Origin: Methanolobus psychrotolerans | Lineage (GTDB): Archaea > Halobacteriota > Methanosarcinia > Methanosarcinales > Methanosarcinaceae | DNA: 64,000 nt | Direction: 5' to 3' | Assembly (NCBI RefSeq): GCF_002243045.1 | Contig: NZ_MBKP01000004.1 | Coordinates: 124,001-188,000 of the forward strand | Shown: positions 1 through 64,000 of the stretch, in pieces | Position numbering within the stretch: the stretch's first letter is position 1 | Layout of the letters: every line of letters begins with the position of its first letter | Translations under genes and position numbers: made by a program | The notes under the pieces: generated by a model | Told to the model about the DNA's origin: nothing | Database searches by the model: none | What the model saw: the letters and a program-made list of their open reading frames with translations, nothing else

Positions 1-2175
1 CCTGAAAATAAAGAGGTATGGACTCTCAAAGGTGATATTCTGGATATTATGGGGAGGTACACAGAGGCTATAGAAGCTTACGATAAGGCACTACAGTTTG
101 TATCTGATAGTTCGGGCGCAGGTTCTTTTGGGTATGGGGCTAAACTGTTTGGTGTGCCGGTAGAGGTTTCTGATTGTTATGGAAGCACTCCTGAATTCAA
201 ATCAGATTCTGCTTTGCTGTGGTTCAACAAAGGTCTTGCTTTTTACAAGATGGCTGATTATGCACGCGCAATTGAGGCATTTGACAATGTAGTTTCGATA
301 GAGCCTGATTTTCCAATGGTGTGGTATAAAAAGGCTAATGCATATGACAATCTTGAAGAATATGGTGAAGCCGTTAGATCATATGAGCAAGCTTTAAAGA
401 TCGATAGTTCGTGTTCAAGAGTTTACTATGACCTTGCTCTTGATTATGATAGGCTCGGTGAGTATGGCTCTGCCCAAAAAACATACTCTAAAGCTGTAAA
501 ACTGGAACCTAATTTCACAGCAGCTCATTATAACAGGGCTCTGGCTCTGGATAATCTAAAAAAACATAGTGAATCTGTAGAGGTATATGACCAAGTGCTT
601 GAATTACATCCGGAGTCTGTTGATACATTGCTCAGGAAAGGTAATGCTTTGCATGAACTTGGCAGATATGAAGAAGCAATGGCTTGTTATGAACTGGTTC
701 TTCAATTAAATCCAACTCATTCAGTGGCTCGATTCCAGTTAGGTTTAAATAAGAACTTACTTGATAACAAGGAAAACTCCGTTTCCGATTTCATAGGAAC
801 TTCTTCTTTGTTTGGAGTTATGAATGCCAATCTTTTCAATTCGGATCTGTTCATCTGGTATGGTTCTGATTCTCTCTTAAATAGCAATTCCAATAACCTG
901 AAAGATGCGGAAATACTTGGCGACTTTATAACTTATGACAGGGTATGGGTCTCAAGGGGTTCTTTCTTTGAAAGTATGTCTATGCCAGACGTTGCCCTTG
1001 TTTCTTATCAGAAAGCAATACTTCTCAACCCGGATTCTGCTGAGGCATGGACCCGTATGGCCTCATCTTATGATTCGCTTGGAAATTACGCTGATGCTGT
1101 CACAAGTTATGAACAGGCGGTATTGCTTGATACCGGTAATCTGGATGCCTGGTTCAATAAAGGTCTCTCACATTACAATAATGGGGACAATCAGCTAGCA
1201 GTTGACTCCTTTAAGAAAGTACTTCAAAAAGAACCTTCCAATCAGAAAGCTCTCTACTTTGAGGCTTTAGCTTATGATAATCTTGGCATGTATGCCGAAT
1301 CCCTTCATATCTATGGATCCATACTGCAAAAGGACATCCAGAATACCGATGTCTGGTATCGGGCAGGCTATGCTTCATACCACCTAGGATCTTATGAACA
1401 GTCCATTGATGCGTTTAGCCATGTTTTGAAATACGACCCTGGAAACATCACGGCTCTTAAATTACAGAGCACATCAGCTGAAAATATTGGACTGTATGAA
1501 ACAGCACTAAGCTCATATGAAAGAATACTGGATATTACTCCTACAGATTCAATTGCAATGTTTGGGAAAGCCTCAGTATACGAGAAACTTGGGAGATATG
1601 AGGATGCTCTTGCAACCTATGATAGCATACTTGAACTAGAGCCCGGTAATTCAAGGGCTTTGAACAGCAAAGGCTTCACCTACTATCTTATGGGTGATCT
1701 GGCAAGTGCATCATCAATGTTTGAGATGACAGTAGCTGCTGATCCTTCAAGTGAATCTGCATGGTATCATCTGGGCATGCTGTCGTATCTGAGAAGCAGC
1801 TATGCCGGTTCCATCTATTACTATGATAAGGCACTGGAACTGGATCCATCATGCACTACTGCCTGGTATAACAAAGGTTTCATCCTTAATATCCTGGGAA
1901 AGGTTGATGATGCAGTCATATGTTACGACAAGGTACTGGCAATCGATCCAAATTCAACCTCTGCTCTCTACAACAAGCAGTTTGCATTGTATCGTATTGG
2001 TAAATCCGTTACTGCAGATGCAACAAAAACGAAACTGGACTCTATTGATCCGGGCTTTGCAGCTTCCCTTAAAGACCGGGGCACAGAGTTCTTCCTGCCA
2101 GATAGTTACAGTGATACACTGGATTATAAACTGCCTCAGAGATGGTACGACAATAACAGTGCAACACAAAGCTAA
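1..2175 (+). CDS. TPR-repeat protein, 5' end outside the window
   Basis: The reading frame is open from base 1 and already encodes TPR sequence before the first ATG (position 49), so the true start lies upstream and the gene is cut by the window edge. The visible 724 residues are almost entirely 34-residue tetratricopeptide repeats with the usual W/Y-LG-Y-A-Y-P pattern (for example YDKALELDPSC and YDKVLAIDPNS), so it is probably a protein-protein scaffold. No enzymatic domain is visible. Two non-TPR stretches rich in F, G, S, N and D interrupt the repeats near residues 45-75 and 255-320. TPR proteins of this size are common in Methanosarcinales, and the partner is unknown. It ends with TAA. 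Confidence 0.85.
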   Translation, partial: PENKEVWTLKGDILDIMGRYTEAIEAYDKALQFVSDSSGAGSFGYGAKLFGVPVEVSDCYGSTPEFKSDSALLWFNKGLAFYKMADYARAIEAFDNVVSIEPDFPMVWYKKANAYDNLEEYGEAVRSYEQALKIDSSCSRVYYDLALDYDRLGEYGSAQKTYSKAVKLEPNFTAAHYNRALALDNLKKHSESVEVYDQVLELHPESVDTLLRKGNALHELGRYEEAMACYELVLQLNPTHSVARFQLGLNKNLLDNKENSVSDFIGTSSLFGVMNANLFNSDLFIWYGSDSLLNSNSNNLKDAEILGDFITYDRVWVSRGSFFESMSMPDVALVSYQKAILLNPDSAEAWTRMASSYDSLGNYADAVTSYEQAVLLDTGNLDAWFNKGLSHYNNGDNQLAVDSFKKVLQKEPSNQKALYFEALAYDNLGMYAESLHIYGSILQKDIQNTDVWYRAGYASYHLGSYEQSIDAFSHVLKYDPGNITALKLQSTSAENIGLYETALSSYERILDITPTDSIAMFGKASVYEKLGRYEDALATYDSILELEPGNSRALNSKGFTYYLMGDLASASSMFEMTVAADPSSESAWYHLGMLSYLRSSYAGSIYYYDKALELDPSCTTAWYNKGFILNILGKVDDAVICYDKVLAIDPNSTSALYNKQFALYRIGKSVTADATKTKLDSIDPGFAASLKDRGTEFFLPDSYSDTLDYKLPQRWYDNNSATQS

Positions 2176-2220
2176 TTCCTGTCACACAAGATTTATCGCA
2201 TATGGCGGTAATTACACCCC

Positions 2221-2877
2221 ATGCTGAGTTCTCTTATTTTTGACATGGATGGCGTACTCGTTGATTCCATGCTGTATCATGCACAGGCCTGGATACAGGT
2301 TTCAAGTGAGGTTGGTGTCAATGTAACACCTTCTGATATTTACGAGATAGAGGGTGCAAACCACAGGCTTGGTCTTCAATGGCTGTTCCAGAAGGCAGAC
2401 AGGGATTTTGAACCGGAGATGTATGAAACGATACTCCAAAGGAAAATTGAGATATTTCACAGCATTGCTGATGTAAAACCATTTGATGGTATGTCAGATT
2501 GCCTTATAGCCCTTAAGAATAGTTTCAGGCTGGCGGTTGTGACAGGTTCAGAACGAGCCACAGTTGAATTGTTCATGGACCAGTTCTTCCCTGGTATCTT
2601 TGATGTTGTAATTTCAGGTGAGGATGTACATTATGGAAAACCATATCCTGAACCTTACCTGAAAGCTGTTGAAATGCTGAGTATCGCAAAGGACGAGTGT
2701 ATCGTCATAGAAAATGCTCCGATGGGTGTTGAATCTGCAAAAAGGGCAGGTCTTTATTGTGTGGGAGTGCCTACGTATGTTTCTCCTGATAAGTTATCTG
2801 AAGCAGACCTAGTGCTGAGGGACCATGCATCATTACAGAATTACCTCTACAATATACTCAAAGGCAGGAATTCGTAA
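2221..2877 (+). CDS. HAD-superfamily phosphatase/phosphomutase
   Basis: 218 residues with the HAD motifs in order: DMDGVLVDS near residue 8 (nucleophile and acid Asp), VVTGS in the middle (motif II Thr/Ser), GKPYPEPYLKA (motif III Lys) and IENAPMGVESAKRAG (motif IV). The helical cap after motif I places it in the beta-phosphoglucomutase/phosphoglycolate phosphatase group. It hydrolyses or transfers phosphate on a small metabolite; the substrate cannot be read from sequence. It lies 45 bases after the TPR gene and 33 before another repeat protein on the same strand, so co-transcription is possible. No strong ribosome binding site precedes the ATG. Confidence 0.85.
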   Translation: MLSSLIFDMDGVLVDSMLYHAQAWIQVSSEVGVNVTPSDIYEIEGANHRLGLQWLFQKADRDFEPEMYETILQRKIEIFHSIADVKPFDGMSDCLIALKNSFRLAVVTGSERATVELFMDQFFPGIFDVVISGEDVHYGKPYPEPYLKAVEMLSIAKDECIVIENAPMGVESAKRAGLYCVGVPTYVSPDKLSEADLVLRDHASLQNYLYNILKGRNS

Positions 2878-2910
2878 GTTTTTAAAACTAATCTGTCCAA
2901 TATACTCCAC

Positions 2911-3633
2911 ATGGATGAAAATACTGAATCCAATATAAAAAATATGCTGGCGAATAATCTGCGCAGCATGAAGGAACATTTCCACGAGACTCCGAGTATG
3001 GAAAATCTGTTCCAGATAGTTGCTAAGTATCATGAGATGGAGCAGACAGAACGTGGAATTGGTTTTGCAGAAGCCTTCCTCATGCAGATAGAAGATGAAA
3101 AAGACAGGCTTTTACAGACTTCCATGGTTCTGGAAGTGGTGGAAAAGAATGAAGAAGCACTTTCTTATCTGGTCGATGCTGAGGAAAAATTCCCGGATGA
3201 TGCCCTGGTGAAAAATCATCGTGCTATGCTTTTGAACAAGTTGTCGGAATTTGAAAAGGCCCTTTCAATTTACGATGGATTGCTGGAGGCCGATCCTAAA
3301 TCCCTGGAGTCGCTTTCAGGTAAGTTGGTAGCATTGACAGGGCTTGTCAGACATGGAGATATTCTTAAATTGTATAAGACCTCTATTGCCATAACTCCTT
3401 CAACTGTCCAGGACTGGCACTTCAAGGGAGTTATTGATGGAATTCTCAAGGATTATTTTGAACATGAGAAGGGTGCTTCCATTACTGACGGGCAGGCTGA
3501 AAAATTATCTAAGAGCTTTGATTCCATTTTCCGTATAATAGATGGACTTGATCCCGAAGTTCGTAATTTTTATATGATGGGAAATTTTGCCGGTAAAGGG
3601 ATCTATCATGAGATAATAGAAAAGAAAGACTGA
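2911..3633 (+). CDS. TPR-like helical repeat protein
   Basis: 240 residues, no signal peptide or membrane segment. The centre carries degenerate TPR units (FPDDALVKNHRAMLLNKLSE and FEKALSIYDGLLEADPKSLE); the N-terminus is Met/Glu-rich and helical. I do not recognise a named family. The AATATACTCC stretch shortly before the ATG could serve as a promoter element. Function is unknown; a soluble adaptor role is inferred from the fold only. Confidence 0.7.
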   Translation: MDENTESNIKNMLANNLRSMKEHFHETPSMENLFQIVAKYHEMEQTERGIGFAEAFLMQIEDEKDRLLQTSMVLEVVEKNEEALSYLVDAEEKFPDDALVKNHRAMLLNKLSEFEKALSIYDGLLEADPKSLESLSGKLVALTGLVRHGDILKLYKTSIAITPSTVQDWHFKGVIDGILKDYFEHEKGASITDGQAEKLSKSFDSIFRIIDGLDPEVRNFYMMGNFAGKGIYHEIIEKKD

Positions 3634-3738
3634 TCTTTTAATATTTTTAGTAAGAATATCAGTCCAACTCTCCTTTTTGTGTTAATTGTATCTCTATTTT
3701 ATCCATGGAAGGCATGTTATTCACTCAAAAGGATAACT

Positions 3739-3746
3739 TTTATAAT
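3739..3746 (+). promoter_or_regulatory. TATA box of the coenzyme M operon
   Basis: TTTATAAT lies about 25 bases before the ATG at 3768, which would make the mRNA leaderless or nearly so. This spacing supports 3768 rather than the upstream in-frame ATG at 3705 as the start of cysteate synthase. Confidence 0.6.
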
Positions 3747-3767
3747 CGCTCTTTCCACATTTGCCTT

Positions 3768-5018
3768 ATGGATAAATATAGTGTGAAATGCCTGATGTGT
3801 GGCGAAGTTCACGACCATTATTCATTGAATTGTAAAAAGGGTGATGATTCTCTTCTTCGTGCTTATTACACAGCCAAACAGTTGATCCCATCGGATATGC
3901 CGGGTATATGGAGATACTACAACTGGTTGCCTACTGAAGGTATCATAGAAGAAGGTTCAGGAAGAACTATCACCTATAAAAGTAAGGGCCTTGCTTCAGA
4001 TCTTGGTCTTGACGATCTGTGGATTGCTTTTAATGGTTACTGGCCGCAGAAGGATGCTTATCTTATGACATGCACCTTCAAAGACCTTGAGTCCTTCCCG
4101 ACCATGCAGAGACTCAGAGAACAGCAAGAAAAAAGGATAATGGTAGTGGCATCCGCAGGCAACACTGCCAGAGCATTTGCCCATGTTTGCAGCATCACCA
4201 GCCAGCCTCTGCTCCTCGTGGTCCCAAAGGACAGTGTACACAGGTTATGGACCATACATGAAGATAATTATTCAATCTGCCTTGTCACAGTTGAAGGCGA
4301 CTATTTCGATGCAATTGCCCTTGCAGGTAAACTTGCATCACTGGAAGGTTTTGTAAATGAAGGTGGTGCAAAGAATGTTGCCAGGCGCGATGGAATGGGT
4401 ACTGTGATGCTGGATGCTGTCCTGACTTCAAAAGAACTGCCCGCTCATTATTTCCAGGCAGTCGGAAGCGGCACTGGTGGTATATCTGCATGGGAGGCAT
4501 CCATGAGATTACTTGCAGATGGAAGATTCGGAGATACTTTGCCAAAGCTCCATCTTGGGCAGAGCCTTCCATGCGCTCCGTTATATTCGCTCTGGAATGG
4601 CGTTGATGCAGTGGATGCTGCGTGTCCCGGGGGGATGTATGATGATGTTCTCTTTAACAGGAAACCACCTTTTGCCGTAAAGGGCGGTGTGAAGGATGCC
4701 CTTGAGGCAACCGGTGGAACTCTCTATGCTGTAAGCAATAAGGAGGCTTCGGATGCTCAGGAACTCTTTGAGAATGCTGAGGGCATAGACATAAACCCAG
4801 CTGCTGCGGTTGCAGTCGCTTCATTGGTGCAGGCTGTAAAAGCCGGTAATGTAAAGCCCGGTGAGAAAATAGTCCTCAATATCACAGGCGGCGGACAAAA
4901 ACGATTGATGCAGGATTATAAATTAAAGCAGTTGCCCATATCCCTTGAAGTATCAGCAAAGGATGAGGGTGCAGAGGCTAAGGTAGTAAAAAAGGTAGCA
5001 GAAGTATTTGGTGTATGA
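3768..5018 (+). CDS. Cysteate synthase (coenzyme M biosynthesis)
   Basis: A PLP-dependent enzyme of the threonine synthase fold that, in the characterised Methanosarcina enzyme, converts O-phosphoserine and sulfite to L-cysteate, the first committed step of coenzyme M synthesis in this order. From ATG 3768 the product is 416 residues. The N-terminus has a Cys-rich knuckle (CLMCG...LNC) typical of threonine synthases, the likely PLP lysine is K105 in TFKDL, and VASAGNTARA binds the substrate. The glycine-rich NITGGGQKR lies near the C-terminus. The in-frame ATG at 3705 would put the start upstream of the TATA box, so it is not preferred. Its stop overlaps the next start as ATGA, and comD/comE lie further down the same operon. 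Confidence 0.9.
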   Translation: MDKYSVKCLMCGEVHDHYSLNCKKGDDSLLRAYYTAKQLIPSDMPGIWRYYNWLPTEGIIEEGSGRTITYKSKGLASDLGLDDLWIAFNGYWPQKDAYLMTCTFKDLESFPTMQRLREQQEKRIMVVASAGNTARAFAHVCSITSQPLLLVVPKDSVHRLWTIHEDNYSICLVTVEGDYFDAIALAGKLASLEGFVNEGGAKNVARRDGMGTVMLDAVLTSKELPAHYFQAVGSGTGGISAWEASMRLLADGRFGDTLPKLHLGQSLPCAPLYSLWNGVDAVDAACPGGMYDDVLFNRKPPFAVKGGVKDALEATGGTLYAVSNKEASDAQELFENAEGIDINPAAAVAVASLVQAVKAGNVKPGEKIVLNITGGGQKRLMQDYKLKQLPISLEVSAKDEGAEAKVVKKVAEVFGV

Positions 5019-5785
5019 TCATGAGTGAAATAATCAATCTTACAATAATTGGTGGTGTCAATAAGGATGGTGTTGATGAACCCATAAGGTCTGTTGATAT
5101 TTGCCGCGGGGAAATCGTGGGCATTGTAGGTCCCACAGGTTCCGGCAAGAGCACACTTATCGACGACATCGAGCAGCTTGCCCAGGGTGACACCCCAACC
5201 GGCAGGACGATTCTCATCAATGGCGAGAAACCGGATGCAAACATACGTGTGGATCCACGTAAGAAACTCGTGGCCCAGTTATCCCAGAACATGCATTTCC
5301 TTGCGGATATGACAGTCGAGGAATTCCTGCAGATGCACGCGCGCAGCAGGGGCAAGGATGAAGGTCTTGTGACAAGGGTTATCGAACTTGCAAACACCCT
5401 TGCAGGAGAGCCTATTGCCGCACACCATCATCTTACAGCTCTCAGTGGTGGTCAGTCCAGGTCACTCATGACCGCAGATATAGCAGTCATCAGCGATTCC
5501 CCGGTAGTACTTATTGATGAGATAGAGAATGCCGGTATCAAAAAACAGGAAGCTCTCCAGTTGCTTGCAGGAGAGGGAAAGATCGTTGTCGTGGTCACGC
5601 ACGATCCGGTGCTTGCGCTGATGTCTTCCCGCAGGATAGTTATCAGGAACGGCGGTATGGCGGATATTATCACCACAAGCCTGCAGGAGCAGGATGTCTG
5701 TGACAGGATCACCGAGGTAGATAACTGGCTCATGTCCCTCAGGGAAACCATCAGGCGAGGGGATATCGTCGAGGGCATCGCATGA
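5015..5785 (+). CDS. Stand-alone ABC-type ATPase in the coenzyme M operon
   Basis: 256 residues forming one ABC nucleotide-binding domain: Walker A GPTGSGKST at 39-47, signature LSGGQSR at 144-150, Walker B VVLIDEIE at 165-172 and H-loop VVTHD at 194-198. No permease or substrate-binding gene is adjacent, so a transporter role is doubtful; soluble ABC ATPases often drive protein or cofactor remodelling. It overlaps cysteate synthase and the following GTPase by ATGA junctions, implying translational coupling. An internal ATG at 5021 is an equally good start. The substrate is unknown. A role in assembling a metallocentre needed for coenzyme M or its enzymes is inferred from context. Confidence 0.85.
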   Translation: MIMSEIINLTIIGGVNKDGVDEPIRSVDICRGEIVGIVGPTGSGKSTLIDDIEQLAQGDTPTGRTILINGEKPDANIRVDPRKKLVAQLSQNMHFLADMTVEEFLQMHARSRGKDEGLVTRVIELANTLAGEPIAAHHHLTALSGGQSRSLMTADIAVISDSPVVLIDEIENAGIKKQEALQLLAGEGKIVVVVTHDPVLALMSSRRIVIRNGGMADIITTSLQEQDVCDRITEVDNWLMSLRETIRRGDIVEGIA

Positions 5786-6480
5786 AACTGGTAGTAGTTG
5801 CCGGTACTCCGGGTTCAGGAAAAACCTCTGTTCTACTGCACACGATAAAAGCCCTCATGAGACATGAAAAAAAGCCAGCCGTCGTCAAGGTGGATTGTCT
5901 CTGGACAGATGATGACCAGCGCTTCAAAAAACTGAATGTCCCTGTTCGTGTGGGACTTGCCAGGGACATGTGTCCTGACCACTTTACCATTTATAACACC
6001 GAGGAAATGCTCAAATGGGCAGAGAAAGAAGGTGCTGACGTTCTCCTGAGCGAAACCGCCGGACTTTGCCTGCGCTGCGCCCCCTATCCTGATGAATGTC
6101 TTGCAGTATGTGTCATTGATGTTACAACAGGTCCGAACACTCCATTGAAGGTTGGTCCGCTTCTGACAACAGCCGACATAGTTGTCATGACAAAGGGCGA
6201 CCTTGTATCCCAGGCCGAACGTGAGGTTTTCAGGGAACGGGTGCTTGAGGTCAATCCCGGTTGCAACATAGTGGAAGCCAACGGCCTGACAGGGAAAGGA
6301 GCATTCGAGCTTGGAGAGCTGATACGTTCCGGGCCGGATGTTTGTGATAATATGGTCCTGCGCTACAATCCTCCACTTGCCATATGTTCTCTGTGTACAG
6401 GTGAGACACGTGTTGCAAGGAAGCATCATATGGGTGTCCTCAGAAACCTTGACGGTTTTATGGAGTATAAGGGGGAATAA
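5782..6480 (+). CDS. G3E/SIMIBI-type P-loop GTPase, likely metallochaperone
   Basis: 232 residues. P-loop GTPGSGKT at 8-15, a switch-like LLSETAGLC region at 88-96, and TKGD at 137-140 as the guanine-specificity motif (variant of NKxD). This architecture matches the HypB/UreG/CobW class, whose members insert metals or cofactors. Candidate metal ligands are CLRC at 96-99 followed by DEC and VC, and a C-terminal CSLC at 202-205 with HH at 215-216. It overlaps the ABC ATPase by ATGA and is followed after 3 bases by an Fe-S protein. It is not HypB or UreG by its neighbours; the client protein is unknown. Confidence 0.8.
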   Translation: MKLVVVAGTPGSGKTSVLLHTIKALMRHEKKPAVVKVDCLWTDDDQRFKKLNVPVRVGLARDMCPDHFTIYNTEEMLKWAEKEGADVLLSETAGLCLRCAPYPDECLAVCVIDVTTGPNTPLKVGPLLTTADIVVMTKGDLVSQAEREVFRERVLEVNPGCNIVEANGLTGKGAFELGELIRSGPDVCDNMVLRYNPPLAICSLCTGETRVARKHHMGVLRNLDGFMEYKGE

Positions 6481-6483
6481 CCT

Positions 6484-7119
6484 TTGAGCGAGATCGAAAA
6501 ACTGCTTCCGGGCTATAATTGCGGAAGCTGTGGCTTTCGTCAGTGCAGGGATTTCGCCGCGGAGCTGAAAAGTCCCGAAGACCTGCATAAATGTCCTTTC
6601 CTGATTCGCGAGAATTTCCAGGACAATGCCAGAAAAATATTGCTCCTGTTAGGTGCAGACATCCCCCTGGATGAAAAAATAGTAGGAATCATTGATGGCA
6701 TTGAGGCGGATTTCACACTGGCTCCGCTTAAGGATGAATGTTCCTGCAGGGAAGATATACATCCATTTGACGGCTCAATTGAAATAGAGGCAGGTGACAT
6801 ACTTCGTTACAGGCCTCTGGGATGTCCGATTACTCACTTTGCAAAGGTCATTGAGAAGACCCCAGGTGGAATATATACTGTCCATCTTGTCGGACCCCTG
6901 CACAGGCTTGGAAACGATGATTTCAAATTCAAGGACGTTGGTCTTTGTATGATATTGGCCTTTGACGGAAAGGTTGCAAAAGGTAAGATTCCCAAAGTAG
7001 GTCAGACCGTGAAGTTCGTTCCTGAGTACTGCATGATGCAGAAGGTCCACTCCGGCATGGTCGTAGGTGTGGAAGGCAGGAACGTTCGCATCGAGGCAAT
7101 AGACCTTAAAGTATGGTGA
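6484..7119 (+). CDS. Fe-S cluster domain protein of the ATPase/GTPase trio
   Basis: 211 residues, starting at TTG 6484 directly after the GTPase stop, with GGGGGAATAACC as a plausible ribosome binding site. The N-terminus has Cys at 13, 16, 21 and 37 (C-x2-C-x4-C-x15-C), the pattern of the 4Fe-4S domain found in corrinoid Fe-S proteins and Rnf/anaerobic enzymes. More cysteines follow at 86, 88 and 114 (PLGCPITHF). The C-terminal half looks like a beta-rich domain and I do not recognise it. It could be the electron donor or the cluster-carrying partner of the preceding GTPase and ATPase. comD starts 4 bases after its stop. Confidence 0.75.
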   Translation: MSEIEKLLPGYNCGSCGFRQCRDFAAELKSPEDLHKCPFLIRENFQDNARKILLLLGADIPLDEKIVGIIDGIEADFTLAPLKDECSCREDIHPFDGSIEIEAGDILRYRPLGCPITHFAKVIEKTPGGIYTVHLVGPLHRLGNDDFKFKDVGLCMILAFDGKVAKGKIPKVGQTVKFVPEYCMMQKVHSGMVVGVEGRNVRIEAIDLKVW

Positions 7120-7123
7120 TCTC

Positions 7124-7651
7124 ATGGAAACTTCGTTATCAGGTGCAATGACACCTTCAGAGTCTGTATTCAAAGGAATAAAAGATGCAGGTATAGATTT
7201 TATTGTCAGTGTACCTTGTGCCAATCTTAAAGAGCTGATCCCGATGGTGGATGCTGCTCCTGATATCATTCATGTTCCTGTGACCCGTGAGGAGGAAGGT
7301 GTAGGCATATGTGCAGGTGCCTACATGGGCGGGAAAAAGCCTGCAATGCTGATGCAGAACTCAGGCCTTGGTAATTCAATCAATGCCCTTGCTTCACTGG
7401 ATATTCTCTATGGAATTCCCCTTTTGATGATAATGAGTCACAGGGGTGTCGAAGGCGAACCCATAGTTGCCCAGGTACCCATGGGTGAGCTAACCCCGAA
7501 GCTGCTGGATACAATGGATATTCCCTATTTTCTTCCGCAGAGCGGGACCGACCCGGCAGAACTCATAATAAGGGCCTGGAAAGTGGCCTCAGAAGAGAAA
7601 AAACCTGTTGCTGTACTTTTACCTATACCTTTCTGGAGGACGCAGTCATGA
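7124..7651 (+). CDS. comD: Sulfopyruvate decarboxylase, alpha subunit
   Basis: 175 residues matching the N-terminal (PYR) domain of TPP-dependent decarboxylases. The conserved glutamate that activates TPP lies in VTREEEGVGICAGAYMGG, and NSGLGNSINAL follows. With ComE it decarboxylates sulfopyruvate to sulfoacetaldehyde, the penultimate intermediate of coenzyme M. Its TGA overlaps the comE start as ATGA, as expected for subunits made in equal amounts. In many methanogens the two subunits are fused; here they are separate, as in Methanocaldococcus. Confidence 0.92.
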   Translation: METSLSGAMTPSESVFKGIKDAGIDFIVSVPCANLKELIPMVDAAPDIIHVPVTREEEGVGICAGAYMGGKKPAMLMQNSGLGNSINALASLDILYGIPLLMIMSHRGVEGEPIVAQVPMGELTPKLLDTMDIPYFLPQSGTDPAELIIRAWKVASEEKKPVAVLLPIPFWRTQS

Positions 7652-8211
7652 AGCGTATAGATGCCATTAACGAGGTTGCTGAAAAGGCAAAAGAAACCGG
7701 TGCATTGCTCATAGGCAACATTGGTATCCCCTGTAAGGAATTACATAATGTATGCGATATGCAGGCTAATTTCTACATGCTGGGCTCCATGGGACTTGCA
7801 TCTTCCATTGGTCTTGGTCTTGCACTATCGCGTCCGGATAAAAAGGTAATTACAATAGAAGGGGATGGTTCCATATTGATGAACATGGGAACCCTTGCAA
7901 CAATAGCTTCGCAGGAGCCTGGGAACTATCTACTGGTCATTATTGATAATGGTGCTTACGGTTCTACAGGCAACCAGCCTACAGCCACGTCAAAGGGCAC
8001 CGATCTTGCGGCGGTTGCAAAAGGTGCGGGAAACAAAAGGGTCTATGAGGCTGATACTCCGGATAACCTGAGGGAGATCCTGAGGTTCGTGGATGCCGGG
8101 GTAATAGTAGTAAAAGCAGATCCGGGGAACACCGATGCTCCGGTGATCGAAATGACTCCTAAAGAGATATTGGAACGGTTTATGGATATATCTTCTCAAC
8201 CATCTCGTTGA
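7648..8211 (+). CDS. comE: Sulfopyruvate decarboxylase, beta subunit
   Basis: 187 residues corresponding to the C-terminal TPP-binding domain: EGDGSILMNMG through DNGAYGSTGNQ is the GDG...N motif that binds Mg2+-diphosphate. It pairs with ComD. The last 32 bases overlap the 3' end of the convergent DUF39-ferredoxin gene, so the two transcripts are antisense at their ends. It is the last gene of the coenzyme M operon that begins at 3768. Confidence 0.92.
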   Translation: MKRIDAINEVAEKAKETGALLIGNIGIPCKELHNVCDMQANFYMLGSMGLASSIGLGLALSRPDKKVITIEGDGSILMNMGTLATIASQEPGNYLLVIIDNGAYGSTGNQPTATSKGTDLAAVAKGAGNKRVYEADTPDNLREILRFVDAGVIVVKADPGNTDAPVIEMTPKEILERFMDISSQPSR

Positions 8212-9463
8212 GCTTGAATTCTCCATCTATTACTTTCTTTTTCAATTTCTCCGCCAGCTCCTCTGATCTTTTACGGTCAGATTGCCTGAGTACGATTGGA
8301 ACATCGAAATGTTCTGCATCTGTTTCAAAATGCAGAGTTCCGAGCTTCGCAGTGAACACTTTTTCCGGGCAGATAGTTGTGCAGAGGCCGCAATTGAAAC
8401 ACAGGTACCTGTCAAGTATCACTCTGTCATCCTTGCGGTATATTGCCTCCATCGGGCAATCCCGGACAGGTTTGCATATCTCACAATTAAGGCATACGCC
8501 AGGATTAAAGCTGACTGAAGGATCTGTATTCTTCCATGCATCGGCGTATGTGCTGCTGCCTATCATTACTCTTTTATCGACATCGTTCACGACCATGGGA
8601 ATGTCTTTGTCGGTTTTAAGGATAGCATCGAGTACAGACTGGCTTGTGACAGGTATTGCAATTGCCCAGGATGCTATACATTCCGGTCCGGTGGATGTCT
8701 TGAATCCGCCCATCAGTGCAGGATCCATATTATGCATGTCTGCAACGCCGGTAAGGTTCGGCTTCCCTGGGCTGCTGCGCGTTCCTTCTCCAATGACAAA
8801 TCCTTCGGCACCATTCATAAGCATGCGTGTTCCTATGCCAATGGTCTCCATTTTCGGATCATTCTGGACCGGGTTTATCTCACCACATCCGGAAAGTGTC
8901 GCACCGTTCATGTCAGGGCTGAATTGCACAGCATGGAATATCGTGCTGACAGGCTTAGACGAACAATTGACAAAAGCCGCATAGTTCTTGAAAGCATGGC
9001 GGGTCGCGTAGAGCTTTGCATAGGGCATGTCTGCCAGTTTGATCTCACTTTTGAAGGATACATTCTCATCGGTGACAACAGAAACATCTATACTTTTTCC
9101 TTCAGCCATCTCCCTGAACAGGTGGCCAGCGCCGTAACTGTGTTTATGGGTTGAGTGTGCCGTACCGAATATTATCAGGTCAAGCATTCCAAGATTTTCG
9201 TTGGGACAGGGGCCCACATATGCAGGAACTCCATTAAGGAACACTTCTGCTGCTCTCCTGAAACCAAGAGGGGAATTAACAGGAAATGAAAGAACTGCAT
9301 ATGTTCCGCTCATAATCGCTCTTGTTGCAGTGGTGACAACATCAACATTCATTGTGCTAATGTTCTCTCCCCTGTCCACAAGTTTGGATACTTCCTGTGC
9401 TGTCATCACAACAGCTTCTTTTCTCTCAAGTTTCTCTCTGATCTTGGCAACAGAGTGTTCCAA
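8180..9463 (-). CDS. DUF39 + 2x[4Fe-4S] protein, methanogenesis marker 16
   Basis: From TTG at 9463 the protein has 427 residues. This start has a GAGGA ribosome binding site 7 bases upstream and removes a low-complexity extension that would otherwise overlap the next gene. The N-terminal 300 residues are DUF39/COG1900-like (GCGEINPVQNDP motif); the end is a two-cluster ferredoxin, with Cys 324/327/330/336 and 355/358/361/365. Methanogenesis marker 16 is a methanogen-specific family of this layout. A DUF39 relative with a separate ferredoxin converts aspartate semialdehyde to homocysteine in Methanosarcina, an aldehyde-to-thiol reaction. Next to comDE, this paralogue is a strong candidate for sulfoacetaldehyde to coenzyme M; that assignment is inference. 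Confidence 0.85.
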   Translation of the reverse strand: MEHSVAKIREKLERKEAVVMTAQEVSKLVDRGENISTMNVDVVTTATRAIMSGTYAVLSFPVNSPLGFRRAAEVFLNGVPAYVGPCPNENLGMLDLIIFGTAHSTHKHSYGAGHLFREMAEGKSIDVSVVTDENVSFKSEIKLADMPYAKLYATRHAFKNYAAFVNCSSKPVSTIFHAVQFSPDMNGATLSGCGEINPVQNDPKMETIGIGTRMLMNGAEGFVIGEGTRSSPGKPNLTGVADMHNMDPALMGGFKTSTGPECIASWAIAIPVTSQSVLDAILKTDKDIPMVVNDVDKRVMIGSSTYADAWKNTDPSVSFNPGVCLNCEICKPVRDCPMEAIYRKDDRVILDRYLCFNCGLCTTICPEKVFTAKLGTLHFETDAEHFDVPIVLRQSDRKRSEELAEKLKKKVIDGEFKLNEMVEKIYP

Positions 9464-9524
9464 AATATTCCTCGTGTCAGTTATGTGAATGTAAAAATAG
9501 AAAAGATCGCAGCATTTGCTGCGT

Positions 9525-10658
9525 TCAGTCAACACCAAGTATACTTGCCAGTTCAAGACCCTCGCTTCCAAGTTCTGCAAGCTGGTCAAAGGATTCTTCC
9601 TTGGTGATATATTTCTCTGTACGGGTGCCGTCAGATGCTTCAATCTTAATGGTTATTTCGTTTTTGACATATCCTCTCTCAAGTGATTCCTTAACAATGT
9701 CCCCATATTGTTCGGCAATGAGCTTGAGGCAGTCAAACACTTCATTATTGCGCACAGCATCTTTTCCATCAAGAAGTATCTGTGTCAGTTTGTGCGTCTT
9801 TATGAACATTTCCACATACTTTCTAAGATCATTCACAAGACCTGTGATGTCATCAACTTTCACTGATTTGAGCAGTGTTTCATCAGAAGTGATCTCGAGG
9901 TCCCCGTGATATATCTGGTATGTGTCATTGTCAGAAACAATCCTGAATTTGTGCTCTCCCTTCTTGTTCTCAAAATTCACATCTACATGTTTGTTACCGT
10001 CATAGTTTATAGACGTGATTATGTACTCGGATACATCCATCATTTTGACCTTATTTTCTTTATATATTATGCCCGATTTCGTCCATGTTGGCAGGAGCAG
10101 TTCCCCGTATGCCTCTCTGATGGTAAGTATGTCGTGAGCATAGGTAAGGTCGCATGAGTATTCCATGCCGGAAAAAGATGCTTTGAGTAATCCTCTTAAA
10201 GCTCCATCTGCCATGGAAACAGAATATGTTTTGTTTGCACCATATACTCCGGATTCAAAAAGCGGTTTCAGATTGTTCAGCAGGTCCTGTTCTATCTTAT
10301 AAATGCCACTTTCAGACTGGCGTTTGATCTGTTCCAGTTTCTGGTTAAGTTCTTTGAGTCCGCGGTTTGTGGTTTCAACGCATACGTCTATGACAGCGTT
10401 GCGGCATTCAAGGATCTCCTTATTCTCCGCTCCCTTTGAACGCTCATCAACGTATTGCTGTATATCCTTGCTGAAACTTTCAATTCCCGCAATTCTTGAC
10501 TCAAGGGAAGATATCTCTTCTGATTCTTCCTCACTAAGTTCAATAGCGGAGTTTTCAAGTGGCAGGACCTTCTTTGCCATTTCTATGAAGTTGTTAAGGT
10601 CCTGAATAAAATCCCTTTGTAAAGGTAATTCAGTAGAGTCCTGAAATGTGTATTTCAT
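9525..10658 (-). CDS. Conserved hypothetical coiled-coil protein
   Basis: 377 residues, soluble, with no signal peptide. The N-terminal third (about 25-125) is a Glu/Lys-rich coiled coil (ELSEEESEEISSLESRIAGI), the middle (about 130-270) looks beta-rich, and the C-terminus is helical and acidic. I recognise no domain. It has its own TATA box at 10701-10714 and a GGGGAT ribosome binding site, and stands alone between tyrS and the DUF39 gene. Function is unknown. Confidence 0.7.
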   Translation of the reverse strand: MKYTFQDSTELPLQRDFIQDLNNFIEMAKKVLPLENSAIELSEEESEEISSLESRIAGIESFSKDIQQYVDERSKGAENKEILECRNAVIDVCVETTNRGLKELNQKLEQIKRQSESGIYKIEQDLLNNLKPLFESGVYGANKTYSVSMADGALRGLLKASFSGMEYSCDLTYAHDILTIREAYGELLLPTWTKSGIIYKENKVKMMDVSEYIITSINYDGNKHVDVNFENKKGEHKFRIVSDNDTYQIYHGDLEITSDETLLKSVKVDDITGLVNDLRKYVEMFIKTHKLTQILLDGKDAVRNNEVFDCLKLIAEQYGDIVKESLERGYVKNEITIKIEASDGTRTEKYITKEESFDQLAELGSEGLELASILGVD

Positions 10659-10700
10659 CCAAATCCCCGTCTTGTTTTTTTAGTTGTATATTCGTGCGTA

Positions 10701-10714
10701 CATCATATATAAAT
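10701..10714 (-). promoter_or_regulatory. TATA box of the coiled-coil protein gene
   Basis: On the minus strand AATTTATATATGAT lies 43-56 bases before the ATG at 10658, giving a short leader that contains the GGGGAT ribosome binding site. It sits just after the tyrS stop codon. Confidence 0.6.
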
Positions 10715-10737
10715 TCCTATTGAGGGGGGAAAGTATT

Positions 10738-11688
10738 CTAGATCACACTTCTGACTACTTCAAGTATCAGGTTCATGTACTTTGCAGCACCACTTTTCAG
10801 ATCCATGGGGTGAAGCTGTGCCGATGCAAATACCTGTTCCAGTTCCCCGTATCCTTTGCATACAAGGTTGCCGCCAAATTTATCCGGTCTCTCGAATACA
10901 ACTTCCTCATACCTGGGACATATGTGGTATTTGAATAATTCCATTATTGGATTATCATTTATCTGTTCAGCGGGACAAAATGCCTTTTTAACTTTCTTCT
11001 TTATATCCTCGTCAGAATCATCTATGGATATGAAATTGTTATTTGAAGAGGACATCTTTTCACCGTCAAGTCCCAGAAGTATTGGCGTATGGATGCACAG
11101 GGGTGCTGCAAATCCAAGTGATGGGAGCCCTTCCCTTGCAAGCATGTGTATCTTTCTCTGGTCAATTCCACCGACAGCTACATCCACGCCAAGCATTGCA
11201 ATATCAACTGCCTGCATAATAGGGTAGACCATCTGTGAGACCGTTGGATCGTCCATCTTGCGTCCCACCTCGTCCATACTCCTTGTTGCCCTGTTCAGAG
11301 TTGTGATACGTGTCAGTTTAAGCACATTCAGGATGTATTCATGCCCAAGCTGGTAATCTGAACCATAGACAAAATTAGTGTTCTCTTCATCAAGTCCCAG
11401 TGCAATGAAACATCTTTTGTTGTAGTCTGCTATTTCACGGACTTCCTCAAGTGTTCCTTTCTTGTTGAGGTAGGCATGCACATCCGCAAGGAGTACTGTG
11501 ATCTTGAAGCCTGCTTTCTGAAGGTCAAGGAGCTTATTGACCGTAAGGACGTGTCCCATATGGATCTTACCGCTTGGCTCATAACCTACATAGGCTGTAG
11601 GGTGTTCTTTTGTTTCCAGAAGTTTATCCAGTTCTTCCTCTGTTACTATTTCCTGTACATTTCTTTTTATAAGCTCAAGTTTATCCAT
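10738..11688 (-). CDS. tyrS: Tyrosyl-tRNA synthetase
   Basis: 316 residues, the normal length for archaeal class I TyrRS. The HIGH-like motif is SGKIHMGH near residue 39 and the KMSKS motif is KMSSS near 204; YQLGHEY and the conserved GIDQRKIHMLAR helix are present. It charges tRNA-Tyr. The gene ends in UAG, followed in frame six codons later by a second UAG; this matters because Methanosarcinaceae can read UAG as pyrrolysine. Transcribed alone on the minus strand, 62 bases downstream of thg1's end. Confidence 0.95.
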   Translation of the reverse strand: MDKLELIKRNVQEIVTEEELDKLLETKEHPTAYVGYEPSGKIHMGHVLTVNKLLDLQKAGFKITVLLADVHAYLNKKGTLEEVREIADYNKRCFIALGLDEENTNFVYGSDYQLGHEYILNVLKLTRITTLNRATRSMDEVGRKMDDPTVSQMVYPIMQAVDIAMLGVDVAVGGIDQRKIHMLAREGLPSLGFAAPLCIHTPILLGLDGEKMSSSNNNFISIDDSDEDIKKKVKKAFCPAEQINDNPIMELFKYHICPRYEEVVFERPDKFGGNLVCKGYGELEQVFASAQLHPMDLKSGAAKYMNLILEVVRSVI

Positions 11689-11750
11689 GGGTTCACCTTA
11701 TAGATCGTGGTTTGTATAAACACATCCCTCTTTAAATGCTTTTTCTTGTG

Positions 11751-12491
11751 TTATTCGTTCACATTTAGTGCAAGGAGTTTTCGGAGGAATATTTCTCCTT
11801 CTTCTGAGCTGAACAAGGGGATGTCGCGGTCAATATACACTTTTGTCCTGGTACTGGTTGTTTTTACATTGAGATGTGGATTGAAACCTTCAATTTCACT
11901 ATTTTTTTTCAAAATCATTATTCCTCTCCTTTGCCATGCAGGGACCTTTGCTATATTGATTCCTTTCTCAAAAAGAAGTTCATGCATGTCTGATGACTTT
12001 TTCCTTTTCAGATGAAAAGCTGCTTCTTTCTCATCCATGCCTTCTGACAGGAGAGTATAATACGCATATGAATTGATGCAATTGCGCCATGCTTCGTCCT
12101 GCCTCCACACAAGGTATTCGCGAATCTCTTCCTCATGCAGGGAAATTACTCTTGAATCAAAAGACACAGGTTCCTCCTGATTCAGAGCCATTGTAAAAGC
12201 ACTGCTGATAAATGAGGGAACTATTGAATCTATCTTTTCGATTCTCCCTTCAAAGGCATTATCCCTGAAAAAAAAACTTATCTCGTCTGAAAAAGTGTAT
12301 GCAAAAACAGGGCTCAATCCGCTTTTCTTGAAAAAGGATTCTATTGAATCGACAATCGCGGATGTGAACCTTTCATCATAAGGTTTTTCAAATCCCATGC
12401 GTGACAGTGCATTTTTGAAATTCCTGCCATCAATACGCACGATCACAGGCGGTACACAACGCAGATCTGAATAGATCTCTCGCCTTTTCAT
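11751..12491 (-). CDS. thg1: tRNA(His) guanylyltransferase (Thg1 family)
   Basis: 246 residues. Metal-binding carboxylates are in RIDGRNF (D21) and FSDEISFFF (D69, E70), the palm-domain signature of Thg1, which adds or repairs the 5' nucleotide of tRNA-His in a 3'-to-5' polymerisation. The C-terminal GFNPHLNVKTTSTRTKVYID is also typical. The M. acetivorans orthologue is reported to carry an in-frame UAG read as pyrrolysine; this copy is continuous with no internal UAG. It sits 3 bases after a PRC-barrel gene and probably shares its mRNA. Confidence 0.9.
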   Translation of the reverse strand: MKRREIYSDLRCVPPVIVRIDGRNFKNALSRMGFEKPYDERFTSAIVDSIESFFKKSGLSPVFAYTFSDEISFFFRDNAFEGRIEKIDSIVPSFISSAFTMALNQEEPVSFDSRVISLHEEEIREYLVWRQDEAWRNCINSYAYYTLLSEGMDEKEAAFHLKRKKSSDMHELLFEKGINIAKVPAWQRRGIMILKKNSEIEGFNPHLNVKTTSTRTKVYIDRDIPLFSSEEGEIFLRKLLALNVNE

Positions 12492-12494
12492 GGA

Positions 12495-12764
12495 TCAGTC
12501 TTCTTCTTTCTCTTTTTTTGTTTTTTTGAACTTGTTCACAACGTTCCTGATAAGCACGATATCTCCGGAAGTGACGACCCATCTGTAGGGAATTATAATT
12601 CCCCTGGATGTGACATCGAAAAGATCTCGATTGATGTCGGAAACTGCCAAGCCTTTAACGATTCTCTCGTCCACATCTAACACTAGGTCAGCAACCTTTC
12701 CTACATATGTGCCTGTATCAGTGTAAATGTTCAATCCGAAAAGTGAAGTTATGTCTGCACGCAT
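12495..12764 (-). CDS. PRC-barrel domain protein
   Basis: 89 residues forming one PRC-barrel: SLFGLNIYTDTGTYVGKVAD, a central LDVDERIVKGL strand and IPYRWVVTSGDIVLIR, followed by a basic KKTKKEKEED tail. Small archaeal PRC-barrel proteins are thought to act in RNA processing or as cell-division factors (CdpB class); which applies here is not clear. The neighbour 3 bases downstream is thg1, which favours an RNA-related role or simply a shared operon. Confidence 0.8.
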   Translation of the reverse strand: MRADITSLFGLNIYTDTGTYVGKVADLVLDVDERIVKGLAVSDINRDLFDVTSRGIIIPYRWVVTSGDIVLIRNVVNKFKKTKKEKEED

Positions 12765-12855
12765 GATATCCCTACTCTCTTTTATTTTACTTATATATGA
12801 ATATTTGTATGTAAGTCGGATAATTTCGTATGTAATACCATCTTTGAAGCTTCAT

Positions 12856-13779
12856 TCAGGAACGGATCTGTGCAATTCCTTCTCTGACAACGTTAGCAGA
12901 TCTTTGCAGAGCTCTCATTTCCTGAATGCTAAGTTCCAGTTCTATTATCTCTTCCACACCGCCCTTCCCAAGTTTTACAGGCACTCCCAGACATATGTCA
13001 TGCTGTCCGTACTCTCCGTTAAGATACGTGGAAGCAGGTATTATTCTTTTTGTGTCATTGAGTATGGCTTCAACCATCGTTGCAATTGCAGCAGACGGTG
13101 CATAGAACGCACTGCCATTTTTCATATATTCAACGATCTCTGCACCTGCATTGACAGTCCTGTTTACGATTCTCTCAATGGTTTCTGCGTCCATCAGTTT
13201 GCTTAGCGGTATCCCTGCCACAGTAGCATATTCAGGGAGTGGGACCATTGAGTCTCCATGCCCGCCCAATACCATTGCGTTTACATCCTTTATAGAACAG
13301 TTCATCTCTTTTGCAATGAATGATGCAAAACGGCTTGAATCAAGCAGTCCGCTCATTCCAAACACTCTGTTCCTGTCAAATTGTGTGCATCGCAGGGCAG
13401 CGTAGGTGATAATATCAAGGGGATTTGTTACAGTTATGACAATAGCATCAGGTGCATATTTTTCTATATTTGAACATACCTGCTGTGTTATCTTTATATT
13501 CGTTGCAAGCAGATCGTGTCTGTCCATCCCTGGTTTGCGCGCAATTCCTGCGGTAACCACGACAACATCCGCATTACTGATATCAGCATAATCATTGGTC
13601 CCAATAACGTCAACATCGTAACCTATAAGGGGGGCAGCCTGGCGTATGTCCAACGCTTTTCCCTGCGGCAGACCTTCAACTATGTCCACCATAACAATAT
13701 CTGCGATATTAAGTTCTGCAAGTCTCTGGACCGTGGTAGCGCCCACATTGCCTGATCCTATCACTGCAACTTTACTCAT
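12856..13779 (-). CDS. mdh: Malate dehydrogenase (LDH-like)
   Basis: 307 residues. The Rossmann loop is GSGNVGATT at 8-16; Asp32 at the end of the second strand indicates NAD rather than NADP. Substrate-binding RKPGMDR is at 81-87 and the catalytic histidine is H174 in GGHGDS. It interconverts malate and oxaloacetate in the partial TCA route methanogens use for biosynthesis. An upstream region of 156 bases is shared with the divergent nuclease gene and holds a run of TATATATA and an inverted repeat AGTTAT...ATAACT. Confidence 0.92.
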   Translation of the reverse strand: MSKVAVIGSGNVGATTVQRLAELNIADIVMVDIVEGLPQGKALDIRQAAPLIGYDVDVIGTNDYADISNADVVVVTAGIARKPGMDRHDLLATNIKITQQVCSNIEKYAPDAIVITVTNPLDIITYAALRCTQFDRNRVFGMSGLLDSSRFASFIAKEMNCSIKDVNAMVLGGHGDSMVPLPEYATVAGIPLSKLMDAETIERIVNRTVNAGAEIVEYMKNGSAFYAPSAAIATMVEAILNDTKRIIPASTYLNGEYGQHDICLGVPVKLGKGGVEEIIELELSIQEMRALQRSANVVREGIAQIRS

Positions 13780-13935
13780 ATCATTCTCCGGAAAACGGTT
13801 GATTTTAAAATAACCATGTTATGAGTGTAGGGATTGAATCCAACATATATATATCAGACCTTCTTTTATTTAGCATTTGCAGGCAGAACATCATAGTTAT
13901 CAATATAATCAATCATAACTGAAAAGGGAAATATC

Positions 13936-14691
13936 ATGCTTACAAGCACATACATTCATATGCCACGGATCGGTGAAAACGTGGAAAAAAGGATATGGTC
14001 CTGTGGAATAAGGACATGGGATGATTTTCTGGACCGGAAAGATGAGCTTCTGATACCTCCTGCTAAAAAAGGGATGATCGTAGCAGGTATCAGGGAGTCT
14101 GTTGAAAGGCTGGAGTCCAGGGATTTTGAATTCTTTGCAAGATCACTTCCCCGGGCTGAGCACTGGCGCGCCTTCAGGGAGTTCTCAGGCAAGGTTGCAT
14201 ATGTTGATATCGAGACTACAGGTCTTTCTCCGGGCAATTCTTCCATTACGGTTGTAGGTATCTATGACGGAAAGGACACCAGAACCTATGTAAAAGGTAT
14301 AGATCTTGATGAGATTGTTGATGTTTTTCCCAAATATGAGTTCCTTGTTACCTTCAACGGGGCAAGATTTGATCTGCCTTTCATCAAACGTGAGTTCCCG
14401 CAGATAGAATTTAACCAGTTGCATGCAGATCTTATGTATCCCCTGCGTCGTATCTCTTTTTCAGGTGGTCTGAAAAAAATAGAATGCGAGCTGGGTATTT
14501 CACGAGCTGAGGAAACAGTCGGACTAAGCGGATTTGATGCTGTGCGCCTGTGGCACCAGTACGAGCGTGGGGACAGCGAGGCACTTGAACTGTTGCTGAA
14601 ATATAATCGTGAAGATATAGTAAACCTTAAAACTATAATCGATATGACTCTTCCACGTTTCATAGATAACAAATTATCCAAATGTATCTGA
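13936..14691 (+). CDS. RNase H-fold 3'-5' exonuclease-like protein
   Basis: 251 residues. Central DnaQ-like exonuclease motifs: VAYVDIETTGL (ExoI, near residue 90-100), FNGARFDLPF (ExoII) and a downstream YNREDIVNL (ExoIII). The N-terminal 70 residues resemble a helix-hairpin-helix lead (RIGENVEKRIWSCGIRTWDD). These match the YprB-like ribonuclease H-like family. uvrC starts 2 bases after its stop, so a role in DNA repair processing is likely but not proven. The start ATG follows GAAAAGGGAAATATC. Confidence 0.85.
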   Translation: MLTSTYIHMPRIGENVEKRIWSCGIRTWDDFLDRKDELLIPPAKKGMIVAGIRESVERLESRDFEFFARSLPRAEHWRAFREFSGKVAYVDIETTGLSPGNSSITVVGIYDGKDTRTYVKGIDLDEIVDVFPKYEFLVTFNGARFDLPFIKREFPQIEFNQLHADLMYPLRRISFSGGLKKIECELGISRAEETVGLSGFDAVRLWHQYERGDSEALELLLKYNREDIVNLKTIIDMTLPRFIDNKLSKCI

Positions 14692-14692
14692 T

Positions 14693-16489
14693 ATGAAGTT
14701 CGACCTGAAGACACTTCCTGGCTTACCCGGTGTCTACCTGATGAAAGACAGTTCCGGAGATGTCATATATGTGGGCAAGGCCAAGTCCCTGGATAAACGG
14801 GTACGCCAGTATTTCCAGTCAAATAAGAACCTTTCTCCAAAGACTGTTACACTTGTCAGGCATATCGACGATATTGAATACATTGTAACGGATTCTGAAA
14901 TAGACGCACTTGTATTTGAGGCGAACCTTATTAAAAAGTACAGGCCTCGTTACAATGTCAGGTTAAAGGATGACAAACGTTATCCATATGTCAAGGTCAC
15001 GGTCAATTCGCTATTTCCTCGTATATTCATCACTCGTAAAAGACTCATGGATGGGGCACTCTATTTCGGACCTTATACTAATGTAAAGGCACTCCGTACT
15101 ACTCTGGACCTGATCTCTCGTATTTTCATGCTTCGTCAATGTAAAAAGAATATAGAGCCGGGAAAAATCCGCCCATGCCTCAATTATCATATTAAACGTT
15201 GTATGGCTCCGTGTAAAGAGGGGATAGATAACGAGCAATATCGTAGGAGGGTGATGGAGGCTGTTCGTTTTCTGAAAGGTGATACCTTAGAGATTTTAAA
15301 GGAACTTGAGAAAAAGATGCACTCTCTGGCTGAAGAACAGGATTATGAATCTGCTGCCGAGGTCCGGGATCAGATCGAATCTGTAAAATGTCTTGCAGAG
15401 CAGCAGATAGCAACATCTGGCACCGATGATCGTGATGTGCTGGCTGTAGTGTCTGATGAAAAGGCCATCTATATTCAGGTGTTTTATGTGCGTCATGGTA
15501 ACATGGTCGGAAAAGCGGATTTTACTCTACTTGGTGCCGAGGTTTCGGAAAGTATCGAAGAATCTATGGCCCAGTTTGTTAAACAATATTATCAGGATTC
15601 ACCTATCCCTCCTGAGATCCTTGTCCAGTACGAACTACCTGAGAAGGAACTTATTGTCCGATGGCTTTGTCAGCACTCCGGCAGGGATGTAAAGGTGCAT
15701 GTGCCACAACGGGGTGAAAAGAAAAAGCTTATCGAGATGGCTGCAAGGAATGCAGGGATGACCATGAGGATTGCGCAGATAAAGCCGGAACCATCGGAAT
15801 CAGCCATTGCAGCACTTGAGGAACTGCAAAAGGTGTTGTCTCTGGATTCTCTTCCTCTTTACATAGAAGGTTTTGATATTTCCAATATATCAGGTACCAA
15901 TGCAGTGGGTTCAATGGTATGTTTCGACAACGGAAGACCTGTAAACAACAAGTACCGGCAACATAATATCAAAACAGTGAAGGGTATTGATGATTTTGCC
16001 ATGATGGCTGAGGTTGTTCACAGAAGATATTCCCGTTTGCTTAAAAACAAAGAACCAATGCCGGATCTTATTCTTATTGACGGAGGTCCGGGACAGGTTG
16101 GCGCCGCCAGATCATCCCTTGAGACACTTGATCTTGATATACCGCTCATTGGTCTTGCAAAGAGGTTTGAGCATATAATCACGACCAAAAAAGGTCCTGA
16201 TGAGGTTATAATTCTCCCTCATGAATCTGCTGCGTTAAAACTGCTGATGCATATTCGTGATGAGGCTCACAGGTTTGCAGTAACTTCTCACAGGAGGAGG
16301 AGGTCTGCAAGCCTTACACATTCGGAACTGGATTCCATACCAGGTGTTGGTCCTTCCAGAAAGCGTGTTCTGCTTGAGCATTTCGAATCCATTGAGAAGG
16401 TCCGGTCTGCTTCGGTTGAAGATCTGACTGTTCTTGATGGTATAAGCAAGCAGCTTGCAAAAAGAATACTTGAGCATCTAAATAAATAA
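14693..16489 (+). CDS. uvrC: Excinuclease ABC subunit C
   Basis: 598 residues. An N-terminal GIY-YIG nuclease (GVYLMKDSSGDVIYVGKAKS) makes the 3' incision, a UVR motif near 205-235 (EEQDYESAAEVRDQI) binds UvrB, the middle RNase H-like domain (FDISNISGTNAVGSM, ILIDGGPGQ) makes the 5' incision, and the C-terminal helix-hairpin-helix pair (LDSIPGVGPSRKRVLL) binds DNA. UvrABC in methanogens was acquired from bacteria. uvrA and uvrB are not in the window. It is coupled to the preceding nuclease gene. Confidence 0.95.
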   Translation: MKFDLKTLPGLPGVYLMKDSSGDVIYVGKAKSLDKRVRQYFQSNKNLSPKTVTLVRHIDDIEYIVTDSEIDALVFEANLIKKYRPRYNVRLKDDKRYPYVKVTVNSLFPRIFITRKRLMDGALYFGPYTNVKALRTTLDLISRIFMLRQCKKNIEPGKIRPCLNYHIKRCMAPCKEGIDNEQYRRRVMEAVRFLKGDTLEILKELEKKMHSLAEEQDYESAAEVRDQIESVKCLAEQQIATSGTDDRDVLAVVSDEKAIYIQVFYVRHGNMVGKADFTLLGAEVSESIEESMAQFVKQYYQDSPIPPEILVQYELPEKELIVRWLCQHSGRDVKVHVPQRGEKKKLIEMAARNAGMTMRIAQIKPEPSESAIAALEELQKVLSLDSLPLYIEGFDISNISGTNAVGSMVCFDNGRPVNNKYRQHNIKTVKGIDDFAMMAEVVHRRYSRLLKNKEPMPDLILIDGGPGQVGAARSSLETLDLDIPLIGLAKRFEHIITTKKGPDEVIILPHESAALKLLMHIRDEAHRFAVTSHRRRRSASLTHSELDSIPGVGPSRKRVLLEHFESIEKVRSASVEDLTVLDGISKQLAKRILEHLNK

Positions 16490-16568
16490 GTTCCTCTTAT
16501 TGATACAGTTGCGGCAAAAATAAATACTGTGATGCAAATATATCTTTTGATACTTGGGTTTGTTGTAA

Positions 16569-17318
16569 ATGCTAAAGTGTGATCAAATGGGTAAAGAACT
16601 TGATTTTTTAGGGAATATTCGCTATCCTGATATCAGGATGCTTCACGATATGGATGAAGTGGTACATGACAAGGCATGGCTTCGCTCAAAGGAGAACTTT
16701 GAGCTTTATTACATGTATCGCGATCTTTCGAAAAACGAATCAGACCACAAAATAATAGTAGAACACGGTCTTCGATATGATATTACTATTATTCCTCCTG
16801 CTATGCTTGGGGATGAGTTTGTCAAAACAGCGGGTCATTATCACCCTCCGGTTCCGGGGCATGAAATGTCATACGCTGAACTTTATCAGGTACTGGAAGG
16901 GGAGGCCACATACCTTCTTCAGAAGGCAGAAGGTGACAGGATTGTTGATGTAATTGTCTGTGAGGCAAAAGCAGGGGACCTTGCTCTGGTTCCGCCGGGG
17001 TATGGTCATATAACCATTAATGCTTCAGATAAGACGCTTAAAATGGCCAATTGGGTATGCCGTGATTTTTCCTCCCTTTATGACCCTATCAAGAAACTCT
17101 TTGGTGGAGCATACTATCTTTTGACAGGTGGTTTTGTAAAGAACCCTGATTATCCTGAAGTACCTGAAATAAGGTTTGTTAAACCAATGGACTATCCGGA
17201 AGCTGGTCTTTTCTGTGGCAAGGATATGTATGAAATTGTAACTGATATAAGCAAGCTTGATTTCCTTGTGAATCCGCAGGATCATATGGATATGTTCGGG
17301 AAGATGATATCTCCCTGA
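16569..17318 (+). CDS. Glucose-6-phosphate isomerase, archaeal cupin type
   Basis: 249 residues. The cupin metal site is visible in GHYHPPVPGHEMSYAELYQ, followed by LEGEATYLLQK and a second-half GDLALVPPGYGHITIN. This is the metal-dependent cPGI, unrelated in fold to bacterial PGI, that interconverts glucose-6-P and fructose-6-P. An in-frame ATG at 16587 preceded by a GTGATC stretch may be the real start, shortening the protein by 6 residues. It is monocistronic by spacing. Confidence 0.92.
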   Translation: MLKCDQMGKELDFLGNIRYPDIRMLHDMDEVVHDKAWLRSKENFELYYMYRDLSKNESDHKIIVEHGLRYDITIIPPAMLGDEFVKTAGHYHPPVPGHEMSYAELYQVLEGEATYLLQKAEGDRIVDVIVCEAKAGDLALVPPGYGHITINASDKTLKMANWVCRDFSSLYDPIKKLFGGAYYLLTGGFVKNPDYPEVPEIRFVKPMDYPEAGLFCGKDMYEIVTDISKLDFLVNPQDHMDMFGKMISP

Positions 17319-17344
17319 TCAATAACTTTTTTGTTATCATGAGA

Positions 17345-17356
17345 AACTATAAATGG
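17345..17356 (+). promoter_or_regulatory. TATA box of nrpRII
   Basis: AACTATAAATGG begins 38 bases before the ATG at 17383, giving a leader of about 10 bases. No GGTA-N6-TACC type NrpR operator is seen beside it. Confidence 0.55.
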
Positions 17357-17382
17357 CTGGCAGTTACTAATCGGTTAGAGGT

Positions 17383-18144
17383 ATGTCTTTGCAAAGGAAT
17401 AACCGAATTCAATTCACGTCGTCGAAAATAGAAGACCTGATGTTCAGGACGACTTTCAATCCCAAAACCATGGAAGGGGATGTTATTGTTAATCTTTCCC
17501 TTATTGAAAAGCAGGATTATGACGATGTTCTCAAGATATTTAGTATGGCCATCAACAGCGGGCTTTCAGTCAGTCCTCTGCTAAAAATACTTCATGAAGG
17601 GGATACAATTGGTGACCGGAAGATCGGTGAAGGTGAGGTTGGCTTTGCAACCGTGTGCAGTATCACAATTGATGGACTTCTCCTGAAGGCAGGCGTAATG
17701 GTAAAACCCCGTTTTGGTGGTCTTGTGGAAATTCGTGATGGTGAACCTATACGTTTTACAAATGTCCTGACCTACCAGAGTACTACAATAGATCCTCTTG
17801 AGGTCCTGATGTCGCAGGAACTAACCTCGGTTATGAGTATGCTTAAAACAGGTTCGGGCAAGATACTTGCTAACCTGCGCGAAGCACCCATGGTGGCCAG
17901 GGATACTATTGACAGCACTCTTTCTGACATAGCAGATGTCGGAATAAACGGGATCCTTGAAGTGGGTGAGCCAAACACAAGAATCCTGGATGTACCGGTA
18001 GAGCGCGATCATCTTGGGATCGTTGTCATTGGAGGTACTAATCCCATGGCCATAGTGCAGGAACATGGCATTCAAATAAGAACGAATGCAATGTCAACAC
18101 TTATTGATATCAATAAACTTTCCCACATCAACGATATTGTTTGA
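17383..18144 (+). CDS. nrpRII: NrpR-domain nitrogen regulator without HTH (NrpRII type)
   Basis: 253 residues consisting of a single NrpR (DUF128) regulatory domain: a 2-oxoglutarate-sensing region with [31 protein letters not shown] and the C-terminal [16 protein letters not shown]. No winged-helix domain precedes it. In Methanosarcina mazei, NrpRI carries the HTH and binds GGTA-N6-TACC operators, while NrpRII lacks it and bridges to the basal transcription factors. This gene matches NrpRII; an nrpRI gene is not in the window. It converges with the DHH gene 6 bases away. Confidence 0.8.
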
Positions 18145-18150
18145 TGTGGT

Positions 18151-19533
18151 TCATGTTTTTACTAACTGAGCTTTGATGGCAGAATTTAGTTTCTGTATAA
18201 ACTCCTCTTTTTTACCGAATGGAACTGTAGCACCGGCTGCAATATCGTGGCCTCCGCCAGCTCCACCGAGTTCCTGGCACACAATGTTCAGGGCATCTGC
18301 AAGGTTTAGTCCTCTGTTGACAAGTTCTTGTGTTCCTCTTGCAGATACCTTATAGCCGTCTTCCTTGTCAGCAAATGCTAAGATGGGCAGTTTACGGTTG
18401 CCTGCAGAGGAATGGCTCATTCCTGCAACTATACCGACTATGGTTTCAGGGATCGCATTTCCGGCATCAAAATATTGGAGGTGTGAAAGCTCAATTATCC
18501 CATTATCCTTTACAAAATTCAACCCGTCCACGAGGTTTTTGCGATGATTGCTCAGAAGGTCCTGTGCTTCCCTGTAAGCTTCTCCGCGATCGCCCATGCA
18601 TACCTGCATTCCTATTTCAGCTTTCATGTATCTGCCAGTGGCATTAAGGAGTGTGGAATACTCTGAAGCATCTCTCATTTCAGTACCTTCCTTTTCGGCA
18701 AGCAGGATGTATCCCTCTGACACAAGTCTCCCTATATTGTAGGATGACATGCCGCTTTGCATGGAATGCTGCAAAAGGGAAGATGTAACTTTCACTTTTT
18801 CTTCTTCAGAAAGGTCTATCCATCTTCTCCACTTTTCATCATTTGAGAACTGAAGGCCGACCCTGGACAGAAAATCAATGCATGCATCTTCCTTGCCCGT
18901 AAGTCCTGGAATGAAAGGATCAGATGAGTACTGCAGCATCTTATAAACAGGCCTTGTCTGTTTTCCGAAAAGCGATATATCCTTTTTCGGACTTATTATG
19001 TCAGGATTTGCCTCAAGTATCATCTTGTTGAGGCTGACAAGTTTTCCGTGCTTGCGGTATTGCATATCACCTATGCATCCTACAATTGCAAGGTCTGCAA
19101 GATCACGGTTGTCGCCAAGCTGGGTGGCAAGTATGAATGTTGTCCCAGATCCGCTGATCTCATAAGAGCCGTTTGCTCCGAAAAGATGGGGATTTAAGTG
19201 AAACTTCGTATCTCCCTGGGGTCGGTGGTGGTCTGAAACAATGGCATTTAATCCGTAATTTGTTATGTGTTCCAGTTGCCCGCTTCCAAGATCAGTGAAT
19301 ATCGTAAGTTTTGGGTTTATATCTGCAAGTTTCTCTACGATTGTCTCATCAAGCTGTTTTACAAACATCATTTTGTAGCCGATACCTGCTCTTTCCAGAG
19401 TTTTTGCAATAATAGCTGCTGATGTTATCCCGTCTGCATCGATATGGGATACCAGTTGTATCTCATCGTGTTTTCGGATCTCTTCAGCGCATTCCCGGGC
19501 TCTTTCTGCCATCATAGCCATGGTTTCAGACAT
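18151..19533 (-). CDS. DHH/DHHA1 phosphoesterase (archaeal RecJ-like)
   Basis: 460 residues. The DHH domain has VSHIDADGITSAAII (motif I) and IVSDHHRP (the DHH motif) in the first 110 residues; the DHHA1 domain ends in GGAGGGHDIAAGATVPF. This layout is shared by archaeal RecJ homologues (GAN/RecJ2), Mn2+-dependent exonucleases acting on ssDNA or RNA, some associated with the GINS/CMG replisome. The next gene upstream-overlapping in direction, a small PD-(D/E)XK nuclease 12 bases away, is likely co-transcribed and consistent with a repair or replication role. Confidence 0.85.
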   Translation of the reverse strand: MSETMAMMAERARECAEEIRKHDEIQLVSHIDADGITSAAIIAKTLERAGIGYKMMFVKQLDETIVEKLADINPKLTIFTDLGSGQLEHITNYGLNAIVSDHHRPQGDTKFHLNPHLFGANGSYEISGSGTTFILATQLGDNRDLADLAIVGCIGDMQYRKHGKLVSLNKMILEANPDIISPKKDISLFGKQTRPVYKMLQYSSDPFIPGLTGKEDACIDFLSRVGLQFSNDEKWRRWIDLSEEEKVKVTSSLLQHSMQSGMSSYNIGRLVSEGYILLAEKEGTEMRDASEYSTLLNATGRYMKAEIGMQVCMGDRGEAYREAQDLLSNHRKNLVDGLNFVKDNGIIELSHLQYFDAGNAIPETIVGIVAGMSHSSAGNRKLPILAFADKEDGYKVSARGTQELVNRGLNLADALNIVCQELGGAGGGHDIAAGATVPFGKKEEFIQKLNSAIKAQLVKT

Positions 19534-19545
19534 ATTGTAATCCTC

Positions 19546-20043
19546 TTATTCGATCAACCTGGATTTTTTCCATCCTTTCGGATCTATCAGGTATTTATTG
19601 CTCTCTCTTTCAATTCCCGGATACTCCTGTATTTCTTTCACAGTTATTTTTGGAGTTCCTTCTTCTTTGTATTTCCTACAAAGCTCTGTCCAGGGTATCA
19701 TGTATGCTTCCCGTGCTCTTCCTACACCCATTTTTAATTCCACTGCAAGGAATCCTGTTCTCCCTGATCTTAGAAGGAAATCTGATATCCGTTCTATCTG
19801 ATGGGCACCATTCTTATCAGTTGTGAAATGTTGTGTGAAATAAAGTGCTTTTGCACCCTTGTCTACAGAAATGCTCTTGCATTCGATCCCCATGTAGTAA
19901 TCCGGGTCAAGTGAATCAACAAGTACATCCAGAAACTGGGAAGTGAATCTGTGTTGCTTGAGGCGATAAGCAATTCCCTTCATTTTTTTCTCTTCGAAGA
20001 ATGTGTTGAATGACTGGACAAGTACTCTTTCAAATTCTGTCAT
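19546..20043 (-). CDS. PD-(D/E)XK nuclease-like protein (Hjc-like)
   Basis: 165 residues. The motif D-x(n)-ExK is present as FLDVLVDS (D39 or D43) and GIECKS (E53, K55), with an N-terminal glutamate and a following SDFLLRSGRTGFLAVELK segment resembling Holliday junction resolvases and related archaeal endonucleases. The C-terminal 45 residues are basic. The gene is 12 bases upstream of the DHH phosphoesterase on the same strand. A nuclease fold is well supported; the substrate is not. Confidence 0.65.
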   Translation of the reverse strand: MTEFERVLVQSFNTFFEEKKMKGIAYRLKQHRFTSQFLDVLVDSLDPDYYMGIECKSISVDKGAKALYFTQHFTTDKNGAHQIERISDFLLRSGRTGFLAVELKMGVGRAREAYMIPWTELCRKYKEEGTPKITVKEIQEYPGIERESNKYLIDPKGWKKSRLIE

Positions 20044-20081
20044 TGTATGATCACGTTTTTGGAATTATATTCTTTTCAACG

Positions 20082-20093
20082 TTATATTAAATA
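20082..20093 (+). promoter_or_regulatory. Putative TATA box of the small membrane protein gene
   Basis: TTATATTAAATA lies 62-73 bases before the ATG at 20155, implying a leader of about 45 bases. Confidence 0.45.
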
Positions 20094-20154
20094 TTGCATT
20101 GCAGATGTTCTGCAAATCGTTAGATTGATGTACCTGTTAACTCTATTAACACTA

Positions 20155-20337
20155 ATGAATAAGAAAAGTATGGAAATCGTATCTTCAACAGGTTCGGTAG
20201 TATTGCTGATTATACTTTTTGCTGCCGCACATCAGATGAGGGACTCAGTTCCGCAGACATACGGATTTATTGGCTCACTTGTGGCATTTATAATTGTCCT
20301 CTCTGTGATTGGCCTGAAGTTGAATGAAATGCAGTGA
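20155..20337 (+). CDS. Small two-helix membrane protein
   Basis: 60 residues from ATG 20155. Two predicted transmembrane helices (GSVVLLIILFAAAHQM and GFIGSLVAFIIVLSVIG) are separated by a short DSVPQTY loop, with a charged LKLNEMQ tail. An in-frame ATG at 20047 would add a 36-residue extension that runs through the likely promoter, so it is not used. I do not recognise the family. The gene is divergent from the nuclease at 20043. Confidence 0.6.
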   Translation: MNKKSMEIVSSTGSVVLLIILFAAAHQMRDSVPQTYGFIGSLVAFIIVLSVIGLKLNEMQ

Positions 20338-20597
20338 GGTTCTATTGGTCAATATCGGTGTTCATCGGATATTTTATTCAGGAAACATCCGGATATACGG
20401 GTGTAATCGATTTGAATCGCAGAGTTTCCAAACGGGTTGCTTCCCCTGGTTTTAACAATAGCATTGTGTTTTTATGTGGCCGGGATCAGCCGCAGTAATA
20501 ACTACCATTAACTGCCATTGAGTTTGTTTTGGAGTGGTTTGTGACCTGGCAAAAAAGTTTTAATGTCTGGAACCTGTGGACATTCCTTATTTTCATA
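20338..20597. other. Intergenic region with possible structured RNA
   Basis: No gene longer than 30 codons. Two short perfect or near-perfect stems occur: CATCCG-GATATA-CGGGTG near 20386-20403 and GTGGC-CGGGATCA-GCCGC near 20476-20493. An AAAAAAGTTTTAATG element around 20550-20564 may be a promoter for the small gene at 20598. No NrpR operator or tRNA was found. Confidence 0.35.
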
Positions 20598-20672
20598 ATG
20601 AAAGGTCGTACGATGGTACTGGTAGGTATGGATTATCGTCCACATTCAAGAACATCTTTTGTTCAGGTATGA
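20598..20672 (+). CDS. Possible 24-residue small protein gene
   Basis: ATG at 20598 opens 24 codons ending in TGA at 20672; the peptide begins MKGRTMVLVGMDYRP and ends SFVQV. It has a possible TATA element about 40 bases upstream and a hairpin terminator 30 bases downstream, so it forms a complete miniature transcription unit. No ribosome binding site is visible, consistent with a nearly leaderless mRNA. Short length makes it uncertain; it could instead be part of a noncoding RNA. Confidence 0.35.
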   Translation: MKGRTMVLVGMDYRPHSRTSFVQV

Positions 20673-20702
20673 GGTGCCTGAAGACTCGAATTAAAAAAGT
20701 TA

Positions 20703-20731
20703 CCGGCAGGTGGCCGGAGTTTCTTTTGTTT
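20703..20731. terminator. Bidirectional hairpin terminator
   Basis: Stem CCGGC (20703-20707) and GCCGG (20713-20717) with loop AGGTG. On the plus strand it is followed by a T-rich stretch (TTTCTTTTGTTT); on the minus strand by TAACTTTTTTAATTC. It can end both the small plus-strand unit and the minus-strand DUF1699 gene. Confidence 0.6.
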
Positions 20732-21125
20732 ACTGTTTGACGAGGAATTTGACAAAATCAGGACTAAGTCTTGTCTCTCTGATCATCTTGTCTTCAACTT
20801 CCTCTTCGGAAAGTCCTTCTTGCTTGTACTGTGCAATACGGTCATAAACACTCTGTGAAACTTCAGAGTATTCGTTAATGTCCTTCCTGTGTCCCCACAC
20901 ATCTCCTTCGAGAAGTTCGATTCCCTGCATCTCAAGGTACATCTTTGCGGAGTTTGAGATTGTCCTTTTGTAGGAGCTTGGTATGTGAAGTGCTTTTACA
21001 TTAGGGCACTTCATAATAAGGGAAAAGATATCTGTGTTTGAAGGCCTGAATGCAAGGTGTATAATCTCTTCATTCTGACCAAGTGTGTTAATCTCTTCTT
21101 TTGAACTTACAACTCTTATTTTCAT
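20730..21125 (-). CDS. DUF1699 family protein
   Basis: 131 residues, cytosolic. The N-terminus (MKIRVVSSKEEINTLGQNEE) and the central NVKALHIPSSYKRTISNSAK match the archaeal family I know as DUF1699, largely restricted to Methanosarcinales and relatives; its function is unknown. The C-terminal EEEVEDKMIRETRLSPDFV is helical. A minus-strand TATA-like element (TTTAAATAAAAG) is at about 21213-21224, giving a leader of about 65 bases. Long AT-rich flanks on the upstream side set it apart from its neighbours. Confidence 0.75.
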   Translation of the reverse strand: MKIRVVSSKEEINTLGQNEEIIHLAFRPSNTDIFSLIMKCPNVKALHIPSSYKRTISNSAKMYLEMQGIELLEGDVWGHRKDINEYSEVSQSVYDRIAQYKQEGLSEEEVEDKMIRETRLSPDFVKFLVKQ

Positions 21126-21694
21126 GTTTATCTTCCTTTTTCTTTGCGTTTTAAATAATGTCTGTGATCATCCAATGAGATTTTCTCTCTAAAAATTAGT
21201 GTATATACAAACTTTTATTTAAAGGTTGCTACTATAACATTATATTCATCATATAAATTAGTTTAATCATATAATCTTTTATTTTATTAAGGCTGTTGTG
21301 TTATGTAAAAAACACTATCGATCGTATACTTTTATAATTTAAATAAGATGTTAACTCTCTTTTTTTCAAAATTAAAGTTGTACTTTTTAACAAAGACTTA
21401 AAAAATAATCATTCTATATTTTAACGTTAATATTTCTTATTTTGAGTTGCCCAGTAAAAAAGTTTGGTTCTATATCTACACATTATTTTATGTGTATCTG
21501 CATGTGTGCTGTAAACCACACAACTAATACCATTGTGGGTAATGTTATTACTCATGTATATACAGAAAATGTGTTTCATCTCCAAAACCCTTTCAAAAAA
21601 GAATAAGTACTAGCTGTTTTTGAGATAATTAGTTTTGTTAAAATGTAAATGTTTATATAAACATGTATCCAATTTAAGCAATGTGTTTCCAAAA
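21126..21694. other. AT-rich intergenic region with divergent promoters
   Basis: About 570 bases of roughly 70 percent or more A+T between DUF1699 and a membrane protein gene. It holds the minus-strand TATA element near 21213-21224 and a plus-strand palindromic TATA box at 21651-21662. No convincing gene is seen. A short repeat TGTTTCCAAAAATGTTTCCAAAA precedes the plus-strand start (split here by its two copies at about 21681 and 21695). Confidence 0.5.
21651..21662 (+). promoter_or_regulatory. Palindromic TATA box, membrane protein gene
   Basis: GTTTATATAAAC begins 44 bases before ATG 21695. It places the transcription start near 21680, downstream of the in-frame ATG at 21635, and so argues for 21695 as the start codon. 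Confidence 0.6.
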
Positions 21695-22492
21695 ATGTTT
21701 CCAAAATTAAGAGTAAAAAATGATGTAAAGGTAATTTACATTCTCTTTGGAATCCTCCTCACATATTTTTCGAGCTATCTACCTGATTTTATGAACGTCA
21801 TTGGTCTGGAAGGCACAAGAATCAGTTCTATTGTGTCTTTTGGTGCGCTGAATGGTATGCTCTTTGGTCCTTTCTGGGGTTCATTTGTTTCGATATCAGG
21901 TCTTTTTTTACATCAGGTCACAAGTGGGACATATCTTTCAAAGAGTACATTTTCAATGATTTCTCCTTTGTTCATTGCCCTTAGTTCGATAGTTGCAGGT
22001 CTTGTTGTCAACAGGGAACATAAGGCTGCTAAACGTATCTTTTTTGCACTTATAATCATATGGTATGTTCTTGATGTAGGAAGAACTGCATATTATTATC
22101 CATGGTATCATTTACTGGTACTGGGTTGCTTTGTCTTTTTTGAGAAATCAATCCTCATGAAGACCGTTACTTCTAAAGTATATGTCTTTTTATCACTGTT
22201 TCTGGCTTCTCTAATGGGTGTTCTATCTGATCACATGGCAGGTAGCATTACATATTATCTGATATACAATTTACCTGCAAAAATGTATCAGTCCGTGATT
22301 TTTGTTTATCCTCTGGAGAGGACAATACTCGCGTTTTTCCCTGCGTTTTTGGTCTATGTACTGGTTGTCGTTTTCAAGGACATGATCCTTTCATCAGGAG
22401 ATATTGGAAAAGATATGGAGGAGATGAAATCCAAGGATCTGGAGGAATATCTCCAAAATGATGTCCTGAAAATAATAAATGAGGAAAAATAA
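21695..22492 (+). CDS. Polytopic membrane protein, ECF S-component-like
   Basis: 265 residues with about six transmembrane segments and a charged C-terminal tail (DMEEMKSKDLEEYLQ). The segment SFGALNGMLFGPFWGSFVSI recalls the S components of ECF vitamin transporters, but the likeness is weak and no ECF ATPase or T component is nearby. The start is set by the TATA box at 21651. It converges, 10 bases apart, on a MinD-like ATPase gene. Function is unknown. Confidence 0.6.
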   Translation: MFPKLRVKNDVKVIYILFGILLTYFSSYLPDFMNVIGLEGTRISSIVSFGALNGMLFGPFWGSFVSISGLFLHQVTSGTYLSKSTFSMISPLFIALSSIVAGLVVNREHKAAKRIFFALIIIWYVLDVGRTAYYYPWYHLLVLGCFVFFEKSILMKTVTSKVYVFLSLFLASLMGVLSDHMAGSITYYLIYNLPAKMYQSVIFVYPLERTILAFFPAFLVYVLVVVFKDMILSSGDIGKDMEEMKSKDLEEYLQNDVLKIINEEK

Positions 22493-22502
22493 AAGCAAGA
22501 AG

Positions 22503-23249
22503 TTATTGCATTGCTTCTATTTTATCTTTGATTGTCATAATACTTTTCGAGAACAAATGTTCAGGATCAGAATGAACTAGTATCTCGTTTTTGCTTCGGG
22601 TTGCTATATCGCACATGCATGGTATGGTTGTAAGGACGGGTACACCATATCTGTTTTTCTCTTTAATGTCGAGGCAATTTCCATGATACATGTTATCAAT
22701 GATCGCACATCTTTTGTCGAGAAGTGTGTAAACGCCTTTTATAAGTTGTTCTGTACAGTCATGACATGCTTTAGTATCGTTATGGACTATAATTACCATA
22801 TCAGATGCCGCAACAGCATTTATGGATTCATATTCAACACCAGGACTCGTATCTAATATGGTCACATCAATGTTTTCTTCAGCAAGCTCCCTTTTTCCAT
22901 TCATCAGAGCCTTAAGAGCTCCTGCCTGCCAGTTCCGGTCTTTGCTCACAAGATCCCTGATTTCTCCGATATCTGGATTTGAAAAACTAAGATAAAGGTG
23001 GCCACTGGTTCCGATGTCCTTTTTGCTATCAGTCAACGTATCTTTCAGGTTACATTTCCCTGACAAAAAGTCATTGATCCAAAAATGGGTTTTCGGTTTA
23101 AACATAGAACAAAGGGAGGGTCCTCTCAGATCCATATCTATCAGACACGTGTCTTTTCCTGCAGACGCAAAAGCCACTGCCAGGTTCACCGCAATGCTGG
23201 TTTTTCCTGTTCCGCCTTTGGAAGAATGTATTGCTAATGTAAGGGTCAT
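22503..23249 (-). CDS. MinD/ParA-family ATPase
   Basis: 248 residues. Deviant Walker A KGGTGKT at 11-17, LIDMDLRGPS (switch I/A') near 36-45, and TILDTSPGVEYESINAV as Walker B/switch II. The C-terminus lacks an obvious amphipathic membrane-targeting helix. MinD-like proteins in archaea position other complexes or mature Fe-S proteins; the KACHDCTEQ and CMCDIATR cysteines could bind metal. It is 20 bases downstream of an HTH gene on the same strand and converges with a membrane protein. The role is unknown. Confidence 0.8.
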   Translation of the reverse strand: MTLTLAIHSSKGGTGKTSIAVNLAVAFASAGKDTCLIDMDLRGPSLCSMFKPKTHFWINDFLSGKCNLKDTLTDSKKDIGTSGHLYLSFSNPDIGEIRDLVSKDRNWQAGALKALMNGKRELAEENIDVTILDTSPGVEYESINAVAASDMVIIVHNDTKACHDCTEQLIKGVYTLLDKRCAIIDNMYHGNCLDIKEKNRYGVPVLTTIPCMCDIATRSKNEILVHSDPEHLFSKSIMTIKDKIEAMQ

Positions 23250-23269
23250 GTTTCCTTCATTAATGTATA

Positions 23270-23629
23270 TTATTTTTTCTTTAAGCTATCATTTATGCGG
23301 AAATAAACTTTTCTTCCTTCTCTGTACTTTTTGACGTTATTCATCCTTACAAGCTGGTTAAGGTAGTTACTTTCTACAGCTCTCTCCTTGTTTGTAACAT
23401 TTGCAACTTCGTCTGCAGTCGCAGGTCCTATCTCAAATAATGTCGTTGCAGTTGTTCTTAGATGATCCGGGAGAGATAGTAGTGTTAATACATCAAGAGA
23501 ATATGCCGCTATTTTATCTTTGTCACTAGTCGTTTCATCCCTGCACTCGATCTGAACAATTAGTCTATCAAGTTTAGAATTTATTTCTTTTAAATTATTG
23601 ACAACCTGTTCCAGCAACTCTGAGTCCAA
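23270..23629 (-). CDS. Winged-HTH protein with coiled-coil N-terminus
   Basis: 119 residues. Residues 1-30 form a short amphipathic coiled coil (LLEQVVNNLKEINSKLDRLI); residues 45-115 look like an ArsR/MarR-type winged helix (LLSLPDHLRTTATTLFEIGP, TADEVANVTNKERAVESNYL) ending in a basic KYREGRKVYF wing. It is likely a DNA-binding regulator, or a partner of the MinD-like ATPase encoded 20 bases downstream on the same mRNA. Confidence 0.65.
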   Translation of the reverse strand: MDSELLEQVVNNLKEINSKLDRLIVQIECRDETTSDKDKIAAYSLDVLTLLSLPDHLRTTATTLFEIGPATADEVANVTNKERAVESNYLNQLVRMNNVKKYREGRKVYFRINDSLKKK

Positions 23630-23719
23630 TATTTTTTCCCCTGCGATATCATCTAAATGATATTATTACACATTACGGTTAACAGAAATCTGTCATCTTT
23701 ACTAATAAAACTTTCTGAT

Positions 23720-25387
23720 TCAGTTATTCTGCAAGTTCTTTGTCATATACACATTTTCCAGTTCATAACCTGCCTTTCGATAATATTGACGTACACCTAT
23801 ACCACTTATTATCGCAACCTTCTCGTACCCGAAATTAGTTGCAATTTCCTCAGCATGTGATATAAGCTCTCTGCCATACCCTCTGTGTTGCCAATCGTTC
23901 TTTCCTGCATCTTTTCCCACAGCCACAGAGGATCCGAATATATGGAGTTCCCTGACAAGAGCAGCATTTTTCAATTCCTCACGATGAGGTCTTTCCGGGA
24001 ATCTCAATCTAAGGAAACCTATCAATATGTCCTTTTCAAGGTCCTCAAAGGAAAGGAAATATTCCTTTCCTCCGCAGCATTCATAGGATTCCACTGTAAA
24101 TTGTATATTCTCTATATCTGGCTCATTTCCTTTTAACAGGTTATGTCCCACTTCCCGGCATCTTATGCAGCGGCATTTTCCTCCATGTTGTTCCAGATGC
24201 TCATGCGCAAGCTGGCGAATATTGCTCTTCCGGACCCCTGCAAGTATCTGGGGTGATGGAATGTCCCTCTGGATGCGCTGTAATCTCACCCACTTTGGAA
24301 TAAATGATTTGATCCTGGACAAGAGCAATGTTGCTTCATCATCTCCTATGGCCTCATATCTACCTTGTTTCCACATCTCGTGCAGTTCTGTGCCTTCGGT
24401 GACAAGAGTGGGGTAAATTTTCAGATAATCCGGCTTGAATCCGCTTTCTTCAAATAACCTTCTAAAATTCCGTATGTCCATCTCTGCATTAGTGCCGGGT
24501 AGTCCTGGCATCATATGAAAACCTACTTTCAGGGCACTATCCCTAAGTATCCTGTTCGCCTCGATGCTATCTGCAACGCTGTGACCTCGTTTCATCCTTT
24601 TGAGAATAAAATCGTAAGTGCTTTGAACACCAATCTCTACTTTCGTTGCCCCAAGTTCAAGCATCTTATCAACATGTGCTTTTTTTGTCCAGTCAGGACG
24701 TGTTTCAAATGTTATGCCTGTGTTCCTTACTTCTGATGTTTCGTTTGCCTTTTGAACATCCTCAATTGTAAAATAGGGTATTGCCTTGCCAATGGGGTTT
24801 GCCTGCTGTCTCCAGGAATTACCATAAAAATCATTCATAGCTTCAAGGCAACGTTTTGTGTACCATTCCTGATAATCAATAGACCTTGCAGAAAAAGTTC
24901 CTCCCATAATTATAAGCTCGGCTTTTTTAACTTCATGCCCAATTTGTTTTAATTGTGTCAGTCTGTTTGTTACTATCCTGTAAGGGTCATACTCAAATTG
25001 TATTGCCCTCATTGTTGAAGGTTCTCTTCCCATGTAACTTTGAGGTGAATGGAATTCCGAAGCTGGTCCTCCAGGACATGGCACACATATCCCATGCGGG
25101 CATGGGGCAGGTGATGTCATAGCTGCAATGACTGCAACTCCTGATATTGTGCGCACGGGCTTACGCTGGAGTATGGCCCGGACTATTTCCTGCTCCTCTT
25201 CACTGCCTGAGGTGATGATATCTGCATTTTTTGGAAGGGTTGAAAGATGGAATGATTTTGCAAGCTTTTTCTTCGCTTCATTTAGTTGCTTTTCATTGGT
25301 TATCCGGCCATCCAGTACCATGTCCAGTATATCCCGGCAGGCTGTTGCAAACTGTATGTTGTTATTCTCAGTCATCCAAACCATCAA
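23720..25387 (-). CDS. elp3: Elp3-type tRNA U34 carboxymethyltransferase
   Basis: 555 residues. The radical SAM part carries the Elp3 cysteines in CPHGICVPCPGG and the SYMGREPSTMRAI segment; the C-terminal 90 residues are a GNAT acetyl-CoA-binding domain (RGYGRELISHAEEIA, QYYRKAGYE). A CRCIRCREVG zinc motif lies between. Archaeal Elp3 acts alone to install the cm5U base in wobble position 34. An internal ATG at 25375 (MTENNN) may be the true start. It follows the RFC gene on the same strand by 31 bases. Confidence 0.92.
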   Translation of the reverse strand: MMVWMTENNNIQFATACRDILDMVLDGRITNEKQLNEAKKKLAKSFHLSTLPKNADIITSGSEEEQEIVRAILQRKPVRTISGVAVIAAMTSPAPCPHGICVPCPGGPASEFHSPQSYMGREPSTMRAIQFEYDPYRIVTNRLTQLKQIGHEVKKAELIIMGGTFSARSIDYQEWYTKRCLEAMNDFYGNSWRQQANPIGKAIPYFTIEDVQKANETSEVRNTGITFETRPDWTKKAHVDKMLELGATKVEIGVQSTYDFILKRMKRGHSVADSIEANRILRDSALKVGFHMMPGLPGTNAEMDIRNFRRLFEESGFKPDYLKIYPTLVTEGTELHEMWKQGRYEAIGDDEATLLLSRIKSFIPKWVRLQRIQRDIPSPQILAGVRKSNIRQLAHEHLEQHGGKCRCIRCREVGHNLLKGNEPDIENIQFTVESYECCGGKEYFLSFEDLEKDILIGFLRLRFPERPHREELKNAALVRELHIFGSSVAVGKDAGKNDWQHRGYGRELISHAEEIATNFGYEKVAIISGIGVRQYYRKAGYELENVYMTKNLQNN

Positions 25388-25418
25388 TTTGTTGAAATAA
25401 TGTCACAATCTCTACAGT

Positions 25419-26447
25419 TTACTGGCAGAACCTGGCAACAAGGGCTTCAAGCTGTATTCTCTCGTTTGCAGCTTCTGTCATGTAGAAATCGGTGTCTGCT
25501 ATCTTTGTTATCCACCCGGCAATGATATCCTCAGATTCGTTCGAATCAACTGTTACCTTATGCAACTTGAGCAGTATTTCCTGCCCGGACAGCCCTTCTT
25601 CAAGGATGAGGGCATCAATGTATTTCCTGGCTTCAAGAATGTCTTTTGAAATGATCGATTCAAAGAGCTTTGCTACATTCCCTGATTGTTCCCCCAGTGT
25701 TGCATCATATATTTGTTGCGGTCCAATAGTATCGATCCCTGGTTGTATGGATGCTATCTGGAGCGTGTTCAATGCCCTGGCAACATTGCCCCTGGCATGA
25801 TATACCAACGCATCTGTACCATCAATGCTGACAGAAAGCCCTTCAGCTTCAATTATTTTGGAAATGAATTTTCCAAGTTTGTCATCTGAAACATGCGTGA
25901 AGAACAGCTGTAATCCCCTTGACCTGAGCGGTGTTATCAGTTTTGAAGGCTGGGTTGTTGAGAGTATAAAACGACATGTGGCTGTATATTTTTCCATGAT
26001 TCTTCTAAGGGCGTGCTGTGAATCTGAATTCAGTGACTCGGCATTATCAATGAATATTATCTTAAAATCAGCATCCATAGGTGCCATACCTGCATATTCA
26101 TTTATGATTTCTTTGAAAATATAAATTACACTTTTATCTATTTTCTTTGGATCATCTGTTCCAATGATGCGTATAAACCTTTTGTCACGTACAAGGTAGT
26201 TTTTTCCCTGTTCAAAAAAATCAGATGCATTGAAGTATGCCAGATTACGTTCATAGCCATCCCCATATATCTCACGGGCAATTGCAAAGGCTGTGCTTGA
26301 CTTGCCTGAGTTTTCCGGTCCATGGAATACAAGGTGTGGGAGGTTGTTGGACATGGCCAGTTTTCTGACCATGTCTACTGATTGCTCATTGCCTACGATA
26401 TCTTCCAGGCTATTTGGCCGGTATTTTACAGTCCACAGGTCCCTCAA
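25419..26447 (-). CDS. Replication factor C small subunit, divergent (RfcS2-like)
   Basis: 342 residues of clamp-loader AAA+ ATPase with C-terminal collar. Walker A is GPENSGKSS (43-51); Walker B is IFIDNAES (131-138) instead of the usual LDEAD, and the SRC arginine-finger motif is SRG (166-168). These changes suggest weakened ATP hydrolysis. Methanosarcina acetivorans is known to have two small subunits plus a large one, and this gene looks like the second, less canonical small subunit. It is 17 bases downstream of secD. Confidence 0.8.
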   Translation of the reverse strand: MRDLWTVKYRPNSLEDIVGNEQSVDMVRKLAMSNNLPHLVFHGPENSGKSSTAFAIAREIYGDGYERNLAYFNASDFFEQGKNYLVRDKRFIRIIGTDDPKKIDKSVIYIFKEIINEYAGMAPMDADFKIIFIDNAESLNSDSQHALRRIMEKYTATCRFILSTTQPSKLITPLRSRGLQLFFTHVSDDKLGKFISKIIEAEGLSVSIDGTDALVYHARGNVARALNTLQIASIQPGIDTIGPQQIYDATLGEQSGNVAKLFESIISKDILEARKYIDALILEEGLSGQEILLKLHKVTVDSNESEDIIAGWITKIADTDFYMTEAANERIQLEALVARFCQ

Positions 26448-26464
26448 ACACTCACCTCTCCTTC

Positions 26465-28159
26465 TTATTCGGTGTTCATTGGGTTCGTTTCAAGAACTTC
26501 AGGTATCACTCTGGCATATGCCGGCCTTGCAATGAATATGCCTATCAGGACGCCCACGATGGTGGTAATTGCAAATCCCTTAAGTGCACCGAATCCCATG
26601 AAGACCAGAGGTGACATTGCAAGAATGGTAGTTGCAGCGGCTGCAAATATTATGGCGAATGCCTTGTTTATCCTGGAAAGGTATACTTTCTTAGGAGGTA
26701 GCTTTCCTTCATAAAGTACCTCATCAGTGATGATGACAAGGTGGTCAATACCTGTTCCTATGACTGCTATTATGCCTGCAATGCTTGCAAGATCAAGTTG
26801 CCATCCGGTTGCTGCTGCAAAACCAAGTATCATTATGACTTCACTTACAGAAGTGCCTACCATTGGTAATAGTATGGCTTTTTTGTTGTATTTTCTATAT
26901 ATCACGAATGCAACACCAAAAAGTGCAAGGAACCCTGCAAGAACTGCCTGCTCTTTGAACTGTTTTCCAAGTGTGGCATCGACCTGACCTGAACCTACAA
27001 GTTCCACATTTACTGGCAAAGCACCTGCACGCAGATGTATCTGCAGTTGTTCCGCCCTTGCCTTGCTATCCTCGTCAGGGCCCGTGGATGCCTGCCATGA
27101 ATATATCGGCACATCCTCAAGGCGGGCTGCGGCTGAATGGCTGAGTGGTGCACTGTAAACCTCTCTGTCATCAAGATACATTATCAGATTATGTGACAAA
27201 GGGTCCTGGGTTGCACCGGTCTCTATGGCCGCTTTCTGAAGTGCAAGAGCACCGGCATCTGTAAGGGTGAAAGGCACATACCACTGTCCGTCCATGTCAT
27301 TGTATCCAACAATACTTACAGCCTGGATCTCATCCCCGTAAAGCACATGTCTAGACTCATTTCCCTGGGTAGCTATCCGTATCTCGAATTTACCTGGCCT
27401 TTCTGCGATGTTCTTGGCGGTTGCAAGGTCAATTCCTGCAAAATCAATGAGTATGTAATCATCACCTACTGTTTTTACCGGTATGTCCTTAAGTCCAAGG
27501 GAATTGAGCTTATCACTAAGTATCTCTTTTGTCAGGTCTCTTGTCTCTACTGTAACGCCTTCTTTGTAGATGGCATCTCCAATGGCATCGGTTACAATAG
27601 ATCCTCCTACAACTACCATGAGTCTTTCAAGCTCCTCCTGGGAAACAGCGGTCCTGATCTCGTATTGCACTCCATTGGAAACAAGTACTGGTATGACTTC
27701 GGCTTTTAGTGAATCTGACAGGTATGTGCTTATGAGGTTTTCTTTTGATGTGTGGAGCGTCACTTCTGTTATATTGTTACTTTGGGAAATGGTTGCCTGC
27801 CCAACACCAAGTTGTTCCATCTGGTTGTTCTTCAGTATCGAATCGGATGTGAATGTGACTTTTGTTCCGTCGTCCCTTTCATCGACCGACTTGATCTCAA
27901 TGTTCTCTCCAAGGCTGATATTTACTATTTCCCTGACCAAGAGGCCACTATCAGCATCAAGTTGCGCAACAGCACCCTGGAGTTTCACCTGAAGCCAGGA
28001 TCCACCCTGAAGGTCAAGACCATAGTTCAGGTTGCTCGTGAAACCTTCGTCTGAAGAGTACCATGGTTGTATGAAAAATAAGGAGGCAATTATTGCCAGT
28101 GCGAACAGAATTATCCGGTAGTCCCGGTAAATGCTCTGTTGCTGCTCGTCATCTCTCAT
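26465..28159 (-). CDS. secD: Protein-export membrane protein SecD
   Basis: 564 residues. One N-terminal transmembrane helix, the D1 motif LNYGLDLQGGSWLQVKL, a large extracytoplasmic domain, then five C-terminal helices with GIIAVIGTGIDHLVIITDE (D5-like). With SecF it assists SecYEG-driven protein export and uses the ion gradient. In archaea secF normally precedes secD, as here, and the two overlap by 4 bases (ATGA). The start MRDDEQQQ follows directly from this coupling. Confidence 0.93.
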   Translation of the reverse strand: MRDDEQQQSIYRDYRIILFALAIIASLFFIQPWYSSDEGFTSNLNYGLDLQGGSWLQVKLQGAVAQLDADSGLLVREIVNISLGENIEIKSVDERDDGTKVTFTSDSILKNNQMEQLGVGQATISQSNNITEVTLHTSKENLISTYLSDSLKAEVIPVLVSNGVQYEIRTAVSQEELERLMVVVGGSIVTDAIGDAIYKEGVTVETRDLTKEILSDKLNSLGLKDIPVKTVGDDYILIDFAGIDLATAKNIAERPGKFEIRIATQGNESRHVLYGDEIQAVSIVGYNDMDGQWYVPFTLTDAGALALQKAAIETGATQDPLSHNLIMYLDDREVYSAPLSHSAAARLEDVPIYSWQASTGPDEDSKARAEQLQIHLRAGALPVNVELVGSGQVDATLGKQFKEQAVLAGFLALFGVAFVIYRKYNKKAILLPMVGTSVSEVIMILGFAAATGWQLDLASIAGIIAVIGTGIDHLVIITDEVLYEGKLPPKKVYLSRINKAFAIIFAAAATTILAMSPLVFMGFGALKGFAITTIVGVLIGIFIARPAYARVIPEVLETNPMNTE

Positions 28160-29058
28160 GCTTTACGCCTCCTTGCACCATTTTTAGTCACATACCATCT
28201 CAATATGGATGTGTTAAGCATCCAGGTATTCATAAGATCTGCTACCAGTCCGAAGATCAGTACAATGGATATGTTTGAAAGGAGGGTTATCTGTGAAAGT
28301 GATGAACTGAGCAGGTAGGAATAAGTGGATACCAGGTACATCACTATAAGTGCGGCAAGTGTTGTAGTTGTCATGGTAACACCTGTATGCATGGCACTGG
28401 TAATGTTCTCCTGGGGCGTCCCCCTTCTTTTGAGAACCCGCGTGTTAAGCAATATATCACTATCAACCGAATAACCGATGATCATTAGCAGGGCTGCTAC
28501 GGTTCCCAGAGATAATTCTATCCCGACAACATTCATAAAAGCCGCTGCTATTATTATGTCTGATAATGCCGATACTACTACTGCAATTGATGGCACGAAT
28601 GTCTTGAAGATCAAAAATATCAGGATAGCCATGCCGATGAATGATATTATTACTGCGTTTACAGCCTGTTTCTGGAGGCTTGTTCCGTATACAGGTCCTA
28701 TCTGGTTTATTTCCACGCTGGTGTAGGAGCCTACTGCATTACTTATAAGATCATGTTGCATTTCGTCATTCATGGGTCCGAATTGCATTATGACGCGGGA
28801 TCCGGTCTGCCTGATATCGTTTATTGGATAATCGACAAATCTCTCCTCAAGAGATTGTACACTTTCCTCAGTCGCAACGGAAATCATTGTTCCGCCTTTA
28901 AATTCCATTCCAAGCTTGACAGGTGCACCGGTACTTGCGAAAGTGAATGCTAGTATCAATAATGCAATCACGAATATCGCAAGCGGTATTGCTGCAAGCT
29001 GACGATTGTTGTGCTTTCTAACAAAAGAATCTAAACGTTCAGTCAAACCGACTTCCAT
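28156..29058 (-). CDS. secF: Protein-export membrane protein SecF
   Basis: 300 residues, six transmembrane helices. The first periplasm-like segment holds KLGMEFKGGTMISVATEE; the C-terminal half contains GYSVDSDILLNTRVLKRRG, the conserved SecF D-R motif, and a GVTMTTTTLAALIVMYL helix. Partner of SecD, which it overlaps. The 112 bases upstream separate it from the divergent deaminase gene. Confidence 0.93.
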   Translation of the reverse strand: MEVGLTERLDSFVRKHNNRQLAAIPLAIFVIALLILAFTFASTGAPVKLGMEFKGGTMISVATEESVQSLEERFVDYPINDIRQTGSRVIMQFGPMNDEMQHDLISNAVGSYTSVEINQIGPVYGTSLQKQAVNAVIISFIGMAILIFLIFKTFVPSIAVVVSALSDIIIAAAFMNVVGIELSLGTVAALLMIIGYSVDSDILLNTRVLKRRGTPQENITSAMHTGVTMTTTTLAALIVMYLVSTYSYLLSSSLSQITLLSNISIVLIFGLVADLMNTWMLNTSILRWYVTKNGARRRKA

Positions 29059-29137
29059 GTTTCTATGCTCCAGAATAATAGGTTCTCAATTCCGGCTGTA
29101 AATTTATGAAATTGATGAATACACTCTTACACTACAA

Positions 29138-29149
29138 CTTATATATACC
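29138..29149 (+). promoter_or_regulatory. TATA box of the deaminase gene
   Basis: CTTATATATACC starts 34 bases before ATG 29172, so the mRNA should begin within a few bases of the start codon. This favours 29172 over the ATG at 29106, which lies upstream of the box. Confidence 0.6.
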
Positions 29150-29171
29150 ACTTACTGCTTCTTTTAGAGCA

Positions 29172-29633
29172 ATGACAGACAGGCCAAGTATAGATGAGTA
29201 TTTTCTTGAGATCGCTACAGTTGTGTCTAAACGTTCCACATGCCTTCGAAACAAGGTTGGTGCTGTGATCGCAAGGGACAAGCGTATACTGTCCACTGGC
29301 TATAATGGTGCTCCAAGGAACATGCAGCATTGTCTTGATATAGGCTGTATCAGGCAGCAGAACAACATTGCTTCGGGTACACGCCATGAGAAATGCAGGG
29401 CAGTGCACGCAGAACAGAATGCTATAATCCAGGCCGCCCTTCATGGAGTAAGTACTGATAGTGCGACACTTTACTGCACTCACCAGCCGTGTATATTGTG
29501 TGCCAAGATGATCATAAATTCCAATATCAAACGGGTTGTCTATATTAATCCTTATCCTGACACGGATGCTCTTGATTTCTTCTCTGAGTCTGGCGTTGAA
29601 GTAGTTAATATCGCTATTTCAGACTTTACTTAA
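29172..29633 (+). CDS. dCMP/cytidine deaminase family zinc enzyme
   Basis: 153 residues from ATG 29172. Zinc site: the HAE motif in [12 protein letters not shown] and [12 protein letters not shown] (PCxxC). The length and N-terminal [20 protein letters not shown] match dCMP deaminases, which make dUMP for thymidylate synthesis. It fits with the anaerobic ribonucleotide reductase operon elsewhere in the window. The 3' end overlaps cofE by 15 bases, tail to tail. Confidence 0.85.
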
Positions 29634-30377
29634 GCAGCGAAGTCCCTTTTTAATTACATCTTCCCGGTCACTGCGGTACATCTCTTTTATTGAACCATCA
29701 TCTGATCTGAGTTCCAGTCCTCTCAGAATGACTACCGGGTATCCTCCATCACCTTCGCCCATCAGCAGATTGGCTGCACCTGCAATCTCATCTGCTATGG
29801 CTTCCTCGGTAATTGCCAGGGTATTACCAAAGAGATCTTTTTGTCCTTTCCAGTTCTTGATCGGATGTATCCTGTAGACACCGATGGCGATACCTGTCTG
29901 ACCTATCTTAAATGCCCTGCCATTGGTGTCGGTAACTATAACGCTTATCTTTTTTCCCGTTTGATTTTCAATGCCTACGCCAATAATTTTTGCACTCTGG
30001 TCCGGGTCTGCCGGAAGGTCGACCATGTATCCTTTATCGACATTAGATTCATCAATTCCTGCTTTGATACAGACATGTCCATTGTCTGTTTCCACAAGGA
30101 AGATGGGATGATCCACCAGGATTTCACGACTGCGGTTAAGGACTGCCTGCACAAATCTGGCATCAAGACCATGTTTGCCTGCAATTTTTTTCGCTTCTTC
30201 TCCTGCGGTGATGTCCTCCAGCCTGAACATCCTGCCTTCAGCCTTCGCAACGATAGTGGATGCTATAACTATGACATCATTGTTCTGAATACTTGTTCTT
30301 TCACAGATGATCGATGCAATGTTATCCCCTTTTTTGATAAGGGGTATGTTTTCCACAGTAAAGACATGCATTTTCAA
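29619..30377 (-). CDS. cofE: Coenzyme F420-0:L-glutamate ligase
   Basis: 252 residues. It adds glutamates to F420-0 using GTP, building the polyglutamate tail of the hydride carrier coenzyme F420. Family segments visible: [44 protein letters not shown] and a C-terminal AAELLM-like [21 protein letters not shown]. Length is normal. The start ATG at 30377 is the second candidate methionine-rich start (MKMHVFTVE) and has no close ribosome binding site. Confidence 0.93.
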
Positions 30378-30608
30378 TAGATTCTCCGGAAAAATAGGGT
30401 TCTGTTATATTTCAAAAATGTTGCTATGTTAATTTATGCTTACTTTATTTAGTACAATATTATTTGATTTTTGGTCAAATCCGGCATACTATTTAATGAG
30501 TGATTCTATCAGGATACATATATTGTATTAATCAGGACTTATATAAGCAATCGATGGGCAGAAACCTGCAATAATTAGACTTCATCGTGTTTGAAAACTG
30601 AAAAGATG

Positions 30609-30618
30609 ATATAGTATA
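30609..30618 (+). promoter_or_regulatory. TATA-like box of the C/D sRNA
   Basis: ATATAGTATA sits about 25 bases before the first base of the sRNA terminal stem at 30636, the spacing expected for an archaeal promoter driving that RNA directly. Confidence 0.5.
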
Positions 30619-30635
30619 GGTTCCTATTGTCACAT

Positions 30636-30697
30636 GCGGCGATGATGACAGTTACCCCGACTGAGCAAAGGCTGATGATATTTCTAACTGATGCCGC
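30636..30697 (+). ncRNA. C/D box guide sRNA
   Basis: All four boxes and a closing stem are present in order: terminal stem GCGGC 30636-30640, C box ATGATGA 30642-30648, 12-base guide 30649-30660, D' box CTGA 30661-30664, 8-base spacer, C' box TGATGA 30673-30678, 9-base segment, D box CTGA 30688-30691, and stem GCCGC 30693-30697. Archaeal C/D sRNAs direct 2'-O-methylation with L7Ae, Nop5 and fibrillarin. The D' guide would pair with 5'-TCGGGGTAACTG, placing the methyl on the third G of the GGGG run (N+5 rule). The target rRNA or tRNA is not identified. The C'-D segment is short for a guide. Confidence 0.8.
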
Positions 30698-30723
30698 AAA
30701 ATAAAGGGGAATACAAAATATAA

Positions 30724-30748
30724 AACGTCCCATGTTATCATGGGCGTT
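30724..30748. terminator. Hairpin between sRNA and hsp20
   Basis: AACG-(T)-CCCATG pairs with CATGGG-CGTT around a TTAT loop, 10 bp with one bulged T. On the minus strand it is followed by TTATATTTTGTATTC, so it is best placed to end the hsp20 transcript, whose stop codon is 16 bases upstream. Confidence 0.5.
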
Positions 30749-30763
30749 TATTGCAAAAATGTT

Positions 30764-31225
30764 TTATTCTATCATAATCCTATGCTTATCTTCGATCTCA
30801 GCTTTTGGTAGTGTTATGGTGAGCACTCCGTCCTCAAGTTTTGCACTTGCTGCATCTTCATTGACTGCAGAAGGTAAACTGAACGCACGTGAAAACCTGC
30901 TGTAAGTGCGCTCACGCATCAGGTAGCCCTCTTTCTCATCTTCGGATTCTTTATGCGTATTGGCACTGATCCATACCCTGTTATCCCGGATATCGATGTT
31001 GATATCTTTCTTGTCGACACCAGGAAGGTCTGTTGTGACAACAATATTGTCATCTTTCTCCTTTATGTCTATAAGAGGGGAAAGTGTATCAATATCAATC
31101 ATTTCAGATTTTGTTTCCCCTTCTCCGAATAGGCGATTGAGGCGTCCTTGCATGTGTCTCATTTCTTCGAAAGGATCCCAGCTTGAAACAGAAGCAGGCC
31201 TCCATGGTGTTAATCCAAACTTCAT
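30764..31225 (-). CDS. hsp20: Small heat shock protein, Hsp20 family
   Basis: 153 residues. The alpha-crystallin domain spans about 45-145 (ISPLIDIKEKDDNIVVTTDL..., KLEDGVLTITLPKAE with the conserved GVLTI strand) and an IMI motif at the extreme C-terminus docks neighbouring subunits. The N-terminus is short with WDPFEEM. It is an ATP-independent holdase chaperone. A strong TATA box lies about 80 bases upstream and the leader is about 60 bases, suggesting stress-regulated transcription. Confidence 0.93.
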   Translation of the reverse strand: MKFGLTPWRPASVSSWDPFEEMRHMQGRLNRLFGEGETKSEMIDIDTLSPLIDIKEKDDNIVVTTDLPGVDKKDINIDIRDNRVWISANTHKESEDEKEGYLMRERTYSRFSRAFSLPSAVNEDAASAKLEDGVLTITLPKAEIEDKHRIMIE

Positions 31226-31303
31226 TCTACCACTCCCATTTAATTATAGGTGAAACTATCCGTAGTCTTACTACTCCCACCAATTAATATTATCTTCGTG
31301 GTC

Positions 31304-31316
31304 CTATTTATAAATG
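31304..31316 (-). promoter_or_regulatory. TATA box of hsp20
   Basis: On the minus strand CATTTATAAATAG matches a strong archaeal BRE/TATA element, with the start codon about 80 bases downstream and a GGGAGTGG stretch just before the ATG. Confidence 0.6.
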
Positions 31317-31354
31317 GTGAGCCGGACAGTGGCTCAAAAAAAGATATCAGTGGA

Positions 31355-32560
31355 CTATTGTGCCCACTTATTATTGATCAGCATTCCTACAAGGTCAGCT
31401 GCATATACTGTTCCAAGTGAACCTTTTTTCACAGATTCCTCATCAAAGGCATCTGCATTGTCAGGTTTGTCTTCTGATGTGCAGTAAATGGCTACAGGGA
31501 TTGGCACAGATGTGTGTGTTCTCAACGCAACAGGTGTGGGATGGTCCGGCAGGACCATAATGGTTACGTCTTCTTCCATATCTATGGCAGTTTTAAGAAC
31601 AGTGCCAACTACTTTCTCGTCGAAATCTTCTATGGCCTGTATCTTTGCTTTCATATTTCCCATGTGGCCTGCCTCGTCAGGTGCTTCTACGTGCACAAAC
31701 ACAAAATCATGGTCTTTAAGCGCTTCCATGGCGTACTCGGCTTTACCAATATAGTTTGTATCAAGGTATCCGGTGGCACCCGGGACTTCAATAACGTCAA
31801 GTCCTGCATAGATGCCTATTCCTTTTACAAGATCAACTGCTGAAATAATGGCACCGCTGAGTCCATACAGTTCGCTGAAGTGCGTGAATGCAGGCGCGAA
31901 GCCCTGTCCCCAGAGCCATATGGAGTTTCCTGGATTTTTACCTTCCTTGATTCTCTTTTGATTTACCGGGTGTCCTTCAAGTATTTTCATTGATCTTTCA
32001 GTGAGTTCGGAGACAATTTCGCTGTCTTCTCCTTTTGGCATATGTTCATACCTGTTCTCATCGATGACATCATGCGGGGGGACACATTCGGTATTTGCTC
32101 CAAGTCCTTTCTTTGCTACCATAAGGTGGCGGTAGCTGATCCCCGGATAGAACCTTACCTTTTCATCACCAAGTGCAGAATCAATACTCTCAATGAGTTC
32201 CTTTGCTTCTTCATTGGATATATGCCCGGAGCTGTAATCTGATATCAGGTCATCTTTAATAGTTATCAGGTTGCATCGGAATGCAACATCATCTTTTTCA
32301 AGTTCAACTCCCATGCTTGCAGCTTCAAGGGGTGACCTTCCTGAATAGTACTTTTTCGGATCATAGCCCACAATAGACATGTTTGCCACATCACTCCCGG
32401 GATGCAAGCCTTCAGGGACTGTTTGTGCCAGTCCTGCCCTGCCATACCTAGCAATATAATCCATGTTGGATGTGTTGGCTTTCTGAAGAACTGTCATGCC
32501 TCCAAGTTCTTCCATGGGCTCATCTGCCATGCCATCTCCGATTAGTACCACATATTTCAT
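31355..32560 (-). CDS. apgM: Cofactor-independent phosphoglycerate mutase, archaeal type
   Basis: 401 residues of the alkaline phosphatase superfamily. Metal ligands are in [11 protein letters not shown] near the start, the catalytic serine region in [14 protein letters not shown], and [16 protein letters not shown] with [13 protein letters not shown] at the end. It interconverts 3- and 2-phosphoglycerate in gluconeogenesis and glycolysis. The gene ends in UAG. The start [13 protein letters not shown] is fixed by the family N-terminus. It is transcribed divergently from the envelope protein gene at 32675. Confidence 0.93.
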
Positions 32561-32674
32561 ATTTTCACCTATATTAATAGAAATAGATAAAACCTATAAC
32601 ACAGTAATATATGCTACAAGTTAAGTAGCATAATATTTTGTCATTTTTATCCGGTCGTATGTTGTGAGGTTTCG

Positions 32675-33901
32675 ATGAAATATATACATTTTGTAATCAT
32701 CTGCATTTGTCTTTTTGTCCTCTGGACTTCCCCAGCTGCGGGTGTAAGGACAGAGGCAATGATCCATTATTCGGAACCTGCTGTAAGCGTACAGGATGAA
32801 ATTTTTATGGAGCAGGGCTATTCCTTCAAGGTTGTGGATATGAACAGCAAAAGCGGGGACATCTGGGTAGAATTATACCTTAATGGGGAAGAGATAGAAC
32901 TGGATACCAACTTTGCAAAGGAAGAAGACCCGTTTGAATACGTTCGTTCAGTGGTAGAAAATGAAGATGGTGAAGAAGAAAACGAGGTTGACTATTTCAT
33001 TCTCAGGATAACTCCGGAAGGTTCTGTCAAAAAGTCAGATGGTGTAGTGTATTCTACAATCTATATTGAGCAATATCTTGACCCGATGGAAGATGTTGAT
33101 GATTATTTGATCCTGGATAAGAGTTATACATTAAAAGATGATTCAGAGCTTGAACTGTCTGCTCTTTATACGCTCCAGGCTATAGATGTGGATGATGGTG
33201 AGGTGTCTTTGGAACTCAGGCTCAACGGGAAGTTGCTAAAAGAAGATGAAGTTGAAGAAGGGAACTATTTTTACTACACTGTTTATTCCGATGGACAACC
33301 CAGAACCGTTTTCCTTGCAAACATAAAGGCTTTTTTCCAGACCGACGACACCATTACAGTTTTCCTCAAGCACGTATCTTTGCAGCAGGACCCTATATCC
33401 GTTACTGCCGATGTTCTTCCTGATGGGATTGACATCGATGTCGTTTCTCCGGTTGATGGTGGACTAAAAGCCGGGAGAATAGCTATTATAAGGTACTATG
33501 TCGATGAGTCTTTTCCTGAAGTGCGCATTCTGGTTGATGGGGAACTTACGGATTCCAGAAAATATGTCACTCCCGGAACTTATAAAACAGTGACTGAAGA
33601 GCTGGATGCAGGTGTCCATAAAGCAACACTTATGCTTATTGATGCTGACAATGAGATATCATATTATTCAGAAGAGTTTTCAGTGTCTGTTAATATAAGG
33701 GACAATATTACAGAATCAATAGCAGGAATTGCAAGTTCGGCTGCAGAAAGCCTTGGAAAGGACAATGGTTCAGCCAATAATTCCTCCAATTTCTCTCTTC
33801 CCTCTTTACCCTCTGCATCGAATGTCTCAAGCGTTATATCACTGATTGTAACAGCAGGGGTATTTGTAGTGTTTTTCCTGTTCTTCAAAAAGTTCAGGTG
33901 A
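32675..33901 (+). CDS. Exported, membrane-anchored S-layer-like protein
   Basis: 408 residues. Signal peptide at 1-23 (FVIICICLFVLWTSPAAG), then two acidic beta modules (EIFMEQGYSFKVVDMNSKSG and DKSYTLKDDSELELSALYTL) whose GYxxxVVxxD...VxLELxLNGxxL pattern resembles part of the S-layer domains of the large protein at 58363. A third beta domain follows (about 250-340), then a Ser/Asn-rich linker and a C-terminal helix VISLIVTAGVFVVFFLFF with a basic end. The protein should sit outside the cell, held by that helix. Function is unknown; a cell-envelope role is inferred. Confidence 0.7.
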   Translation: MKYIHFVIICICLFVLWTSPAAGVRTEAMIHYSEPAVSVQDEIFMEQGYSFKVVDMNSKSGDIWVELYLNGEEIELDTNFAKEEDPFEYVRSVVENEDGEEENEVDYFILRITPEGSVKKSDGVVYSTIYIEQYLDPMEDVDDYLILDKSYTLKDDSELELSALYTLQAIDVDDGEVSLELRLNGKLLKEDEVEEGNYFYYTVYSDGQPRTVFLANIKAFFQTDDTITVFLKHVSLQQDPISVTADVLPDGIDIDVVSPVDGGLKAGRIAIIRYYVDESFPEVRILVDGELTDSRKYVTPGTYKTVTEELDAGVHKATLMLIDADNEISYYSEEFSVSVNIRDNITESIAGIASSAAESLGKDNGSANNSSNFSLPSLPSASNVSSVISLIVTAGVFVVFFLFFKKFR

Positions 33902-34006
33902 CATTTTAATTTTATCGCTCAGAATAATGTTTGCTTTACTCATAATCTTTATATTAGTCTGTATTGTTTATAGACGAAATTATCTGACAAACTAAATGGT
34001 TGTATC

Positions 34007-35401
34007 ATGAGAATCGTAATGAAGTTCGGCGGGACTTCCGTGGAAAACGGTGAAAAGATCCGGCATGTGGCAGAGCTTTTAAGGCAATACCATATGGATG
34101 GCAATGAACTTGTGGCAGTGACCTCTGCGCTTGGTGGTGTTACAGATGGATTGCTGAACACTGCAAAAGAAGTCTCTAAAAATGGCAAAGTAACTCAGGT
34201 CAAGGAATTTATTGCTGATCTGTCCAAAAAGCATTATGATGCAATTCATGTTGCTATTGATGATGATAAGATAAGGTCGGAATGTGTAGAGGTAATAGAC
34301 AGCAGGGTCGACGAGCTTGAAAAGGCTTTGATCGGTATATGCTATCTTGGAGAACTGAGCAATCGTTCCGTGGATTATATTTCTTCATATGGTGAGCGCC
34401 TCGCAGCTCCGATTGTAAGTGGTTCTATTCGTTCACTCGGCACTTCCTCAAAAGCATTTACGGGTGGGGAGGCAGGTATTGTAACAGATTCCAATTATGG
34501 TGATGCCAAGCCGCTTGAGGATAGTTACTCCCAGGTGCATGAAAGGCTCTGTCCTTTGCTTAAAGATCACATCCCTGTAGTTACAGGTTTCATTGCCCAG
34601 AACAAACAGGATATCATTACAACCCTTGGGCGCGGAGGGTCTGATTTCTCTGCATCTATTATTGGAGCTTCTGTTGATGCCGATGAGATATGGCTCTGGA
34701 AAGAGGTCCATGGTATACTAACCACAGATCCGAAAATAGTTCCGGAGGCAAGGCCCATCCCTCAGATATCATATATCGAAGCAATGGAGCTTTCTTATTT
34801 CGGTGCCAAGGTCCTTCATCCCAGGACTATTGAACCTGCTATAAGGCATAAGATACCTGTACGTGTGAAGAACACTTTTGAGCCGGATTTCCCGGGTACT
34901 CTTATCGTTGCCGAACAGCAGCAGATACAGGATGTTGTTAAAGCAGTAACTCTAATTAAAAAAGTTGCTCTTGTTAATATCTGCGGAGCTGGAATGGTAG
35001 GAACAATTGGTACGGCAGCAAGGGTATTTTCCTCACTTGCCAATGCGGGTGTAAATATCATCATGATCAGTCAGGGTTCATCCGAAGCTAACATGTCCCT
35101 GGTTGTCAACGAGGATCATCTTGAGGCCGCAGTGGCAGCTGTAAGATCAGAATTCACGACCAATGTAGTGGGCGATGTCGCCTACGATCGTGATGTCTGC
35201 GTAGTTGCCGTGGTCGGAGCAGGCATGGATGGCATTCCGGGAGTTGCAGGAAAGGTATTCAATTCCCTTGGGAAGGCCGGTATAAATATCATTATGATCA
35301 GTCAGGGTTCATCACAGCACAATATTTCCTTTGTAGTGAGTACGGAGGAAGCACTTGATGCTGTGCGGACCTTACACAAAGAATTCGAACTTGATAAATA
35401 A
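34007..35401 (+). CDS. lysC: Aspartate kinase
   Basis: 464 residues. KFGGTSVENGEKI at the N-terminus binds ATP/substrate, GRGGSDFSASIIGAS and GILTTDPKIVPEARPI follow in the kinase domain, and two ACT domains end the protein, each with the ISQGSS motif (near residues 350 and 430). It phosphorylates aspartate for lysine, threonine, methionine and homocysteine synthesis, and the ACT pair implies feedback control. Its stop overlaps the purM upstream ATG by one base. A TATA-like CTTTATATTAG lies about 55 bases upstream. Confidence 0.92.
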   Translation: MRIVMKFGGTSVENGEKIRHVAELLRQYHMDGNELVAVTSALGGVTDGLLNTAKEVSKNGKVTQVKEFIADLSKKHYDAIHVAIDDDKIRSECVEVIDSRVDELEKALIGICYLGELSNRSVDYISSYGERLAAPIVSGSIRSLGTSSKAFTGGEAGIVTDSNYGDAKPLEDSYSQVHERLCPLLKDHIPVVTGFIAQNKQDIITTLGRGGSDFSASIIGASVDADEIWLWKEVHGILTTDPKIVPEARPIPQISYIEAMELSYFGAKVLHPRTIEPAIRHKIPVRVKNTFEPDFPGTLIVAEQQQIQDVVKAVTLIKKVALVNICGAGMVGTIGTAARVFSSLANAGVNIIMISQGSSEANMSLVVNEDHLEAAVAAVRSEFTTNVVGDVAYDRDVCVVAVVGAGMDGIPGVAGKVFNSLGKAGINIIMISQGSSQHNISFVVSTEEALDAVRTLHKEFELDK

Positions 35402-35415
35402 TGCAGGGATTTCAG

Positions 35416-36420
35416 ATGAAAGATAAGCACCTTACGTATGCAGGATCCGGGGTTGACATCGAAAAGGAAGAAGAGACCATCAAGGCGCTCACAAAGGGTA
35501 TGGACTACAAGCGTCAGGGTCTGGGTGCGCCTTTGACCGGCATCGGCCACTATGCAGGTCTTATTGACTTTGGTGAATATGCCCTTGCTCTTGCTACAGA
35601 TGGTGTGGGTTCCAAAGTATTGATAGCGAATGAGATGAAGCGATGGAACACAGTGGGTATCGATTGCATTGCAATGAATGTCAATGACCTGCTTGCCATA
35701 GGTGCCGAACCTATATCCTTTGTTGACTACCTCGCTCTTGAGAAGCATGATGAGGAATTTGCAGCCCAGATAGGCGAGGGCCTGAGGAAGGGTGCTGAAT
35801 TTTCACGCATGTCAATAGTTGGCGGAGAAACTGCAACACTTCCTGACATTGTAAGGGGCTTTGACCTTGCCGGAACCTGCCTGGGAATGGTCAAAAAGGA
35901 CAAGATAATCACAGGTGAAAAGGTTCAGCTTGGAGATGCTATTGTAGGTATTCCGAGTGCGGGTGTTCACAGTAACGGGTACACTCTTGTAAGGAATATC
36001 ATAGACCAGTCTTCATATTCATATCATGATTCTTTCTCCTATGATACTTCAACAACTATTGGTGATGAACTTCTTATTCCCACAAGGATATATATGGAAG
36101 TTCTCGACGTGATCAGGGAATGTGATGTCCATGGCCTTGCACACATAACTGGAAGCGGGCTTCTGAAACTAAAAAGGGTTACAAAACTTGGCTTTGATTT
36201 CTATGATCCTATTGAGCCAAATGATATTTTCAAATTCCTCCAGAAAGAAGGCAATGTGGATGATCTTGAAATGTACAGGACATTCAATATGGGAATGGGA
36301 TTTGTAGTCATACTCCCGCCTGACCAGGCAGAAAAGGCCGCCAAGATGACCGGTGGTAAAATTGTAGGTCGGATCGTGGAAAAAGGTATAAAAGTAGGCG
36401 ATCTTGTAATTGTCGAATAA
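35416..36420 (+). CDS. purM: Phosphoribosylformylglycinamidine cyclo-ligase
   Basis: 334 residues from ATG 35416 (MKDKHLTYAGSGVDIEKEEE), which has CAGGGAT as a ribosome binding site 5-7 bases away; an in-frame ATG at 35401 adds five residues and overlaps the kinase stop. PurM closes the imidazole ring of purines using ATP. Family motifs: ALATDGVGSKVLIA, GIDCIAMNVNDLLAIGAEP, VGGETATLPDIV, HSNGYTLVRN and HITGSGLLKLKR. It is the middle gene of a kinase-purM-small protein operon. Confidence 0.93.
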   Translation: MKDKHLTYAGSGVDIEKEEETIKALTKGMDYKRQGLGAPLTGIGHYAGLIDFGEYALALATDGVGSKVLIANEMKRWNTVGIDCIAMNVNDLLAIGAEPISFVDYLALEKHDEEFAAQIGEGLRKGAEFSRMSIVGGETATLPDIVRGFDLAGTCLGMVKKDKIITGEKVQLGDAIVGIPSAGVHSNGYTLVRNIIDQSSYSYHDSFSYDTSTTIGDELLIPTRIYMEVLDVIRECDVHGLAHITGSGLLKLKRVTKLGFDFYDPIEPNDIFKFLQKEGNVDDLEMYRTFNMGMGFVVILPPDQAEKAAKMTGGKIVGRIVEKGIKVGDLVIVE

Positions 36421-36429
36421 GGTATCATT

Positions 36430-36708
36430 ATGGCTTGTATCAATGATCTTCCCTTTGAAATTCTCTTAAAAGGAGGCACCCCTGCTCAGTGTGAGAATAT
36501 GATTAAGGAAAAATCCGATAAGGTATACCATGTTACAGGTGGTTACAGGATACGTGGTGTGGCACTTATGGGAGATAAGATACCCGTGGGTGTGAAAGGG
36601 GATGAGATTTTCTTCCAGTTTATAAAGCCATGCTTTGGACTCTTTGTGCTCAGGCTGCCGGAAGCAAAGGATGTCGCCGAGCAGCTTCGCAAAGATTTTG
36701 TAAAGTAG
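36430..36708 (+). CDS. Small conserved methanogen protein (DUF1894-like)
   Basis: 92 residues, soluble, mixed alpha/beta. MACINDLPFEILLKGGTP, VYHVTGGYRIRGVALMG and PCFGLFVLRLPE resemble the small archaeal family I associate with DUF1894, described as methanogen-linked but without defined activity. It starts 9 bases after purM with AAGG as a weak ribosome binding site. The stop is UAG, directly followed by TTA TAA, so readthrough would add only one residue after the UAG position. It converges on the next gene with no gap. Confidence 0.65.
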   Translation: MACINDLPFEILLKGGTPAQCENMIKEKSDKVYHVTGGYRIRGVALMGDKIPVGVKGDEIFFQFIKPCFGLFVLRLPEAKDVAEQLRKDFVK

Positions 36709-37275
36709 TTATAATCTGGTCTTTTTTGCAGTTTCATTTATCCATTTCAGGAATTTTCCTGAGGGGAACTCGTGAATTGTTGTGGCAATTATCCTGCCAT
36801 TTCCCAGCTCTTTTACAACCATCAGCGGATTTCCTGATTTGTCACTGAATACTACTTCGGCATCTGTTTTTGAAAAAAATCCGTCAAATTCAACTTCATT
36901 CTCTGTGTCTTCGATCAGGCATTGCGCTTCATGATCTTTTACTTTACAGACAGTTGTTACTTCCTGTTGTTGCACGTACTCAAGTTCCATTGGCAGCCAT
37001 TCATATTTGTATGAGTGGACAATGGGGCTGAATATGACGAGGTTTCCACCTTCGCGTACAAATTTCTCCAAGCGAGTGGCGTTTCTTTCTATTCCAGGCA
37101 GGATATTTGTATAATCTTTGTTTGCAAAACCTGTTGGAATGACTACACATTTGCATGGTGAGATAAAAGGTGTGCCTATGGAGTCAGATACAATTCTCTG
37201 GCACTTGATATTATGCTCTTTGAACAATTTTTCGAATAGCAATGGGTTGTCCCATATCAGCATTACCTCAGTCAT
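36709..37275 (-). CDS. Hypothetical protein, glutamine amidotransferase-like fold
   Basis: 188 residues. MTEVMLIWDNPLLFEKLFKE, CKCVVIPTGFANKDY, FVREGGNLVIFSPIV and GNGRIIATTIHEFPSGKFL follow the alternating strands of a class I glutamine amidotransferase-like domain, but the catalytic Cys-His-Glu set is not evident, so it may be a non-catalytic relative. No transmembrane region. The gene is transcribed alone; a TATA-like sequence lies in the AT-rich stretch at 37340-37400. Confidence 0.55.
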   Translation of the reverse strand: MTEVMLIWDNPLLFEKLFKEHNIKCQRIVSDSIGTPFISPCKCVVIPTGFANKDYTNILPGIERNATRLEKFVREGGNLVIFSPIVHSYKYEWLPMELEYVQQQEVTTVCKVKDHEAQCLIEDTENEVEFDGFFSKTDAEVVFSDKSGNPLMVVKELGNGRIIATTIHEFPSGKFLKWINETAKKTRL

Positions 37276-37436
37276 GCTGGATGATTGTATTTGTTGCTTT
37301 AATTATTTTACTGCCAACGGTATGACTTAGTTCATTATTTCACTACTGTTGTATTATATCAGTACAACTAATGACCTATATAGTTATAACTCGTATTTTT
37401 GATATACGTGTGTACATTTTATGTACCCCTATAGCA

Positions 37437-37452
37437 GGTTGGGGGGTGGGGG
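37437..37452 (+). other. G-rich run downstream of the mtr operon
   Basis: GGTTGGGGGGTGGGGG is strikingly G-rich in an otherwise AT-rich gap and could form a two- or three-layer G-quadruplex. It is followed by CCCTGA (37455-37460) and TCAGGG (37480-37485), arms of a possible long-loop hairpin. Confidence 0.4.
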
Positions 37453-37493
37453 TTCCCTGACAATGCCTACGGCTCTTTTTCAGGGCTTTCAAT

Positions 37494-37525
37494 AAAAAAA
37501 GAAAGCTGGTTTTTTAAACCAGCTT
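37494..37525 (-). terminator. Terminator of the mtr operon, overlapping the mtrH stop
   Basis: A perfect 10-bp inverted repeat, AAGCTGGTTT and AAACCAGCTT (37503-37512 and 37516-37525), closes on three bases and is followed on the minus strand by CTTTTTTT-like sequence (37494-37502 on the plus strand is A-rich). The mtrH codons for K-L-V and the TAA stop form one arm of the stem. Confidence 0.75.
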
Positions 37526-38470
37526 GTTGATTGGGTGATTGGGGTCCTTGACCTCAATACCAAGTTCTTTTGCAGTTTCTGCAAGCATGATATCAACCAT
37601 TGCTGTTGCAGGGAATATTTTGTCAGTGTTCTCGATAGGTCCAAAGAGCTGGAAGTTTGATCCAAGTACTTGTGGTACAAGGTTTGTTCCGATATCAGCT
37701 GGCATATAAATTGCCTGCCTCTCTTCTTTTGTCTCGAACTGCTTTTTGTATGTCTTCATCCAGTCCCACGCAGATGCCATGTTGTGGTATCCACCACCGA
37801 CAGGGAGTCCGAGGTGGCCCTTGATTGCAACTACTGCTCTCATGGATGCACCGGAGCCAGCGCCCAGTGGAGTTGCTGCTACGTCGATCAATGGCTTTGT
37901 GATACCACATTCCTTTGCGATCTCAAGCATACCTTTTTCCTGTCCGGTCCCGCCGCTCTCGAGGATTTCCAGTTTTCCTTTTACACTTGGGTCTGTTGCA
38001 TTGAATGCAAGGACAATTGAACAGTTAATGTCACTGTTTCTAATTGCCTCGATCTCATCTGCGTGGACACTTGCGTTGATGGAGTTGTAGATTGCCCTGT
38101 CAGCTACGCCGATCTCTGTGACGTATTCTGCTGCAGCTGCACGAACTTCACCGGCAGATGAGTCAATGAGGAATGGCGTCTTGTCATCAAGCTCGACAAA
38201 CCAGTCAATGTACTTCTTTATCGCTTCAGGTGTTTCACCTACAATCTGGTTTACATATGGGTTGCCTGTAATTTCTCCCATATCTACAATGCCTTGCCAG
38301 AGCTTATTTGCCGCTTCCCTGTCGAAAATTCCCTTGTCCTCATCAGTCACGATCTTGTGCCTGTTATAGAACATTGTTCCCACAAGTACTGTTGGGTATT
38401 CACCTGGCTGGCCACCGAACTTTACTCCGCCGACCTCGAATACTTCTTGTTTCTTGTCAAATTTGAACAT
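37514..38470 (-). CDS. mtrH: Methyl-H4MPT:coenzyme M methyltransferase subunit H
   Basis: 318 residues, cytosolic TIM-barrel subunit that transfers the methyl group from methyl-tetrahydrosarcinapterin to the corrinoid of MtrA. MFKFDKKQEVFEVGGVKFGG is the family N-terminus, with AFNATDPSVKGKLEILESGG and DVAATPLGAGSGASMRA in the core. Last gene of mtrEDCBAFGH, 18 bases after mtrG; its stop codon lies in the terminator stem. Confidence 0.96.
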   Translation of the reverse strand: MFKFDKKQEVFEVGGVKFGGQPGEYPTVLVGTMFYNRHKIVTDEDKGIFDREAANKLWQGIVDMGEITGNPYVNQIVGETPEAIKKYIDWFVELDDKTPFLIDSSAGEVRAAAAEYVTEIGVADRAIYNSINASVHADEIEAIRNSDINCSIVLAFNATDPSVKGKLEILESGGTGQEKGMLEIAKECGITKPLIDVAATPLGAGSGASMRAVVAIKGHLGLPVGGGYHNMASAWDWMKTYKKQFETKEERQAIYMPADIGTNLVPQVLGSNFQLFGPIENTDKIFPATAMVDIMLAETAKELGIEVKDPNHPINKLV

Positions 38471-38488
38471 ATGAACAACCTCTTTATT

Positions 38489-38722
38489 TTAAATACCGAG
38501 CATAGGCGCAAGGAACAGAACATATAGCAGGAATATTATTATTCCAACAACAGCTCCGTATAGTATTCCTATGTCTCTTCCTACTTTCTTTCCGATACGT
38601 TGTGCTACTTCACTGTTAACAAACTCGATCTTCTCATCTATCTTGTTGAGTTTCTCAAGTACTGCATTGAAGTCTTCCGGGTCTGTAACTACGCTTGGTA
38701 CCTTGTCACTACTGTAAGCCAT
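38489..38722 (-). CDS. mtrG: Methyltransferase Mtr subunit G
   Basis: 77 residues with one C-terminal transmembrane helix (IGILYGAVVGIIIFLLYVLF) and an N-terminal cytosolic helix (VLEKLNKIDEKIEFVNSEVA). Small structural subunit of the Na+-translocating Mtr complex. It begins 1 base after mtrF ends and precedes mtrH. Confidence 0.93.
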   Translation of the reverse strand: MAYSSDKVPSVVTDPEDFNAVLEKLNKIDEKIEFVNSEVAQRIGKKVGRDIGILYGAVVGIIIFLLYVLFLAPMLGI

Positions 38723-38723
38723 T

Positions 38724-38951
38724 TTACATCACCTTCCAGATGAACATAGGTATTATGACTACCATTACCAACGCAAATACGAATCCTGCTATAAAACCGG
38801 TTATGCCTGTTGCAGATACTCCGGAATCGAGTTTCTGGTTCCTTGCAATGAGCTGAGCTCTGTAACGGATATCCTCAACTACGGCTTCAATGGGCCCCAT
38901 CTGTGGGTTTATGACCATTGGTACGCCTTTTCCATATTCTTCTTCTGCCAT
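38724..38951 (-). CDS. mtrF: Methyltransferase Mtr subunit F
   Basis: 75 residues from ATG 38951 ([15 protein letters not shown]); a longer reading frame adds ten residues that overlap mtrA and is rejected because this ATG has TTACC/AGGTAACTG context and the family N-terminus. Related in sequence to the MtrA N-terminal or linker part, with one C-terminal transmembrane helix ([18 protein letters not shown]). Starts one base after the mtrA stop. Confidence 0.92.
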
Positions 38952-38952
38952 G

Positions 38953-39681
38953 TCAGTTACCTCCGAACAGTAGCATTCCAAGCAGTGTTAGTGTGATTGC
39001 AAGGCCAATCATTGCGCCTTCTATCTTTCCTGCATGTACGCCTGAGTGGAACTTGTTGAGGTTACCGATAACCATCATTTCTTTGTTGATGCCCAGTATC
39101 CTGCTTCTGATGGTTGCTATCTCAGCTGCCATTGGCTTAAGTCCGCCGGCCTCTTCGGTCTCGTCTTTGCTTCCTCCTCCTACTTCAAGCACCATTGGGT
39201 CTGCGTCGAAAGCTCCAGGGTCTTTTGATGAGTACTCTTTGATCTTTGCAACAATGGCATTCATATCCTCGGTACCGATGAAATCGATACATTCCACCTG
39301 CTGCTGGAATCTTTCTATTGCTTCCTGGGTCAGGTTCTCTACGTAAGGAATAGCACCACTGGCACCGACAATCCTGTTGTCCTTTACACCATTCTGGTGG
39401 ATCTTGATGATTGCTTCCCCTGTAATATGACCCTTTACTTCAGATCCTGTTACAATTAGGTATCTGATGTTTGGGTTTGATATTACGTGTGCAACCACTT
39501 TCTCAAGACCAAGATTCTCGGTCTTACATGGACCTGTTATACATGCACCTGCATCTAACTGAGGACCACTGGCAAGGTGTGAACCACATGTAGCAACTGC
39601 AACACAGTTCTTTATGTTGCCAACATCGTATTCACCTTTAAGGATTGGCCATCCCACGGCGGGTTCTCTTTTATCTGCCAT
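38953..39681 (-). CDS. mtrA: Methyltransferase Mtr subunit A (corrinoid protein)
   Basis: 242 residues. The cytosolic domain binds 5-hydroxybenzimidazolyl cobamide; the cobalt-coordinating histidine is H85 in SEVKGHITG. The Cys-containing [15 protein letters not shown] and ITGPCKTEN are family landmarks. One C-terminal helix ([17 protein letters not shown]) anchors it to the membrane. It carries the methyl group between MtrH and coenzyme M, with Na+ export by MtrE. Confidence 0.96.
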
Positions 39682-39682
39682 T

Positions 39683-39997
39683 TCACATCACTCCTAATGC
39701 GCTCATAACCAGGAGCATAAGTCCTGCAACTCCCAGTCCTACTACTACTCCGTAGAATGTGTTGCCGTAAAAGCCCGCGCTCATGGATGTATCCTCACGT
39801 CCCGGGAATGAATTGAGCAGTGCCCTGTCCGGTGAAAGGGAGTTTATAAGGTCATCTGCTATCTTGTCCAGTTCATCAAGCTGTGCCATTATAGGATCCA
39901 TTGAATAAGCAATTATGTCCTCTCTTTCTGCTGCAAGAAGTGAGGTAAGTGGATCCAGTACAAGATGTACCTCCGGGGCTACGTGTACCATGCTCAT
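39683..39997 (-). CDS. mtrB: Methyltransferase Mtr subunit B
   Basis: 104 residues with a soluble N-terminal helix-rich part ([19 protein letters not shown]) and one C-terminal transmembrane helix ([19 protein letters not shown]). Overlaps mtrC by ATGA and precedes mtrA by one base. Structural subunit. Confidence 0.94.
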
Positions 39998-40839
39998 TCT
40001 AATTCCTCCTTTGAGGGCAACATACCAGTGCCGACCACATCGTATGCATCTCTCTTCACACGGTCATAGAATCCACTGAATCCTATATACCAGAGTGCAA
40101 GTCCTATGAGGATTGTAAGTGAACCTGATGCACCTTCGTTGATGCTTGCAACGATTCCAGCAATGATCATTGCTATTGCACCCTTTTCCAATGCAAGCAT
40201 AAGTGTCCTGTCCTGTTTCTCGTCAGGTCCCAGGTTTGCATTGAATGGGTGAAGGATGGCAAGTCCGCCTGCTATGAAGATGACTGCTATATATCCTGTT
40301 GTCATGACTCCACTGGCAACTCCCTGTGAGATTATCATTCCGTTGGCTATCTCGTCAAAGAACACGAATGTGCCCATCATAGAAGTACTGAGGCCAACAA
40401 TCGTTATGGCACCTGCACCTGCAATCTCTATCATGGACTGTACCATTATCGGTATGCCCATGTTGAGTACCTTGTTCGCAAGAACTCCTACTACAAGTCC
40501 TATCAGGGACGCAAAGACGAGTGCGACAACAGGTCCGGCTATCCCGCCAACGGCAAGCCCGAATGTGGTAGCGATTACACCTATTCCAAGGGCAAGCATA
40601 CCAATCGAAGGTACACCGGTACCTAATCCGTAGTTTGCAACCCTTCTGACTGCTGCAGCACCCCATATGATGCCGCATATAGCTCCAAGGGCACCCAGGA
40701 ATGACATGTATGGACCTACCATGTCAACAAGGAAGTAAGCTGCGTATATTCCTACAAGTCCTCCTATTACTCCGAAGGCTATTATATTGTTCTGTGGAAT
40801 TGCCTCGTGGGCTCCTCCTCCTCCTCCGCCTGCAGACAT
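39994..40839 (-). CDS. mtrC: Methyltransferase Mtr subunit C
   Basis: 281 residues from ATG 40839 ([18 protein letters not shown]), one base after the mtrD stop. A polytopic membrane subunit with about seven helices; together with MtrD and MtrE it forms the Na+ path. The glycine string near the start is family-typical in Methanosarcinales. Its stop overlaps the mtrB start. Confidence 0.94.
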
Positions 40840-40840
40840 C

Positions 40841-41560
40841 TTACATACCTCCAATGGCTACTACACCCATGATGGCAGCTAAGAATGTTGCGACGAGGGA
40901 TGCGAACACAGCTTTTGGAAATCTCTTGAACTTAGGGTCATGGAATCCTTCAATGGTTCCTCCTATATTATATGAGGGTATGACCGCATTAACGAAGAAA
41001 AGTCCGATTGCGAAAATGCTTGCTATTCCTATAAAGTCTGCTTCAGGAAGTCCGTTCTCAATGCTCAGAAGATAGAAGTATATCATAGATCCTCCCAATC
41101 CTCCAAGTCCGGCACCGATAACTCCACTTATAAATGATGCGGTGGGTATTCCGTGTCCTTCTGTACCCTGTGATACGTAGAGATCCTGTCTGTCCTTGGT
41201 TATTGGGTCATACTTGACCTTTGCAGATGCAGGTGGGCAACCTACTCCATAAACATACAGCCATTGTCCGACCAGCATTGTTACTGCTATCATTATCATG
41301 GCACCAACGGTTCCAGATGCGACAACCAGTCCCATGCTGTCGGTGGCATTCATCATGAACCCTGCTGTCACAAGACCGGTTAGGCCTGCTCCTGCAGCGA
41401 GTTGAACTGTACCTGTACCGACACCAGTGGCCTGTGCCATAGCAGCAGGGGCTCCCCCAACAGGTACTAAATGGACGCCCAATGAAATAAGTACACCACC
41501 GAAGGTTATCATAAGTATATTAAGAAAATCATCTGCTATTATTCCTACAATATCTATCAA
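40841..41560 (-). CDS. mtrD: Methyltransferase Mtr subunit D
   Basis: 239 residues, about six transmembrane helices. It starts inside the mtrE stop (ATGA overlap at 41557-41560). The segment GVGTGTVQLAAGAGLTGL and the loop YGVGCPPASAKVKYDPITKD are characteristic. Membrane subunit of the sodium-pumping methyltransferase. Confidence 0.95.
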   Translation of the reverse strand: MIDIVGIIADDFLNILMITFGGVLISLGVHLVPVGGAPAAMAQATGVGTGTVQLAAGAGLTGLVTAGFMMNATDSMGLVVASGTVGAMIMIAVTMLVGQWLYVYGVGCPPASAKVKYDPITKDRQDLYVSQGTEGHGIPTASFISGVIGAGLGGLGGSMIYFYLLSIENGLPEADFIGIASIFAIGLFFVNAVIPSYNIGGTIEGFHDPKFKRFPKAVFASLVATFLAAIMGVVAIGGM

Positions 41561-42465
41561 GCTGCCACCTCTTCTTCATCACTTTTGTAGGGGCCGAATG
41601 CATTCCTGGCATCCACTTCGATCTTCCTGTTCCACATCACCATCAACAGTACCATAGCAACTCCTGCTATGATGGATTCCCATCCCATGACTTCACTGAT
41701 GGAAGGGTCGAATACTACAGTTATCCATCCGCTGAGGAACACCACCATACCAAAGGCGATTCCGGTTGCAGGTCCACCGAACTTTGCACAGAACCATGAG
41801 TTGTCGATACCATTTCTCAGACCGGATTCTGCTTTTCTCACGATATTACCGGAGTTTGCAGCGTTAAGACCTGATCCGAACTCGACATTCTGGAATTCAC
41901 GCTCTGCACCGTAGTGTACGTCACCGGTTGATGAACCGATAGCTCCAACCGCGATTCCCCAAATGAATGCCAGAAGTGGCAGTGAGAACGGATGTGCCAT
42001 TACAGCTACCATAAGATATGATACCACAAGAATACAGAATGTTGTGATAAAGGCATATCCCATAATTACGGGTGTGTGACTTCTAATCAAATCAAGATAA
42101 ATTGGTTGTTTAAAACGTTTCTGACTTGCTGATCTGCCGAAGTATGATGTTACTGAGTAGGTACCATGCACTGCCGCAGCGACTATTGATCCAATGATCA
42201 ATGCCAGAATTGGGGATGCACCGGTGGTCATCAGAACGGATGCGGTTGTTCCACCAATTGCACACATAAGTGCGTTGGATGGTGGTTCTCCAGAAACAGC
42301 TTTATTATAGATCCTGTGTGGATACATCATCTGGGGCGCTAACTGCACTTGGGAGTTTGGGTTACTCTGGGACCCAACATCTGATTCAAGGTCTTCAGAG
42401 GCACCTGCAATAGTTGCGGCGGCTCCCATTAGTGCCAGCACGCCCATACTTGTGAGCGGTTCCAT
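41557..42465 (-). CDS. mtrE: Methyltransferase Mtr subunit E
   Basis: 302 residues, about six transmembrane helices, first gene of the operon. MEPLTSMGVLALMGAAATIAG starts the protein; the acidic residue in a membrane helix is thought to bind Na+ in the family. AAAGGAGGAAATGTGAATGG gives a strong ribosome binding site (AGGAGG) 8 bases before the ATG. Loss of Mtr is normally incompatible with growth on most methanogenic substrates. Confidence 0.95.
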   Translation of the reverse strand: MEPLTSMGVLALMGAAATIAGASEDLESDVGSQSNPNSQVQLAPQMMYPHRIYNKAVSGEPPSNALMCAIGGTTASVLMTTGASPILALIIGSIVAAAVHGTYSVTSYFGRSASQKRFKQPIYLDLIRSHTPVIMGYAFITTFCILVVSYLMVAVMAHPFSLPLLAFIWGIAVGAIGSSTGDVHYGAEREFQNVEFGSGLNAANSGNIVRKAESGLRNGIDNSWFCAKFGGPATGIAFGMVVFLSGWITVVFDPSISEVMGWESIIAGVAMVLLMVMWNRKIEVDARNAFGPYKSDEEEVAA

Positions 42466-42719
42466 TCACATTTCCTCCTTTTATGTTATATATTAATATT
42501 AGCGTAAATCGTGCCAAAATTACAATAATTGTTTTTTTTTTAAATTTTATTATAATTACTATGGCGTAGACTAACGTCAGGTGGTTTGCATTATATTAAA
42601 TACTTCTTAAACCTTTCGAATGGATTCACTTAAAAAGGGCATCTTTCAGGCAAATGGATAGGAAACTATTTCAAGAGCCGAAAACAGTGAAAATATATAT
42701 TTAAGGATATGAGTGCAAT
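42466..42719 (-). promoter_or_regulatory. Leader and promoter region of the mtr operon
   Basis: Minus-strand CCTTAAATATATATTT (plus 42691-42706) is the best TATA box, about 225 bases before mtrE, and would give a leader of about 200 bases. The leader holds a run of eleven A residues and an AT-rich stretch. A closer, weaker AATATTAATATATAAC element at about 42485-42500 would be too close to the ribosome binding site. No riboswitch is recognised. Confidence 0.45.
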
Positions 42720-43112
42720 TTACTTTTCTTCCCGACGGATAAAGTTAAGTATATATATATCCGGTCTTGGCTTTTTGCCAGTTCCCCGGGCAAAATCCAT
42801 GTAACATCTGTTGCAAAGTATCCGGCTGTTAAGCGAAGCTATTTCTGCCGTGCCCGGCACAAGCCTGGCAAAAAGAAAAGAAGGTTCTATCTCAAGATAT
42901 TCTGATGTCTTTTTGAGATACTCTTTAATATGTTCCTCAAAGATCTCAAGGTCATCGTATTGCAGTCCCCTGGTGTTTATAGTGGCTCCTTTGCATCCGC
43001 AAGGAAGGGCAAACACATCCATCTCTATAAGGAATACCGGTTTTAACAGCAGGTTCCTCAGTTTGATCTCCAGCTCGCTGCGGTTCTTTGATAATGTATC
43101 TGTTATTGTCAT
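42720..43112 (-). CDS. Conserved hypothetical (DUF5402-like)
   Basis: 130 residues from ATG 43112 (MTITDTLSKNRSELE); a longer frame adds 15 residues lying inside the upstream gene. Cysteines occur as ALPCGCKGATIN and LCNRCYMDFARG, which could bind a metal. The start overlaps the upstream gene's TAA by one base, so the two are translationally coupled. I believe similar proteins carry the label DUF5402 in methanogens, but could not check. It lies just upstream of the mtr promoter on the same strand. Confidence 0.6.
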   Translation of the reverse strand: MTITDTLSKNRSELEIKLRNLLLKPVFLIEMDVFALPCGCKGATINTRGLQYDDLEIFEEHIKEYLKKTSEYLEIEPSFLFARLVPGTAEIASLNSRILCNRCYMDFARGTGKKPRPDIYILNFIRREEK

Positions 43113-44143
43113 TATTGACCTCCTTCTTCTTTCAGGGGCCTGAGCACATTTTCGCAACCTTCGGTGGAATAGACTTTTATTATCTTTTCTGCCAGTTTCT
43201 TACAGTATCCGCATTTGTTGCAGACTTTTCTGCATTGCTTCCACTGGAATATTGCTCCTTCCAGTTCTTTGTTGGGTATATAAAAAAGGTCTTTCAGGTC
43301 TTTTGGGCAATCAAGCAGGTCCATAAGGTTGCCGTCATATGATTCGCTTGAATAAGCCTGTACGTTGTTGAGTATCCAGTTGGGGAAGTGCGTCCTGCCA
43401 CCTATTTTGAATATGTCTGTTATATGTTTGTATTCCCTGAGGTCTTCCGGCCTTATCCATGGGGATTTGATAAGTTGCTGCGGATCATTTATCCTGAGTG
43501 AAAGGCATTTGTAATAATAATAGTCATCAAGCACATTTAATTTTGGTCCCGGTCCATTAGCATGGGAGAAGAAATTAAAGTGTGCATATCTGAAAGGACA
43601 TTGGTATAAGCATCCTTCATTTACCAGGAGTTTCAGGTCACAGGACACTGCATCCCTAATGGCTTCAAGTTTATCAAAATCCCGGTTAATGACCGGATCT
43701 ATAACAATAGTATCTGCCCCGAGTTCTTCATAGAACTCTGCCTTTTGCGGTGAGTCCACAAAAGAAAGTACTGATACCACGACTTCCATATCATAATCCT
43801 TTGCCAGCATTTCAACAAAGTATGGCTCAGCAACAGTTATAGAATCGATTCCTATTTTATTGAGTTGATTAAAATACCAGTTGATCCTGTTGTATCCTTC
43901 AGGGGTGAGATGTTGTCCGCCCATGCATGAACTGTTAAGGACTATCTCCATCTTAACTCCCTTTTCGTGGGCATATATGGTTTGCTCAGCTATCTCTTCA
44001 AGTCCCGGTGCGCTGAGATTAGTTCTTCCGGTACCTACATAATCAGGAGTACCTGCCATGTAAATCCCATATATGTCATTGGAGCTGGTGAGCAGTTCTT
44101 CAAGTCCCTCAAGATGTCCCACATGGGGCACATACAGTTTCAT
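43112..44143 (-). CDS. Peptidase U32-family protein
   Basis: 343 residues. TIM-barrel-like U32 features: MKLYVPHVGHLEGLEELL, GIDSITVAEPYFVEMLAKDY and VNEGCLYQCPFRYAHFNFF, where two cysteines resemble the 4Fe-4S ligands of UbiU/UbiV and RlhA. A second Cys set, CRKVCNKCGYCKKLAEK, is near the C-terminus. U32 proteins are mostly Fe-S hydroxylases for RNA bases or quinones rather than peptidases. Coupled to the small cysteine-rich protein downstream; substrate unknown. Confidence 0.8.
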   Translation of the reverse strand: MKLYVPHVGHLEGLEELLTSSNDIYGIYMAGTPDYVGTGRTNLSAPGLEEIAEQTIYAHEKGVKMEIVLNSSCMGGQHLTPEGYNRINWYFNQLNKIGIDSITVAEPYFVEMLAKDYDMEVVVSVLSFVDSPQKAEFYEELGADTIVIDPVINRDFDKLEAIRDAVSCDLKLLVNEGCLYQCPFRYAHFNFFSHANGPGPKLNVLDDYYYYKCLSLRINDPQQLIKSPWIRPEDLREYKHITDIFKIGGRTHFPNWILNNVQAYSSESYDGNLMDLLDCPKDLKDLFYIPNKELEGAIFQWKQCRKVCNKCGYCKKLAEKIIKVYSTEGCENVLRPLKEEGGQ

Positions 44144-44230
44144 TGTTTGGTGGTACTCTTTAATTTAGATAAGTATTTTGGTACTGGAATAAGCACAAAT
44201 CTTATCAATTGCCACCATATCCAGTTATTC

Positions 44231-45043
44231 ATGATACTAGGTGCTTCGTCCTTTACAGGCAAATTTTCCGATATAGCTTCAGAATTGCAATCAGTCGAAC
44301 TTTACATGCCAAAACTTAACGTATATAAGGATTCCATATTGCAGAAAGACATCCTTGGTTCAATACTTGATGAGCTTTCAGTATTTGATATGAGGACCTC
44401 AGTGCATGCTCCTTATTTTGCTGATGTGCCTACTTATCCTAAAGATGTGGTTGTTGACACAGCCAACATGGGTGAAACGGAGTTCCGCCTTATCAGGGAA
44501 TCAATAGATATTGCCGCAAGGCTTGGTTCTGGGACTGTGGTTCTGCACCCCGGGCGATTTGACACTGACCATGAAGCCTGTTTTAACAAAATGATCTCCA
44601 ACCTAAAAATCCTTGCAGCCTATGCGCAGGACTGCGGGGTGATGCTGGGGCTTGAGAATAAGGAAGGTACTTCGACTGGTAATATGTGTTGTAGCGCAGA
44701 GGAACTTGTGCGGGCCGTGACAGAAGTTAATTCCGATAATCTTGGGGCGACCTTTGATATTGGTCACGCGAACCTTACATGTGGTGGTGACCAGGTAAAA
44801 CTTCATGAATTCGCAAAGGCAATCGCTCTTTATGTGGTTCATGTGCACGTCCACGACAATAACGGGGTCTGGACAGACCAATATGATGGAGATGAACATC
44901 TTGCACCCGGGGCGGGAACTATTGACTACACTGCCCTGAAAGAATTGAAAGGGTACCAGGGAATTTATAATATGGAGTTGTTCTCCATGGAAGATGTCCG
45001 TATGGGCAAGGAAACGATAAAAAAGTGCCTGGAAAATCTGTAA
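44231..45043 (+). CDS. TIM-barrel sugar isomerase / AP endonuclease 2 family protein
   Basis: 270 residues from ATG 44231 (MILGASSFTGKFSDI). A longer reading frame extends upstream into the divergent U32 gene and is rejected. Metal-binding residues of the xylose isomerase-like barrel are seen in HAPYFAD, VLHPGRF, LENKEG, TFDIGHANL, VHVHDNNG and NMELFS. Members are sugar-phosphate isomerases, epimerases or endonuclease IV relatives; the lack of a second conserved His pattern leaves the substrate open. Confidence 0.8.
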   Translation: MILGASSFTGKFSDIASELQSVELYMPKLNVYKDSILQKDILGSILDELSVFDMRTSVHAPYFADVPTYPKDVVVDTANMGETEFRLIRESIDIAARLGSGTVVLHPGRFDTDHEACFNKMISNLKILAAYAQDCGVMLGLENKEGTSTGNMCCSAEELVRAVTEVNSDNLGATFDIGHANLTCGGDQVKLHEFAKAIALYVVHVHVHDNNGVWTDQYDGDEHLAPGAGTIDYTALKELKGYQGIYNMELFSMEDVRMGKETIKKCLENL

Positions 45044-45089
45044 TGCACATTTTGAAAGCCAGCGTTTGTTTCCAGTTCTGGCTTGTTTC

Positions 45090-45500
45090 TTAAATGTTGT
45101 AATTAGGCGGTACAACCAGGACAAGTACGTCCGATATCTGGAGCACTTTCTCAGTGACAGACCCTACCAGTTTTTTCAGGCCATTCTTGCCCTGTGTGCC
45201 CATGATTATTCGATCAACACTCATGTCCCTGGCAATCTCAACTATCTTCTCGGGGGCACTGCCGTCTTCTATCAGGGTTTCGATCCTTTCCATGGAGCAT
45301 CCTGATTCAATGAGTATATCCGCAATCATCGAAATGACATTCTCTGCTCCTTCCTTCTGCCATGTCTTCCTGGAGAAACCCTTGTCGGGAACAACGTGGA
45401 GAACAATCAACTTGTAATCATGTTTTAAAGCTATTCTGGCTGCTACTCTAGCGGCATTTGATGAATATATTGAACCATCTGTGGGGATGAGTATTTTCAT
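45090..45500 (-). CDS. Universal stress protein, UspA family
   Basis: 136 residues. MKILIPTDGSIYSSNAARVA is the N-terminal ATP-binding strand-loop, and IIMGTQGKNGLKKLVGSVTE is the G-2x-G-9x-G-S/T motif, so ATP binding is likely. It has the single-domain length. Regulated expression on stress is typical of the family; no operator is visible. Confidence 0.92.
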   Translation of the reverse strand: MKILIPTDGSIYSSNAARVAARIALKHDYKLIVLHVVPDKGFSRKTWQKEGAENVISMIADILIESGCSMERIETLIEDGSAPEKIVEIARDMSVDRIIMGTQGKNGLKKLVGSVTEKVLQISDVLVLVVPPNYNI

Positions 45501-45608
45501 TCAATTTATGAATTGTGTAAGTTATTATTAAATATGTTGGATTCTCTAATGTGTAATACAATGGCTGCAATACTTCGTGCATGTCATTCTAATGATGGGT
45601 GAATGGCA

Positions 45609-46076
45609 ATGAACAAATACCGTAAATTCAAGAAAATGGATAACAAAAGTTATTCCGATGTAACTCGTTTTTTGAAAGAGACAACACATCTTACTGCAAG
45701 AGAATGGGTTATCTCCCGGATGTGTGCAGATTTTAAGAATCTTTCCAACCAGTCTGAAATGACTTGGATAGGTGAGAACCTGCCGGAACTTGTTCCTTTC
45801 ATGGATGAGACTTACTCACGGCAGGAAGTCTCAAATGCAAGAGCATCTTTCAAGAAAAAAGTCCAGCGCAGTGGCACTACTTTTTTTTATGCCTACTATG
45901 CAGGTCTGATCACACAGGAAGAAATGATCGCCATCATTCACCAGATGGTGACAGATATCAAAAAACTGATGGACACAGAAGGCAGTGAGGTTCCCCAGGA
46001 GCATGCCACAGAGGTCCAGTTGCTCATTGCCGAGGTATTGAGAAAAATAAATGAATCACTGGATGAAGAGTATTAA
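45609..46076 (+). CDS. Conserved archaeal protein (DUF5806-like)
   Basis: 155 residues from ATG 45609, preceded by GGGTGAATGGCA; an ATG two codons earlier is too close to that ribosome binding site. Mostly helical and charged: YSDVTRFLKETTHLTAREWV, TRMCADF-like SRMCADFKNLS, and IIHQMVTDIKKLMDTEGSEV. Similar proteins occur across Euryarchaeota, including haloarchaea (I recall DUF5806). No known activity. Converges with the next gene 3 bases apart. Confidence 0.65.
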   Translation: MNKYRKFKKMDNKSYSDVTRFLKETTHLTAREWVISRMCADFKNLSNQSEMTWIGENLPELVPFMDETYSRQEVSNARASFKKKVQRSGTTFFYAYYAGLITQEEMIAIIHQMVTDIKKLMDTEGSEVPQEHATEVQLLIAEVLRKINESLDEEY

Positions 46077-46079
46077 GTA

Positions 46080-46394
46080 TCAGCACTCTTCCAGCCCGTG
46101 CCTTTTACAATAGTTCAGATATCCCCGCAGCATTCTCATCTCTACCTGCCTGATATATCTCATCTGCACTCTGGATACGTGCAGTGTGTTGTTTCCAATT
46201 TTCATCTTTATATCGGAATCCTTAGGTACACTCATTTCCACAGGAACAATGGCAGGCCCTCCGCAGGTGGTGCACAGTCGATAGTCTTTTTTTGATTTGA
46301 GGATAAAATCTTTAACTTCATTTTCTATCTTTATTTCGCATGGAATGTCTATCATGGGTACAAGGCAGTATTCTGCATACTTAAGCTTTATCAT
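46080..46394 (-). CDS. Conserved hypothetical with Cys pair
   Basis: 104 residues. A basic, beta-rich N-terminus (KYAEYCLVPMIDIPCEIKIE), a CTTCGGPAIVPVEM knuckle that could bind zinc with the C-terminal YCKRHGLEEC, and a helical RVQMRYIRQVEMRMLRGYLN. I do not recognise the family. Start ATG at 46394. Confidence 0.6.
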   Translation of the reverse strand: MIKLKYAEYCLVPMIDIPCEIKIENEVKDFILKSKKDYRLCTTCGGPAIVPVEMSVPKDSDIKMKIGNNTLHVSRVQMRYIRQVEMRMLRGYLNYCKRHGLEEC

Positions 46395-46459
46395 GGTCTG
46401 CCTGTTAATCGTTGATTTTCAGGGCAAATTTAAATTGAATGAGTTGTATTGGTTAACCC

Positions 46460-46753
46460 ATGTTGATGAAAGACAGGGGTAAACTGGTCATATGGCCTGC
46501 GTACATCGATAAAACAAAATCCAGAAGTGAAGGGCGTATAATCTCCAGAAAGACTTCTGTGGAAGCCCCGACTCTCAATGAGATCAATCTTGCGGCACAA
46601 AAGCTGGGATTTAATCCGGAAGTTGAGGCAGACAAGGCTTATCCGCATAGCTGGTGGGAAACACGTGGCAGAGTACTTATCGATAATACTGCCCCAAAGA
46701 CTCATCTTGCCAGAAGGATATGCGCCGCTATCAAAGATATGCGCTCAAGATAG
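46460..46753 (+). CDS. srp19: Signal recognition particle 19 kDa protein
   Basis: 97 residues. KDRGKLVIWPAYIDKTKSRS is the conserved start of archaeal SRP19 (an MK start two codons in is an alternative), followed by EGRIISRKTSVEAPTLNEI and a basic C-terminus. It binds helices 6 and 8 of 7S RNA and helps SRP54 assemble. The stop is UAG. The Sec61 beta gene faces it 40 bases downstream, so two parts of the export path are adjacent. Confidence 0.93.
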   Translation: MLMKDRGKLVIWPAYIDKTKSRSEGRIISRKTSVEAPTLNEINLAAQKLGFNPEVEADKAYPHSWWETRGRVLIDNTAPKTHLARRICAAIKDMRSR

Positions 46754-46793
46754 TCTTTATTATTTTATTTATAAAAAAAATCAAATATGTGGC

Positions 46794-46973
46794 TTATGCT
46801 ATTGGCCACCTTCCAAAATTTGCCTCAAGTATAAGGATAGCAAGTCCGATAACCACACCGACAATAACTACAGTTTTTGGGTCTATGTGTATTGCTTTTT
46901 TGTCGGCTTCGTAATAGCGCATAAGGCCGGCAGATGACATCAAGCCGCTACCGCTGGATTTTTTCTGTGACAT
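46794..46973 (-). CDS. secG: Preprotein translocase subunit SecG (Sec61 beta)
   Basis: 59 residues; a short gene below common length cutoffs. MSQKKSSGSGLMSSAGLMRY begins the protein, then YEADKKAIHIDPKTV leads into a single C-terminal transmembrane helix (VIVGVVIGLAILILEANFG). This is the archaeal Sec61 beta pattern: a cytosolic segment containing GLMRYYE and a tail-anchored helix. AAGGAG lies 6 bases before the ATG. Peripheral subunit of the SecYEG channel. Confidence 0.92.
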   Translation of the reverse strand: MSQKKSSGSGLMSSAGLMRYYEADKKAIHIDPKTVVIVGVVIGLAILILEANFGRWPIA

Positions 46974-47081
46974 TGTATCTCCTTATTTAATGTTTATAAT
47001 TAGTACTTATTAACCTGATATATTGGTTATTATTAATTTATTTGTCCCTTCATGTCTTTCATGATTTAAAAGGATACTCAT

Positions 47082-48101
47082 TCATGCAAGAAGTTCATCC
47101 AGCAAAAATGGCGGATAGAATACTCCTTTTTCAGTGATCACCGCAGTCACATTCTCCATCGGTGTTGCATCAAATGCCGGATTATACACTTTGACATCCG
47201 CTGGTGCTATCTGCACATCCCTGAAGAAGCGCAACTCATTTTCATCCCTCAGCTCGATTGTAACAGTGTCTTCCCAGTTCTCCGGGTCAAAGGTGGAAAT
47301 CGGGGCTGCGACATAGAATGGAATCTCATGCTCTTTTGCAAGCACTGAGTGAGTGTAGGTCCCTATCTTGTTGAACACTGCATCTCCTGTTATCCTGTCT
47401 GCACCTACGATTACCTTGTCTACCATGCCCTTGCTCATGACATGCCCTGACATAGAATCCGTGATAAGCGTCACAGGTATCTTATCCTGCATGAGCTCCC
47501 AGGTGGTTATCCTGCCACCCTGGTTCAGTGGTCTTGTCTCACATGCAATGACGTTGATCACTTTCCCTGACTCAACTGCAGAGCGGATGACTCCAAGTGC
47601 TGTGCCCCAGTCCACACATGCCATCCTGCCTGCATTGCAGTGGGTCATAACGGTGTCGCCATCATCCAGCAGTTTGGCTCCGTGTTTTCCCAGTTTCTTG
47701 TTAGTTGCCACATCCTCATCAGCAATGTTCTTCGCCTCGGACAAAACCACATCCTTGATACCATCAAGGTCGAATGCATCTGAAATTGCATCCATTGTCC
47801 TGTCAACACCCCATGCAAGGTTAATTGCTGTTGGACGTGTGGCCTTAATAGTCTTTGCAGCTATCTTAAGGTCCTTTGTCAGTGCATCCATCTTTTCTGC
47901 ACTGCTCAGGGTTGCGGCAAGTGCGATACCATATGCACCGGCAGCCCCCAGCGCAGGAGCACCCCTTACTCTCAGGGACTTGATAGCTTCACAAAGCGAG
48001 GCAAGCGTTTTGCATTCAATGACCTTATACTCCAGTGGGAGAAGTGTCTGGTCTATCATTACGATTGAACTTGATTCATCATTCCAGTCTATGGTTCTCA
48101 T
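47082..48101 (-). CDS. mtnA: S-methyl-5-thioribose-1-phosphate isomerase-like protein
   Basis: 339 residues of the eIF2B alpha/MtnA family. SLRVRGAPALGAAGAYGIAL, THCNAGRMACVDWGTALGVI with the catalytic Cys, and CETRPLNQGGRITTWEL then GADRITGDAVFNKIGTYTHS with the catalytic Asp are MtnA hallmarks. It converts methylthioribose-1-P to methylthioribulose-1-P in methionine salvage; in methanogens it may act on 5-deoxyribose-1-P instead. It is distinct from the AMP-pathway ribose-1,5-bisphosphate isomerase. Confidence 0.88.
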   Translation of the reverse strand: MRTIDWNDESSSIVMIDQTLLPLEYKVIECKTLASLCEAIKSLRVRGAPALGAAGAYGIALAATLSSAEKMDALTKDLKIAAKTIKATRPTAINLAWGVDRTMDAISDAFDLDGIKDVVLSEAKNIADEDVATNKKLGKHGAKLLDDGDTVMTHCNAGRMACVDWGTALGVIRSAVESGKVINVIACETRPLNQGGRITTWELMQDKIPVTLITDSMSGHVMSKGMVDKVIVGADRITGDAVFNKIGTYTHSVLAKEHEIPFYVAAPISTFDPENWEDTVTIELRDENELRFFRDVQIAPADVKVYNPAFDATPMENVTAVITEKGVFYPPFLLDELLA

Positions 48102-48260
48102 GCTATCTGCTCTTTAAATGTATCAACCGGGATAAAAATGTAAAGGTTGGTGGGTTAGTTTTCATAGGTAAGGGCGAAGATTGTGTCGGCGAGCCACTTG
48201 CGGAAAGAGGCGTATGCCAAACCAGATACGTGTGTTAATTCATCCTGGAATCCGAAACAA

Positions 48261-48268
48261 TATATAAA
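48261..48268 (+). promoter_or_regulatory. TATA box before the tetranucleotide repeat
   Basis: TATATAAA precedes the CAAT repeat by 12 bases, so transcription should start within or just after the repeat. Confidence 0.6.
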
Positions 48269-48280
48269 TTGAATTTCTTT

Positions 48281-48300
48281 CAATCAATCAATCAATCAAT
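48281..48300 (+). repeat. Tetranucleotide repeat (CAAT)5
   Basis: Five perfect CAAT units (20 bases) lie between the TATA box and the GTG start at 48312. Slippage would change the promoter or leader spacing by four bases per unit, without changing the protein. Confidence 0.8.
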
Positions 48301-48311
48301 TACTTTAAGGG

Positions 48312-48977
48312 GTGAAAAAAACGGGTCTTTCTGATTATATTGGCAGGTACTGGGTCGGGGCTGAGGCTATTTATGCGGTAATAATCGCAATGACCTTTAC
48401 CAGTGTTCTCAGGACGTATATTGCCACATCGGATGCATCACATCTTCCTCTCGTATATTCTGCTCTTTTTTGCTGTATAGCCTGGGGAATTGCAGATGGC
48501 TCATTCTATGTATGGGAGAGAAAATACACCCTCCAGATGGAGAATGATATAATTGATATGTGCAGATCAAAGCGAAAAAAGAATGCTGCAACATCCCTGA
48601 TAGATGATCAACTGGGAAATACTATCCTGAGCAATATAGATGTGGATAAGAGGCAGCAATTGTATGGTGAGCTTGTATCACATCTCGCCACAGCCGGGAA
48701 AAAGGAATCAGTTTCTGCCAGGGATGTGTTTAATATAATTATGGGGACGACTTTTGTTTCCACGTCCACAGGATTGATAATCGTCCTTCCTTTCTTTCTC
48801 ACCGGAGACATGTACTCTGCTCTGGCCATATCCAACTGGCTTGGCATATTCCTGCTTTTCACTATAGGCTACTACCGGACATACGAAGAAAACCTGCGCC
48901 AAAGGTTTAGATCAGGTTTTATTACTGCCATCATCGGCATGATGATCGCAGCAATTACAGTCATGCTGGGTGGCTAA
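48312..48977 (+). CDS. Membrane protein, VIT1/CCC1-like
   Basis: 221 residues from GTG 48312, with about five transmembrane segments. The CIAWGIADGSFYVWERKY stretch recalls the ferritin-like VIT1/CCC1 iron/manganese transporter family, but the central loop (MENDIIDMCRSKRKKNAA) is not an obvious metal site. The ribosome binding site AAGGG is very close to the GTG, so the mRNA may be translated in another mode. The CAAT repeat lies just upstream. Transport substrate is uncertain. Confidence 0.6.
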   Translation: MKKTGLSDYIGRYWVGAEAIYAVIIAMTFTSVLRTYIATSDASHLPLVYSALFCCIAWGIADGSFYVWERKYTLQMENDIIDMCRSKRKKNAATSLIDDQLGNTILSNIDVDKRQQLYGELVSHLATAGKKESVSARDVFNIIMGTTFVSTSTGLIIVLPFFLTGDMYSALAISNWLGIFLLFTIGYYRTYEENLRQRFRSGFITAIIGMMIAAITVMLGG

Positions 48978-49067
48978 AGGCTGACGAGAATAATTGTCAC
49001 GTCCCTGTCAGGCTGTAGAAATACATTTGCCTTTCATTTATATACTCTGTTTTCCTAATATCAGCCA

Positions 49068-50912
49068 ATGCAAAAACCCCTGATAATCCACGACCCGGTA
49101 CATAAGACCATCCTGCTCGATGAGTTCGAGCAGATGATACTGAGCACAAGGCATGTGCAAAGACTAAGGAATATCCAGCAACTTGGGTTAGTTGACCATG
49201 TATATCCAGGTGCCAATCACACACGTTTTGAGCACAGTATCGGCACCATGCACATGGCATCGGTCATCGGGCAGTCCCTTTTACTGGAGGATGAGGATAT
49301 ACGCAAGATAAGGATTGCAGGACTACTGCATGATGTGGGTCATTCTGCATTCTCCCATGCGGTTGAGAACGTGCTCAAGCGTAATCCTCAGCTCCAGCCG
49401 GTCATCGAAGGGAAGAAATTCATAAAACACGAAGCTTTCTCCATGGATATTATCTCCAGAATATTGCCACAGGATAACTATATCGCAAGATATGTGGAAT
49501 CCGAATTTGGCACCGACCCATTCGACTTCTTTGATGAAATATCAAAGATAGCAACAGGTGATGCACAGTCTATTTCAAAACCGTACCTTGCTCAGGTAAT
49601 TGCAGGTGATGTGGATGCAGACAGGATAGATTTCCTTCTGCGCGACTCATATCATACAGGTGTCTCCTTCGGCCTCATAGACGTTGATCAGATAATCGGC
49701 AGCCTCATCATTAAAAACGGGAATGTTGTGCTGGGGAGTTCGGATGGTTCGGGTTACGGCAATGACATGGCTCTCACGGCTGCCGAATCCCTGCTAATAT
49801 CCCGTGCTCATCATTATACTGCTATAATACACAACCCGAAAACCCAGGCTGCAAGGGTGATGCTTCTCTATGCACTTGAGGATGCACTTGAAAAATTCAA
49901 AAATGAGTCCGGGACTGAAGCTGCAAAGAATGAGATAGTTCGCTTTTTTACAGAATACAATGACATTGACCTGCTTAATTTCATAAGGTCCCATGCATCC
50001 GAAAAATCTCTTGGATTGCTGAATGACCTGCGTGATGGCAGGCTGTATGTCCCTGTTGCCCGCCTCAGTCAGAAGATAATCCGGCCGTCCACAAGGATGG
50101 CGCTCTCTACCATTGCAAGGCATGGTGTAGCTATAAAAAGGCTTGAGGCCAGAATTGCCCGGGAACTCGGGGATGTGCTTGTGGACCTTACGGTAGCCTC
50201 CGGTGTTCCCAAAAGTATGCGCATTGCAATGGAGGGCGAGGATGGTTTCTTCTACGATGAATCCGCTCTTGCCAACGGTTTGGTTCGTGCAATATCGCGA
50301 CAATTGTCGCTTACTGCGTTCTCTCATCCCGATGTGGTCATGGATACGGATTCGACAGTTGTGCTCTCGGAGTTGCGCAGGGTGGTCGATGATCTCTCTC
50401 CCAGACTCCTTAATTTCACTCGCGAGGATCATTATCTTCCCATAGAAGGTATAATCCTTTTGTTCTATTCCGTGCATAGTCTTTTTTTAGATGAGAAGCC
50501 GGGTTTTGTCTCAATTCCACGTCTTCGGCATATTACATGGCTGTATCGTACTATCCGTGAGTTAGGCAGGTTCCCGAAACTGAGGAATCTTTTTGATTAT
50601 TCCTTTCATGAAAGGTATGGTTTCCCCTACTGTGAGAAAGTCTTTGAGGATATACAGGTGCTTGTTGCCATGGGTATTGTTGATGAGGATCTTCGCTACT
50701 ATGAAAAGGATGGGAGGTTCCGGCAGAGTTATGAATATGTGCTGACATGGGAAGGGGTTGAATATGCAGGGACACTTGCAGATGCATACAGCACGGAATT
50801 CGAGGAAATGATGTCTTATCTCTCTATGAATAAACATTCCATCACAAGGGATATGGTCACAATTCCATCCGGCAGGTATGTCTCTAAAAAGCGCCCGGCA
50901 GGTGTAAAATAA
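49068..50912 (+). CDS. HD-domain phosphohydrolase (SAMHD1/dGTPase-like)
   Basis: 614 residues. The metal-binding HD residues lie in RFEHSIGTMHMA, LLHDVGHSAFSHAVE and GDVDADRIDFLLRD, the pattern of dNTP triphosphohydrolases and COG1078 proteins. The N-terminus LIIHDPVHKTILLDEFEQMI is the family start. The C-terminal 300 residues are less conserved. It may regulate dNTP pools; that fits the nrd operon in the window but is inference. Overlaps trmI by one base (TAATG). Confidence 0.85.
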   Translation: MQKPLIIHDPVHKTILLDEFEQMILSTRHVQRLRNIQQLGLVDHVYPGANHTRFEHSIGTMHMASVIGQSLLLEDEDIRKIRIAGLLHDVGHSAFSHAVENVLKRNPQLQPVIEGKKFIKHEAFSMDIISRILPQDNYIARYVESEFGTDPFDFFDEISKIATGDAQSISKPYLAQVIAGDVDADRIDFLLRDSYHTGVSFGLIDVDQIIGSLIIKNGNVVLGSSDGSGYGNDMALTAAESLLISRAHHYTAIIHNPKTQAARVMLLYALEDALEKFKNESGTEAAKNEIVRFFTEYNDIDLLNFIRSHASEKSLGLLNDLRDGRLYVPVARLSQKIIRPSTRMALSTIARHGVAIKRLEARIARELGDVLVDLTVASGVPKSMRIAMEGEDGFFYDESALANGLVRAISRQLSLTAFSHPDVVMDTDSTVVLSELRRVVDDLSPRLLNFTREDHYLPIEGIILLFYSVHSLFLDEKPGFVSIPRLRHITWLYRTIRELGRFPKLRNLFDYSFHERYGFPYCEKVFEDIQVLVAMGIVDEDLRYYEKDGRFRQSYEYVLTWEGVEYAGTLADAYSTEFEEMMSYLSMNKHSITRDMVTIPSGRYVSKKRPAGVK

Positions 50913-51664
50913 TGTTAATTGGTGAATTGGTTTTGCTGAAGACCTCCCACCGGGATAAGGTCAGGGAGTTTATCGTAAAGGTATCCGACGATCAAATGCA
51001 CACGGATTTTGGTATAATTGAACTGTCCTCTCTCATGGATAAAGTCCCGGGAGATGTCGTGGTGTCTCATAAAGGCCAGGAGTTCACCATCCAGCGTCCC
51101 AAAATGCCTGATTTTTTCCGCCATGCAAAGAGGACCGGTGCCCCAATGATGCCCAAGGATATAGGCATGATAATCGCCTATACCGGACTCAATAAGAATG
51201 ATGTGGTTCTGGACGCAGGTACTGGTTCGGGTGTACTCGCAATGTACCTTGGATCCATTGCAAAACGTGTTGTGACTTATGAGGTAAGGGAAGATTTTGT
51301 GGAAGTTGCCCGCAAAAATGTAGAGAATGCCTGTCTTAACAACGTGGAGCTTCGATGTGGTGATATTGTTGAGGAAATAAAGAACCTTAATGAGAAATTT
51401 GACATCATAACCCTTGACACTCAGAATTCTAAAGATGTTATTCCACATGTGAAAAATGTATTGTATCAGGGAGGGTTCCTCGCTACTTATTCCCCATTCT
51501 TTGAGCAGACAAAAGAGATACGTGATGAAATCGAAGCTGCGCAATTCTATGATGTGACAACTATCGAGTGCACTGAGCGTGAGATTTCTTTTTCATCAAG
51601 GGGTACCCGGCCATCAACAACTAAAGTCGGGCACACGGGCTTTATCACAATAGCAAGAGCTTAA
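50912..51664 (+). CDS. trmI: tRNA (adenine-N1)-methyltransferase, TrmI family
   Basis: 250 residues. The N-terminal domain contains MLIGELVLLKTSHRDK; the SAM-binding motif is DAGTGSGVLAMYLGS, with YEVREDFVEVARKNV following and IITLDTQN as motif IV. Archaeal TrmI makes m1A57/58 in the T loop of tRNA. Coupled to the HD gene by a one-base overlap. Ends in TAA, with radB converging from the other strand. Confidence 0.88.
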   Translation: MLIGELVLLKTSHRDKVREFIVKVSDDQMHTDFGIIELSSLMDKVPGDVVVSHKGQEFTIQRPKMPDFFRHAKRTGAPMMPKDIGMIIAYTGLNKNDVVLDAGTGSGVLAMYLGSIAKRVVTYEVREDFVEVARKNVENACLNNVELRCGDIVEEIKNLNEKFDIITLDTQNSKDVIPHVKNVLYQGGFLATYSPFFEQTKEIRDEIEAAQFYDVTTIECTEREISFSSRGTRPSTTKVGHTGFITIARA

Positions 51665-51673
51665 GCTCTTTTT

Positions 51674-52342
51674 TTATCTTATACCTTCACCGGTTATTGT
51701 GAATTCGCAGGTCCTGCCTTCCGGGAGTGAGCGGTGTTTCCAGAGTTTTGCACGTCTTGTGCCCTCTCCTATTTTTTCAAACTGGATGATGGTTTTTGAT
51801 ATGTGCTCGATGCCACTGCCGCCTATCGGTCGTACTGTGCCTGTTGTGATGTCGTTGTATACCTGATTTGTGATGACGGCCACAATCCTGTGTTTGCGCG
51901 CAACGGCATGTACAAATCCTATCTGGTTTGCAAGTTCTCTTCTGGTTCTGATACTTGACTCTTCCTGATCAAGCTCATACCTGTAAAAAGCGGTTGCCGA
52001 ATCTATTAGTATGAGGCCTATTCTGTCTGAGATAAGTTTCTCTATTTCCTTGACAGCAGCGTACTGTTCTTCAAAATTATGGGGTTCGAATATGATTATT
52101 TGCTGTGCTATCTCCTTTGCATTCTCTCCTGCAATCTGTTTGAACCTGTCAGGTGAGATGGCCTCAGTATCTATATAGATGACTTTTTTCCCTTTTTTGA
52201 CACATTCAACAGCAAGCTGGAGGCACAAATTGCTTTTGCCACTTCCGGCTTCTCCATATATCTGTGTCACTACTCCGGTTTCAAATCCTCCTCCAAGAAG
52301 TTCGTCAATAGGCTTGCAGCCGGAACTAAGTTGTTCAGTTAT
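51674..52342 (-). CDS. radB: RadB recombinase paralogue with a non-canonical start
   Basis: 222 residues if initiated at ATA 52342; a GTG at 52270 gives only 198. RadB-type Walker A is GEAGSGKSN, Walker B is LILIDSATAF. Homology to RadB continues upstream of the GTG (ITEQLSSGCKPIDELLGGGF), a stretch needed for the fold, and no ATG, GTG or TTG occurs between there and an in-frame TAA at 52346-52348. The only codons before the ATA are AAG; AAGGGGTG sits 6 bases upstream as a ribosome binding site. RadB assists RadA in recombination. Confidence 0.8.
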   Translation of the reverse strand: MTEQLSSGCKPIDELLGGGFETGVVTQIYGEAGSGKSNLCLQLAVECVKKGKKVIYIDTEAISPDRFKQIAGENAKEIAQQIIIFEPHNFEEQYAAVKEIEKLISDRIGLILIDSATAFYRYELDQEESSIRTRRELANQIGFVHAVARKHRIVAVITNQVYNDITTGTVRPIGGSGIEHISKTIIQFEKIGEGTRRAKLWKHRSLPEGRTCEFTITGEGIR

Positions 52343-52501
52343 CTTTTACACCCCTTGATTGGATTATGTGCTATAATAGAGTTTATGATATACATCTTTT
52401 GGCAATGGTATTGCATTTTTCTTTAAGTGTTTTTCTGTTTGTTTTTTTTTTTTAGTGTGAGTTATCTTTAACTCAAGTGAATCTATATTTTCTAGCAGAA
52501 C

Positions 52502-52538
52502 ATATGATAACATATATGGTAATAATATGTTATCATAT
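52502..52538. promoter_or_regulatory. Perfect 14-bp inverted repeat, putative operator
   Basis: ATATGATAACATAT (52502-52515) is repeated as its reverse complement ATATGTTATCATAT (52525-52538) with a 9-base spacer. A related TATCATACCTGGTAACA follows at about 52542. It lies between divergent radB and nrdH, so it could bind a dimeric regulator; as RNA it would fold into a long AU stem. Confidence 0.55.
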
Positions 52539-52725
52539 ATGTATCATACCTGGTAACATTTGTGGTGTAATATTGTTCACTATATATTCAAACGCAGTTT
52601 GAAAAAGCATTATTAAGCTATAGCTCATTTGTATAATTTACCATCTGGTGAAAAAGGTAAATATTATAACAATGCCGCTGGAATGTGCTTTTTCAACAGG
52701 TATTGTTGTTCCTCTCCAAAATGGC

Positions 52726-52740
52726 TTTAATATAAAAATA
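52726..52740 (+). promoter_or_regulatory. TATA box of the nrdH-nrdD-nrdG operon
   Basis: TTTAATATAAAAATA precedes the redoxin gene; transcription would start near 52757, which supports ATG 52771 rather than ATG 52753 as the first codon. Confidence 0.5.
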
Positions 52741-52770
52741 TAATTATATGTTATGAAGGGACGCGAGAAA

Positions 52771-53022
52771 ATGGTTGAAGTGGTTATATATACAACAAAG
52801 ACTTGCCCGAAATGTGAGCAACTCAAAAAGGTACTTGAATCAAAAGGAATTGCTTTTGCAACTGCAGATATGTCTACTTCTGAAGCTTTGACCGAACTGA
52901 AATTCAATGGTGTTTTTACCATGACTGCCCCTGTACTCCAGATTGGCGACGAATTTTTAACACATAAGGAACTGTTCAATGGTCCTGACGTGAATCTGGA
53001 AGTATTGGGCGGCATAGTCTGA
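52771..53022 (+). CDS. nrdH: NrdH-like glutaredoxin/thioredoxin
   Basis: 83 residues from ATG 52771 (MVEVVIYTTKTCPKC); the ATG at 52753 adds six residues but would lie upstream of the predicted transcript start. The redox motif is CPKC at 12-15, and a TAPVLQIGDEFLTHKELF cis-Pro segment follows. In Methanosarcina barkeri the redoxin of this operon is reported to reduce the class III ribonucleotide reductase, with electrons from a ferredoxin:disulfide reductase. That reductase gene is not in this window. First gene of the operon. Confidence 0.85.
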   Translation: MVEVVIYTTKTCPKCEQLKKVLESKGIAFATADMSTSEALTELKFNGVFTMTAPVLQIGDEFLTHKELFNGPDVNLEVLGGIV

Positions 53023-53047
53023 GTGCAATCAAACTGAGGTGGGAATG

Positions 53048-55447
53048 ATGGACGTATGTGCTACTAATTTAAAGGAAAAGATCGAATTTGACAAATCAGA
53101 TTTGGGAACTGATATTCAGGTTCGCGCAGAGGAAGACGAGAGGACAGATATCAGTATGACAGCATTCACAAAACAGCATGCTATACAGAAGACGCTCGAT
53201 GGCCATATTATCTCTATAATGCCAAAAGTGCGTACCACAGCAGGACATATGGTCGATTGGGATCGCAGTGTTATTGTCAACCAGTTGTTGAAGGAGACAA
53301 AGCTTGCTGAGAGGTTCCATGGTAAACCTGGCATCGAAAAAGATGAGGCTTACGAAATTGCAAAAGAAGTAGAGCGTCGTATAAGGACTCTGGATCTTAA
53401 GTTCCTTTCAGGTCCGCTTATAAGGGAAGTCGTGAACATGGAGCTTCTCCAGAGAGGTCATGTTGAGTGGAGGAACGTCTCTACTAGGATAGGTACTCCT
53501 GTATATGATGCATGCGAGATCGATCTTGGAAGTGGTTTTGAGGCAAATGATAATGCGAACCTCCAGGAAAATGCCGAAACTTCTCACAAGAAAAAGGCAG
53601 ACAAGATATCCAAGGAGCAGTATCTTCTTCTTTTGCCTCCAAAGCTTGCTGACCTGCATCTGAATGGTGACATTCACATTCATGATCTTGAGTATCTAGG
53701 AACCCGTGCATTCTGCCAGGACTGGGACCTGAGGTATTTCTTCTATTATGGTCTCATGCCTGATGGTTCCGGTGCAAAGGCAAGTGTTGCAGGTCCTGCA
53801 ATGAAGGCAGAAGTTGCAATACTCCATGCGGTGAAAGCTCTTGGAAGTGCCCAGACCAACTTTGCAGGTGGTCAGGGTTTCTACAATTTCCTGACCTTCC
53901 TTGCTCCATACCTCGAGGGCAAGAATTACAATGATATAAATCAGCTCATGCAGATGTTCGTGTATGAGATGACCCAGATGATGGTAGCCCGCGGTGGACA
54001 GGTCGTGTTCTCCTCCGTTCAGCTGTCCCCGGGCGTACCAAAACTCTGGAGGGATAAACCTGCTGTTTACAAGGGACGTGTACATGATGGTACCAACGGT
54101 ACACAGAAGCGTACCTATGGCGAGTTCGAGCGTGAGGTCCGCCTGGCTTTTAAGGCACTCATGGATGTAATGATCGAAGGCGACAACTGGGGCAAACCTT
54201 TCAATTTCCCCAAGCCTGAGATTTCCATAGAGCCGGATTTCATGCAGGAAGATGAGTTCTTCAACAAGGCACATCCTGATCTTCCAGGTTATGAGGAACT
54301 CTACGACATGACCTTTGAACTTGCAGCTAAGTTCGGGACTCCTTATTTCGATAACCAGCTACCCGAATATAGAGGCGCAGGCGAGGGTATATCCTGCTAT
54401 CAGTGCTGTGCATACCAGTTCTCAGCAAATGCTGATGCAGATGACAGTTTTGATGACAAGCTCATATTCAAGGATGGAAAGCATTTCTCAATGGGTTCCT
54501 GGCAGGTTGTGTCTCTTAACTGCCCAAGAGCGGCATACAGGGCAAATGGGGATGATTCTGCCCTGTTCAATGATCTGAAGAATCTCATGGACCAGTGTAT
54601 AAAGCTCTTCAAAACAAAACGCAGCTGGATGGAAAACATTATCGAGAACAACAGGATGCCTTTTGCGACACAGAGGCCAAAAGACCCTGTGACAGGCGAA
54701 AAAGGTACTATTGCAGTTGATATTGATTCACTTGTTTGTACGATGGGTGTTATCGGAATCAATGAAATGGTGCAGTATCACACAGGCTCCCAGATACACG
54801 AATCCAAAGCTGCATTCAAGTTTGCCATCAGGGTAATGACTGAGATGGAGATGTATGCTCATGAACTCAGCCAGAAGCATGGCATGGAAATTGCTCTTGC
54901 CCGTACTCCTGCTGAAACCACAGGCCAGAGATTTGCAGTATCAGACCTTCTTCACGATGAATACAGGGATTGCGTTCTGGAAGTTGTAAAAGGTGATAAG
55001 GAAGCTGCCCTTGCAAATATTAAAAAGACCCATGATCTGCCTGTCTACTACACCAACGGTACTCATGTGCCACCAGGTGCAAACGTTTCTCTGGTCGATA
55101 GAATAAACATCGAACATGTGTTCTTTCCTATAGTTGATGGGGGGAACATCTGTCACATATGGCTAGGAGAAAGTGCTCCCGATGCAAAAGGTCTTAAGGA
55201 ATTTGCAATGAACATTGCAAAGAACACCCAGGTAGGTTATTTTGCCTTCACAAAGGACATGACTATATGTCTCGATGACTTCCACATGATGTCCGGTCTG
55301 AAGGAGGTTTGTGAGAACTGTGGCTCTTCTCATGTCGAGCAGATGTCAAGGGTAACTGGGTATGTGCAGGCCGTCAACGGATGGAACAATGCAAAGAAGC
55401 AGGAGCTTGCAGACAGGATGCGCTACAACTCCTCAGATATGATCTGA
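53048..55447 (+). CDS. nrdD: Anaerobic ribonucleoside-triphosphate reductase
   Basis: 799 residues from ATG 53048, which has GAGGTGGG 6 bases upstream; an in-frame GTG at 53039 lies inside that site. An ATP-cone is at about 50-150 (PKVRTTAGHMVDWDRSVIVN). CYQCCAYQFS carries active-site cysteines. The glycyl radical is G771 in SRVTGYVQ. The C-terminal zinc site is reduced: CENC (755-758) is present, but the first pair is CLDD (C741 only). It makes deoxynucleotides without oxygen; the paired redoxin is the likely reductant. Confidence 0.95.
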   Translation: MDVCATNLKEKIEFDKSDLGTDIQVRAEEDERTDISMTAFTKQHAIQKTLDGHIISIMPKVRTTAGHMVDWDRSVIVNQLLKETKLAERFHGKPGIEKDEAYEIAKEVERRIRTLDLKFLSGPLIREVVNMELLQRGHVEWRNVSTRIGTPVYDACEIDLGSGFEANDNANLQENAETSHKKKADKISKEQYLLLLPPKLADLHLNGDIHIHDLEYLGTRAFCQDWDLRYFFYYGLMPDGSGAKASVAGPAMKAEVAILHAVKALGSAQTNFAGGQGFYNFLTFLAPYLEGKNYNDINQLMQMFVYEMTQMMVARGGQVVFSSVQLSPGVPKLWRDKPAVYKGRVHDGTNGTQKRTYGEFEREVRLAFKALMDVMIEGDNWGKPFNFPKPEISIEPDFMQEDEFFNKAHPDLPGYEELYDMTFELAAKFGTPYFDNQLPEYRGAGEGISCYQCCAYQFSANADADDSFDDKLIFKDGKHFSMGSWQVVSLNCPRAAYRANGDDSALFNDLKNLMDQCIKLFKTKRSWMENIIENNRMPFATQRPKDPVTGEKGTIAVDIDSLVCTMGVIGINEMVQYHTGSQIHESKAAFKFAIRVMTEMEMYAHELSQKHGMEIALARTPAETTGQRFAVSDLLHDEYRDCVLEVVKGDKEAALANIKKTHDLPVYYTNGTHVPPGANVSLVDRINIEHVFFPIVDGGNICHIWLGESAPDAKGLKEFAMNIAKNTQVGYFAFTKDMTICLDDFHMMSGLKEVCENCGSSHVEQMSRVTGYVQAVNGWNNAKKQELADRMRYNSSDMI

Positions 55448-55454
55448 TAAGATT

Positions 55455-56243
55455 ATGAACGTAAACTACGGGAGCACTATTCCCATATCTACAGTAGATT
55501 GGCACGGAAAGGTGTCAGTCGTATTTTTTTTACGTGGCTGTCCTTACAGATGTCCATATTGTCAGAACCATGCTCTTCTTTTTGAAAGTAACATGGTAGA
55601 CACATCAGTGCTTGAAGTGCAGATGAAGAAATCCCGCCCCTTTGTCAGCAATATTGTTCTCTCCGGTGGTGAACCCCTGATGCAGAAGGATACTGTGATT
55701 CATCTTGCACGCTTTGCAAAGAAAAATGGCCTGCTTGTGGGAATTCACACCAACGGCTATTATCCTCACGTAATGGCCGAACTGATAGAGAAAGGCCTGG
55801 CGGACAAGTTCTTCATTGATGTAAAGGCTCCTCTGGATAAAGCAGAGCTGTATTCAAAGGCCATTGGCTGCATGGATTATGCCGACATTCACATTGATCA
55901 TAAAGTGGCAATGGAAAAAGTGGCGCAGTCCATAATCCTTGCCCTTGGCAGTAATGTTGAACTCGAATTGAGGACAACTATCATAAGAGATTTTATGGGA
56001 AGCCCTGATGATGTGTGTGATATTGCAAGATCTATTAACGAACTGACGGGCAGGTTGGATGTTACCTATGTTCTCCAGCAGGGACTTGCTGAAAATTCCA
56101 TGCTTGAATCTCTCAGGGACAAGAAGCCCCTAAGCAGGGATGAGCTTTTTGGACTTGCCCGTGTTGCCCATGAGTTCCTTGACAACATATACGTAAGAAC
56201 AAGGGAAAAAGGCAACGAAAAGGTTAACTTCAAATCAGTTTGA
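55455..56243 (+). CDS. nrdG: Anaerobic RNR-activating radical SAM enzyme
   Basis: 262 residues, longer than bacterial NrdG (about 155). The radical SAM cluster is CPYRCPYC (C29, C33, C36), and LSGGEPLMQ binds SAM. It generates the glycyl radical on NrdD. The extra C-terminal 80 residues (KPLSRDELFGLARVA) are typical of archaeal relatives annotated as NrdG2. Eight bases after nrdD, so co-transcribed. Confidence 0.9.
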   Translation: MNVNYGSTIPISTVDWHGKVSVVFFLRGCPYRCPYCQNHALLFESNMVDTSVLEVQMKKSRPFVSNIVLSGGEPLMQKDTVIHLARFAKKNGLLVGIHTNGYYPHVMAELIEKGLADKFFIDVKAPLDKAELYSKAIGCMDYADIHIDHKVAMEKVAQSIILALGSNVELELRTTIIRDFMGSPDDVCDIARSINELTGRLDVTYVLQQGLAENSMLESLRDKKPLSRDELFGLARVAHEFLDNIYVRTREKGNEKVNFKSV

Positions 56244-56313
56244 AGTTTAAACAATTTTTTAATACTTCTTTGTCCATCATTCAATCATAGTTAATTAAAA
56301 ATGGTGTGATTAA

Positions 56314-57168
56314 ATGAAGATCAAATCTATCTCAATAATTCTTATTTTACTTATGGCTACTCTAGTCTCCGGATGTATGGCGGTCAAAGAGGAAAGCTAT
56401 GCACAATCTGCAGATACCTTCTCTGTAGAGTACGAGGAAGCCTATGATGACTCTTCTGCAAGGACGGTGGCCGGCGGAGGAGCTGATAATGGGGTTGCTT
56501 CCTCTGTGGACCGCAAGACGATAACAACCGTTGACATGACCATACAGGTTAATGATGCTGCAGCAGGCGTAGATGAGATTTCAAAGATGGCAGTGGCAGC
56601 TGGTGGCTATGTATCAGGCTCCTCTATCTATGATTCTTATTACAGCGGCTCCGATACCCGCAAGGAGGGATATGTCACTGTCAGAGTTCCTGAATCCGGG
56701 TGTTCTTCTTTCCTGGGTAAAGTCGAGATACTCGGTGAAGTAACTCATAAGAGCGTAAATGCGCAGGATGTCACGGAAGAATATATCGATGTCAAAGCAC
56801 GCCTGGATAATCTCCAAAGACAGGAGACACGTCTTCAGGAGATACTCAATATGACCAAAACGGTTGAAGAGGTTCTGAATGTGGAGAAAGAGCTTGGAAG
56901 GGTGCGCGGTGAAATTGAGAGCTTTACAGGAAGGTTGAATTATCTTGAGGACAGGATAGAGTTCTCAACCATTAATATACGTCTTACAGAACCCCGACCT
57001 ATTACCCATTCATGGGGTATCAGGGATGCGGTTTCCGAATCTGTAAGGGGCTTTATTGCGATGGTCAATGCACTGATAATACTGGTAGGTTATCTTCTGC
57101 CTCTTTTAATTGTTGTGACAGTGTTTGTCGGAATCATTTTGATTGTCAGGAAAAGAGTGCGTAAGTGA
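56314..57168 (+). CDS. DUF4349 lipoprotein
   Basis: 284 residues. Lipobox LVSGC places the acylated Cys at 21. DUF4349 spans about 70-230 (TITTVDMTIQVNDAAAGVDE, GYVTVRVPESGCSSFLGKVE, AQDVTEEYIDVKARLDNLQR) with a coiled coil at 165-215, and one C-terminal transmembrane helix (MVNALIILVGYLLPLLIVVT) ends in a basic RKRVRK. So it is tethered at both ends and faces the outside. Function is unknown; members are widespread in archaea and bacteria. Confidence 0.85.
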   Translation: MKIKSISIILILLMATLVSGCMAVKEESYAQSADTFSVEYEEAYDDSSARTVAGGGADNGVASSVDRKTITTVDMTIQVNDAAAGVDEISKMAVAAGGYVSGSSIYDSYYSGSDTRKEGYVTVRVPESGCSSFLGKVEILGEVTHKSVNAQDVTEEYIDVKARLDNLQRQETRLQEILNMTKTVEEVLNVEKELGRVRGEIESFTGRLNYLEDRIEFSTINIRLTEPRPITHSWGIRDAVSESVRGFIAMVNALIILVGYLLPLLIVVTVFVGIILIVRKRVRK

Positions 57169-57241
57169 CCCATGGTCACTTTATTTAATTTGACAATATT
57201 TGTTGATGTTTGCCGATTAACAAAATTTATTTACTACTAAT

Positions 57242-57278
57242 GTTCTATTAGTTCATTACTTGTAGAACAATTCTACAA
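57242..57278 (+). promoter_or_regulatory. Palindromic operator candidate upstream of thiL
   Basis: TTGTAGAA-CAA-TTCTACAA (57260-57278) is a perfect 8-bp inverted repeat; an additional half-site GTTCTA (57243-57248) pairs with TAGAAC at 57263-57268. The TATA box ACTATAAATATA begins 11 bases later at 57289. Archaeal thiamine genes are often regulated by ThiR; whether this is a ThiR site is not known. Confidence 0.5.
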
Positions 57279-57322
57279 TTTCCATGTAACTATAAATATA
57301 ATATCAAAATAGCAGGTAACGT

Positions 57323-58315
57323 ATGAACGATTATATTCCTGTATCTGAGATCGGTGAGCGCTCTCTTATAAAACGCTTATCAGGTATTTTTAACGTTGGT
57401 TGTAATCCTGATATTCTCATCGGTTCAGGAACTGACGATTGTGCAGTTATCAACATCTCTGAAGATGAGTACATGGTGGTGACAACGGACATGTTGCACC
57501 GAAAAACCGATTTTCCTGTCCTGATGACCCCCTGGCAGATAGGTTGGATGTCGGCTGCTGTGAACTTTAGTGATGTGGCATCAATGGGTGCGCGTCCAAT
57601 AGGTTTTCTTTCCGCCATGGGCTTTTCCAAGGATACGGACATTACATTTGTTGAAGGTATTTCCAGGGGAATGGACGATTGTGCTAAATTCTGTGGTACT
57701 TCTGTCATAGGCGGAGACATCGATACCCATGATGAGCTAACAATTACCGGTACTGCACTTGGCAGGGTCCAAAAGTCAGAACTGCTGACCCGCAAAGGTG
57801 CAAATGTTGGCGATAAGATATGTGTTACAGGTTTTGCGGGTTCAGCCGGAGCAGCACTTCATGCTATTGCGAACAATATCGAAATTCCTGATATTCTTCT
57901 CAACAAACTGCTCGAGCCGGTGCCCCGTGTGGCAGAAGCTCAAAAACTTGCACGTTCGGGTGCTGTGACATGCATGATGGATACAAGTGACGGACTTGCC
58001 ATCTCCCTGCATGACCTTGCTGATCTTAACGATGTTGGTTTCAGGCTTGAAGAAGATTCTCTCCCTATACAGGCTGAAATCTCCGAATTTATAACCTCTA
58101 ATCCGGATATCCTCACGGAATTTGCACTTTACACTGGTGGGGATTTCGAGTTACTTTTCACGGTATCTCCCAACATGCTGGAAATTGTCCAAAGCGCATG
58201 TTATTTAAATGTTATAGGTGATGTAGTTGGGCAAGAAGTTGGTACAAGCATTACGTGTCGTAACGGGCAAAACCTGACGATAAATCGAAAAGGTTATCTA
58301 CAATTGGGGGTTTAA
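57323..58315 (+). CDS. thiL: Thiamine-monophosphate kinase
   Basis: 330 residues. GTDDCAVINI, VTTDMLHRKTDF, VNFSDVASMGARP, VIGGDIDTHDELTITGTALG, MMDTSDGLAISLHDLA and LYTGGDFELLFTV are the PurM/ThiL-like ATP and metal motifs. It phosphorylates ThMP to ThDP, the cofactor of ComDE and of pyruvate oxidoreductase. The gene is alone on its transcript with an operator-like palindrome upstream. Confidence 0.93.
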   Translation: MNDYIPVSEIGERSLIKRLSGIFNVGCNPDILIGSGTDDCAVINISEDEYMVVTTDMLHRKTDFPVLMTPWQIGWMSAAVNFSDVASMGARPIGFLSAMGFSKDTDITFVEGISRGMDDCAKFCGTSVIGGDIDTHDELTITGTALGRVQKSELLTRKGANVGDKICVTGFAGSAGAALHAIANNIEIPDILLNKLLEPVPRVAEAQKLARSGAVTCMMDTSDGLAISLHDLADLNDVGFRLEEDSLPIQAEISEFITSNPDILTEFALYTGGDFELLFTVSPNMLEIVQSACYLNVIGDVVGQEVGTSITCRNGQNLTINRKGYLQLGV

Positions 58316-58362
58316 GGTTAGAATATATAGTTTACGATATTGATATTTAAGGAAGGTTTAGA

Positions 58363-61300
58363 ATGCTAAAGAAATTCAAATTTATTTTAATTGCTTTTTC
58401 ACTAATATTGCTATGCAGTACGATAGGCTCGGCTGCAAATGTTACTGCTGAATTTTCAGCTGATAAATTTACGGGTAATGTTCCTTTAACTGTCACTTTC
58501 TCGGATATGTCAGTCAATGCAACTGCATGGTTCTGGACTTTTGGAGATGGAAACACATCAGTTGTTCAGAATCCTGTATATACTTATGTTTCAGCAGGGA
58601 CCTATGATGTAAACCTGACGGCGACAAACGGAAATGAGACTGACACAGAAACAAAGCTTACTTACATTACAGTCAGTCCGGCTTCTCTTCTTCCTGTAGC
58701 AGCATTCTCAGGAACTCCTGTTTCAGGCACTTTTCCTTTGACTGTTAATTTCACAGATGTATCTACCGATGCGACTACCTGGTCTTGGGATTTTGGAGAT
58801 GGGAACACCTCGGCTATTCAGAGTCCTGTCTACACTTATGTTTCAGCAGGAACTTATGATGTAAGCCTAATAGCAACAAATGCTAATGGTACTGACACAG
58901 AGACCAAATCCGGTTATATCACTGTTATTGCTCCTGCTTCTCTTCTTCCTGTAGCAGCATTCTCAGGAACTCCTGTTTCAGGTACTAATCCTTTAACTGT
59001 TAATTTCACAGATGCATCTACCGACGCGACTGCCTGGTCATGGGATTTTGGAGATGGAAACACCTCGGCTATTCAGAGTCCTTCTCATACCTATGTTTCT
59101 ACAGGAACCTATGATGTAAGTCTGGTAGCAACAAATGCGAATGGCACTGACCCGGAAACAAAGCTTAGCTATATAACAGTTAGTGCTCCCGTTTCTACAC
59201 CACCGGTTGCCTCTTTCACAACAAACGCTACTGGTAATGAAGGTCCTGTCCCTCTCATAGTTCAGTTTAATGATACTTCAACCAATAGTCCCACATCATG
59301 GTCCTGGACTTTTGGAGATGGTGGAACTTCTACTTCTCAGAATCCAGTCCATACTTACAATTCCATAGGTACTTACAATGTTACTCTGACTGCTACTAAT
59401 GCAGATGGTGCTGACACAGAATCTAAAACAATAATTGTCTACTCAAAGACATTCTATACTGGTGATAGGATATGGGATGAAAATGCCAACCAGTCAACTG
59501 CAAAATACATATGGGATGCAAAATCCTTCTCAGGCTTCTTCTATGACCTTGAGTCAGGATTCAGTTCTGAGAACATGACAATTTCCAATATTGACCGTTC
59601 ACTGGCTTCTGGAGATATTGTTTATCAGACAAAGCCGGTTGAAACAGACTTTGAGCACAGTGACTGGGGCAAGTATCAGGTTATTGGTTTCATGGCGGAG
59701 AAATACTTTGCAGCATACACCAGCAGTACAAATATTAACAATGTTGACAGGGTAAGCATGATGTCTTCCGGTCAGCTCTCAAAGATCTTAATAGACGATG
59801 ATGAGAAGGAGTCTGTATATGCCGGTTCCTCACTCACATTGAAAGATGGTTACGCGCTTAATATTGTTGAAGTTGATGTGAACGGTAACAGTGTATTCGT
59901 TACCCTTACAAAAGACGGTGATCAACTGGACAGTGATGTGATTTCCGGCGGGGATGACTACGTCTATAAGACTGACCTTGGTGATGCTGATGGCGTTGTA
60001 CTGATCGCTGTACACTTCGGTAACATATTCAGTGGTCAAGAAACAAGTGCCGTATTTGTCCAGGGTATCTTCCAGATATCAGACAACTACCTGGAACTTG
60101 ACGACGGGGAAAGTTTTGGTAGCATGGAGATCACATCCATAAGCGATGAACTGATCGAAATGGAAAATGACGGAACCATCTCTCTTTCAAAGGGAAAGAC
60201 AATAACCCTAATGGGCAAGATAAAGCTAATTGTTGCTGACAATGATGATCTGAGGTTTGCTCCATATGTGGATATGTCCGATCCTGGCACCTATGAACTT
60301 CGCGGTACTGTTGTAGAAGGTGAAGAACTTCTTACATGGAACCCGCTGAACTTCGAAGGTTTCTACTATGATATTGATGAAGGTATCCAGACAGAAAAAC
60401 TAGAATTACAATCCGTTTCCGGAAGGACAATTGCTGCAGGTGGTCTTGTATACACAAGTACTCCTGCTTCCGTTGAATTTGAGCACACTGGCTGGGGCAA
60501 GTTCAATGTGATCGGTTTCATGGCAGAGAAGTACTTTGCCGGATACACATCTGCTACGACAATTAGTGGTGTCGGCACTTTAAGCCTTATTTCTGATGGT
60601 CAGTTGTGCAAAGTTCTGATGGATGAAGATGACAAGATTTCAGTCTATTCCGGTTCTTCACTGGTGCTTGAAGAGGGTTACACCCTGAATATAGTGGAAG
60701 TTGATATAAATGGAAACAATGTTCTCATTGAGCTCTATCACGATGGAGATCAGGTTGAATCTGACATAGTATCGGCAAACACGAATTATGTCTATGATAA
60801 AGATATTGGGGATTCCGATGATGTTCCTCTTATTATAATCCACTTCAATGAGGTATTCAGTGGCAGGGAATCAAACGCTGTTTTTGTAGAAGGTATCTTC
60901 CAGATATCTGAAGATTATATAAGCCTGGAAAGTGGCGATAATTACGATAAGATGGAAGTTACAAGCTTTGTTACATCAATCGTGATGAAGAACGAGAAAT
61001 CTATTTCCCTTACCAGGGACAAAGATATCTCACTGATGGGTGATGTAGTCCTCAGGGTTGCAGATTCCAGTACATTGAGATATTATCCTGCAGTAGACGT
61101 AACAACGGCTTCTAACACAGCGCTTGATATCGATCTGAGTGATTCCACTATTGTCCAGGGAGACGAAGTTACCATTACTGTGACAGCACGTGGTGCATCT
61201 ATCAGTGGTGCCACCATTAAGTCAGAGGGTACAACAATTGGAACGACCGGTACTGACGGTACGCTGGATTACACTCCCTCAAAAGCAGGTATATACGAGA

Positions 61301-62055
61301 TAACTGCTGAAAAGAGCGGGTACACATCAGGTTCTGAAGACCTTTCGGTGATATCAGAAGATGATGAAACAAAGAAGATGAGTATAGAAGTGTCACCTTC
61401 TAAAGTTTATGAAGGCACATCCATGACAATATATGTCCTGCAAGCCATTGGCGGCGATGCAATATCTGGAGCAGCGGTCACATTTGACGGCAAGTCTGTT
61501 GGGACCACTGGCAATGATGGAACAGTTACTTATACTGCAACAGAAGCCGGCGTTCATAAGCTCAAAGCAACAAAATCAGGCATGGTCGATGCAGAGCTTG
61601 ATCTTAAGGTAAGTGAACTTGCAGCAGAGTTTGATTTCAGCAATATAAAGATAAGTCCTCTTGAAATAAAGCAGGGTAAGGCAGCTACTATCAATGTTGA
61701 TATAACGAACACTGGTACTGCTGCAGGTGAATATACCGTGGATCTCAAGATAAATGATGTAGTTGTTGATTCACAACTTGTAAGCCTCGATATTGGAAGT
61801 TCCACAACCATTGAATTCAAGCATACGGAAGCAGAGCCGGGAACCTATGAGATAAAAATTGGTGACCTTACCACTACCTATGAGGTATTCGAGAAGTCTG
61901 GTACTGTTTTGTATGTCCTTGGAGCAATTGGACTGGCAGCAGTAGGAGGGGTTGCTTACCTGTTTACGGCAGGTGGATGGACCGTAGAAATAGCGCAGGC
62001 AAAAGTTGCCGAGGCAATAGAAGCAATAAAAGAGTTGGTCGGAAACCTCCGCTAA
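58363..62055 (+). CDS. Large S-layer protein with PKD, S-layer and CARDB domains
   Basis: 1230 residues. Signal peptide at 1-25; four PKD domains at about 26-366 (each with a WxFGDGxT motif, such as WSWDFGDGNTSAIQSP); two Methanosarcinales S-layer domains at about 370-925, each with a FxGFFYD/FYYD start and HSDWGKYQVIGFMAEKYF or similar; two Ig-like modules (about 925-1090); a CARDB domain (about 1100-1180); and a C-terminal helix (VLYVLGAIGLAAVGGVAYLF) with an amphipathic tail. It should lie in or on the cell envelope. Two PKD units are near-identical in DNA. The TATA-like AATATATAG lies just upstream. Confidence 0.85.
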   Translation: MLKKFKFILIAFSLILLCSTIGSAANVTAEFSADKFTGNVPLTVTFSDMSVNATAWFWTFGDGNTSVVQNPVYTYVSAGTYDVNLTATNGNETDTETKLTYITVSPASLLPVAAFSGTPVSGTFPLTVNFTDVSTDATTWSWDFGDGNTSAIQSPVYTYVSAGTYDVSLIATNANGTDTETKSGYITVIAPASLLPVAAFSGTPVSGTNPLTVNFTDASTDATAWSWDFGDGNTSAIQSPSHTYVSTGTYDVSLVATNANGTDPETKLSYITVSAPVSTPPVASFTTNATGNEGPVPLIVQFNDTSTNSPTSWSWTFGDGGTSTSQNPVHTYNSIGTYNVTLTATNADGADTESKTIIVYSKTFYTGDRIWDENANQSTAKYIWDAKSFSGFFYDLESGFSSENMTISNIDRSLASGDIVYQTKPVETDFEHSDWGKYQVIGFMAEKYFAAYTSSTNINNVDRVSMMSSGQLSKILIDDDEKESVYAGSSLTLKDGYALNIVEVDVNGNSVFVTLTKDGDQLDSDVISGGDDYVYKTDLGDADGVVLIAVHFGNIFSGQETSAVFVQGIFQISDNYLELDDGESFGSMEITSISDELIEMENDGTISLSKGKTITLMGKIKLIVADNDDLRFAPYVDMSDPGTYELRGTVVEGEELLTWNPLNFEGFYYDIDEGIQTEKLELQSVSGRTIAAGGLVYTSTPASVEFEHTGWGKFNVIGFMAEKYFAGYTSATTISGVGTLSLISDGQLCKVLMDEDDKISVYSGSSLVLEEGYTLNIVEVDINGNNVLIELYHDGDQVESDIVSANTNYVYDKDIGDSDDVPLIIIHFNEVFSGRESNAVFVEGIFQISEDYISLESGDNYDKMEVTSFVTSIVMKNEKSISLTRDKDISLMGDVVLRVADSSTLRYYPAVDVTTASNTALDIDLSDSTIVQGDEVTITVTARGASISGATIKSEGTTIGTTGTDGTLDYTPSKAGIYEITAEKSGYTSGSEDLSVISEDDETKKMSIEVSPSKVYEGTSMTIYVLQAIGGDAISGAAVTFDGKSVGTTGNDGTVTYTATEAGVHKLKATKSGMVDAELDLKVSELAAEFDFSNIKISPLEIKQGKAATINVDITNTGTAAGEYTVDLKINDVVVDSQLVSLDIGSSTTIEFKHTEAEPGTYEIKIGDLTTTYEVFEKSGTVLYVLGAIGLAAVGGVAYLFTAGGWTVEIAQAKVAEAIEAIKELVGNLR
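58681..59190 (+). repeat. Tandem 255-bp PKD repeat
   Basis: Two consecutive 255-base units (58681-58935 and 58936-59190), each one PKD domain plus linker, share long identical stretches, for example GCTTCTCTTCTTCCTGTAGC at both starts. The high DNA identity suggests a recent duplication within the gene. Confidence 0.75.
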
Positions 62056-62074
62056 ACTCTTTCTAACTTCTTTT

Positions 62075-62596
62075 TTAACTTATTTTTTTTGCCACAAGTT
62101 CGATCGCTTCTAAAAGACTGTTCTTTGGCATTATTGTGGCAATTGGTATCCTTAATATTTTCTCGATGGTTGGGCTCACTATTGGTGCACATACAAGAGC
62201 TTTCGCTCCTTCTCTTTCAGCCCGCACCGCAGCGATTATAGCTTCTTCCATAGATGTTGCAGAGTATTCTCTTATTGTGCAGAGAGTTCCGCCTATTTTT
62301 CTTTTAGTTTCCCTTATATTATCCAGTACCGGTCTGGCAGCAATTACAGCAATGAACTCTCCTTTTTCAGCACCTTCAAGCTTTTTTACTGTCTTTATTA
62401 TCTGCCTTAATGTTTTTACATTAGGTTCCCTTTTTCCTGACATGATCTTATAAAGGGTACTTGCAGGAATAACTGCATTCTCGGCGAATTCTGCTATATT
62501 CATGTTTAGCTCTTCTTTTATGGTACTTGACAGAATTTTCCTAAAATCTTCATCAGATTCAAAAACCGCATATATTATTTTATCAGCAGCGCTCAT
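62075..62596 (-). CDS. HTH transcription regulator with PrpR_N-like sensor
   Basis: 173 residues from ATG 62596 (MSAADKIIYAVFESDEDF), preceded by GGAGTGGAG; a longer frame adds 17 residues without a better ribosome binding site. The helix-turn-helix is at about 30-70 (PASTLYKIMSGKREPNVKTL). The second half (FIAVIAARPVLDNIRETKRK, TIREYSATSMEEAIIAAVRA) resembles the PrpR N-terminal ligand-sensing domain. Divergent from the ABC transporter operon at 62749, which it may control. Confidence 0.7.
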   Translation of the reverse strand: MSAADKIIYAVFESDEDFRKILSSTIKEELNMNIAEFAENAVIPASTLYKIMSGKREPNVKTLRQIIKTVKKLEGAEKGEFIAVIAARPVLDNIRETKRKIGGTLCTIREYSATSMEEAIIAAVRAEREGAKALVCAPIVSPTIEKILRIPIATIMPKNSLLEAIELVAKKIS

Positions 62597-62748
62597 TTCT
62601 CCACTCCTGTATTTTTTAAATGTCCTATTAAGGATAATGTGTGTCATTAATTAATACTTTTGGGATACAGTAGTTACGAAATGTAGAAATATATATAATA
62701 TATAGAGTAATGTTTCCAAATTATCCGAATATTATTAAAGGTGGTAAT

Positions 62749-63774
62749 GTGAATTACAAAAATACAATTAAATTAGCTTCCACTTTATTTTTTGTTATTG
62801 CTTTGATCTCAGCAGTGTTTATATCAGGATGTACTGAAAAAGATACAGAGCAGGAAGAAGGACAAACAAAAGCCATAACCGAGCTTACATTTGGTTATCA
62901 GCCAAGCACCCATCAGATTGCATATATTACTGCAAGGGATAAAGGATGGTGGGCTGAAGATCTTGCACCTTATGGGGTAGAAACAATCAACGATAATCTT
63001 TTCCCCTCAGGTGCACCGGAAATGCAGAATATGATGGCAGGAGATCTTGATGTTGCGTATGTTGGTGCAGCTCCTGTCATCTCGGCTCTTGCAAGTGGTC
63101 TGGATGCGAAGATCGTAGCTGCAGTTCAGATACAGGGTTCTGATCTTGTGCTTCGTACTGCTCTTCCTTATGAAGGCCCGGAAGATTTGAAAGGACTTAA
63201 AATAGCAACATTCCCGCCTGGTACAATCCAGGATACTCTGCTTAAGAATTGGCTCAAAGAGAATGGTATTGACCCCGAAACAGATGTACAGATACTTGGA
63301 ATGGGTCCGGGGGATGCAACGACTGCAATTTCTGCAGGTCAGGTTGATGCAGTTTTCCTTCCGCACCCCTCTCCAACAATGATTGAAAGTGAAGGTGTAG
63401 GCAGATCGGTTGTATCGTCCGGTGAAATGCTTCAGGACCATGCATGTTGTGTTGTTGCAGTAAGTGGTGAGCTCATAAGGGAACATCCTGAGATAGTTCA
63501 ACAGATAGTAGCAACTCATGTGCGTGCAACAGAATACAATTCCGAAAATCTGGAAGAAGCAGCACAGATATATGCAGATGACCAGGATTGGGATGTTGAA
63601 CTGGTAAGTCAGTCATTGCATGACTGGGATGGTTCCTGGATTGCAGATCCTCATCTTATCATCAATTCCACAGTGGATTATGCACAGGTTCAGTATGAGC
63701 TGGGATACATCGGCAAACCTCTTACACAGGATGACATATTTGATCTGAGCTTCTACGATGCTCTTGATCAATAA
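62749..63774 (+). CDS. ABC transporter substrate-binding lipoprotein, NitT/TauT type
   Basis: 341 residues from GTG 62749, preceded by AAAGGTGGTAAT. Lipobox FISGC gives the acylated Cys28. The fold is the SsuA/TauA/ThiY type: ITELTFGYQPSTHQIAYITA, NMMAGDLDVAYVGAAPVISA and TIQDTLLKNWLKENGIDPET. The family binds sulfonates, nitrate, bicarbonate or pyrimidines. A permease gene begins downstream, so a full transporter is encoded. A sulfonate would fit the coenzyme M pathway, but that is speculation. Confidence 0.88.
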   Translation: MNYKNTIKLASTLFFVIALISAVFISGCTEKDTEQEEGQTKAITELTFGYQPSTHQIAYITARDKGWWAEDLAPYGVETINDNLFPSGAPEMQNMMAGDLDVAYVGAAPVISALASGLDAKIVAAVQIQGSDLVLRTALPYEGPEDLKGLKIATFPPGTIQDTLLKNWLKENGIDPETDVQILGMGPGDATTAISAGQVDAVFLPHPSPTMIESEGVGRSVVSSGEMLQDHACCVVAVSGELIREHPEIVQQIVATHVRATEYNSENLEEAAQIYADDQDWDVELVSQSLHDWDGSWIADPHLIINSTVDYAQVQYELGYIGKPLTQDDIFDLSFYDALDQ

Positions 63775-63865
63775 TCCTTTTTTTCTTTTTTGATATTAAC
63801 TTAAATATTAAGTAGGCATTTCTATTGTTTGTCCGGAGTTCTTATCTCCAGCAACCGGAGGAGTT

Positions 63866-64000
63866 ATGGTAAAAAAACATCTTCAGATCCTGAGTGAGAA
63901 AAGTGTGGAAATCGTTTCTAAATGTTCTTCTCTTATTCGCGATAAAAGCACGGAAATAATTTCTATATGTTCTGTGATCGTACTCTGGCAGATTATAGCT
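63866..64000 (+). CDS. ABC transporter permease, 3' end outside the window
   Basis: Forty-five codons of an incomplete gene. ACCGGAGGAGTT gives a strong ribosome binding site just before ATG 63866. The N-terminus is charged (MVKKHLQILSEKSVEIVSK), then CSVIVLWQIIA starts the first transmembrane helix. Position after the substrate-binding protein identifies it as the transporter's inner-membrane subunit. Confidence 0.75.
   Translation, partial: MVKKHLQILSEKSVEIVSKCSSLIRDKSTEIISICSVIVLWQIIA

Follow-up and report, generated by a model that had tools for sequence, protein, structure and literature searches.

The window, that is, the whole stretch of 64,000 nucleotides that we analysed, contains genes for the synthesis of coenzyme M, which is indispensable for making methane. 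Of the genes of the type 2 coenzyme M pathway, the first, coding for cysteate synthase (cs), is found at 3705..5018 on the + strand (TIGR03844, 590.6 bits for a cut-off of 324.9). Three genes follow on the same strand, hereafter the trio, which encode a soluble ABC ATPase (5015..5785, +; PF00005 (ABC_tran), 61.3 bits, cut-off 25), a G3E GTPase (5782..6480, +; PF02492 (cobW), 55.7 bits, cut-off 20.7) and an Fe-S protein (6484..7119, +; PF04060, 37.1 bits, cut-off 23). Then come comD (7124..7651, +; TIGR03845, 227.8 bits, cut-off 147.95) and comE (7648..8211, +; TIGR03846, 234.2 bits, cut-off 221.5), for the alpha and beta subunits of sulfopyruvate decarboxylase. On the opposite strand, MMP16/ComF (8180..9643, -) combines HcyBio/DUF39 and a ferredoxin domain (TIGR03287, 521.9 bits, cut-off 363.95; PF01837, 331.7 bits). 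This is the coenzyme M synthase, named the DUF39-ferredoxin protein in the preliminary description; its match to TIGR03287 begins at residue 79 of the listed ORF and, judging from relatives, its true start probably lies ~60 codons downstream of the listed one.

Overlaps of 4 bases join the ABC ORF to the cysteate synthase stop and the GTPase ORF to the ABC stop; translation of the ABC protein may start equally well at 5015 or at the in-frame ATG of position 5021. The Fe-S ORF has a TTG start and follows after a gap of 3 bases. The gene order cs-abc-gtp-fes-comD-comE is identical in all 19 Methanosarcinales loci examined (19/19), so the arrangement is not due to chance. In the window, the GC contents of the ABC, GTPase and Fe-S genes are 0.512, 0.499 and 0.473; 54 long ORFs average 0.439 (sd 0.030). 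A recent foreign insertion of the trio was considered and rejected, since relatives show no consistent GC contrast.

Judged by sequence, the trio belongs to branch A (A1 in the window) of an apparently unnamed two-branch family, the core of which is a stable pair, a cytosolic ABC ATPase plus a G3E GTPase. The assignment of the first protein to the ABC ATPases rests on its PF00005 score and on the Walker A, LSGGQ signature, Walker B and H-loop motifs, all present in the 48 A-branch homologues checked (32/32 in A1 and 16/16 in A2). It stayed below the cut-off for every one of the best 25 of 153 families compared, and TIGR03269, the family of component A2 of the MCR activation complex, was not among these best 25. 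Inspection by eye of the A-branch loci examined revealed no ABC permease immediately next to the trio; at one locus (L145), PstA/B-like genes lie about 1-2 kb away.

The GTPase carries the Cys/His sites C96LRC99, C202SLC205 and H215H216. We observed that C64, H67, C96, C99, C202 and C205 are invariant in a chosen set of 62 homologues from branches A and B (62/62); H216 is present in the 50 A-branch homologues (50/50), and H215 is not invariant in this branch. E91, A93 and G94 are invariant in the GTPase alignment. The predicted fold is of the UreG/HypB type (UreG, Z 19.9, rmsd 2.5 over 185 residues; HypB, Z 18.8) with a C-terminal CxxC...His extension, and together with the P-loop, the E of the G3 motif and PF02492 it places the protein in the G3E superfamily. 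The GTPase scores below the cut-offs of HypB (TIGR00073, 56.5 bits vs 121.2) and UreG (TIGR00101, 32.6 bits vs 204.2). The CxCC motif, typical of the COG0523/CobW subfamily (PMC9164220), is absent from the window GTPase and from the conserved alignment columns.

The Fe-S protein consists of a CoFeSP-type 4Fe-4S domain (residues 1-58) joined to a beta-barrel. C13, C16, C21 and C37 are invariant in the 18 aligned sequences, and so, in the barrel, are C114, H118, C183 and H189 (18/18), which the preliminary description did not mention. The protein matches CoFeSP chain 4djd_C by sequence profile (E 5e-9), and in its model (pLDDT 88.6) the N-terminal domain resembles chain 9fzy_F with a Z of 7.7; since this value is just under 8, the warning level for common arrangements, the CoFeSP assignment is carried by the sequence profile. 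A Foldseek search with the model was negative at E <= 0.001, and the C-terminal barrel gave weak fold matches, with Z up to 5.3 for ATP synthase B subunits and about 4 for aIF2gamma.

The preliminary description thus holds for the locus and its products: a touching three-gene set between cysteate synthase and comDE (ORF coordinates and profile scores), a lone ABC ATPase without a permease (for positions directly beside the trio), a GTPase that appears metallochaperone-like, with CLRC, CSLC and HH residues and G3E type by PF02492 and fold, and an Fe-S protein with Cys 13/16/21/37 (PF04060 above cut-off). Its statement that the trio contains no standard maturation factor agrees with the lack of a match above cut-off to the families tested (HypB and UreG).

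Distribution of the trio and linkage to coenzyme M genes

The Fe-S protein and the A-type GTPase have identical distributions, each being present in 61 of 246 genomes and always together; the threshold for a full-length Fe-S protein was placed post hoc in an observed score gap from 90 down to 49 bits. Class I methanogens are represented in this sample by Methanopyri only, and at one locus (L114 of genome G256) the trio genes are not readable. Distance correlations reach 0.97-0.98 within the trio versus 0.82-0.88 with MMP16 and cs (13 genomes, the species tree being common to all). The three genes form one co-inherited unit, which behaves as a movable one.

Cysteate synthase is present in 58 of the 61 trio genomes and MMP16 in 56; three have cysteate synthase but no MMP16, and G182 has neither. 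MMP16 lies within 5 kb of the trio in 44 of these 56 genomes and within 200 bases in 30; by its clustering with cs, comDE and MMP16, the trio belongs to a coenzyme M biosynthesis locus. The arrangement varies (cs-trio-comDE or trio-MMP16-cs-comDE), and in f3 the trio is found with cs, not with MMP16. In two genomes, G226 and G179, a second MMP16 beside the trio clusters with the trio-linked MMP16s, apart from the resident copy, in a quick, midpoint-rooted tree; G227 is a member of this trio-linked clade without having the trio. In G179 the trio and MMP16 are convergent and hence do not form one operon, and second trio copies at two loci (L060 and L072) are located away from coenzyme M genes.

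The trio is dispensable for coenzyme M synthesis and has to be regarded as auxiliary. It is missing from 55 of the 111 MMP16 genomes and from 2 of the 10 Methanolobus genomes sampled, which have kept cs-comD-comE and MMP16, and on these counts we rejected an essential role. For M. acetivorans, published coordinates leave some 140 bases between cs and comDE (PMC12713407).

Trio hosts beyond the Methanosarcinales include Bacteroidales, Gallionellaceae and Methanopyri. A COG1900 (DUF39) gene was not found in 5 of 8 bacterial or Methanopyri trio genomes, all five being from bacteria and most of them MAGs whose completeness is not stated; a strict tie of the trio to COG1900 was rejected for this reason. 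Since some bacterial hosts show no ComF-family gene, clients vary and ComF cannot be the sole one.

These data bear out two earlier proposals, that the trio is a unit (identical 61-genome distribution) and that it tracks the coenzyme M genes (cs in 58/61 and MMP16 in 56/61). Two others are not supported: that the DUF39-ferredoxin protein depends obligatorily on the trio for its maturation does not fit the MMP16 genomes devoid of the trio, nor the short cs-comDE interval of M. acetivorans, and a methanogen-specific system does not fit the Bacteroidales and Gallionellaceae hosts and the genomes without COG1900. Profiling against the coenzyme M genes, also suggested at that stage, gave the co-distribution; absence from most methanogens, named then as the adverse outcome, came out as absence from about half.

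Branches of the family and their neighbouring genes

GTPase and ABC trees, built on a chosen subset of loci (44, plus 2 as outgroup), recover the same three groups; the ABC tree splits A1 at Methanopyri. Support for joining A1 with B is weak in the GTPase tree (82/54), which has very long branches to its UreG/HypB outgroup; in the ABC tree, without outgroup, a 100/99 branch parts A2 from A1 + B. In branch B (17 genomes with a full B GTPase, 12 loci examined, the fragment genome G003 being uninformative), a cytosolic binding protein or a "heavy-metal chelation" DUF364 protein takes the place of the Fe-S protein. Neighbours are DUF364/DUF4213 proteins and, often, metal importers, either FecCD/Peripla_BP_2 or, in Fusobacterium, ZnuA/ABC-3; the published gene context of DUF364 is metal transport (PMC2954201). 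GTPase residue 216 is His in branch A and Gln in branch B, a change that counts as one event because it is confined to one clade. In plasmid searches, the Fusobacterium GTPase and ABC protein were matched and no Fe-S protein was. The idea that branch B makes up for a lost trio was rejected, B being also present in same-genus genomes that have the trio.

Within branch A, a NifS-type cysteine desulfurase gene follows the GTPase gene in 10 of 11 Bacteroidales A2-like loci (a label given by best BLAST match) and in one archaeal locus; among these 11 rows, L159 is broken by a frameshift as read and L152 has a stop. There is no desulfurase between GTPase and Fe-S protein in L160 or in G039, a relative of G009, and L149 has no Fe-S gene. 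In 22 A2 loci, the desulfurase lies inside the trio only in L061 and several kb away in L063 and L073; it was not found in any of the 33 loci searched in A1, the branch of the window. Rrf2 "iron-dependent" regulators, confirmed with Pfam, are upstream in three desulfurase-bearing A2-like loci, and SufB/C-type genes are near three archaeal A2 loci. By eye, no dedicated scaffold was recognised in the Bacteroidales A2-like loci. A two-component pair adjoins the trio in 6/6 Bacteroidales A1 loci, the kinase being Pfam-checked in three.

Possible functions of the trio

We suggest that the trio could be an NTP-driven module for metal or sulfur delivery, auxiliary rather than essential, with ComF as its likely client in methanogens, a reading that we judge about as likely to be right as wrong. 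Metal handling is proposed because of the G3E family and fold, the six invariant Cys/His and the position of branch B beside metal chelation and import proteins; sulfur handling, because of the NifS-type desulfurase, Rrf2 regulators and SufB/C-type genes at A2 loci. The ABC ATPase and GTPase pair would spend ATP and GTP and pass a metal or metal-sulfur unit to a partner which, in branch A, would be the Fe-S protein, with its 4Fe-4S domain joined to a barrel bearing four invariant Cys/His; in some A operons, sulfur would come from the cysteine desulfurase. We infer this direction of transfer and the cargo itself, be it sulfur or whichever metal, from the features just listed. In methanogens, the trio would most probably aid the final reaction, in which MMP16/ComF or its relative L-ASST inserts sulfur, and that enzyme may be kept metal- or Fe-S-loaded, or given sulfur and electrons, when these are limiting. 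Gene neighbourhood can be regulatory rather than mechanistic, which we counted against this main reading, along with the MMP16 genomes devoid of the trio, the hosts that show no COG1900 or no MMP16, the second trio copies remote from coenzyme M genes, the convergent arrangement in G179, the trio-less G227 and the lack of a desulfurase in the A1 loci.

More tentatively, and with clearly less confidence, the pair may lie at the heart of an NTP-driven system that delivers metal-sulfur units in anaerobes, so far unrecognised and distinct from Isc, Suf and Nif. In full, this system would comprise the ABC ATPase, the GTPase, a cysteine desulfurase and the Fe-S/barrel carrier, and would load a metal-sulfur unit onto clients. 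Sulfide-using methanogens would have lost the desulfurase and tied the remainder to coenzyme M synthase, and in the paralogous form a cytosolic protein, solute-binding or chelating, would have taken over from the Fe-S carrier to handle imported metals, a swap marked by His216 -> Gln. If this wider family is real, a metal- and sulfur-handling NTPase pair is common to methanogens, Bacteroidales and Fusobacteria, and His216/Gln is a single-residue, testable predictor of the partner. How coenzyme M synthase receives sulfur and electrons is an open point in the accessible part of PMC12068725; a conserved, dispensable unit beside this enzyme is a direct genetic handle on that supply.

A different cargo, electrons, has also to be weighed. 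The CoFeSP-type 4Fe-4S protein, energised by both NTPases, would feed low-potential electrons to MMP16 instead of loading metal, on the model of the MCR activation complex, in which A2, a soluble ABC ATPase, powers electron flow through Fe-S clusters. The match to CoFeSP (E 5e-9; Z 7.7; PF04060), the 2 or 4 electrons demanded by the MMP16 reaction (PMC12068725) and the precedent of ABC-type A2 with Fe-S clusters (PMC12176620) fit this scheme. MMP16, however, has its own ferredoxin domain, and half of the MMP16 genomes lack the trio. In the branch B loci examined, both NTPases are kept with no Fe-S partner and beside metal importers, which points to a cargo other than electrons. We consider such an electron donor unlikely.

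Equally improbable, in our view, is a general module for metal limitation or Fe-S repair, sharing an operon with the coenzyme M genes through the same conditions of need and having no mechanistic tie to them. It would account for bacterial hosts without COG1900, for orphan copies (L060, L072, L131), and for the two-component pairs of the 6/6 Bacteroidales A1 loci and the Rrf2/Crp-like regulators of A2-like loci, but not readily for the repeated tight association with coenzyme M genes in different orders, nor for the second MMP16 adjoining the trio in two genomes. Finally, an SsuABC-like ATPase for sulfonate or coenzyme M import, with a permease encoded elsewhere and the other two genes as passengers, is very improbable: an SsuA-like protein with no obvious signal peptide does lie near the trio in some Methanomicrobiales-like loci, but no ABC permease was seen next to the trio in the loci examined, the ABC protein is below cut-off for the best 25 of 153 families and it co-evolves with the G3E GTPase in all branches. 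SsuA-like proteins were seen at L067 (TIGR01728, 86.6 bits, below the cut-off of 163.5), by eye at L060, L061 and L073, and by BLAST at L133; as a partner of the trio they were rejected, being present in some loci only and below cut-off where scanned.

Comparison with known systems

The trio had been considered undescribed. However, its co-localisation with coenzyme M genes already appears in Chadwick et al. 2025 (PMC12068725, Fig. 2B legend), where an ATPase, a "Ni2+ binding GTPase" and a COG2000 Fe-S protein near these genes are given as "role unknown"; by this description they are the same three genes. The accessible part of that paper contains nothing on branch B, NifS operons, cassettes or residues, and among the papers listed in searches of the freely accessible literature we found no further description of the family. 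New here are the trio as a unit, its dispensability, its linkage to MMP16, the partner swap of branch B and the desulfurase loci of Bacteroidales.

A2 of the MCR activation complex is larger than the ABC ATPase of the trio. This complex (A2, McrC and Mmp proteins) likewise combines, in methanogens, a soluble ABC-type ATPase with Fe-S proteins; as far as the accessible part of PMC12176620 goes, it has no reported G3E GTPase, and its client is different. With Nif, Isc and Suf, the module shares the NifS-type cysteine desulfurase of the Bacteroidales A2-like operons, but it has a G3E GTPase and no recognised IscU/NifU/SufB scaffold, and the window trio, with neither desulfurase nor scaffold, falls outside these systems. 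SufC is a soluble ABC ATPase, like that of the trio.

The Fe-S protein resembles the N-terminal domain (PF04060) of the CoFeSP large subunit and CdhG in sequence profile, fold and four Cys (residues 1-58), and it differs from them by having the C114/H118/C183/H189 beta-barrel instead of the corrinoid-binding part. In CoFeSP, the 4Fe-4S domain transfers electrons to corrinoids. The GTPase shares the G3E fold and motifs with the nickel metallochaperone GTPases UreG and HypB, and its CPDH motif aligns with CPH of UreG; it differs from both by scores below their cut-offs, by the extra C-terminal CxxC...His extension and by its partner, which is an ABC ATPase and not UreE/UreF or HypA.

Three genes within the coenzyme M cluster

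The three genes singled out in the preliminary description were found as described; they encode a soluble ABC ATPase (abc, 5015-5785), a G3E GTPase (gtp, 5782-6480) and an Fe-S protein (fes, 6484-7119). In the window this trio is preceded by the cysteate synthase gene (cs) and followed by comD and comE (sulfopyruvate decarboxylase) and then by the convergent gene of MMP16, also named ComF; the 3' ends of comE and of the MMP16 gene overlap by 32 bases (8180-8211). MMP16 is the main coenzyme M (CoM) synthase, as reported on genetic proof in M. acetivorans (PMC12068725). In that paper, the Fig. 2 legend notes frequent colocalisation of CoM biosynthesis with the genes of three proteins of unknown role, namely an ATPase, a Ni2+ binding GTPase and a COG2000 Fe-S protein. 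The co-localisation had thus been published before, and the trio is not undescribed, contrary to the initial proposal; the observation itself was confirmed and its interpretation is partly supported. In the literature searched, we found no published account of the two-branch family, the desulfurase operons, the cassettes or the residue marker presented here.

The trio behaves as one unit. In a sample of 246 genomes drawn from the phylum, the full-length Fe-S protein was detected in 61 and the A-type GTPase in the identical 61, five other GTPase-positive genomes having the second GTPase type or a fragment only. Over 13 genomes, pairwise distances among the three proteins correlated at 0.97-0.98, versus 0.82-0.88 when trio proteins were compared with MMP16 or cysteate synthase. 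The GTPase and ABC trees have in common the groups A1 (that of the window), A2 and B; the ABC tree splits A1 at Methanopyri.

Association with MMP16 and its limits

MMP16, which is the DUF39-ferredoxin protein of the preliminary description, had been taken there as the obvious client of the trio. Profiled against each other, the two occur together in 56 of the 246 genomes, but MMP16, present in 111, is found alone in 55, and the trio lacks MMP16 in 5. Cysteate synthase, counted above its cut-off in 104 of the 246 genomes, is present in 58 of the 61 trio genomes. Among MMP16 genomes, the trio is present throughout families f3 (9/9), f16 (8/8), f23 (5/5), f24 (5/5) and f13 (4/4), present in some members of f5 (6/7), f1, the Methanosarcinaceae (15/32), f11 (1/2), f4 (1/6) and f7 (2/26), and absent from f9, f17, f25 and f29 combined (0/7). 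Of the 56 genomes with both, 44 have the Fe-S gene no more than 5 kb from MMP16, and in 30 the distance is at most 200 bases; those beyond 5 kb are all nine f3 genomes and three others. Gene order is cs-trio-comD-comE in Methanosarcinaceae, cs-trio in the f3 loci read and trio-MMP16-cs-comDE in Methanomicrobiales-like families.

The strongest indication that the trio acts together with MMP16 comes from extra MMP16 copies and their place in the MMP16 tree. A second MMP16 directly adjoins the trio in two genomes, co-directional in G226 (L069) and convergent in G179 (L063), and these extra copies fall, with a support of 97 and apart from the resident copies, within a set of 12 rows which are all trio-adjacent except G227. 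Both genomes retain their own MMP16 beside the trio-adjacent copy.

Evidence that the pairing is not exclusive comes from three trio genomes that have cysteate synthase but no MMP16, and from G182, a complete genome in which the trio occurs and both of these are missing. A COG1900 gene is still present in 16 of the 16 genomes probed. In the genus of the window, two of ten genomes (G095 and G186) lack the trio; both retain cs-comD-comE, and MMP16 lies nearby. Between cs and comD there is an overlap of four bases in G095 and a gap of two bases in G186; the trio can therefore be missing without loss of the pathway. Elsewhere, G227 (L097) keeps MMP16 and misses the trio and cysteate synthase, and G003 misses all three, in a family that otherwise keeps the whole cluster; both are possibly CoM auxotrophs.

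Trio loci were also read in Bacteroidales (six loci, one with the ABC gene absent at a contig end), in one Gallionellaceae and in one Methanopyri genome. The Fe-S protein was present in all five Methanopyri genomes searched (whole trio read in four). In samples drawn around a known trio locus, it was found in the central genome only, both in Bacteroidota (296 genomes) and in the order of Gallionellaceae (200), as was the GTPase in the class of Gallionellaceae (274). We saw no COG1900 gene in five of the eight genomes carrying these loci. A histidine kinase (Pfam-confirmed in three) and a response regulator adjoin the six Bacteroidales A1 loci, and in two genomes a gene judged HydG-like by eye adjoins this pair (L020:7389-9062, L022:3153-3905). 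An orphan trio copy (L060:9434-13552) neighbours, also by eye, ASKHA-type ATPase and corrinoid methyltransferase-like genes. In Methanomicrobiales-like genomes, an SsuA-like protein with no evident signal peptide, perhaps a cytosolic sulfonate sensor, is encoded near the trio (L067:4929-6359; L060, L061, L073, L133); some of these loci also carry an HTH regulator.

A constant ABC-GTPase pair with a changing third partner

A second GTPase set (branch B, 272-296 bits) was detected in 17 of the 246 genomes, the trio-less G095 and G186 among them, and in a Fusobacterium vincentii record. Its ABC partner has an N-terminal extension in most cases, and no Fe-S protein was found beside the pair. This protein is replaced by a cytosolic SBP_bac_6 protein, mostly with DUF1858 (by Pfam in L110, L116, L118, L122; by BLAST in L117, L125, L127, L128), or by a 'putative heavy-metal chelation' protein with DUF364/DUF4213 (L119, L120, L121, L123, L126, all by Pfam). 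Gene context has been reported to connect DUF364 with the handling of iron, tungstate, vanadium and molybdate (PMC2954201). FecCD or Peripla_BP_2 chelate-importer parts adjoin the pair in L118, L119, L120, L121 and L125, ZnuA/ABC-3 in L110 and mtr genes in L121 and L123 (two genomes).

Among 198 genomes in the order of Maribellus, the GTPase was detected in 18, as the A type in 12 (Maribellus included), as the B type in 5 and as a fragment in 1. A NifS/IscS-group cysteine desulfurase lies 3' of the GTPase in 10 of the 11 A-type loci other than Maribellus (L145-L153, L159), followed by the Fe-S gene in nine of these ten (missing in L149). Four desulfurases scored on NCBIfam had NifS as best family, below its cut-off. 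When 11 desulfurase rows were aligned, all had the PLP lysine and 10 had an intact catalytic SxGSACS motif. One row is the archaeal G009, which has the identical order abc-gtp-NifS-fes (L061:7989-11334), not found in its relative G039. Rrf2 (Pfam in L147, L150, L153) and Crp-like (Pfam in L147) regulators often lie upstream of the desulfurase operons. ThiF-family genes occur near L061, L076 and L151, and SufB/C-type genes near L061, L132 and L063. Since the desulfurase loci are A2 or A2-like, with none among 33 A1 loci, the sulfur link rests on branch A2; A1 is tied to sulfur through MMP16 only.

The ABC-GTPase pair stays together while the third partner changes. GTPase residues C64, H67, C96, C99, C202 and C205 are conserved in 62 of 62 sequences from all branches, and the C-terminal His is conserved only with an Fe-S partner: position 216 holds His in all 50 branch A sequences and Gln in all 12 of branch B, and in later loci His in 11 of 11 Bacteroidales A2-like and Gln in 5 of 5 B.

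Proposed hand-over and predicted structures

We propose that ATP and GTP cycles would drive the transfer of a metal, or of a metal-sulfur unit, by way of the GTPase to the protein with the Fe-S domain and barrel and then to a client, in methanogens most likely ComF. ComF might manage without the trio when sulfide and metal are abundant, which would explain the patchy presence of the trio. The main rival is that the trio is a gated electron donor, modelled on the MCR activation complex, for which an ABC-type A2 component is reported (PMC12176620).

The ABC nucleotide motifs are complete in 48 of 48 A-branch homologues checked. The predicted Fe-S protein (pLDDT 88.6) comprises an N-terminal domain and a beta-barrel. 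The former resembles the 4Fe-4S domain of the corrinoid/iron-sulfur protein, both in its model (Z 7.7, rmsd 2.2 over 54 residues) and by profile (E 5e-9). In the barrel C114, H118, C183 and H189 do not vary among 18 diverse aligned sequences and might, as a guess from this conservation, form a metal site. The GTPase is a member of the G3E superfamily (PF02492) whose scores fall far short of the cut-offs for HypB and for UreG. The structure predicted for it (pLDDT 83.9) matches UreG with Z 19.9 (rmsd 2.5 over 185 residues) and HypB with Z 18.8, and its last 45 residues, modelled at lower confidence and including the CxxC and His216, are extra relative to UreG and HypB.

Follow-up and report, generated by a model that had tools for sequence, protein, structure and literature searches.

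The DNA-repair gene radB of Methanolobus psychrotolerans lacks a canonical start codon, and comparative genomics strongly supports AUA as its initiation codon, as the first-pass annotation of this DNA had suggested for the single sequence at hand. The gene lies in the 64,000-nucleotide stretch analyzed here, referred to below as the window (contig NZ_MBKP01000004.1, positions 124,001 to 188,000). When related genomes were searched for the same ATA, the check that the annotation had recommended, the radB start column held ATA in 92 of 94 Methanosarcinaceae genomes and ATC in the other two (both from one genus of this family, f1), and ATG, GTG, or TTG in none; these counts follow a one-codon alignment correction in two of the 94 genomes. 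We consider it likely that radB is translated by genuine, weak, Shine-Dalgarno (SD)-dependent initiation at AUA by an initiator tRNA with a CAU anticodon, and that this start is kept to hold RadB levels low. The family-wide occurrence of the radB AUA and the presence of AUH starts (AUA, AUU, or AUC) in other genes both go beyond what had been noted before.

The radB coding region, from AUA start to stop codon, occupies 51674..52342 on the minus strand, and the 222 codons from the ATA (52340..52342) to the last sense codon (window 51677-52342) give the 222-residue product deduced earlier. Read along the minus strand, AATC-AAGGGGTG (52356-52349) is followed by TAAAAG (52348-52343), the ATA (52342-52340), and then ACTGAACAACTTAGT, the bases directly 3' of the ATA being ACTGAACAACTT. 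The SD sequence AAGGGGTG (52349..52356, minus strand) stands 6 nt ahead of the ATA, just where it had been placed, and the in-frame TAA immediately 5' of the ATA (52346..52348, minus strand) leaves this genome no possible start farther upstream. The annotation was also right that no ATG, GTG, or TTG lies between this stop and codon 25: the first canonical codon after the TAA is the GTG at 52268..52270 (minus strand), codon 25 of the AUA-started frame, which we do not regard as the start. The predicted product scored 251.4 bits against TIGR02237 (equivalog cut-off 172.4), placing it in that family, and chain residues 2-216 of the RadB structure 2cvf, which we take to be the Thermococcus kodakarensis protein, aligned to query residues 5-221 (2.3e-38). 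Homology to RadB reaches residue ∼3–5 of the AUA-started frame, extending upstream of GTG 52270 as had been claimed. Codons 2–24 share the coding signature of the remaining codons (entropies at codon positions 1, 2, and 3 of 0.67, 0.36, and 1.38 vs. 0.48, 0.33, and 1.43 for the rest), and are therefore read as translated.

The relatives compared comprised Methanolobus, Methanococcoides, Methanohalophilus, and other Methanosarcinaceae, including single-contig and independently assembled genomes. Across these many species, a non-canonical triplet held the radB start column in all 94 genomes, each time behind a properly spaced SD-like motif, mostly GAGGTG or GGGGTG; the spacing was 5–7 nt in 92 genomes and 9 nt in two that were read in the uncorrected register, one codon downstream. 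A FastTree tree measuring ∼11.8 substitutions per site in total was built from radB codons other than the start. On it, a single parsimony change accounts for the third base of the start codon, while each of the other 218 codons required at least three (median 19). Ten isoleucine columns elsewhere in radB mixed ATA, ATC, and ATT, with 12–24 third-base changes each, and ATA made up 41% of the other isoleucine codons. Information at the A, T, and A of the start was 2.00, 2.00, and 1.85 bits, and conservation around it peaked in the SD and the ATA, with a variable spacer (−6 to −1) and a variable codon 2. Because its third base changed once, as opposed to 12–24 times in the isoleucine columns, and its flanks vary, the ATA behaves in these alignments not like an isoleucine codon but like a start codon on whose identity selection acts. 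The complete lack of ATG among the 94 genomes, with one change against a median of 19, is the pattern expected of selection against reversion to ATG.

Several other accounts of the conserved triplet were weighed. That an ATG was misread in sequencing, previously offered as the simpler alternative, or garbled in assembly finds no support and is excluded because the identical ATA recurs across the 94 genomes, single-contig and independently assembled ones among them; we assign it a negligible probability. It is also very improbable that translation begins at the downstream GTG (codon 25) or at an upstream GTG, TTG, or ATG, leaving the ATA as an internal isoleucine codon or untranslated. Some genomes do carry an in-frame GTG inside the SD, and many Methanosarcina genomes have an in-frame ATG or TTG 15 codons upstream of the ATA, but the latter sit within a TATA-like block and are not common to all species of the genus. 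A stop closes the upstream frame in many genomes: in 49 of the 94, no canonical codon at all intervenes between the upstream stop and the ATA, and in many others the sole one is the GTG within the SD, which in relatives lies out of frame or has a stop right behind it. On the downstream side, the next canonical codon shifts anywhere from residue 3 to residue 157 across the family, whereas codons 2–24 are under coding constraint and match the solved RadB, and an internal isoleucine codon would be expected to show ATT and ATC. Conversion of the AUA into an AUG-like codon in the mRNA, by editing or modification, would account for the fixation of ATA and is compatible with the DNA data, but the AUU and AUC found in the same columns would require another reaction. 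No such mRNA editor is known to us from archaea, and we regard this explanation as hardly more than nominal.

Marginally less improbable than editing, though still very unlikely, is that the triplet is conserved because it belongs to a regulatory site, in DNA or RNA, that happens to overlap the start. A promoter-like block does lie nearby (about GCCAAAAGATGTATATCATAAACTCTATTA, BRE/TATA-like, 52377..52406, minus strand), in the form GCCAAAAGATGTATATTATAAACC(C/T).ATTATAGCA kept upstream of the ATA in most Methanolobus radB loci and with an analogous block, AAAAAACGTTATATCAT, in Methanosarcina. Against such a site, it is the SD and ATA that hold most of the conservation, the bases between them and codon 2 are less informative, and the distance from SD to ATA varies. 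Since the upstream block can be read as BRE/TATA elements, we infer that the radB transcript would start ∼20–25 nt before the ATA, just upstream of the SD, giving a predicted leader of 20–25 nt. A structured leader occluding the start was considered and rejected, the predicted fold being no stabler than shuffled sequences (z −0.54).

All Met tRNAs typed by ARAGORN in this genome have a CAU anticodon, and one of them combines an A1-U72 pair with a GGG-CCC anticodon stem, presumably the features of an initiator-type tRNA. A dedicated initiator tRNA with a UAU anticodon was sought and rejected: no UAU anticodon occurred among the typed members of the 39 tRNA matches (nine were untyped), and the one initiator-type tRNA reads CAU. 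A 16S rRNA 3' end able to pair with the radB SD, GGCTGGATCACCTCC, is present in four relatives, although the pattern search did not find this tail in the genome itself. RadA appears to start at ATG. In the mechanism we propose, the strong SD would place the small ribosomal subunit at the AUA, and the ordinary initiator Met-tRNA (CAU) would pair with its A and U, leaving the third base mismatched. Because of this mismatch, initiation would be weak and dependent on the SD, and selection would keep AUA over AUG to limit synthesis of this RecA-family recombination mediator. By analogy, the AUA start probably does keep RadB production low, and a low dose is plausible because RadB aids RadA polymerisation; recombination-mediator activity is known for the Haloferax volcanii protein (PMC7776575). 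Conditional control through archaeal initiation factors may be added to this, e.g., through aIF1, which in Sulfolobus favors discrimination against non-canonical starts (PMC6237735). Regulation via the radB AUA is plausible on the bacterial precedents of infC, sigR, and ccpN and on the apparent selection against ATG.

Our survey of radB starts covered one phylum. In f5, another family of the same order, the start column was mostly ATA and otherwise ATT or ATG; it was ATG or ATC in f3, mixed and partly ambiguous in f2 and f4, and ATG in f7, which belongs to the same class. Elsewhere in the phylum, about 99 radB loci nearly always had a canonical start in reach. Three f18 loci (L197, L199, and L200) carry GGGGTGA followed by ATC ATC, an arrangement in which the start is ambiguous between GTG and ATC. 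From this distribution, the AUA start of radB looks old in the Methanosarcinales and fixed in the Methanosarcinaceae. Outside most Methanosarcinaceae it is, as judged from the start columns, not indispensable, because ATC takes its place in two f1 genomes and ATG does so in some of f5.

Whether radB is unique in its start was addressed with an orthologue screen of four Methanolobus genomes. Two Methanolobus genomes gave 347 reciprocal orthologue pairs, of which 22 had no canonical start in common close to the conserved part; most of these proved on inspection to be upstream-frame artefacts, leaving radB, cbiG, an ABC-transporter ATPase, and a PfkB-type sugar kinase with AUH starts and a few genes with CTG. 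The screen thus rejects radB as the only AUH-start gene, and its yield, about 4 per 347 pairs, should be taken as a rough minimum, since the screen was crude. On this contig, with 175 orthologue groups, radB was the sole true case inside the window. A codon enrichment test found six ATA near gene starts where the internal rate predicts about 1.3, a moderate excess in which two of the six were ATAATG. CTG in a likely start column was seen at about 1455241 (minus strand) in genome G002 and in its G004 orthologue, and at about 1508796 (plus strand) in G002; in these cases CTG either alternated with ATG between genomes or stood in both.

Start codons of the three further AUH genes were tallied by eye from tables. 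The ABC-transporter ATPase (L356:1463-2368, equivalent to G002 1445463-1446368, minus strand) had 17 ATA, 11 ATT, and 2 ATC in its start column and no ATG, GTG, or TTG in any of 30 family genomes, most of which showed a GGTGGT/GGTGAT-like SD. For the PfkB-type kinase (L352:7806-8720, equivalent to G002 1371806-1372720, plus strand), which aligns to fructokinase from residue 2 onward, the column held 9 ATA, 2 ATT, and 3 ATG across 14 Methanosarcinaceae genomes. The cbiG gene, which encodes the CbiG N-terminal domain only (G000:C81:58633-59169, L283 18633-19169, plus strand), has no canonical codon from the upstream stop to about codon 32 counted from the ATA, and in all 30 family loci ATA follows GGGAGGTC or GGAGGTC. 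The ATA shares bases with the codons of a Leu-Tyr pair in which cbiF ends; because that overlap partly forces its conservation, cbiG is only a probable AUH-start gene.

Because AUH starts occur in further genes, part of the pattern may reflect tolerance by the initiation machinery and not regulation specific to radB. Taken to its full extent, such tolerance would mean that a lax third base merely permits AUA, AUU, and AUC in the Methanosarcinales, and that AUA initiates radB for historical reasons and has no regulatory value. The three additional gene families are in keeping with this, as is the mixture of ATA, ATT, and ATG in f5 radB and in the PfkB-type kinase, yet we consider it unlikely. 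A neutral ATA should change repeatedly to ATG, a single transition away, and this never happens at radB in the 94 Methanosarcinaceae genomes; ATG is likewise absent from the 30 ABC ATPase sequences. We therefore retain weak initiation at a selected AUA as the reading for radB. More tentatively, and as a proposal that falls just short of an even chance, AUA, AUU, and AUC may form a standing class of weak starts in the Methanosarcinales (radB, the ABC ATPase, the PfkB-type kinase, and probably cbiG), conserved in the family, read by the ordinary initiator tRNA, constituting a layer of control set by archaeal start-codon fidelity factors, and missed by annotation pipelines. Because AUA is held as the radB start across the whole family, annotated starts need checking for radB and probably for other genes of these methanogens. 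The radB AUA would also offer a natural reporter for archaeal start-codon fidelity (aIF1, initiator tRNA), and it opens the question of why a recombination mediator might need sparing production.

Bacteria offer known cases of conserved weak start codons, whereas a natural archaeal AUA start is apparently unreported: a review of archaeal initiation lists no starts other than AUG, GUG, and UUG (PMC7531240), and we found no report in the searchable literature, outside of which most subscription papers fall. The one literature match for AUA and archaea was unrelated, and the Ribo-seq paper on M. mazei mentions neither RadB nor AUA in its main text. An ATG-to-ATA mutation in Halobacterium nadA is on record.

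In E. coli, infC and pcnB have AUU starts with a third-base mismatch that limits translation, as we propose for radB, and initiation in this organism was reportedly measured on all 64 codons by Hecht in 2017. The infC product, IF3, controls expression of its own gene, whereas RadB is not known to act in initiation, so that self-regulation in the manner of infC is not expected. The pcnB AUU start is cited together with IF3 autoregulation in a Staphylococcus aureus study, which describes AUA starts in infC, ccpN, and citZ with a strong SD, reports conservation for ccpN, and puts the reporter output of natural AUA/AUU starts at roughly 10% of that from AUG (PMC13009471). Like these S. aureus genes, radB pairs an AUA start with a strong SD; unlike them (bacterial genes, with IF3 as the discriminator), it is an archaeal recombination gene in a system lacking IF3, and its start is conserved across a whole family. 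The RadB proteins of Haloferax (PMC7776575) and Thermococcus (2cvf) are recombination mediators of the same protein family, and the radB loci read outside the Methanosarcinales differ from those of the Methanosarcinaceae in nearly always having a canonical start in reach. Streptomyces sigR has a conserved, weak GTC start that is needed for correct protein stoichiometry and is repressed by a fidelity factor (PMC5472188); radB shares with it a conserved non-canonical start, whereas sigR uses GTC and encodes a sigma factor in a coupled operon.
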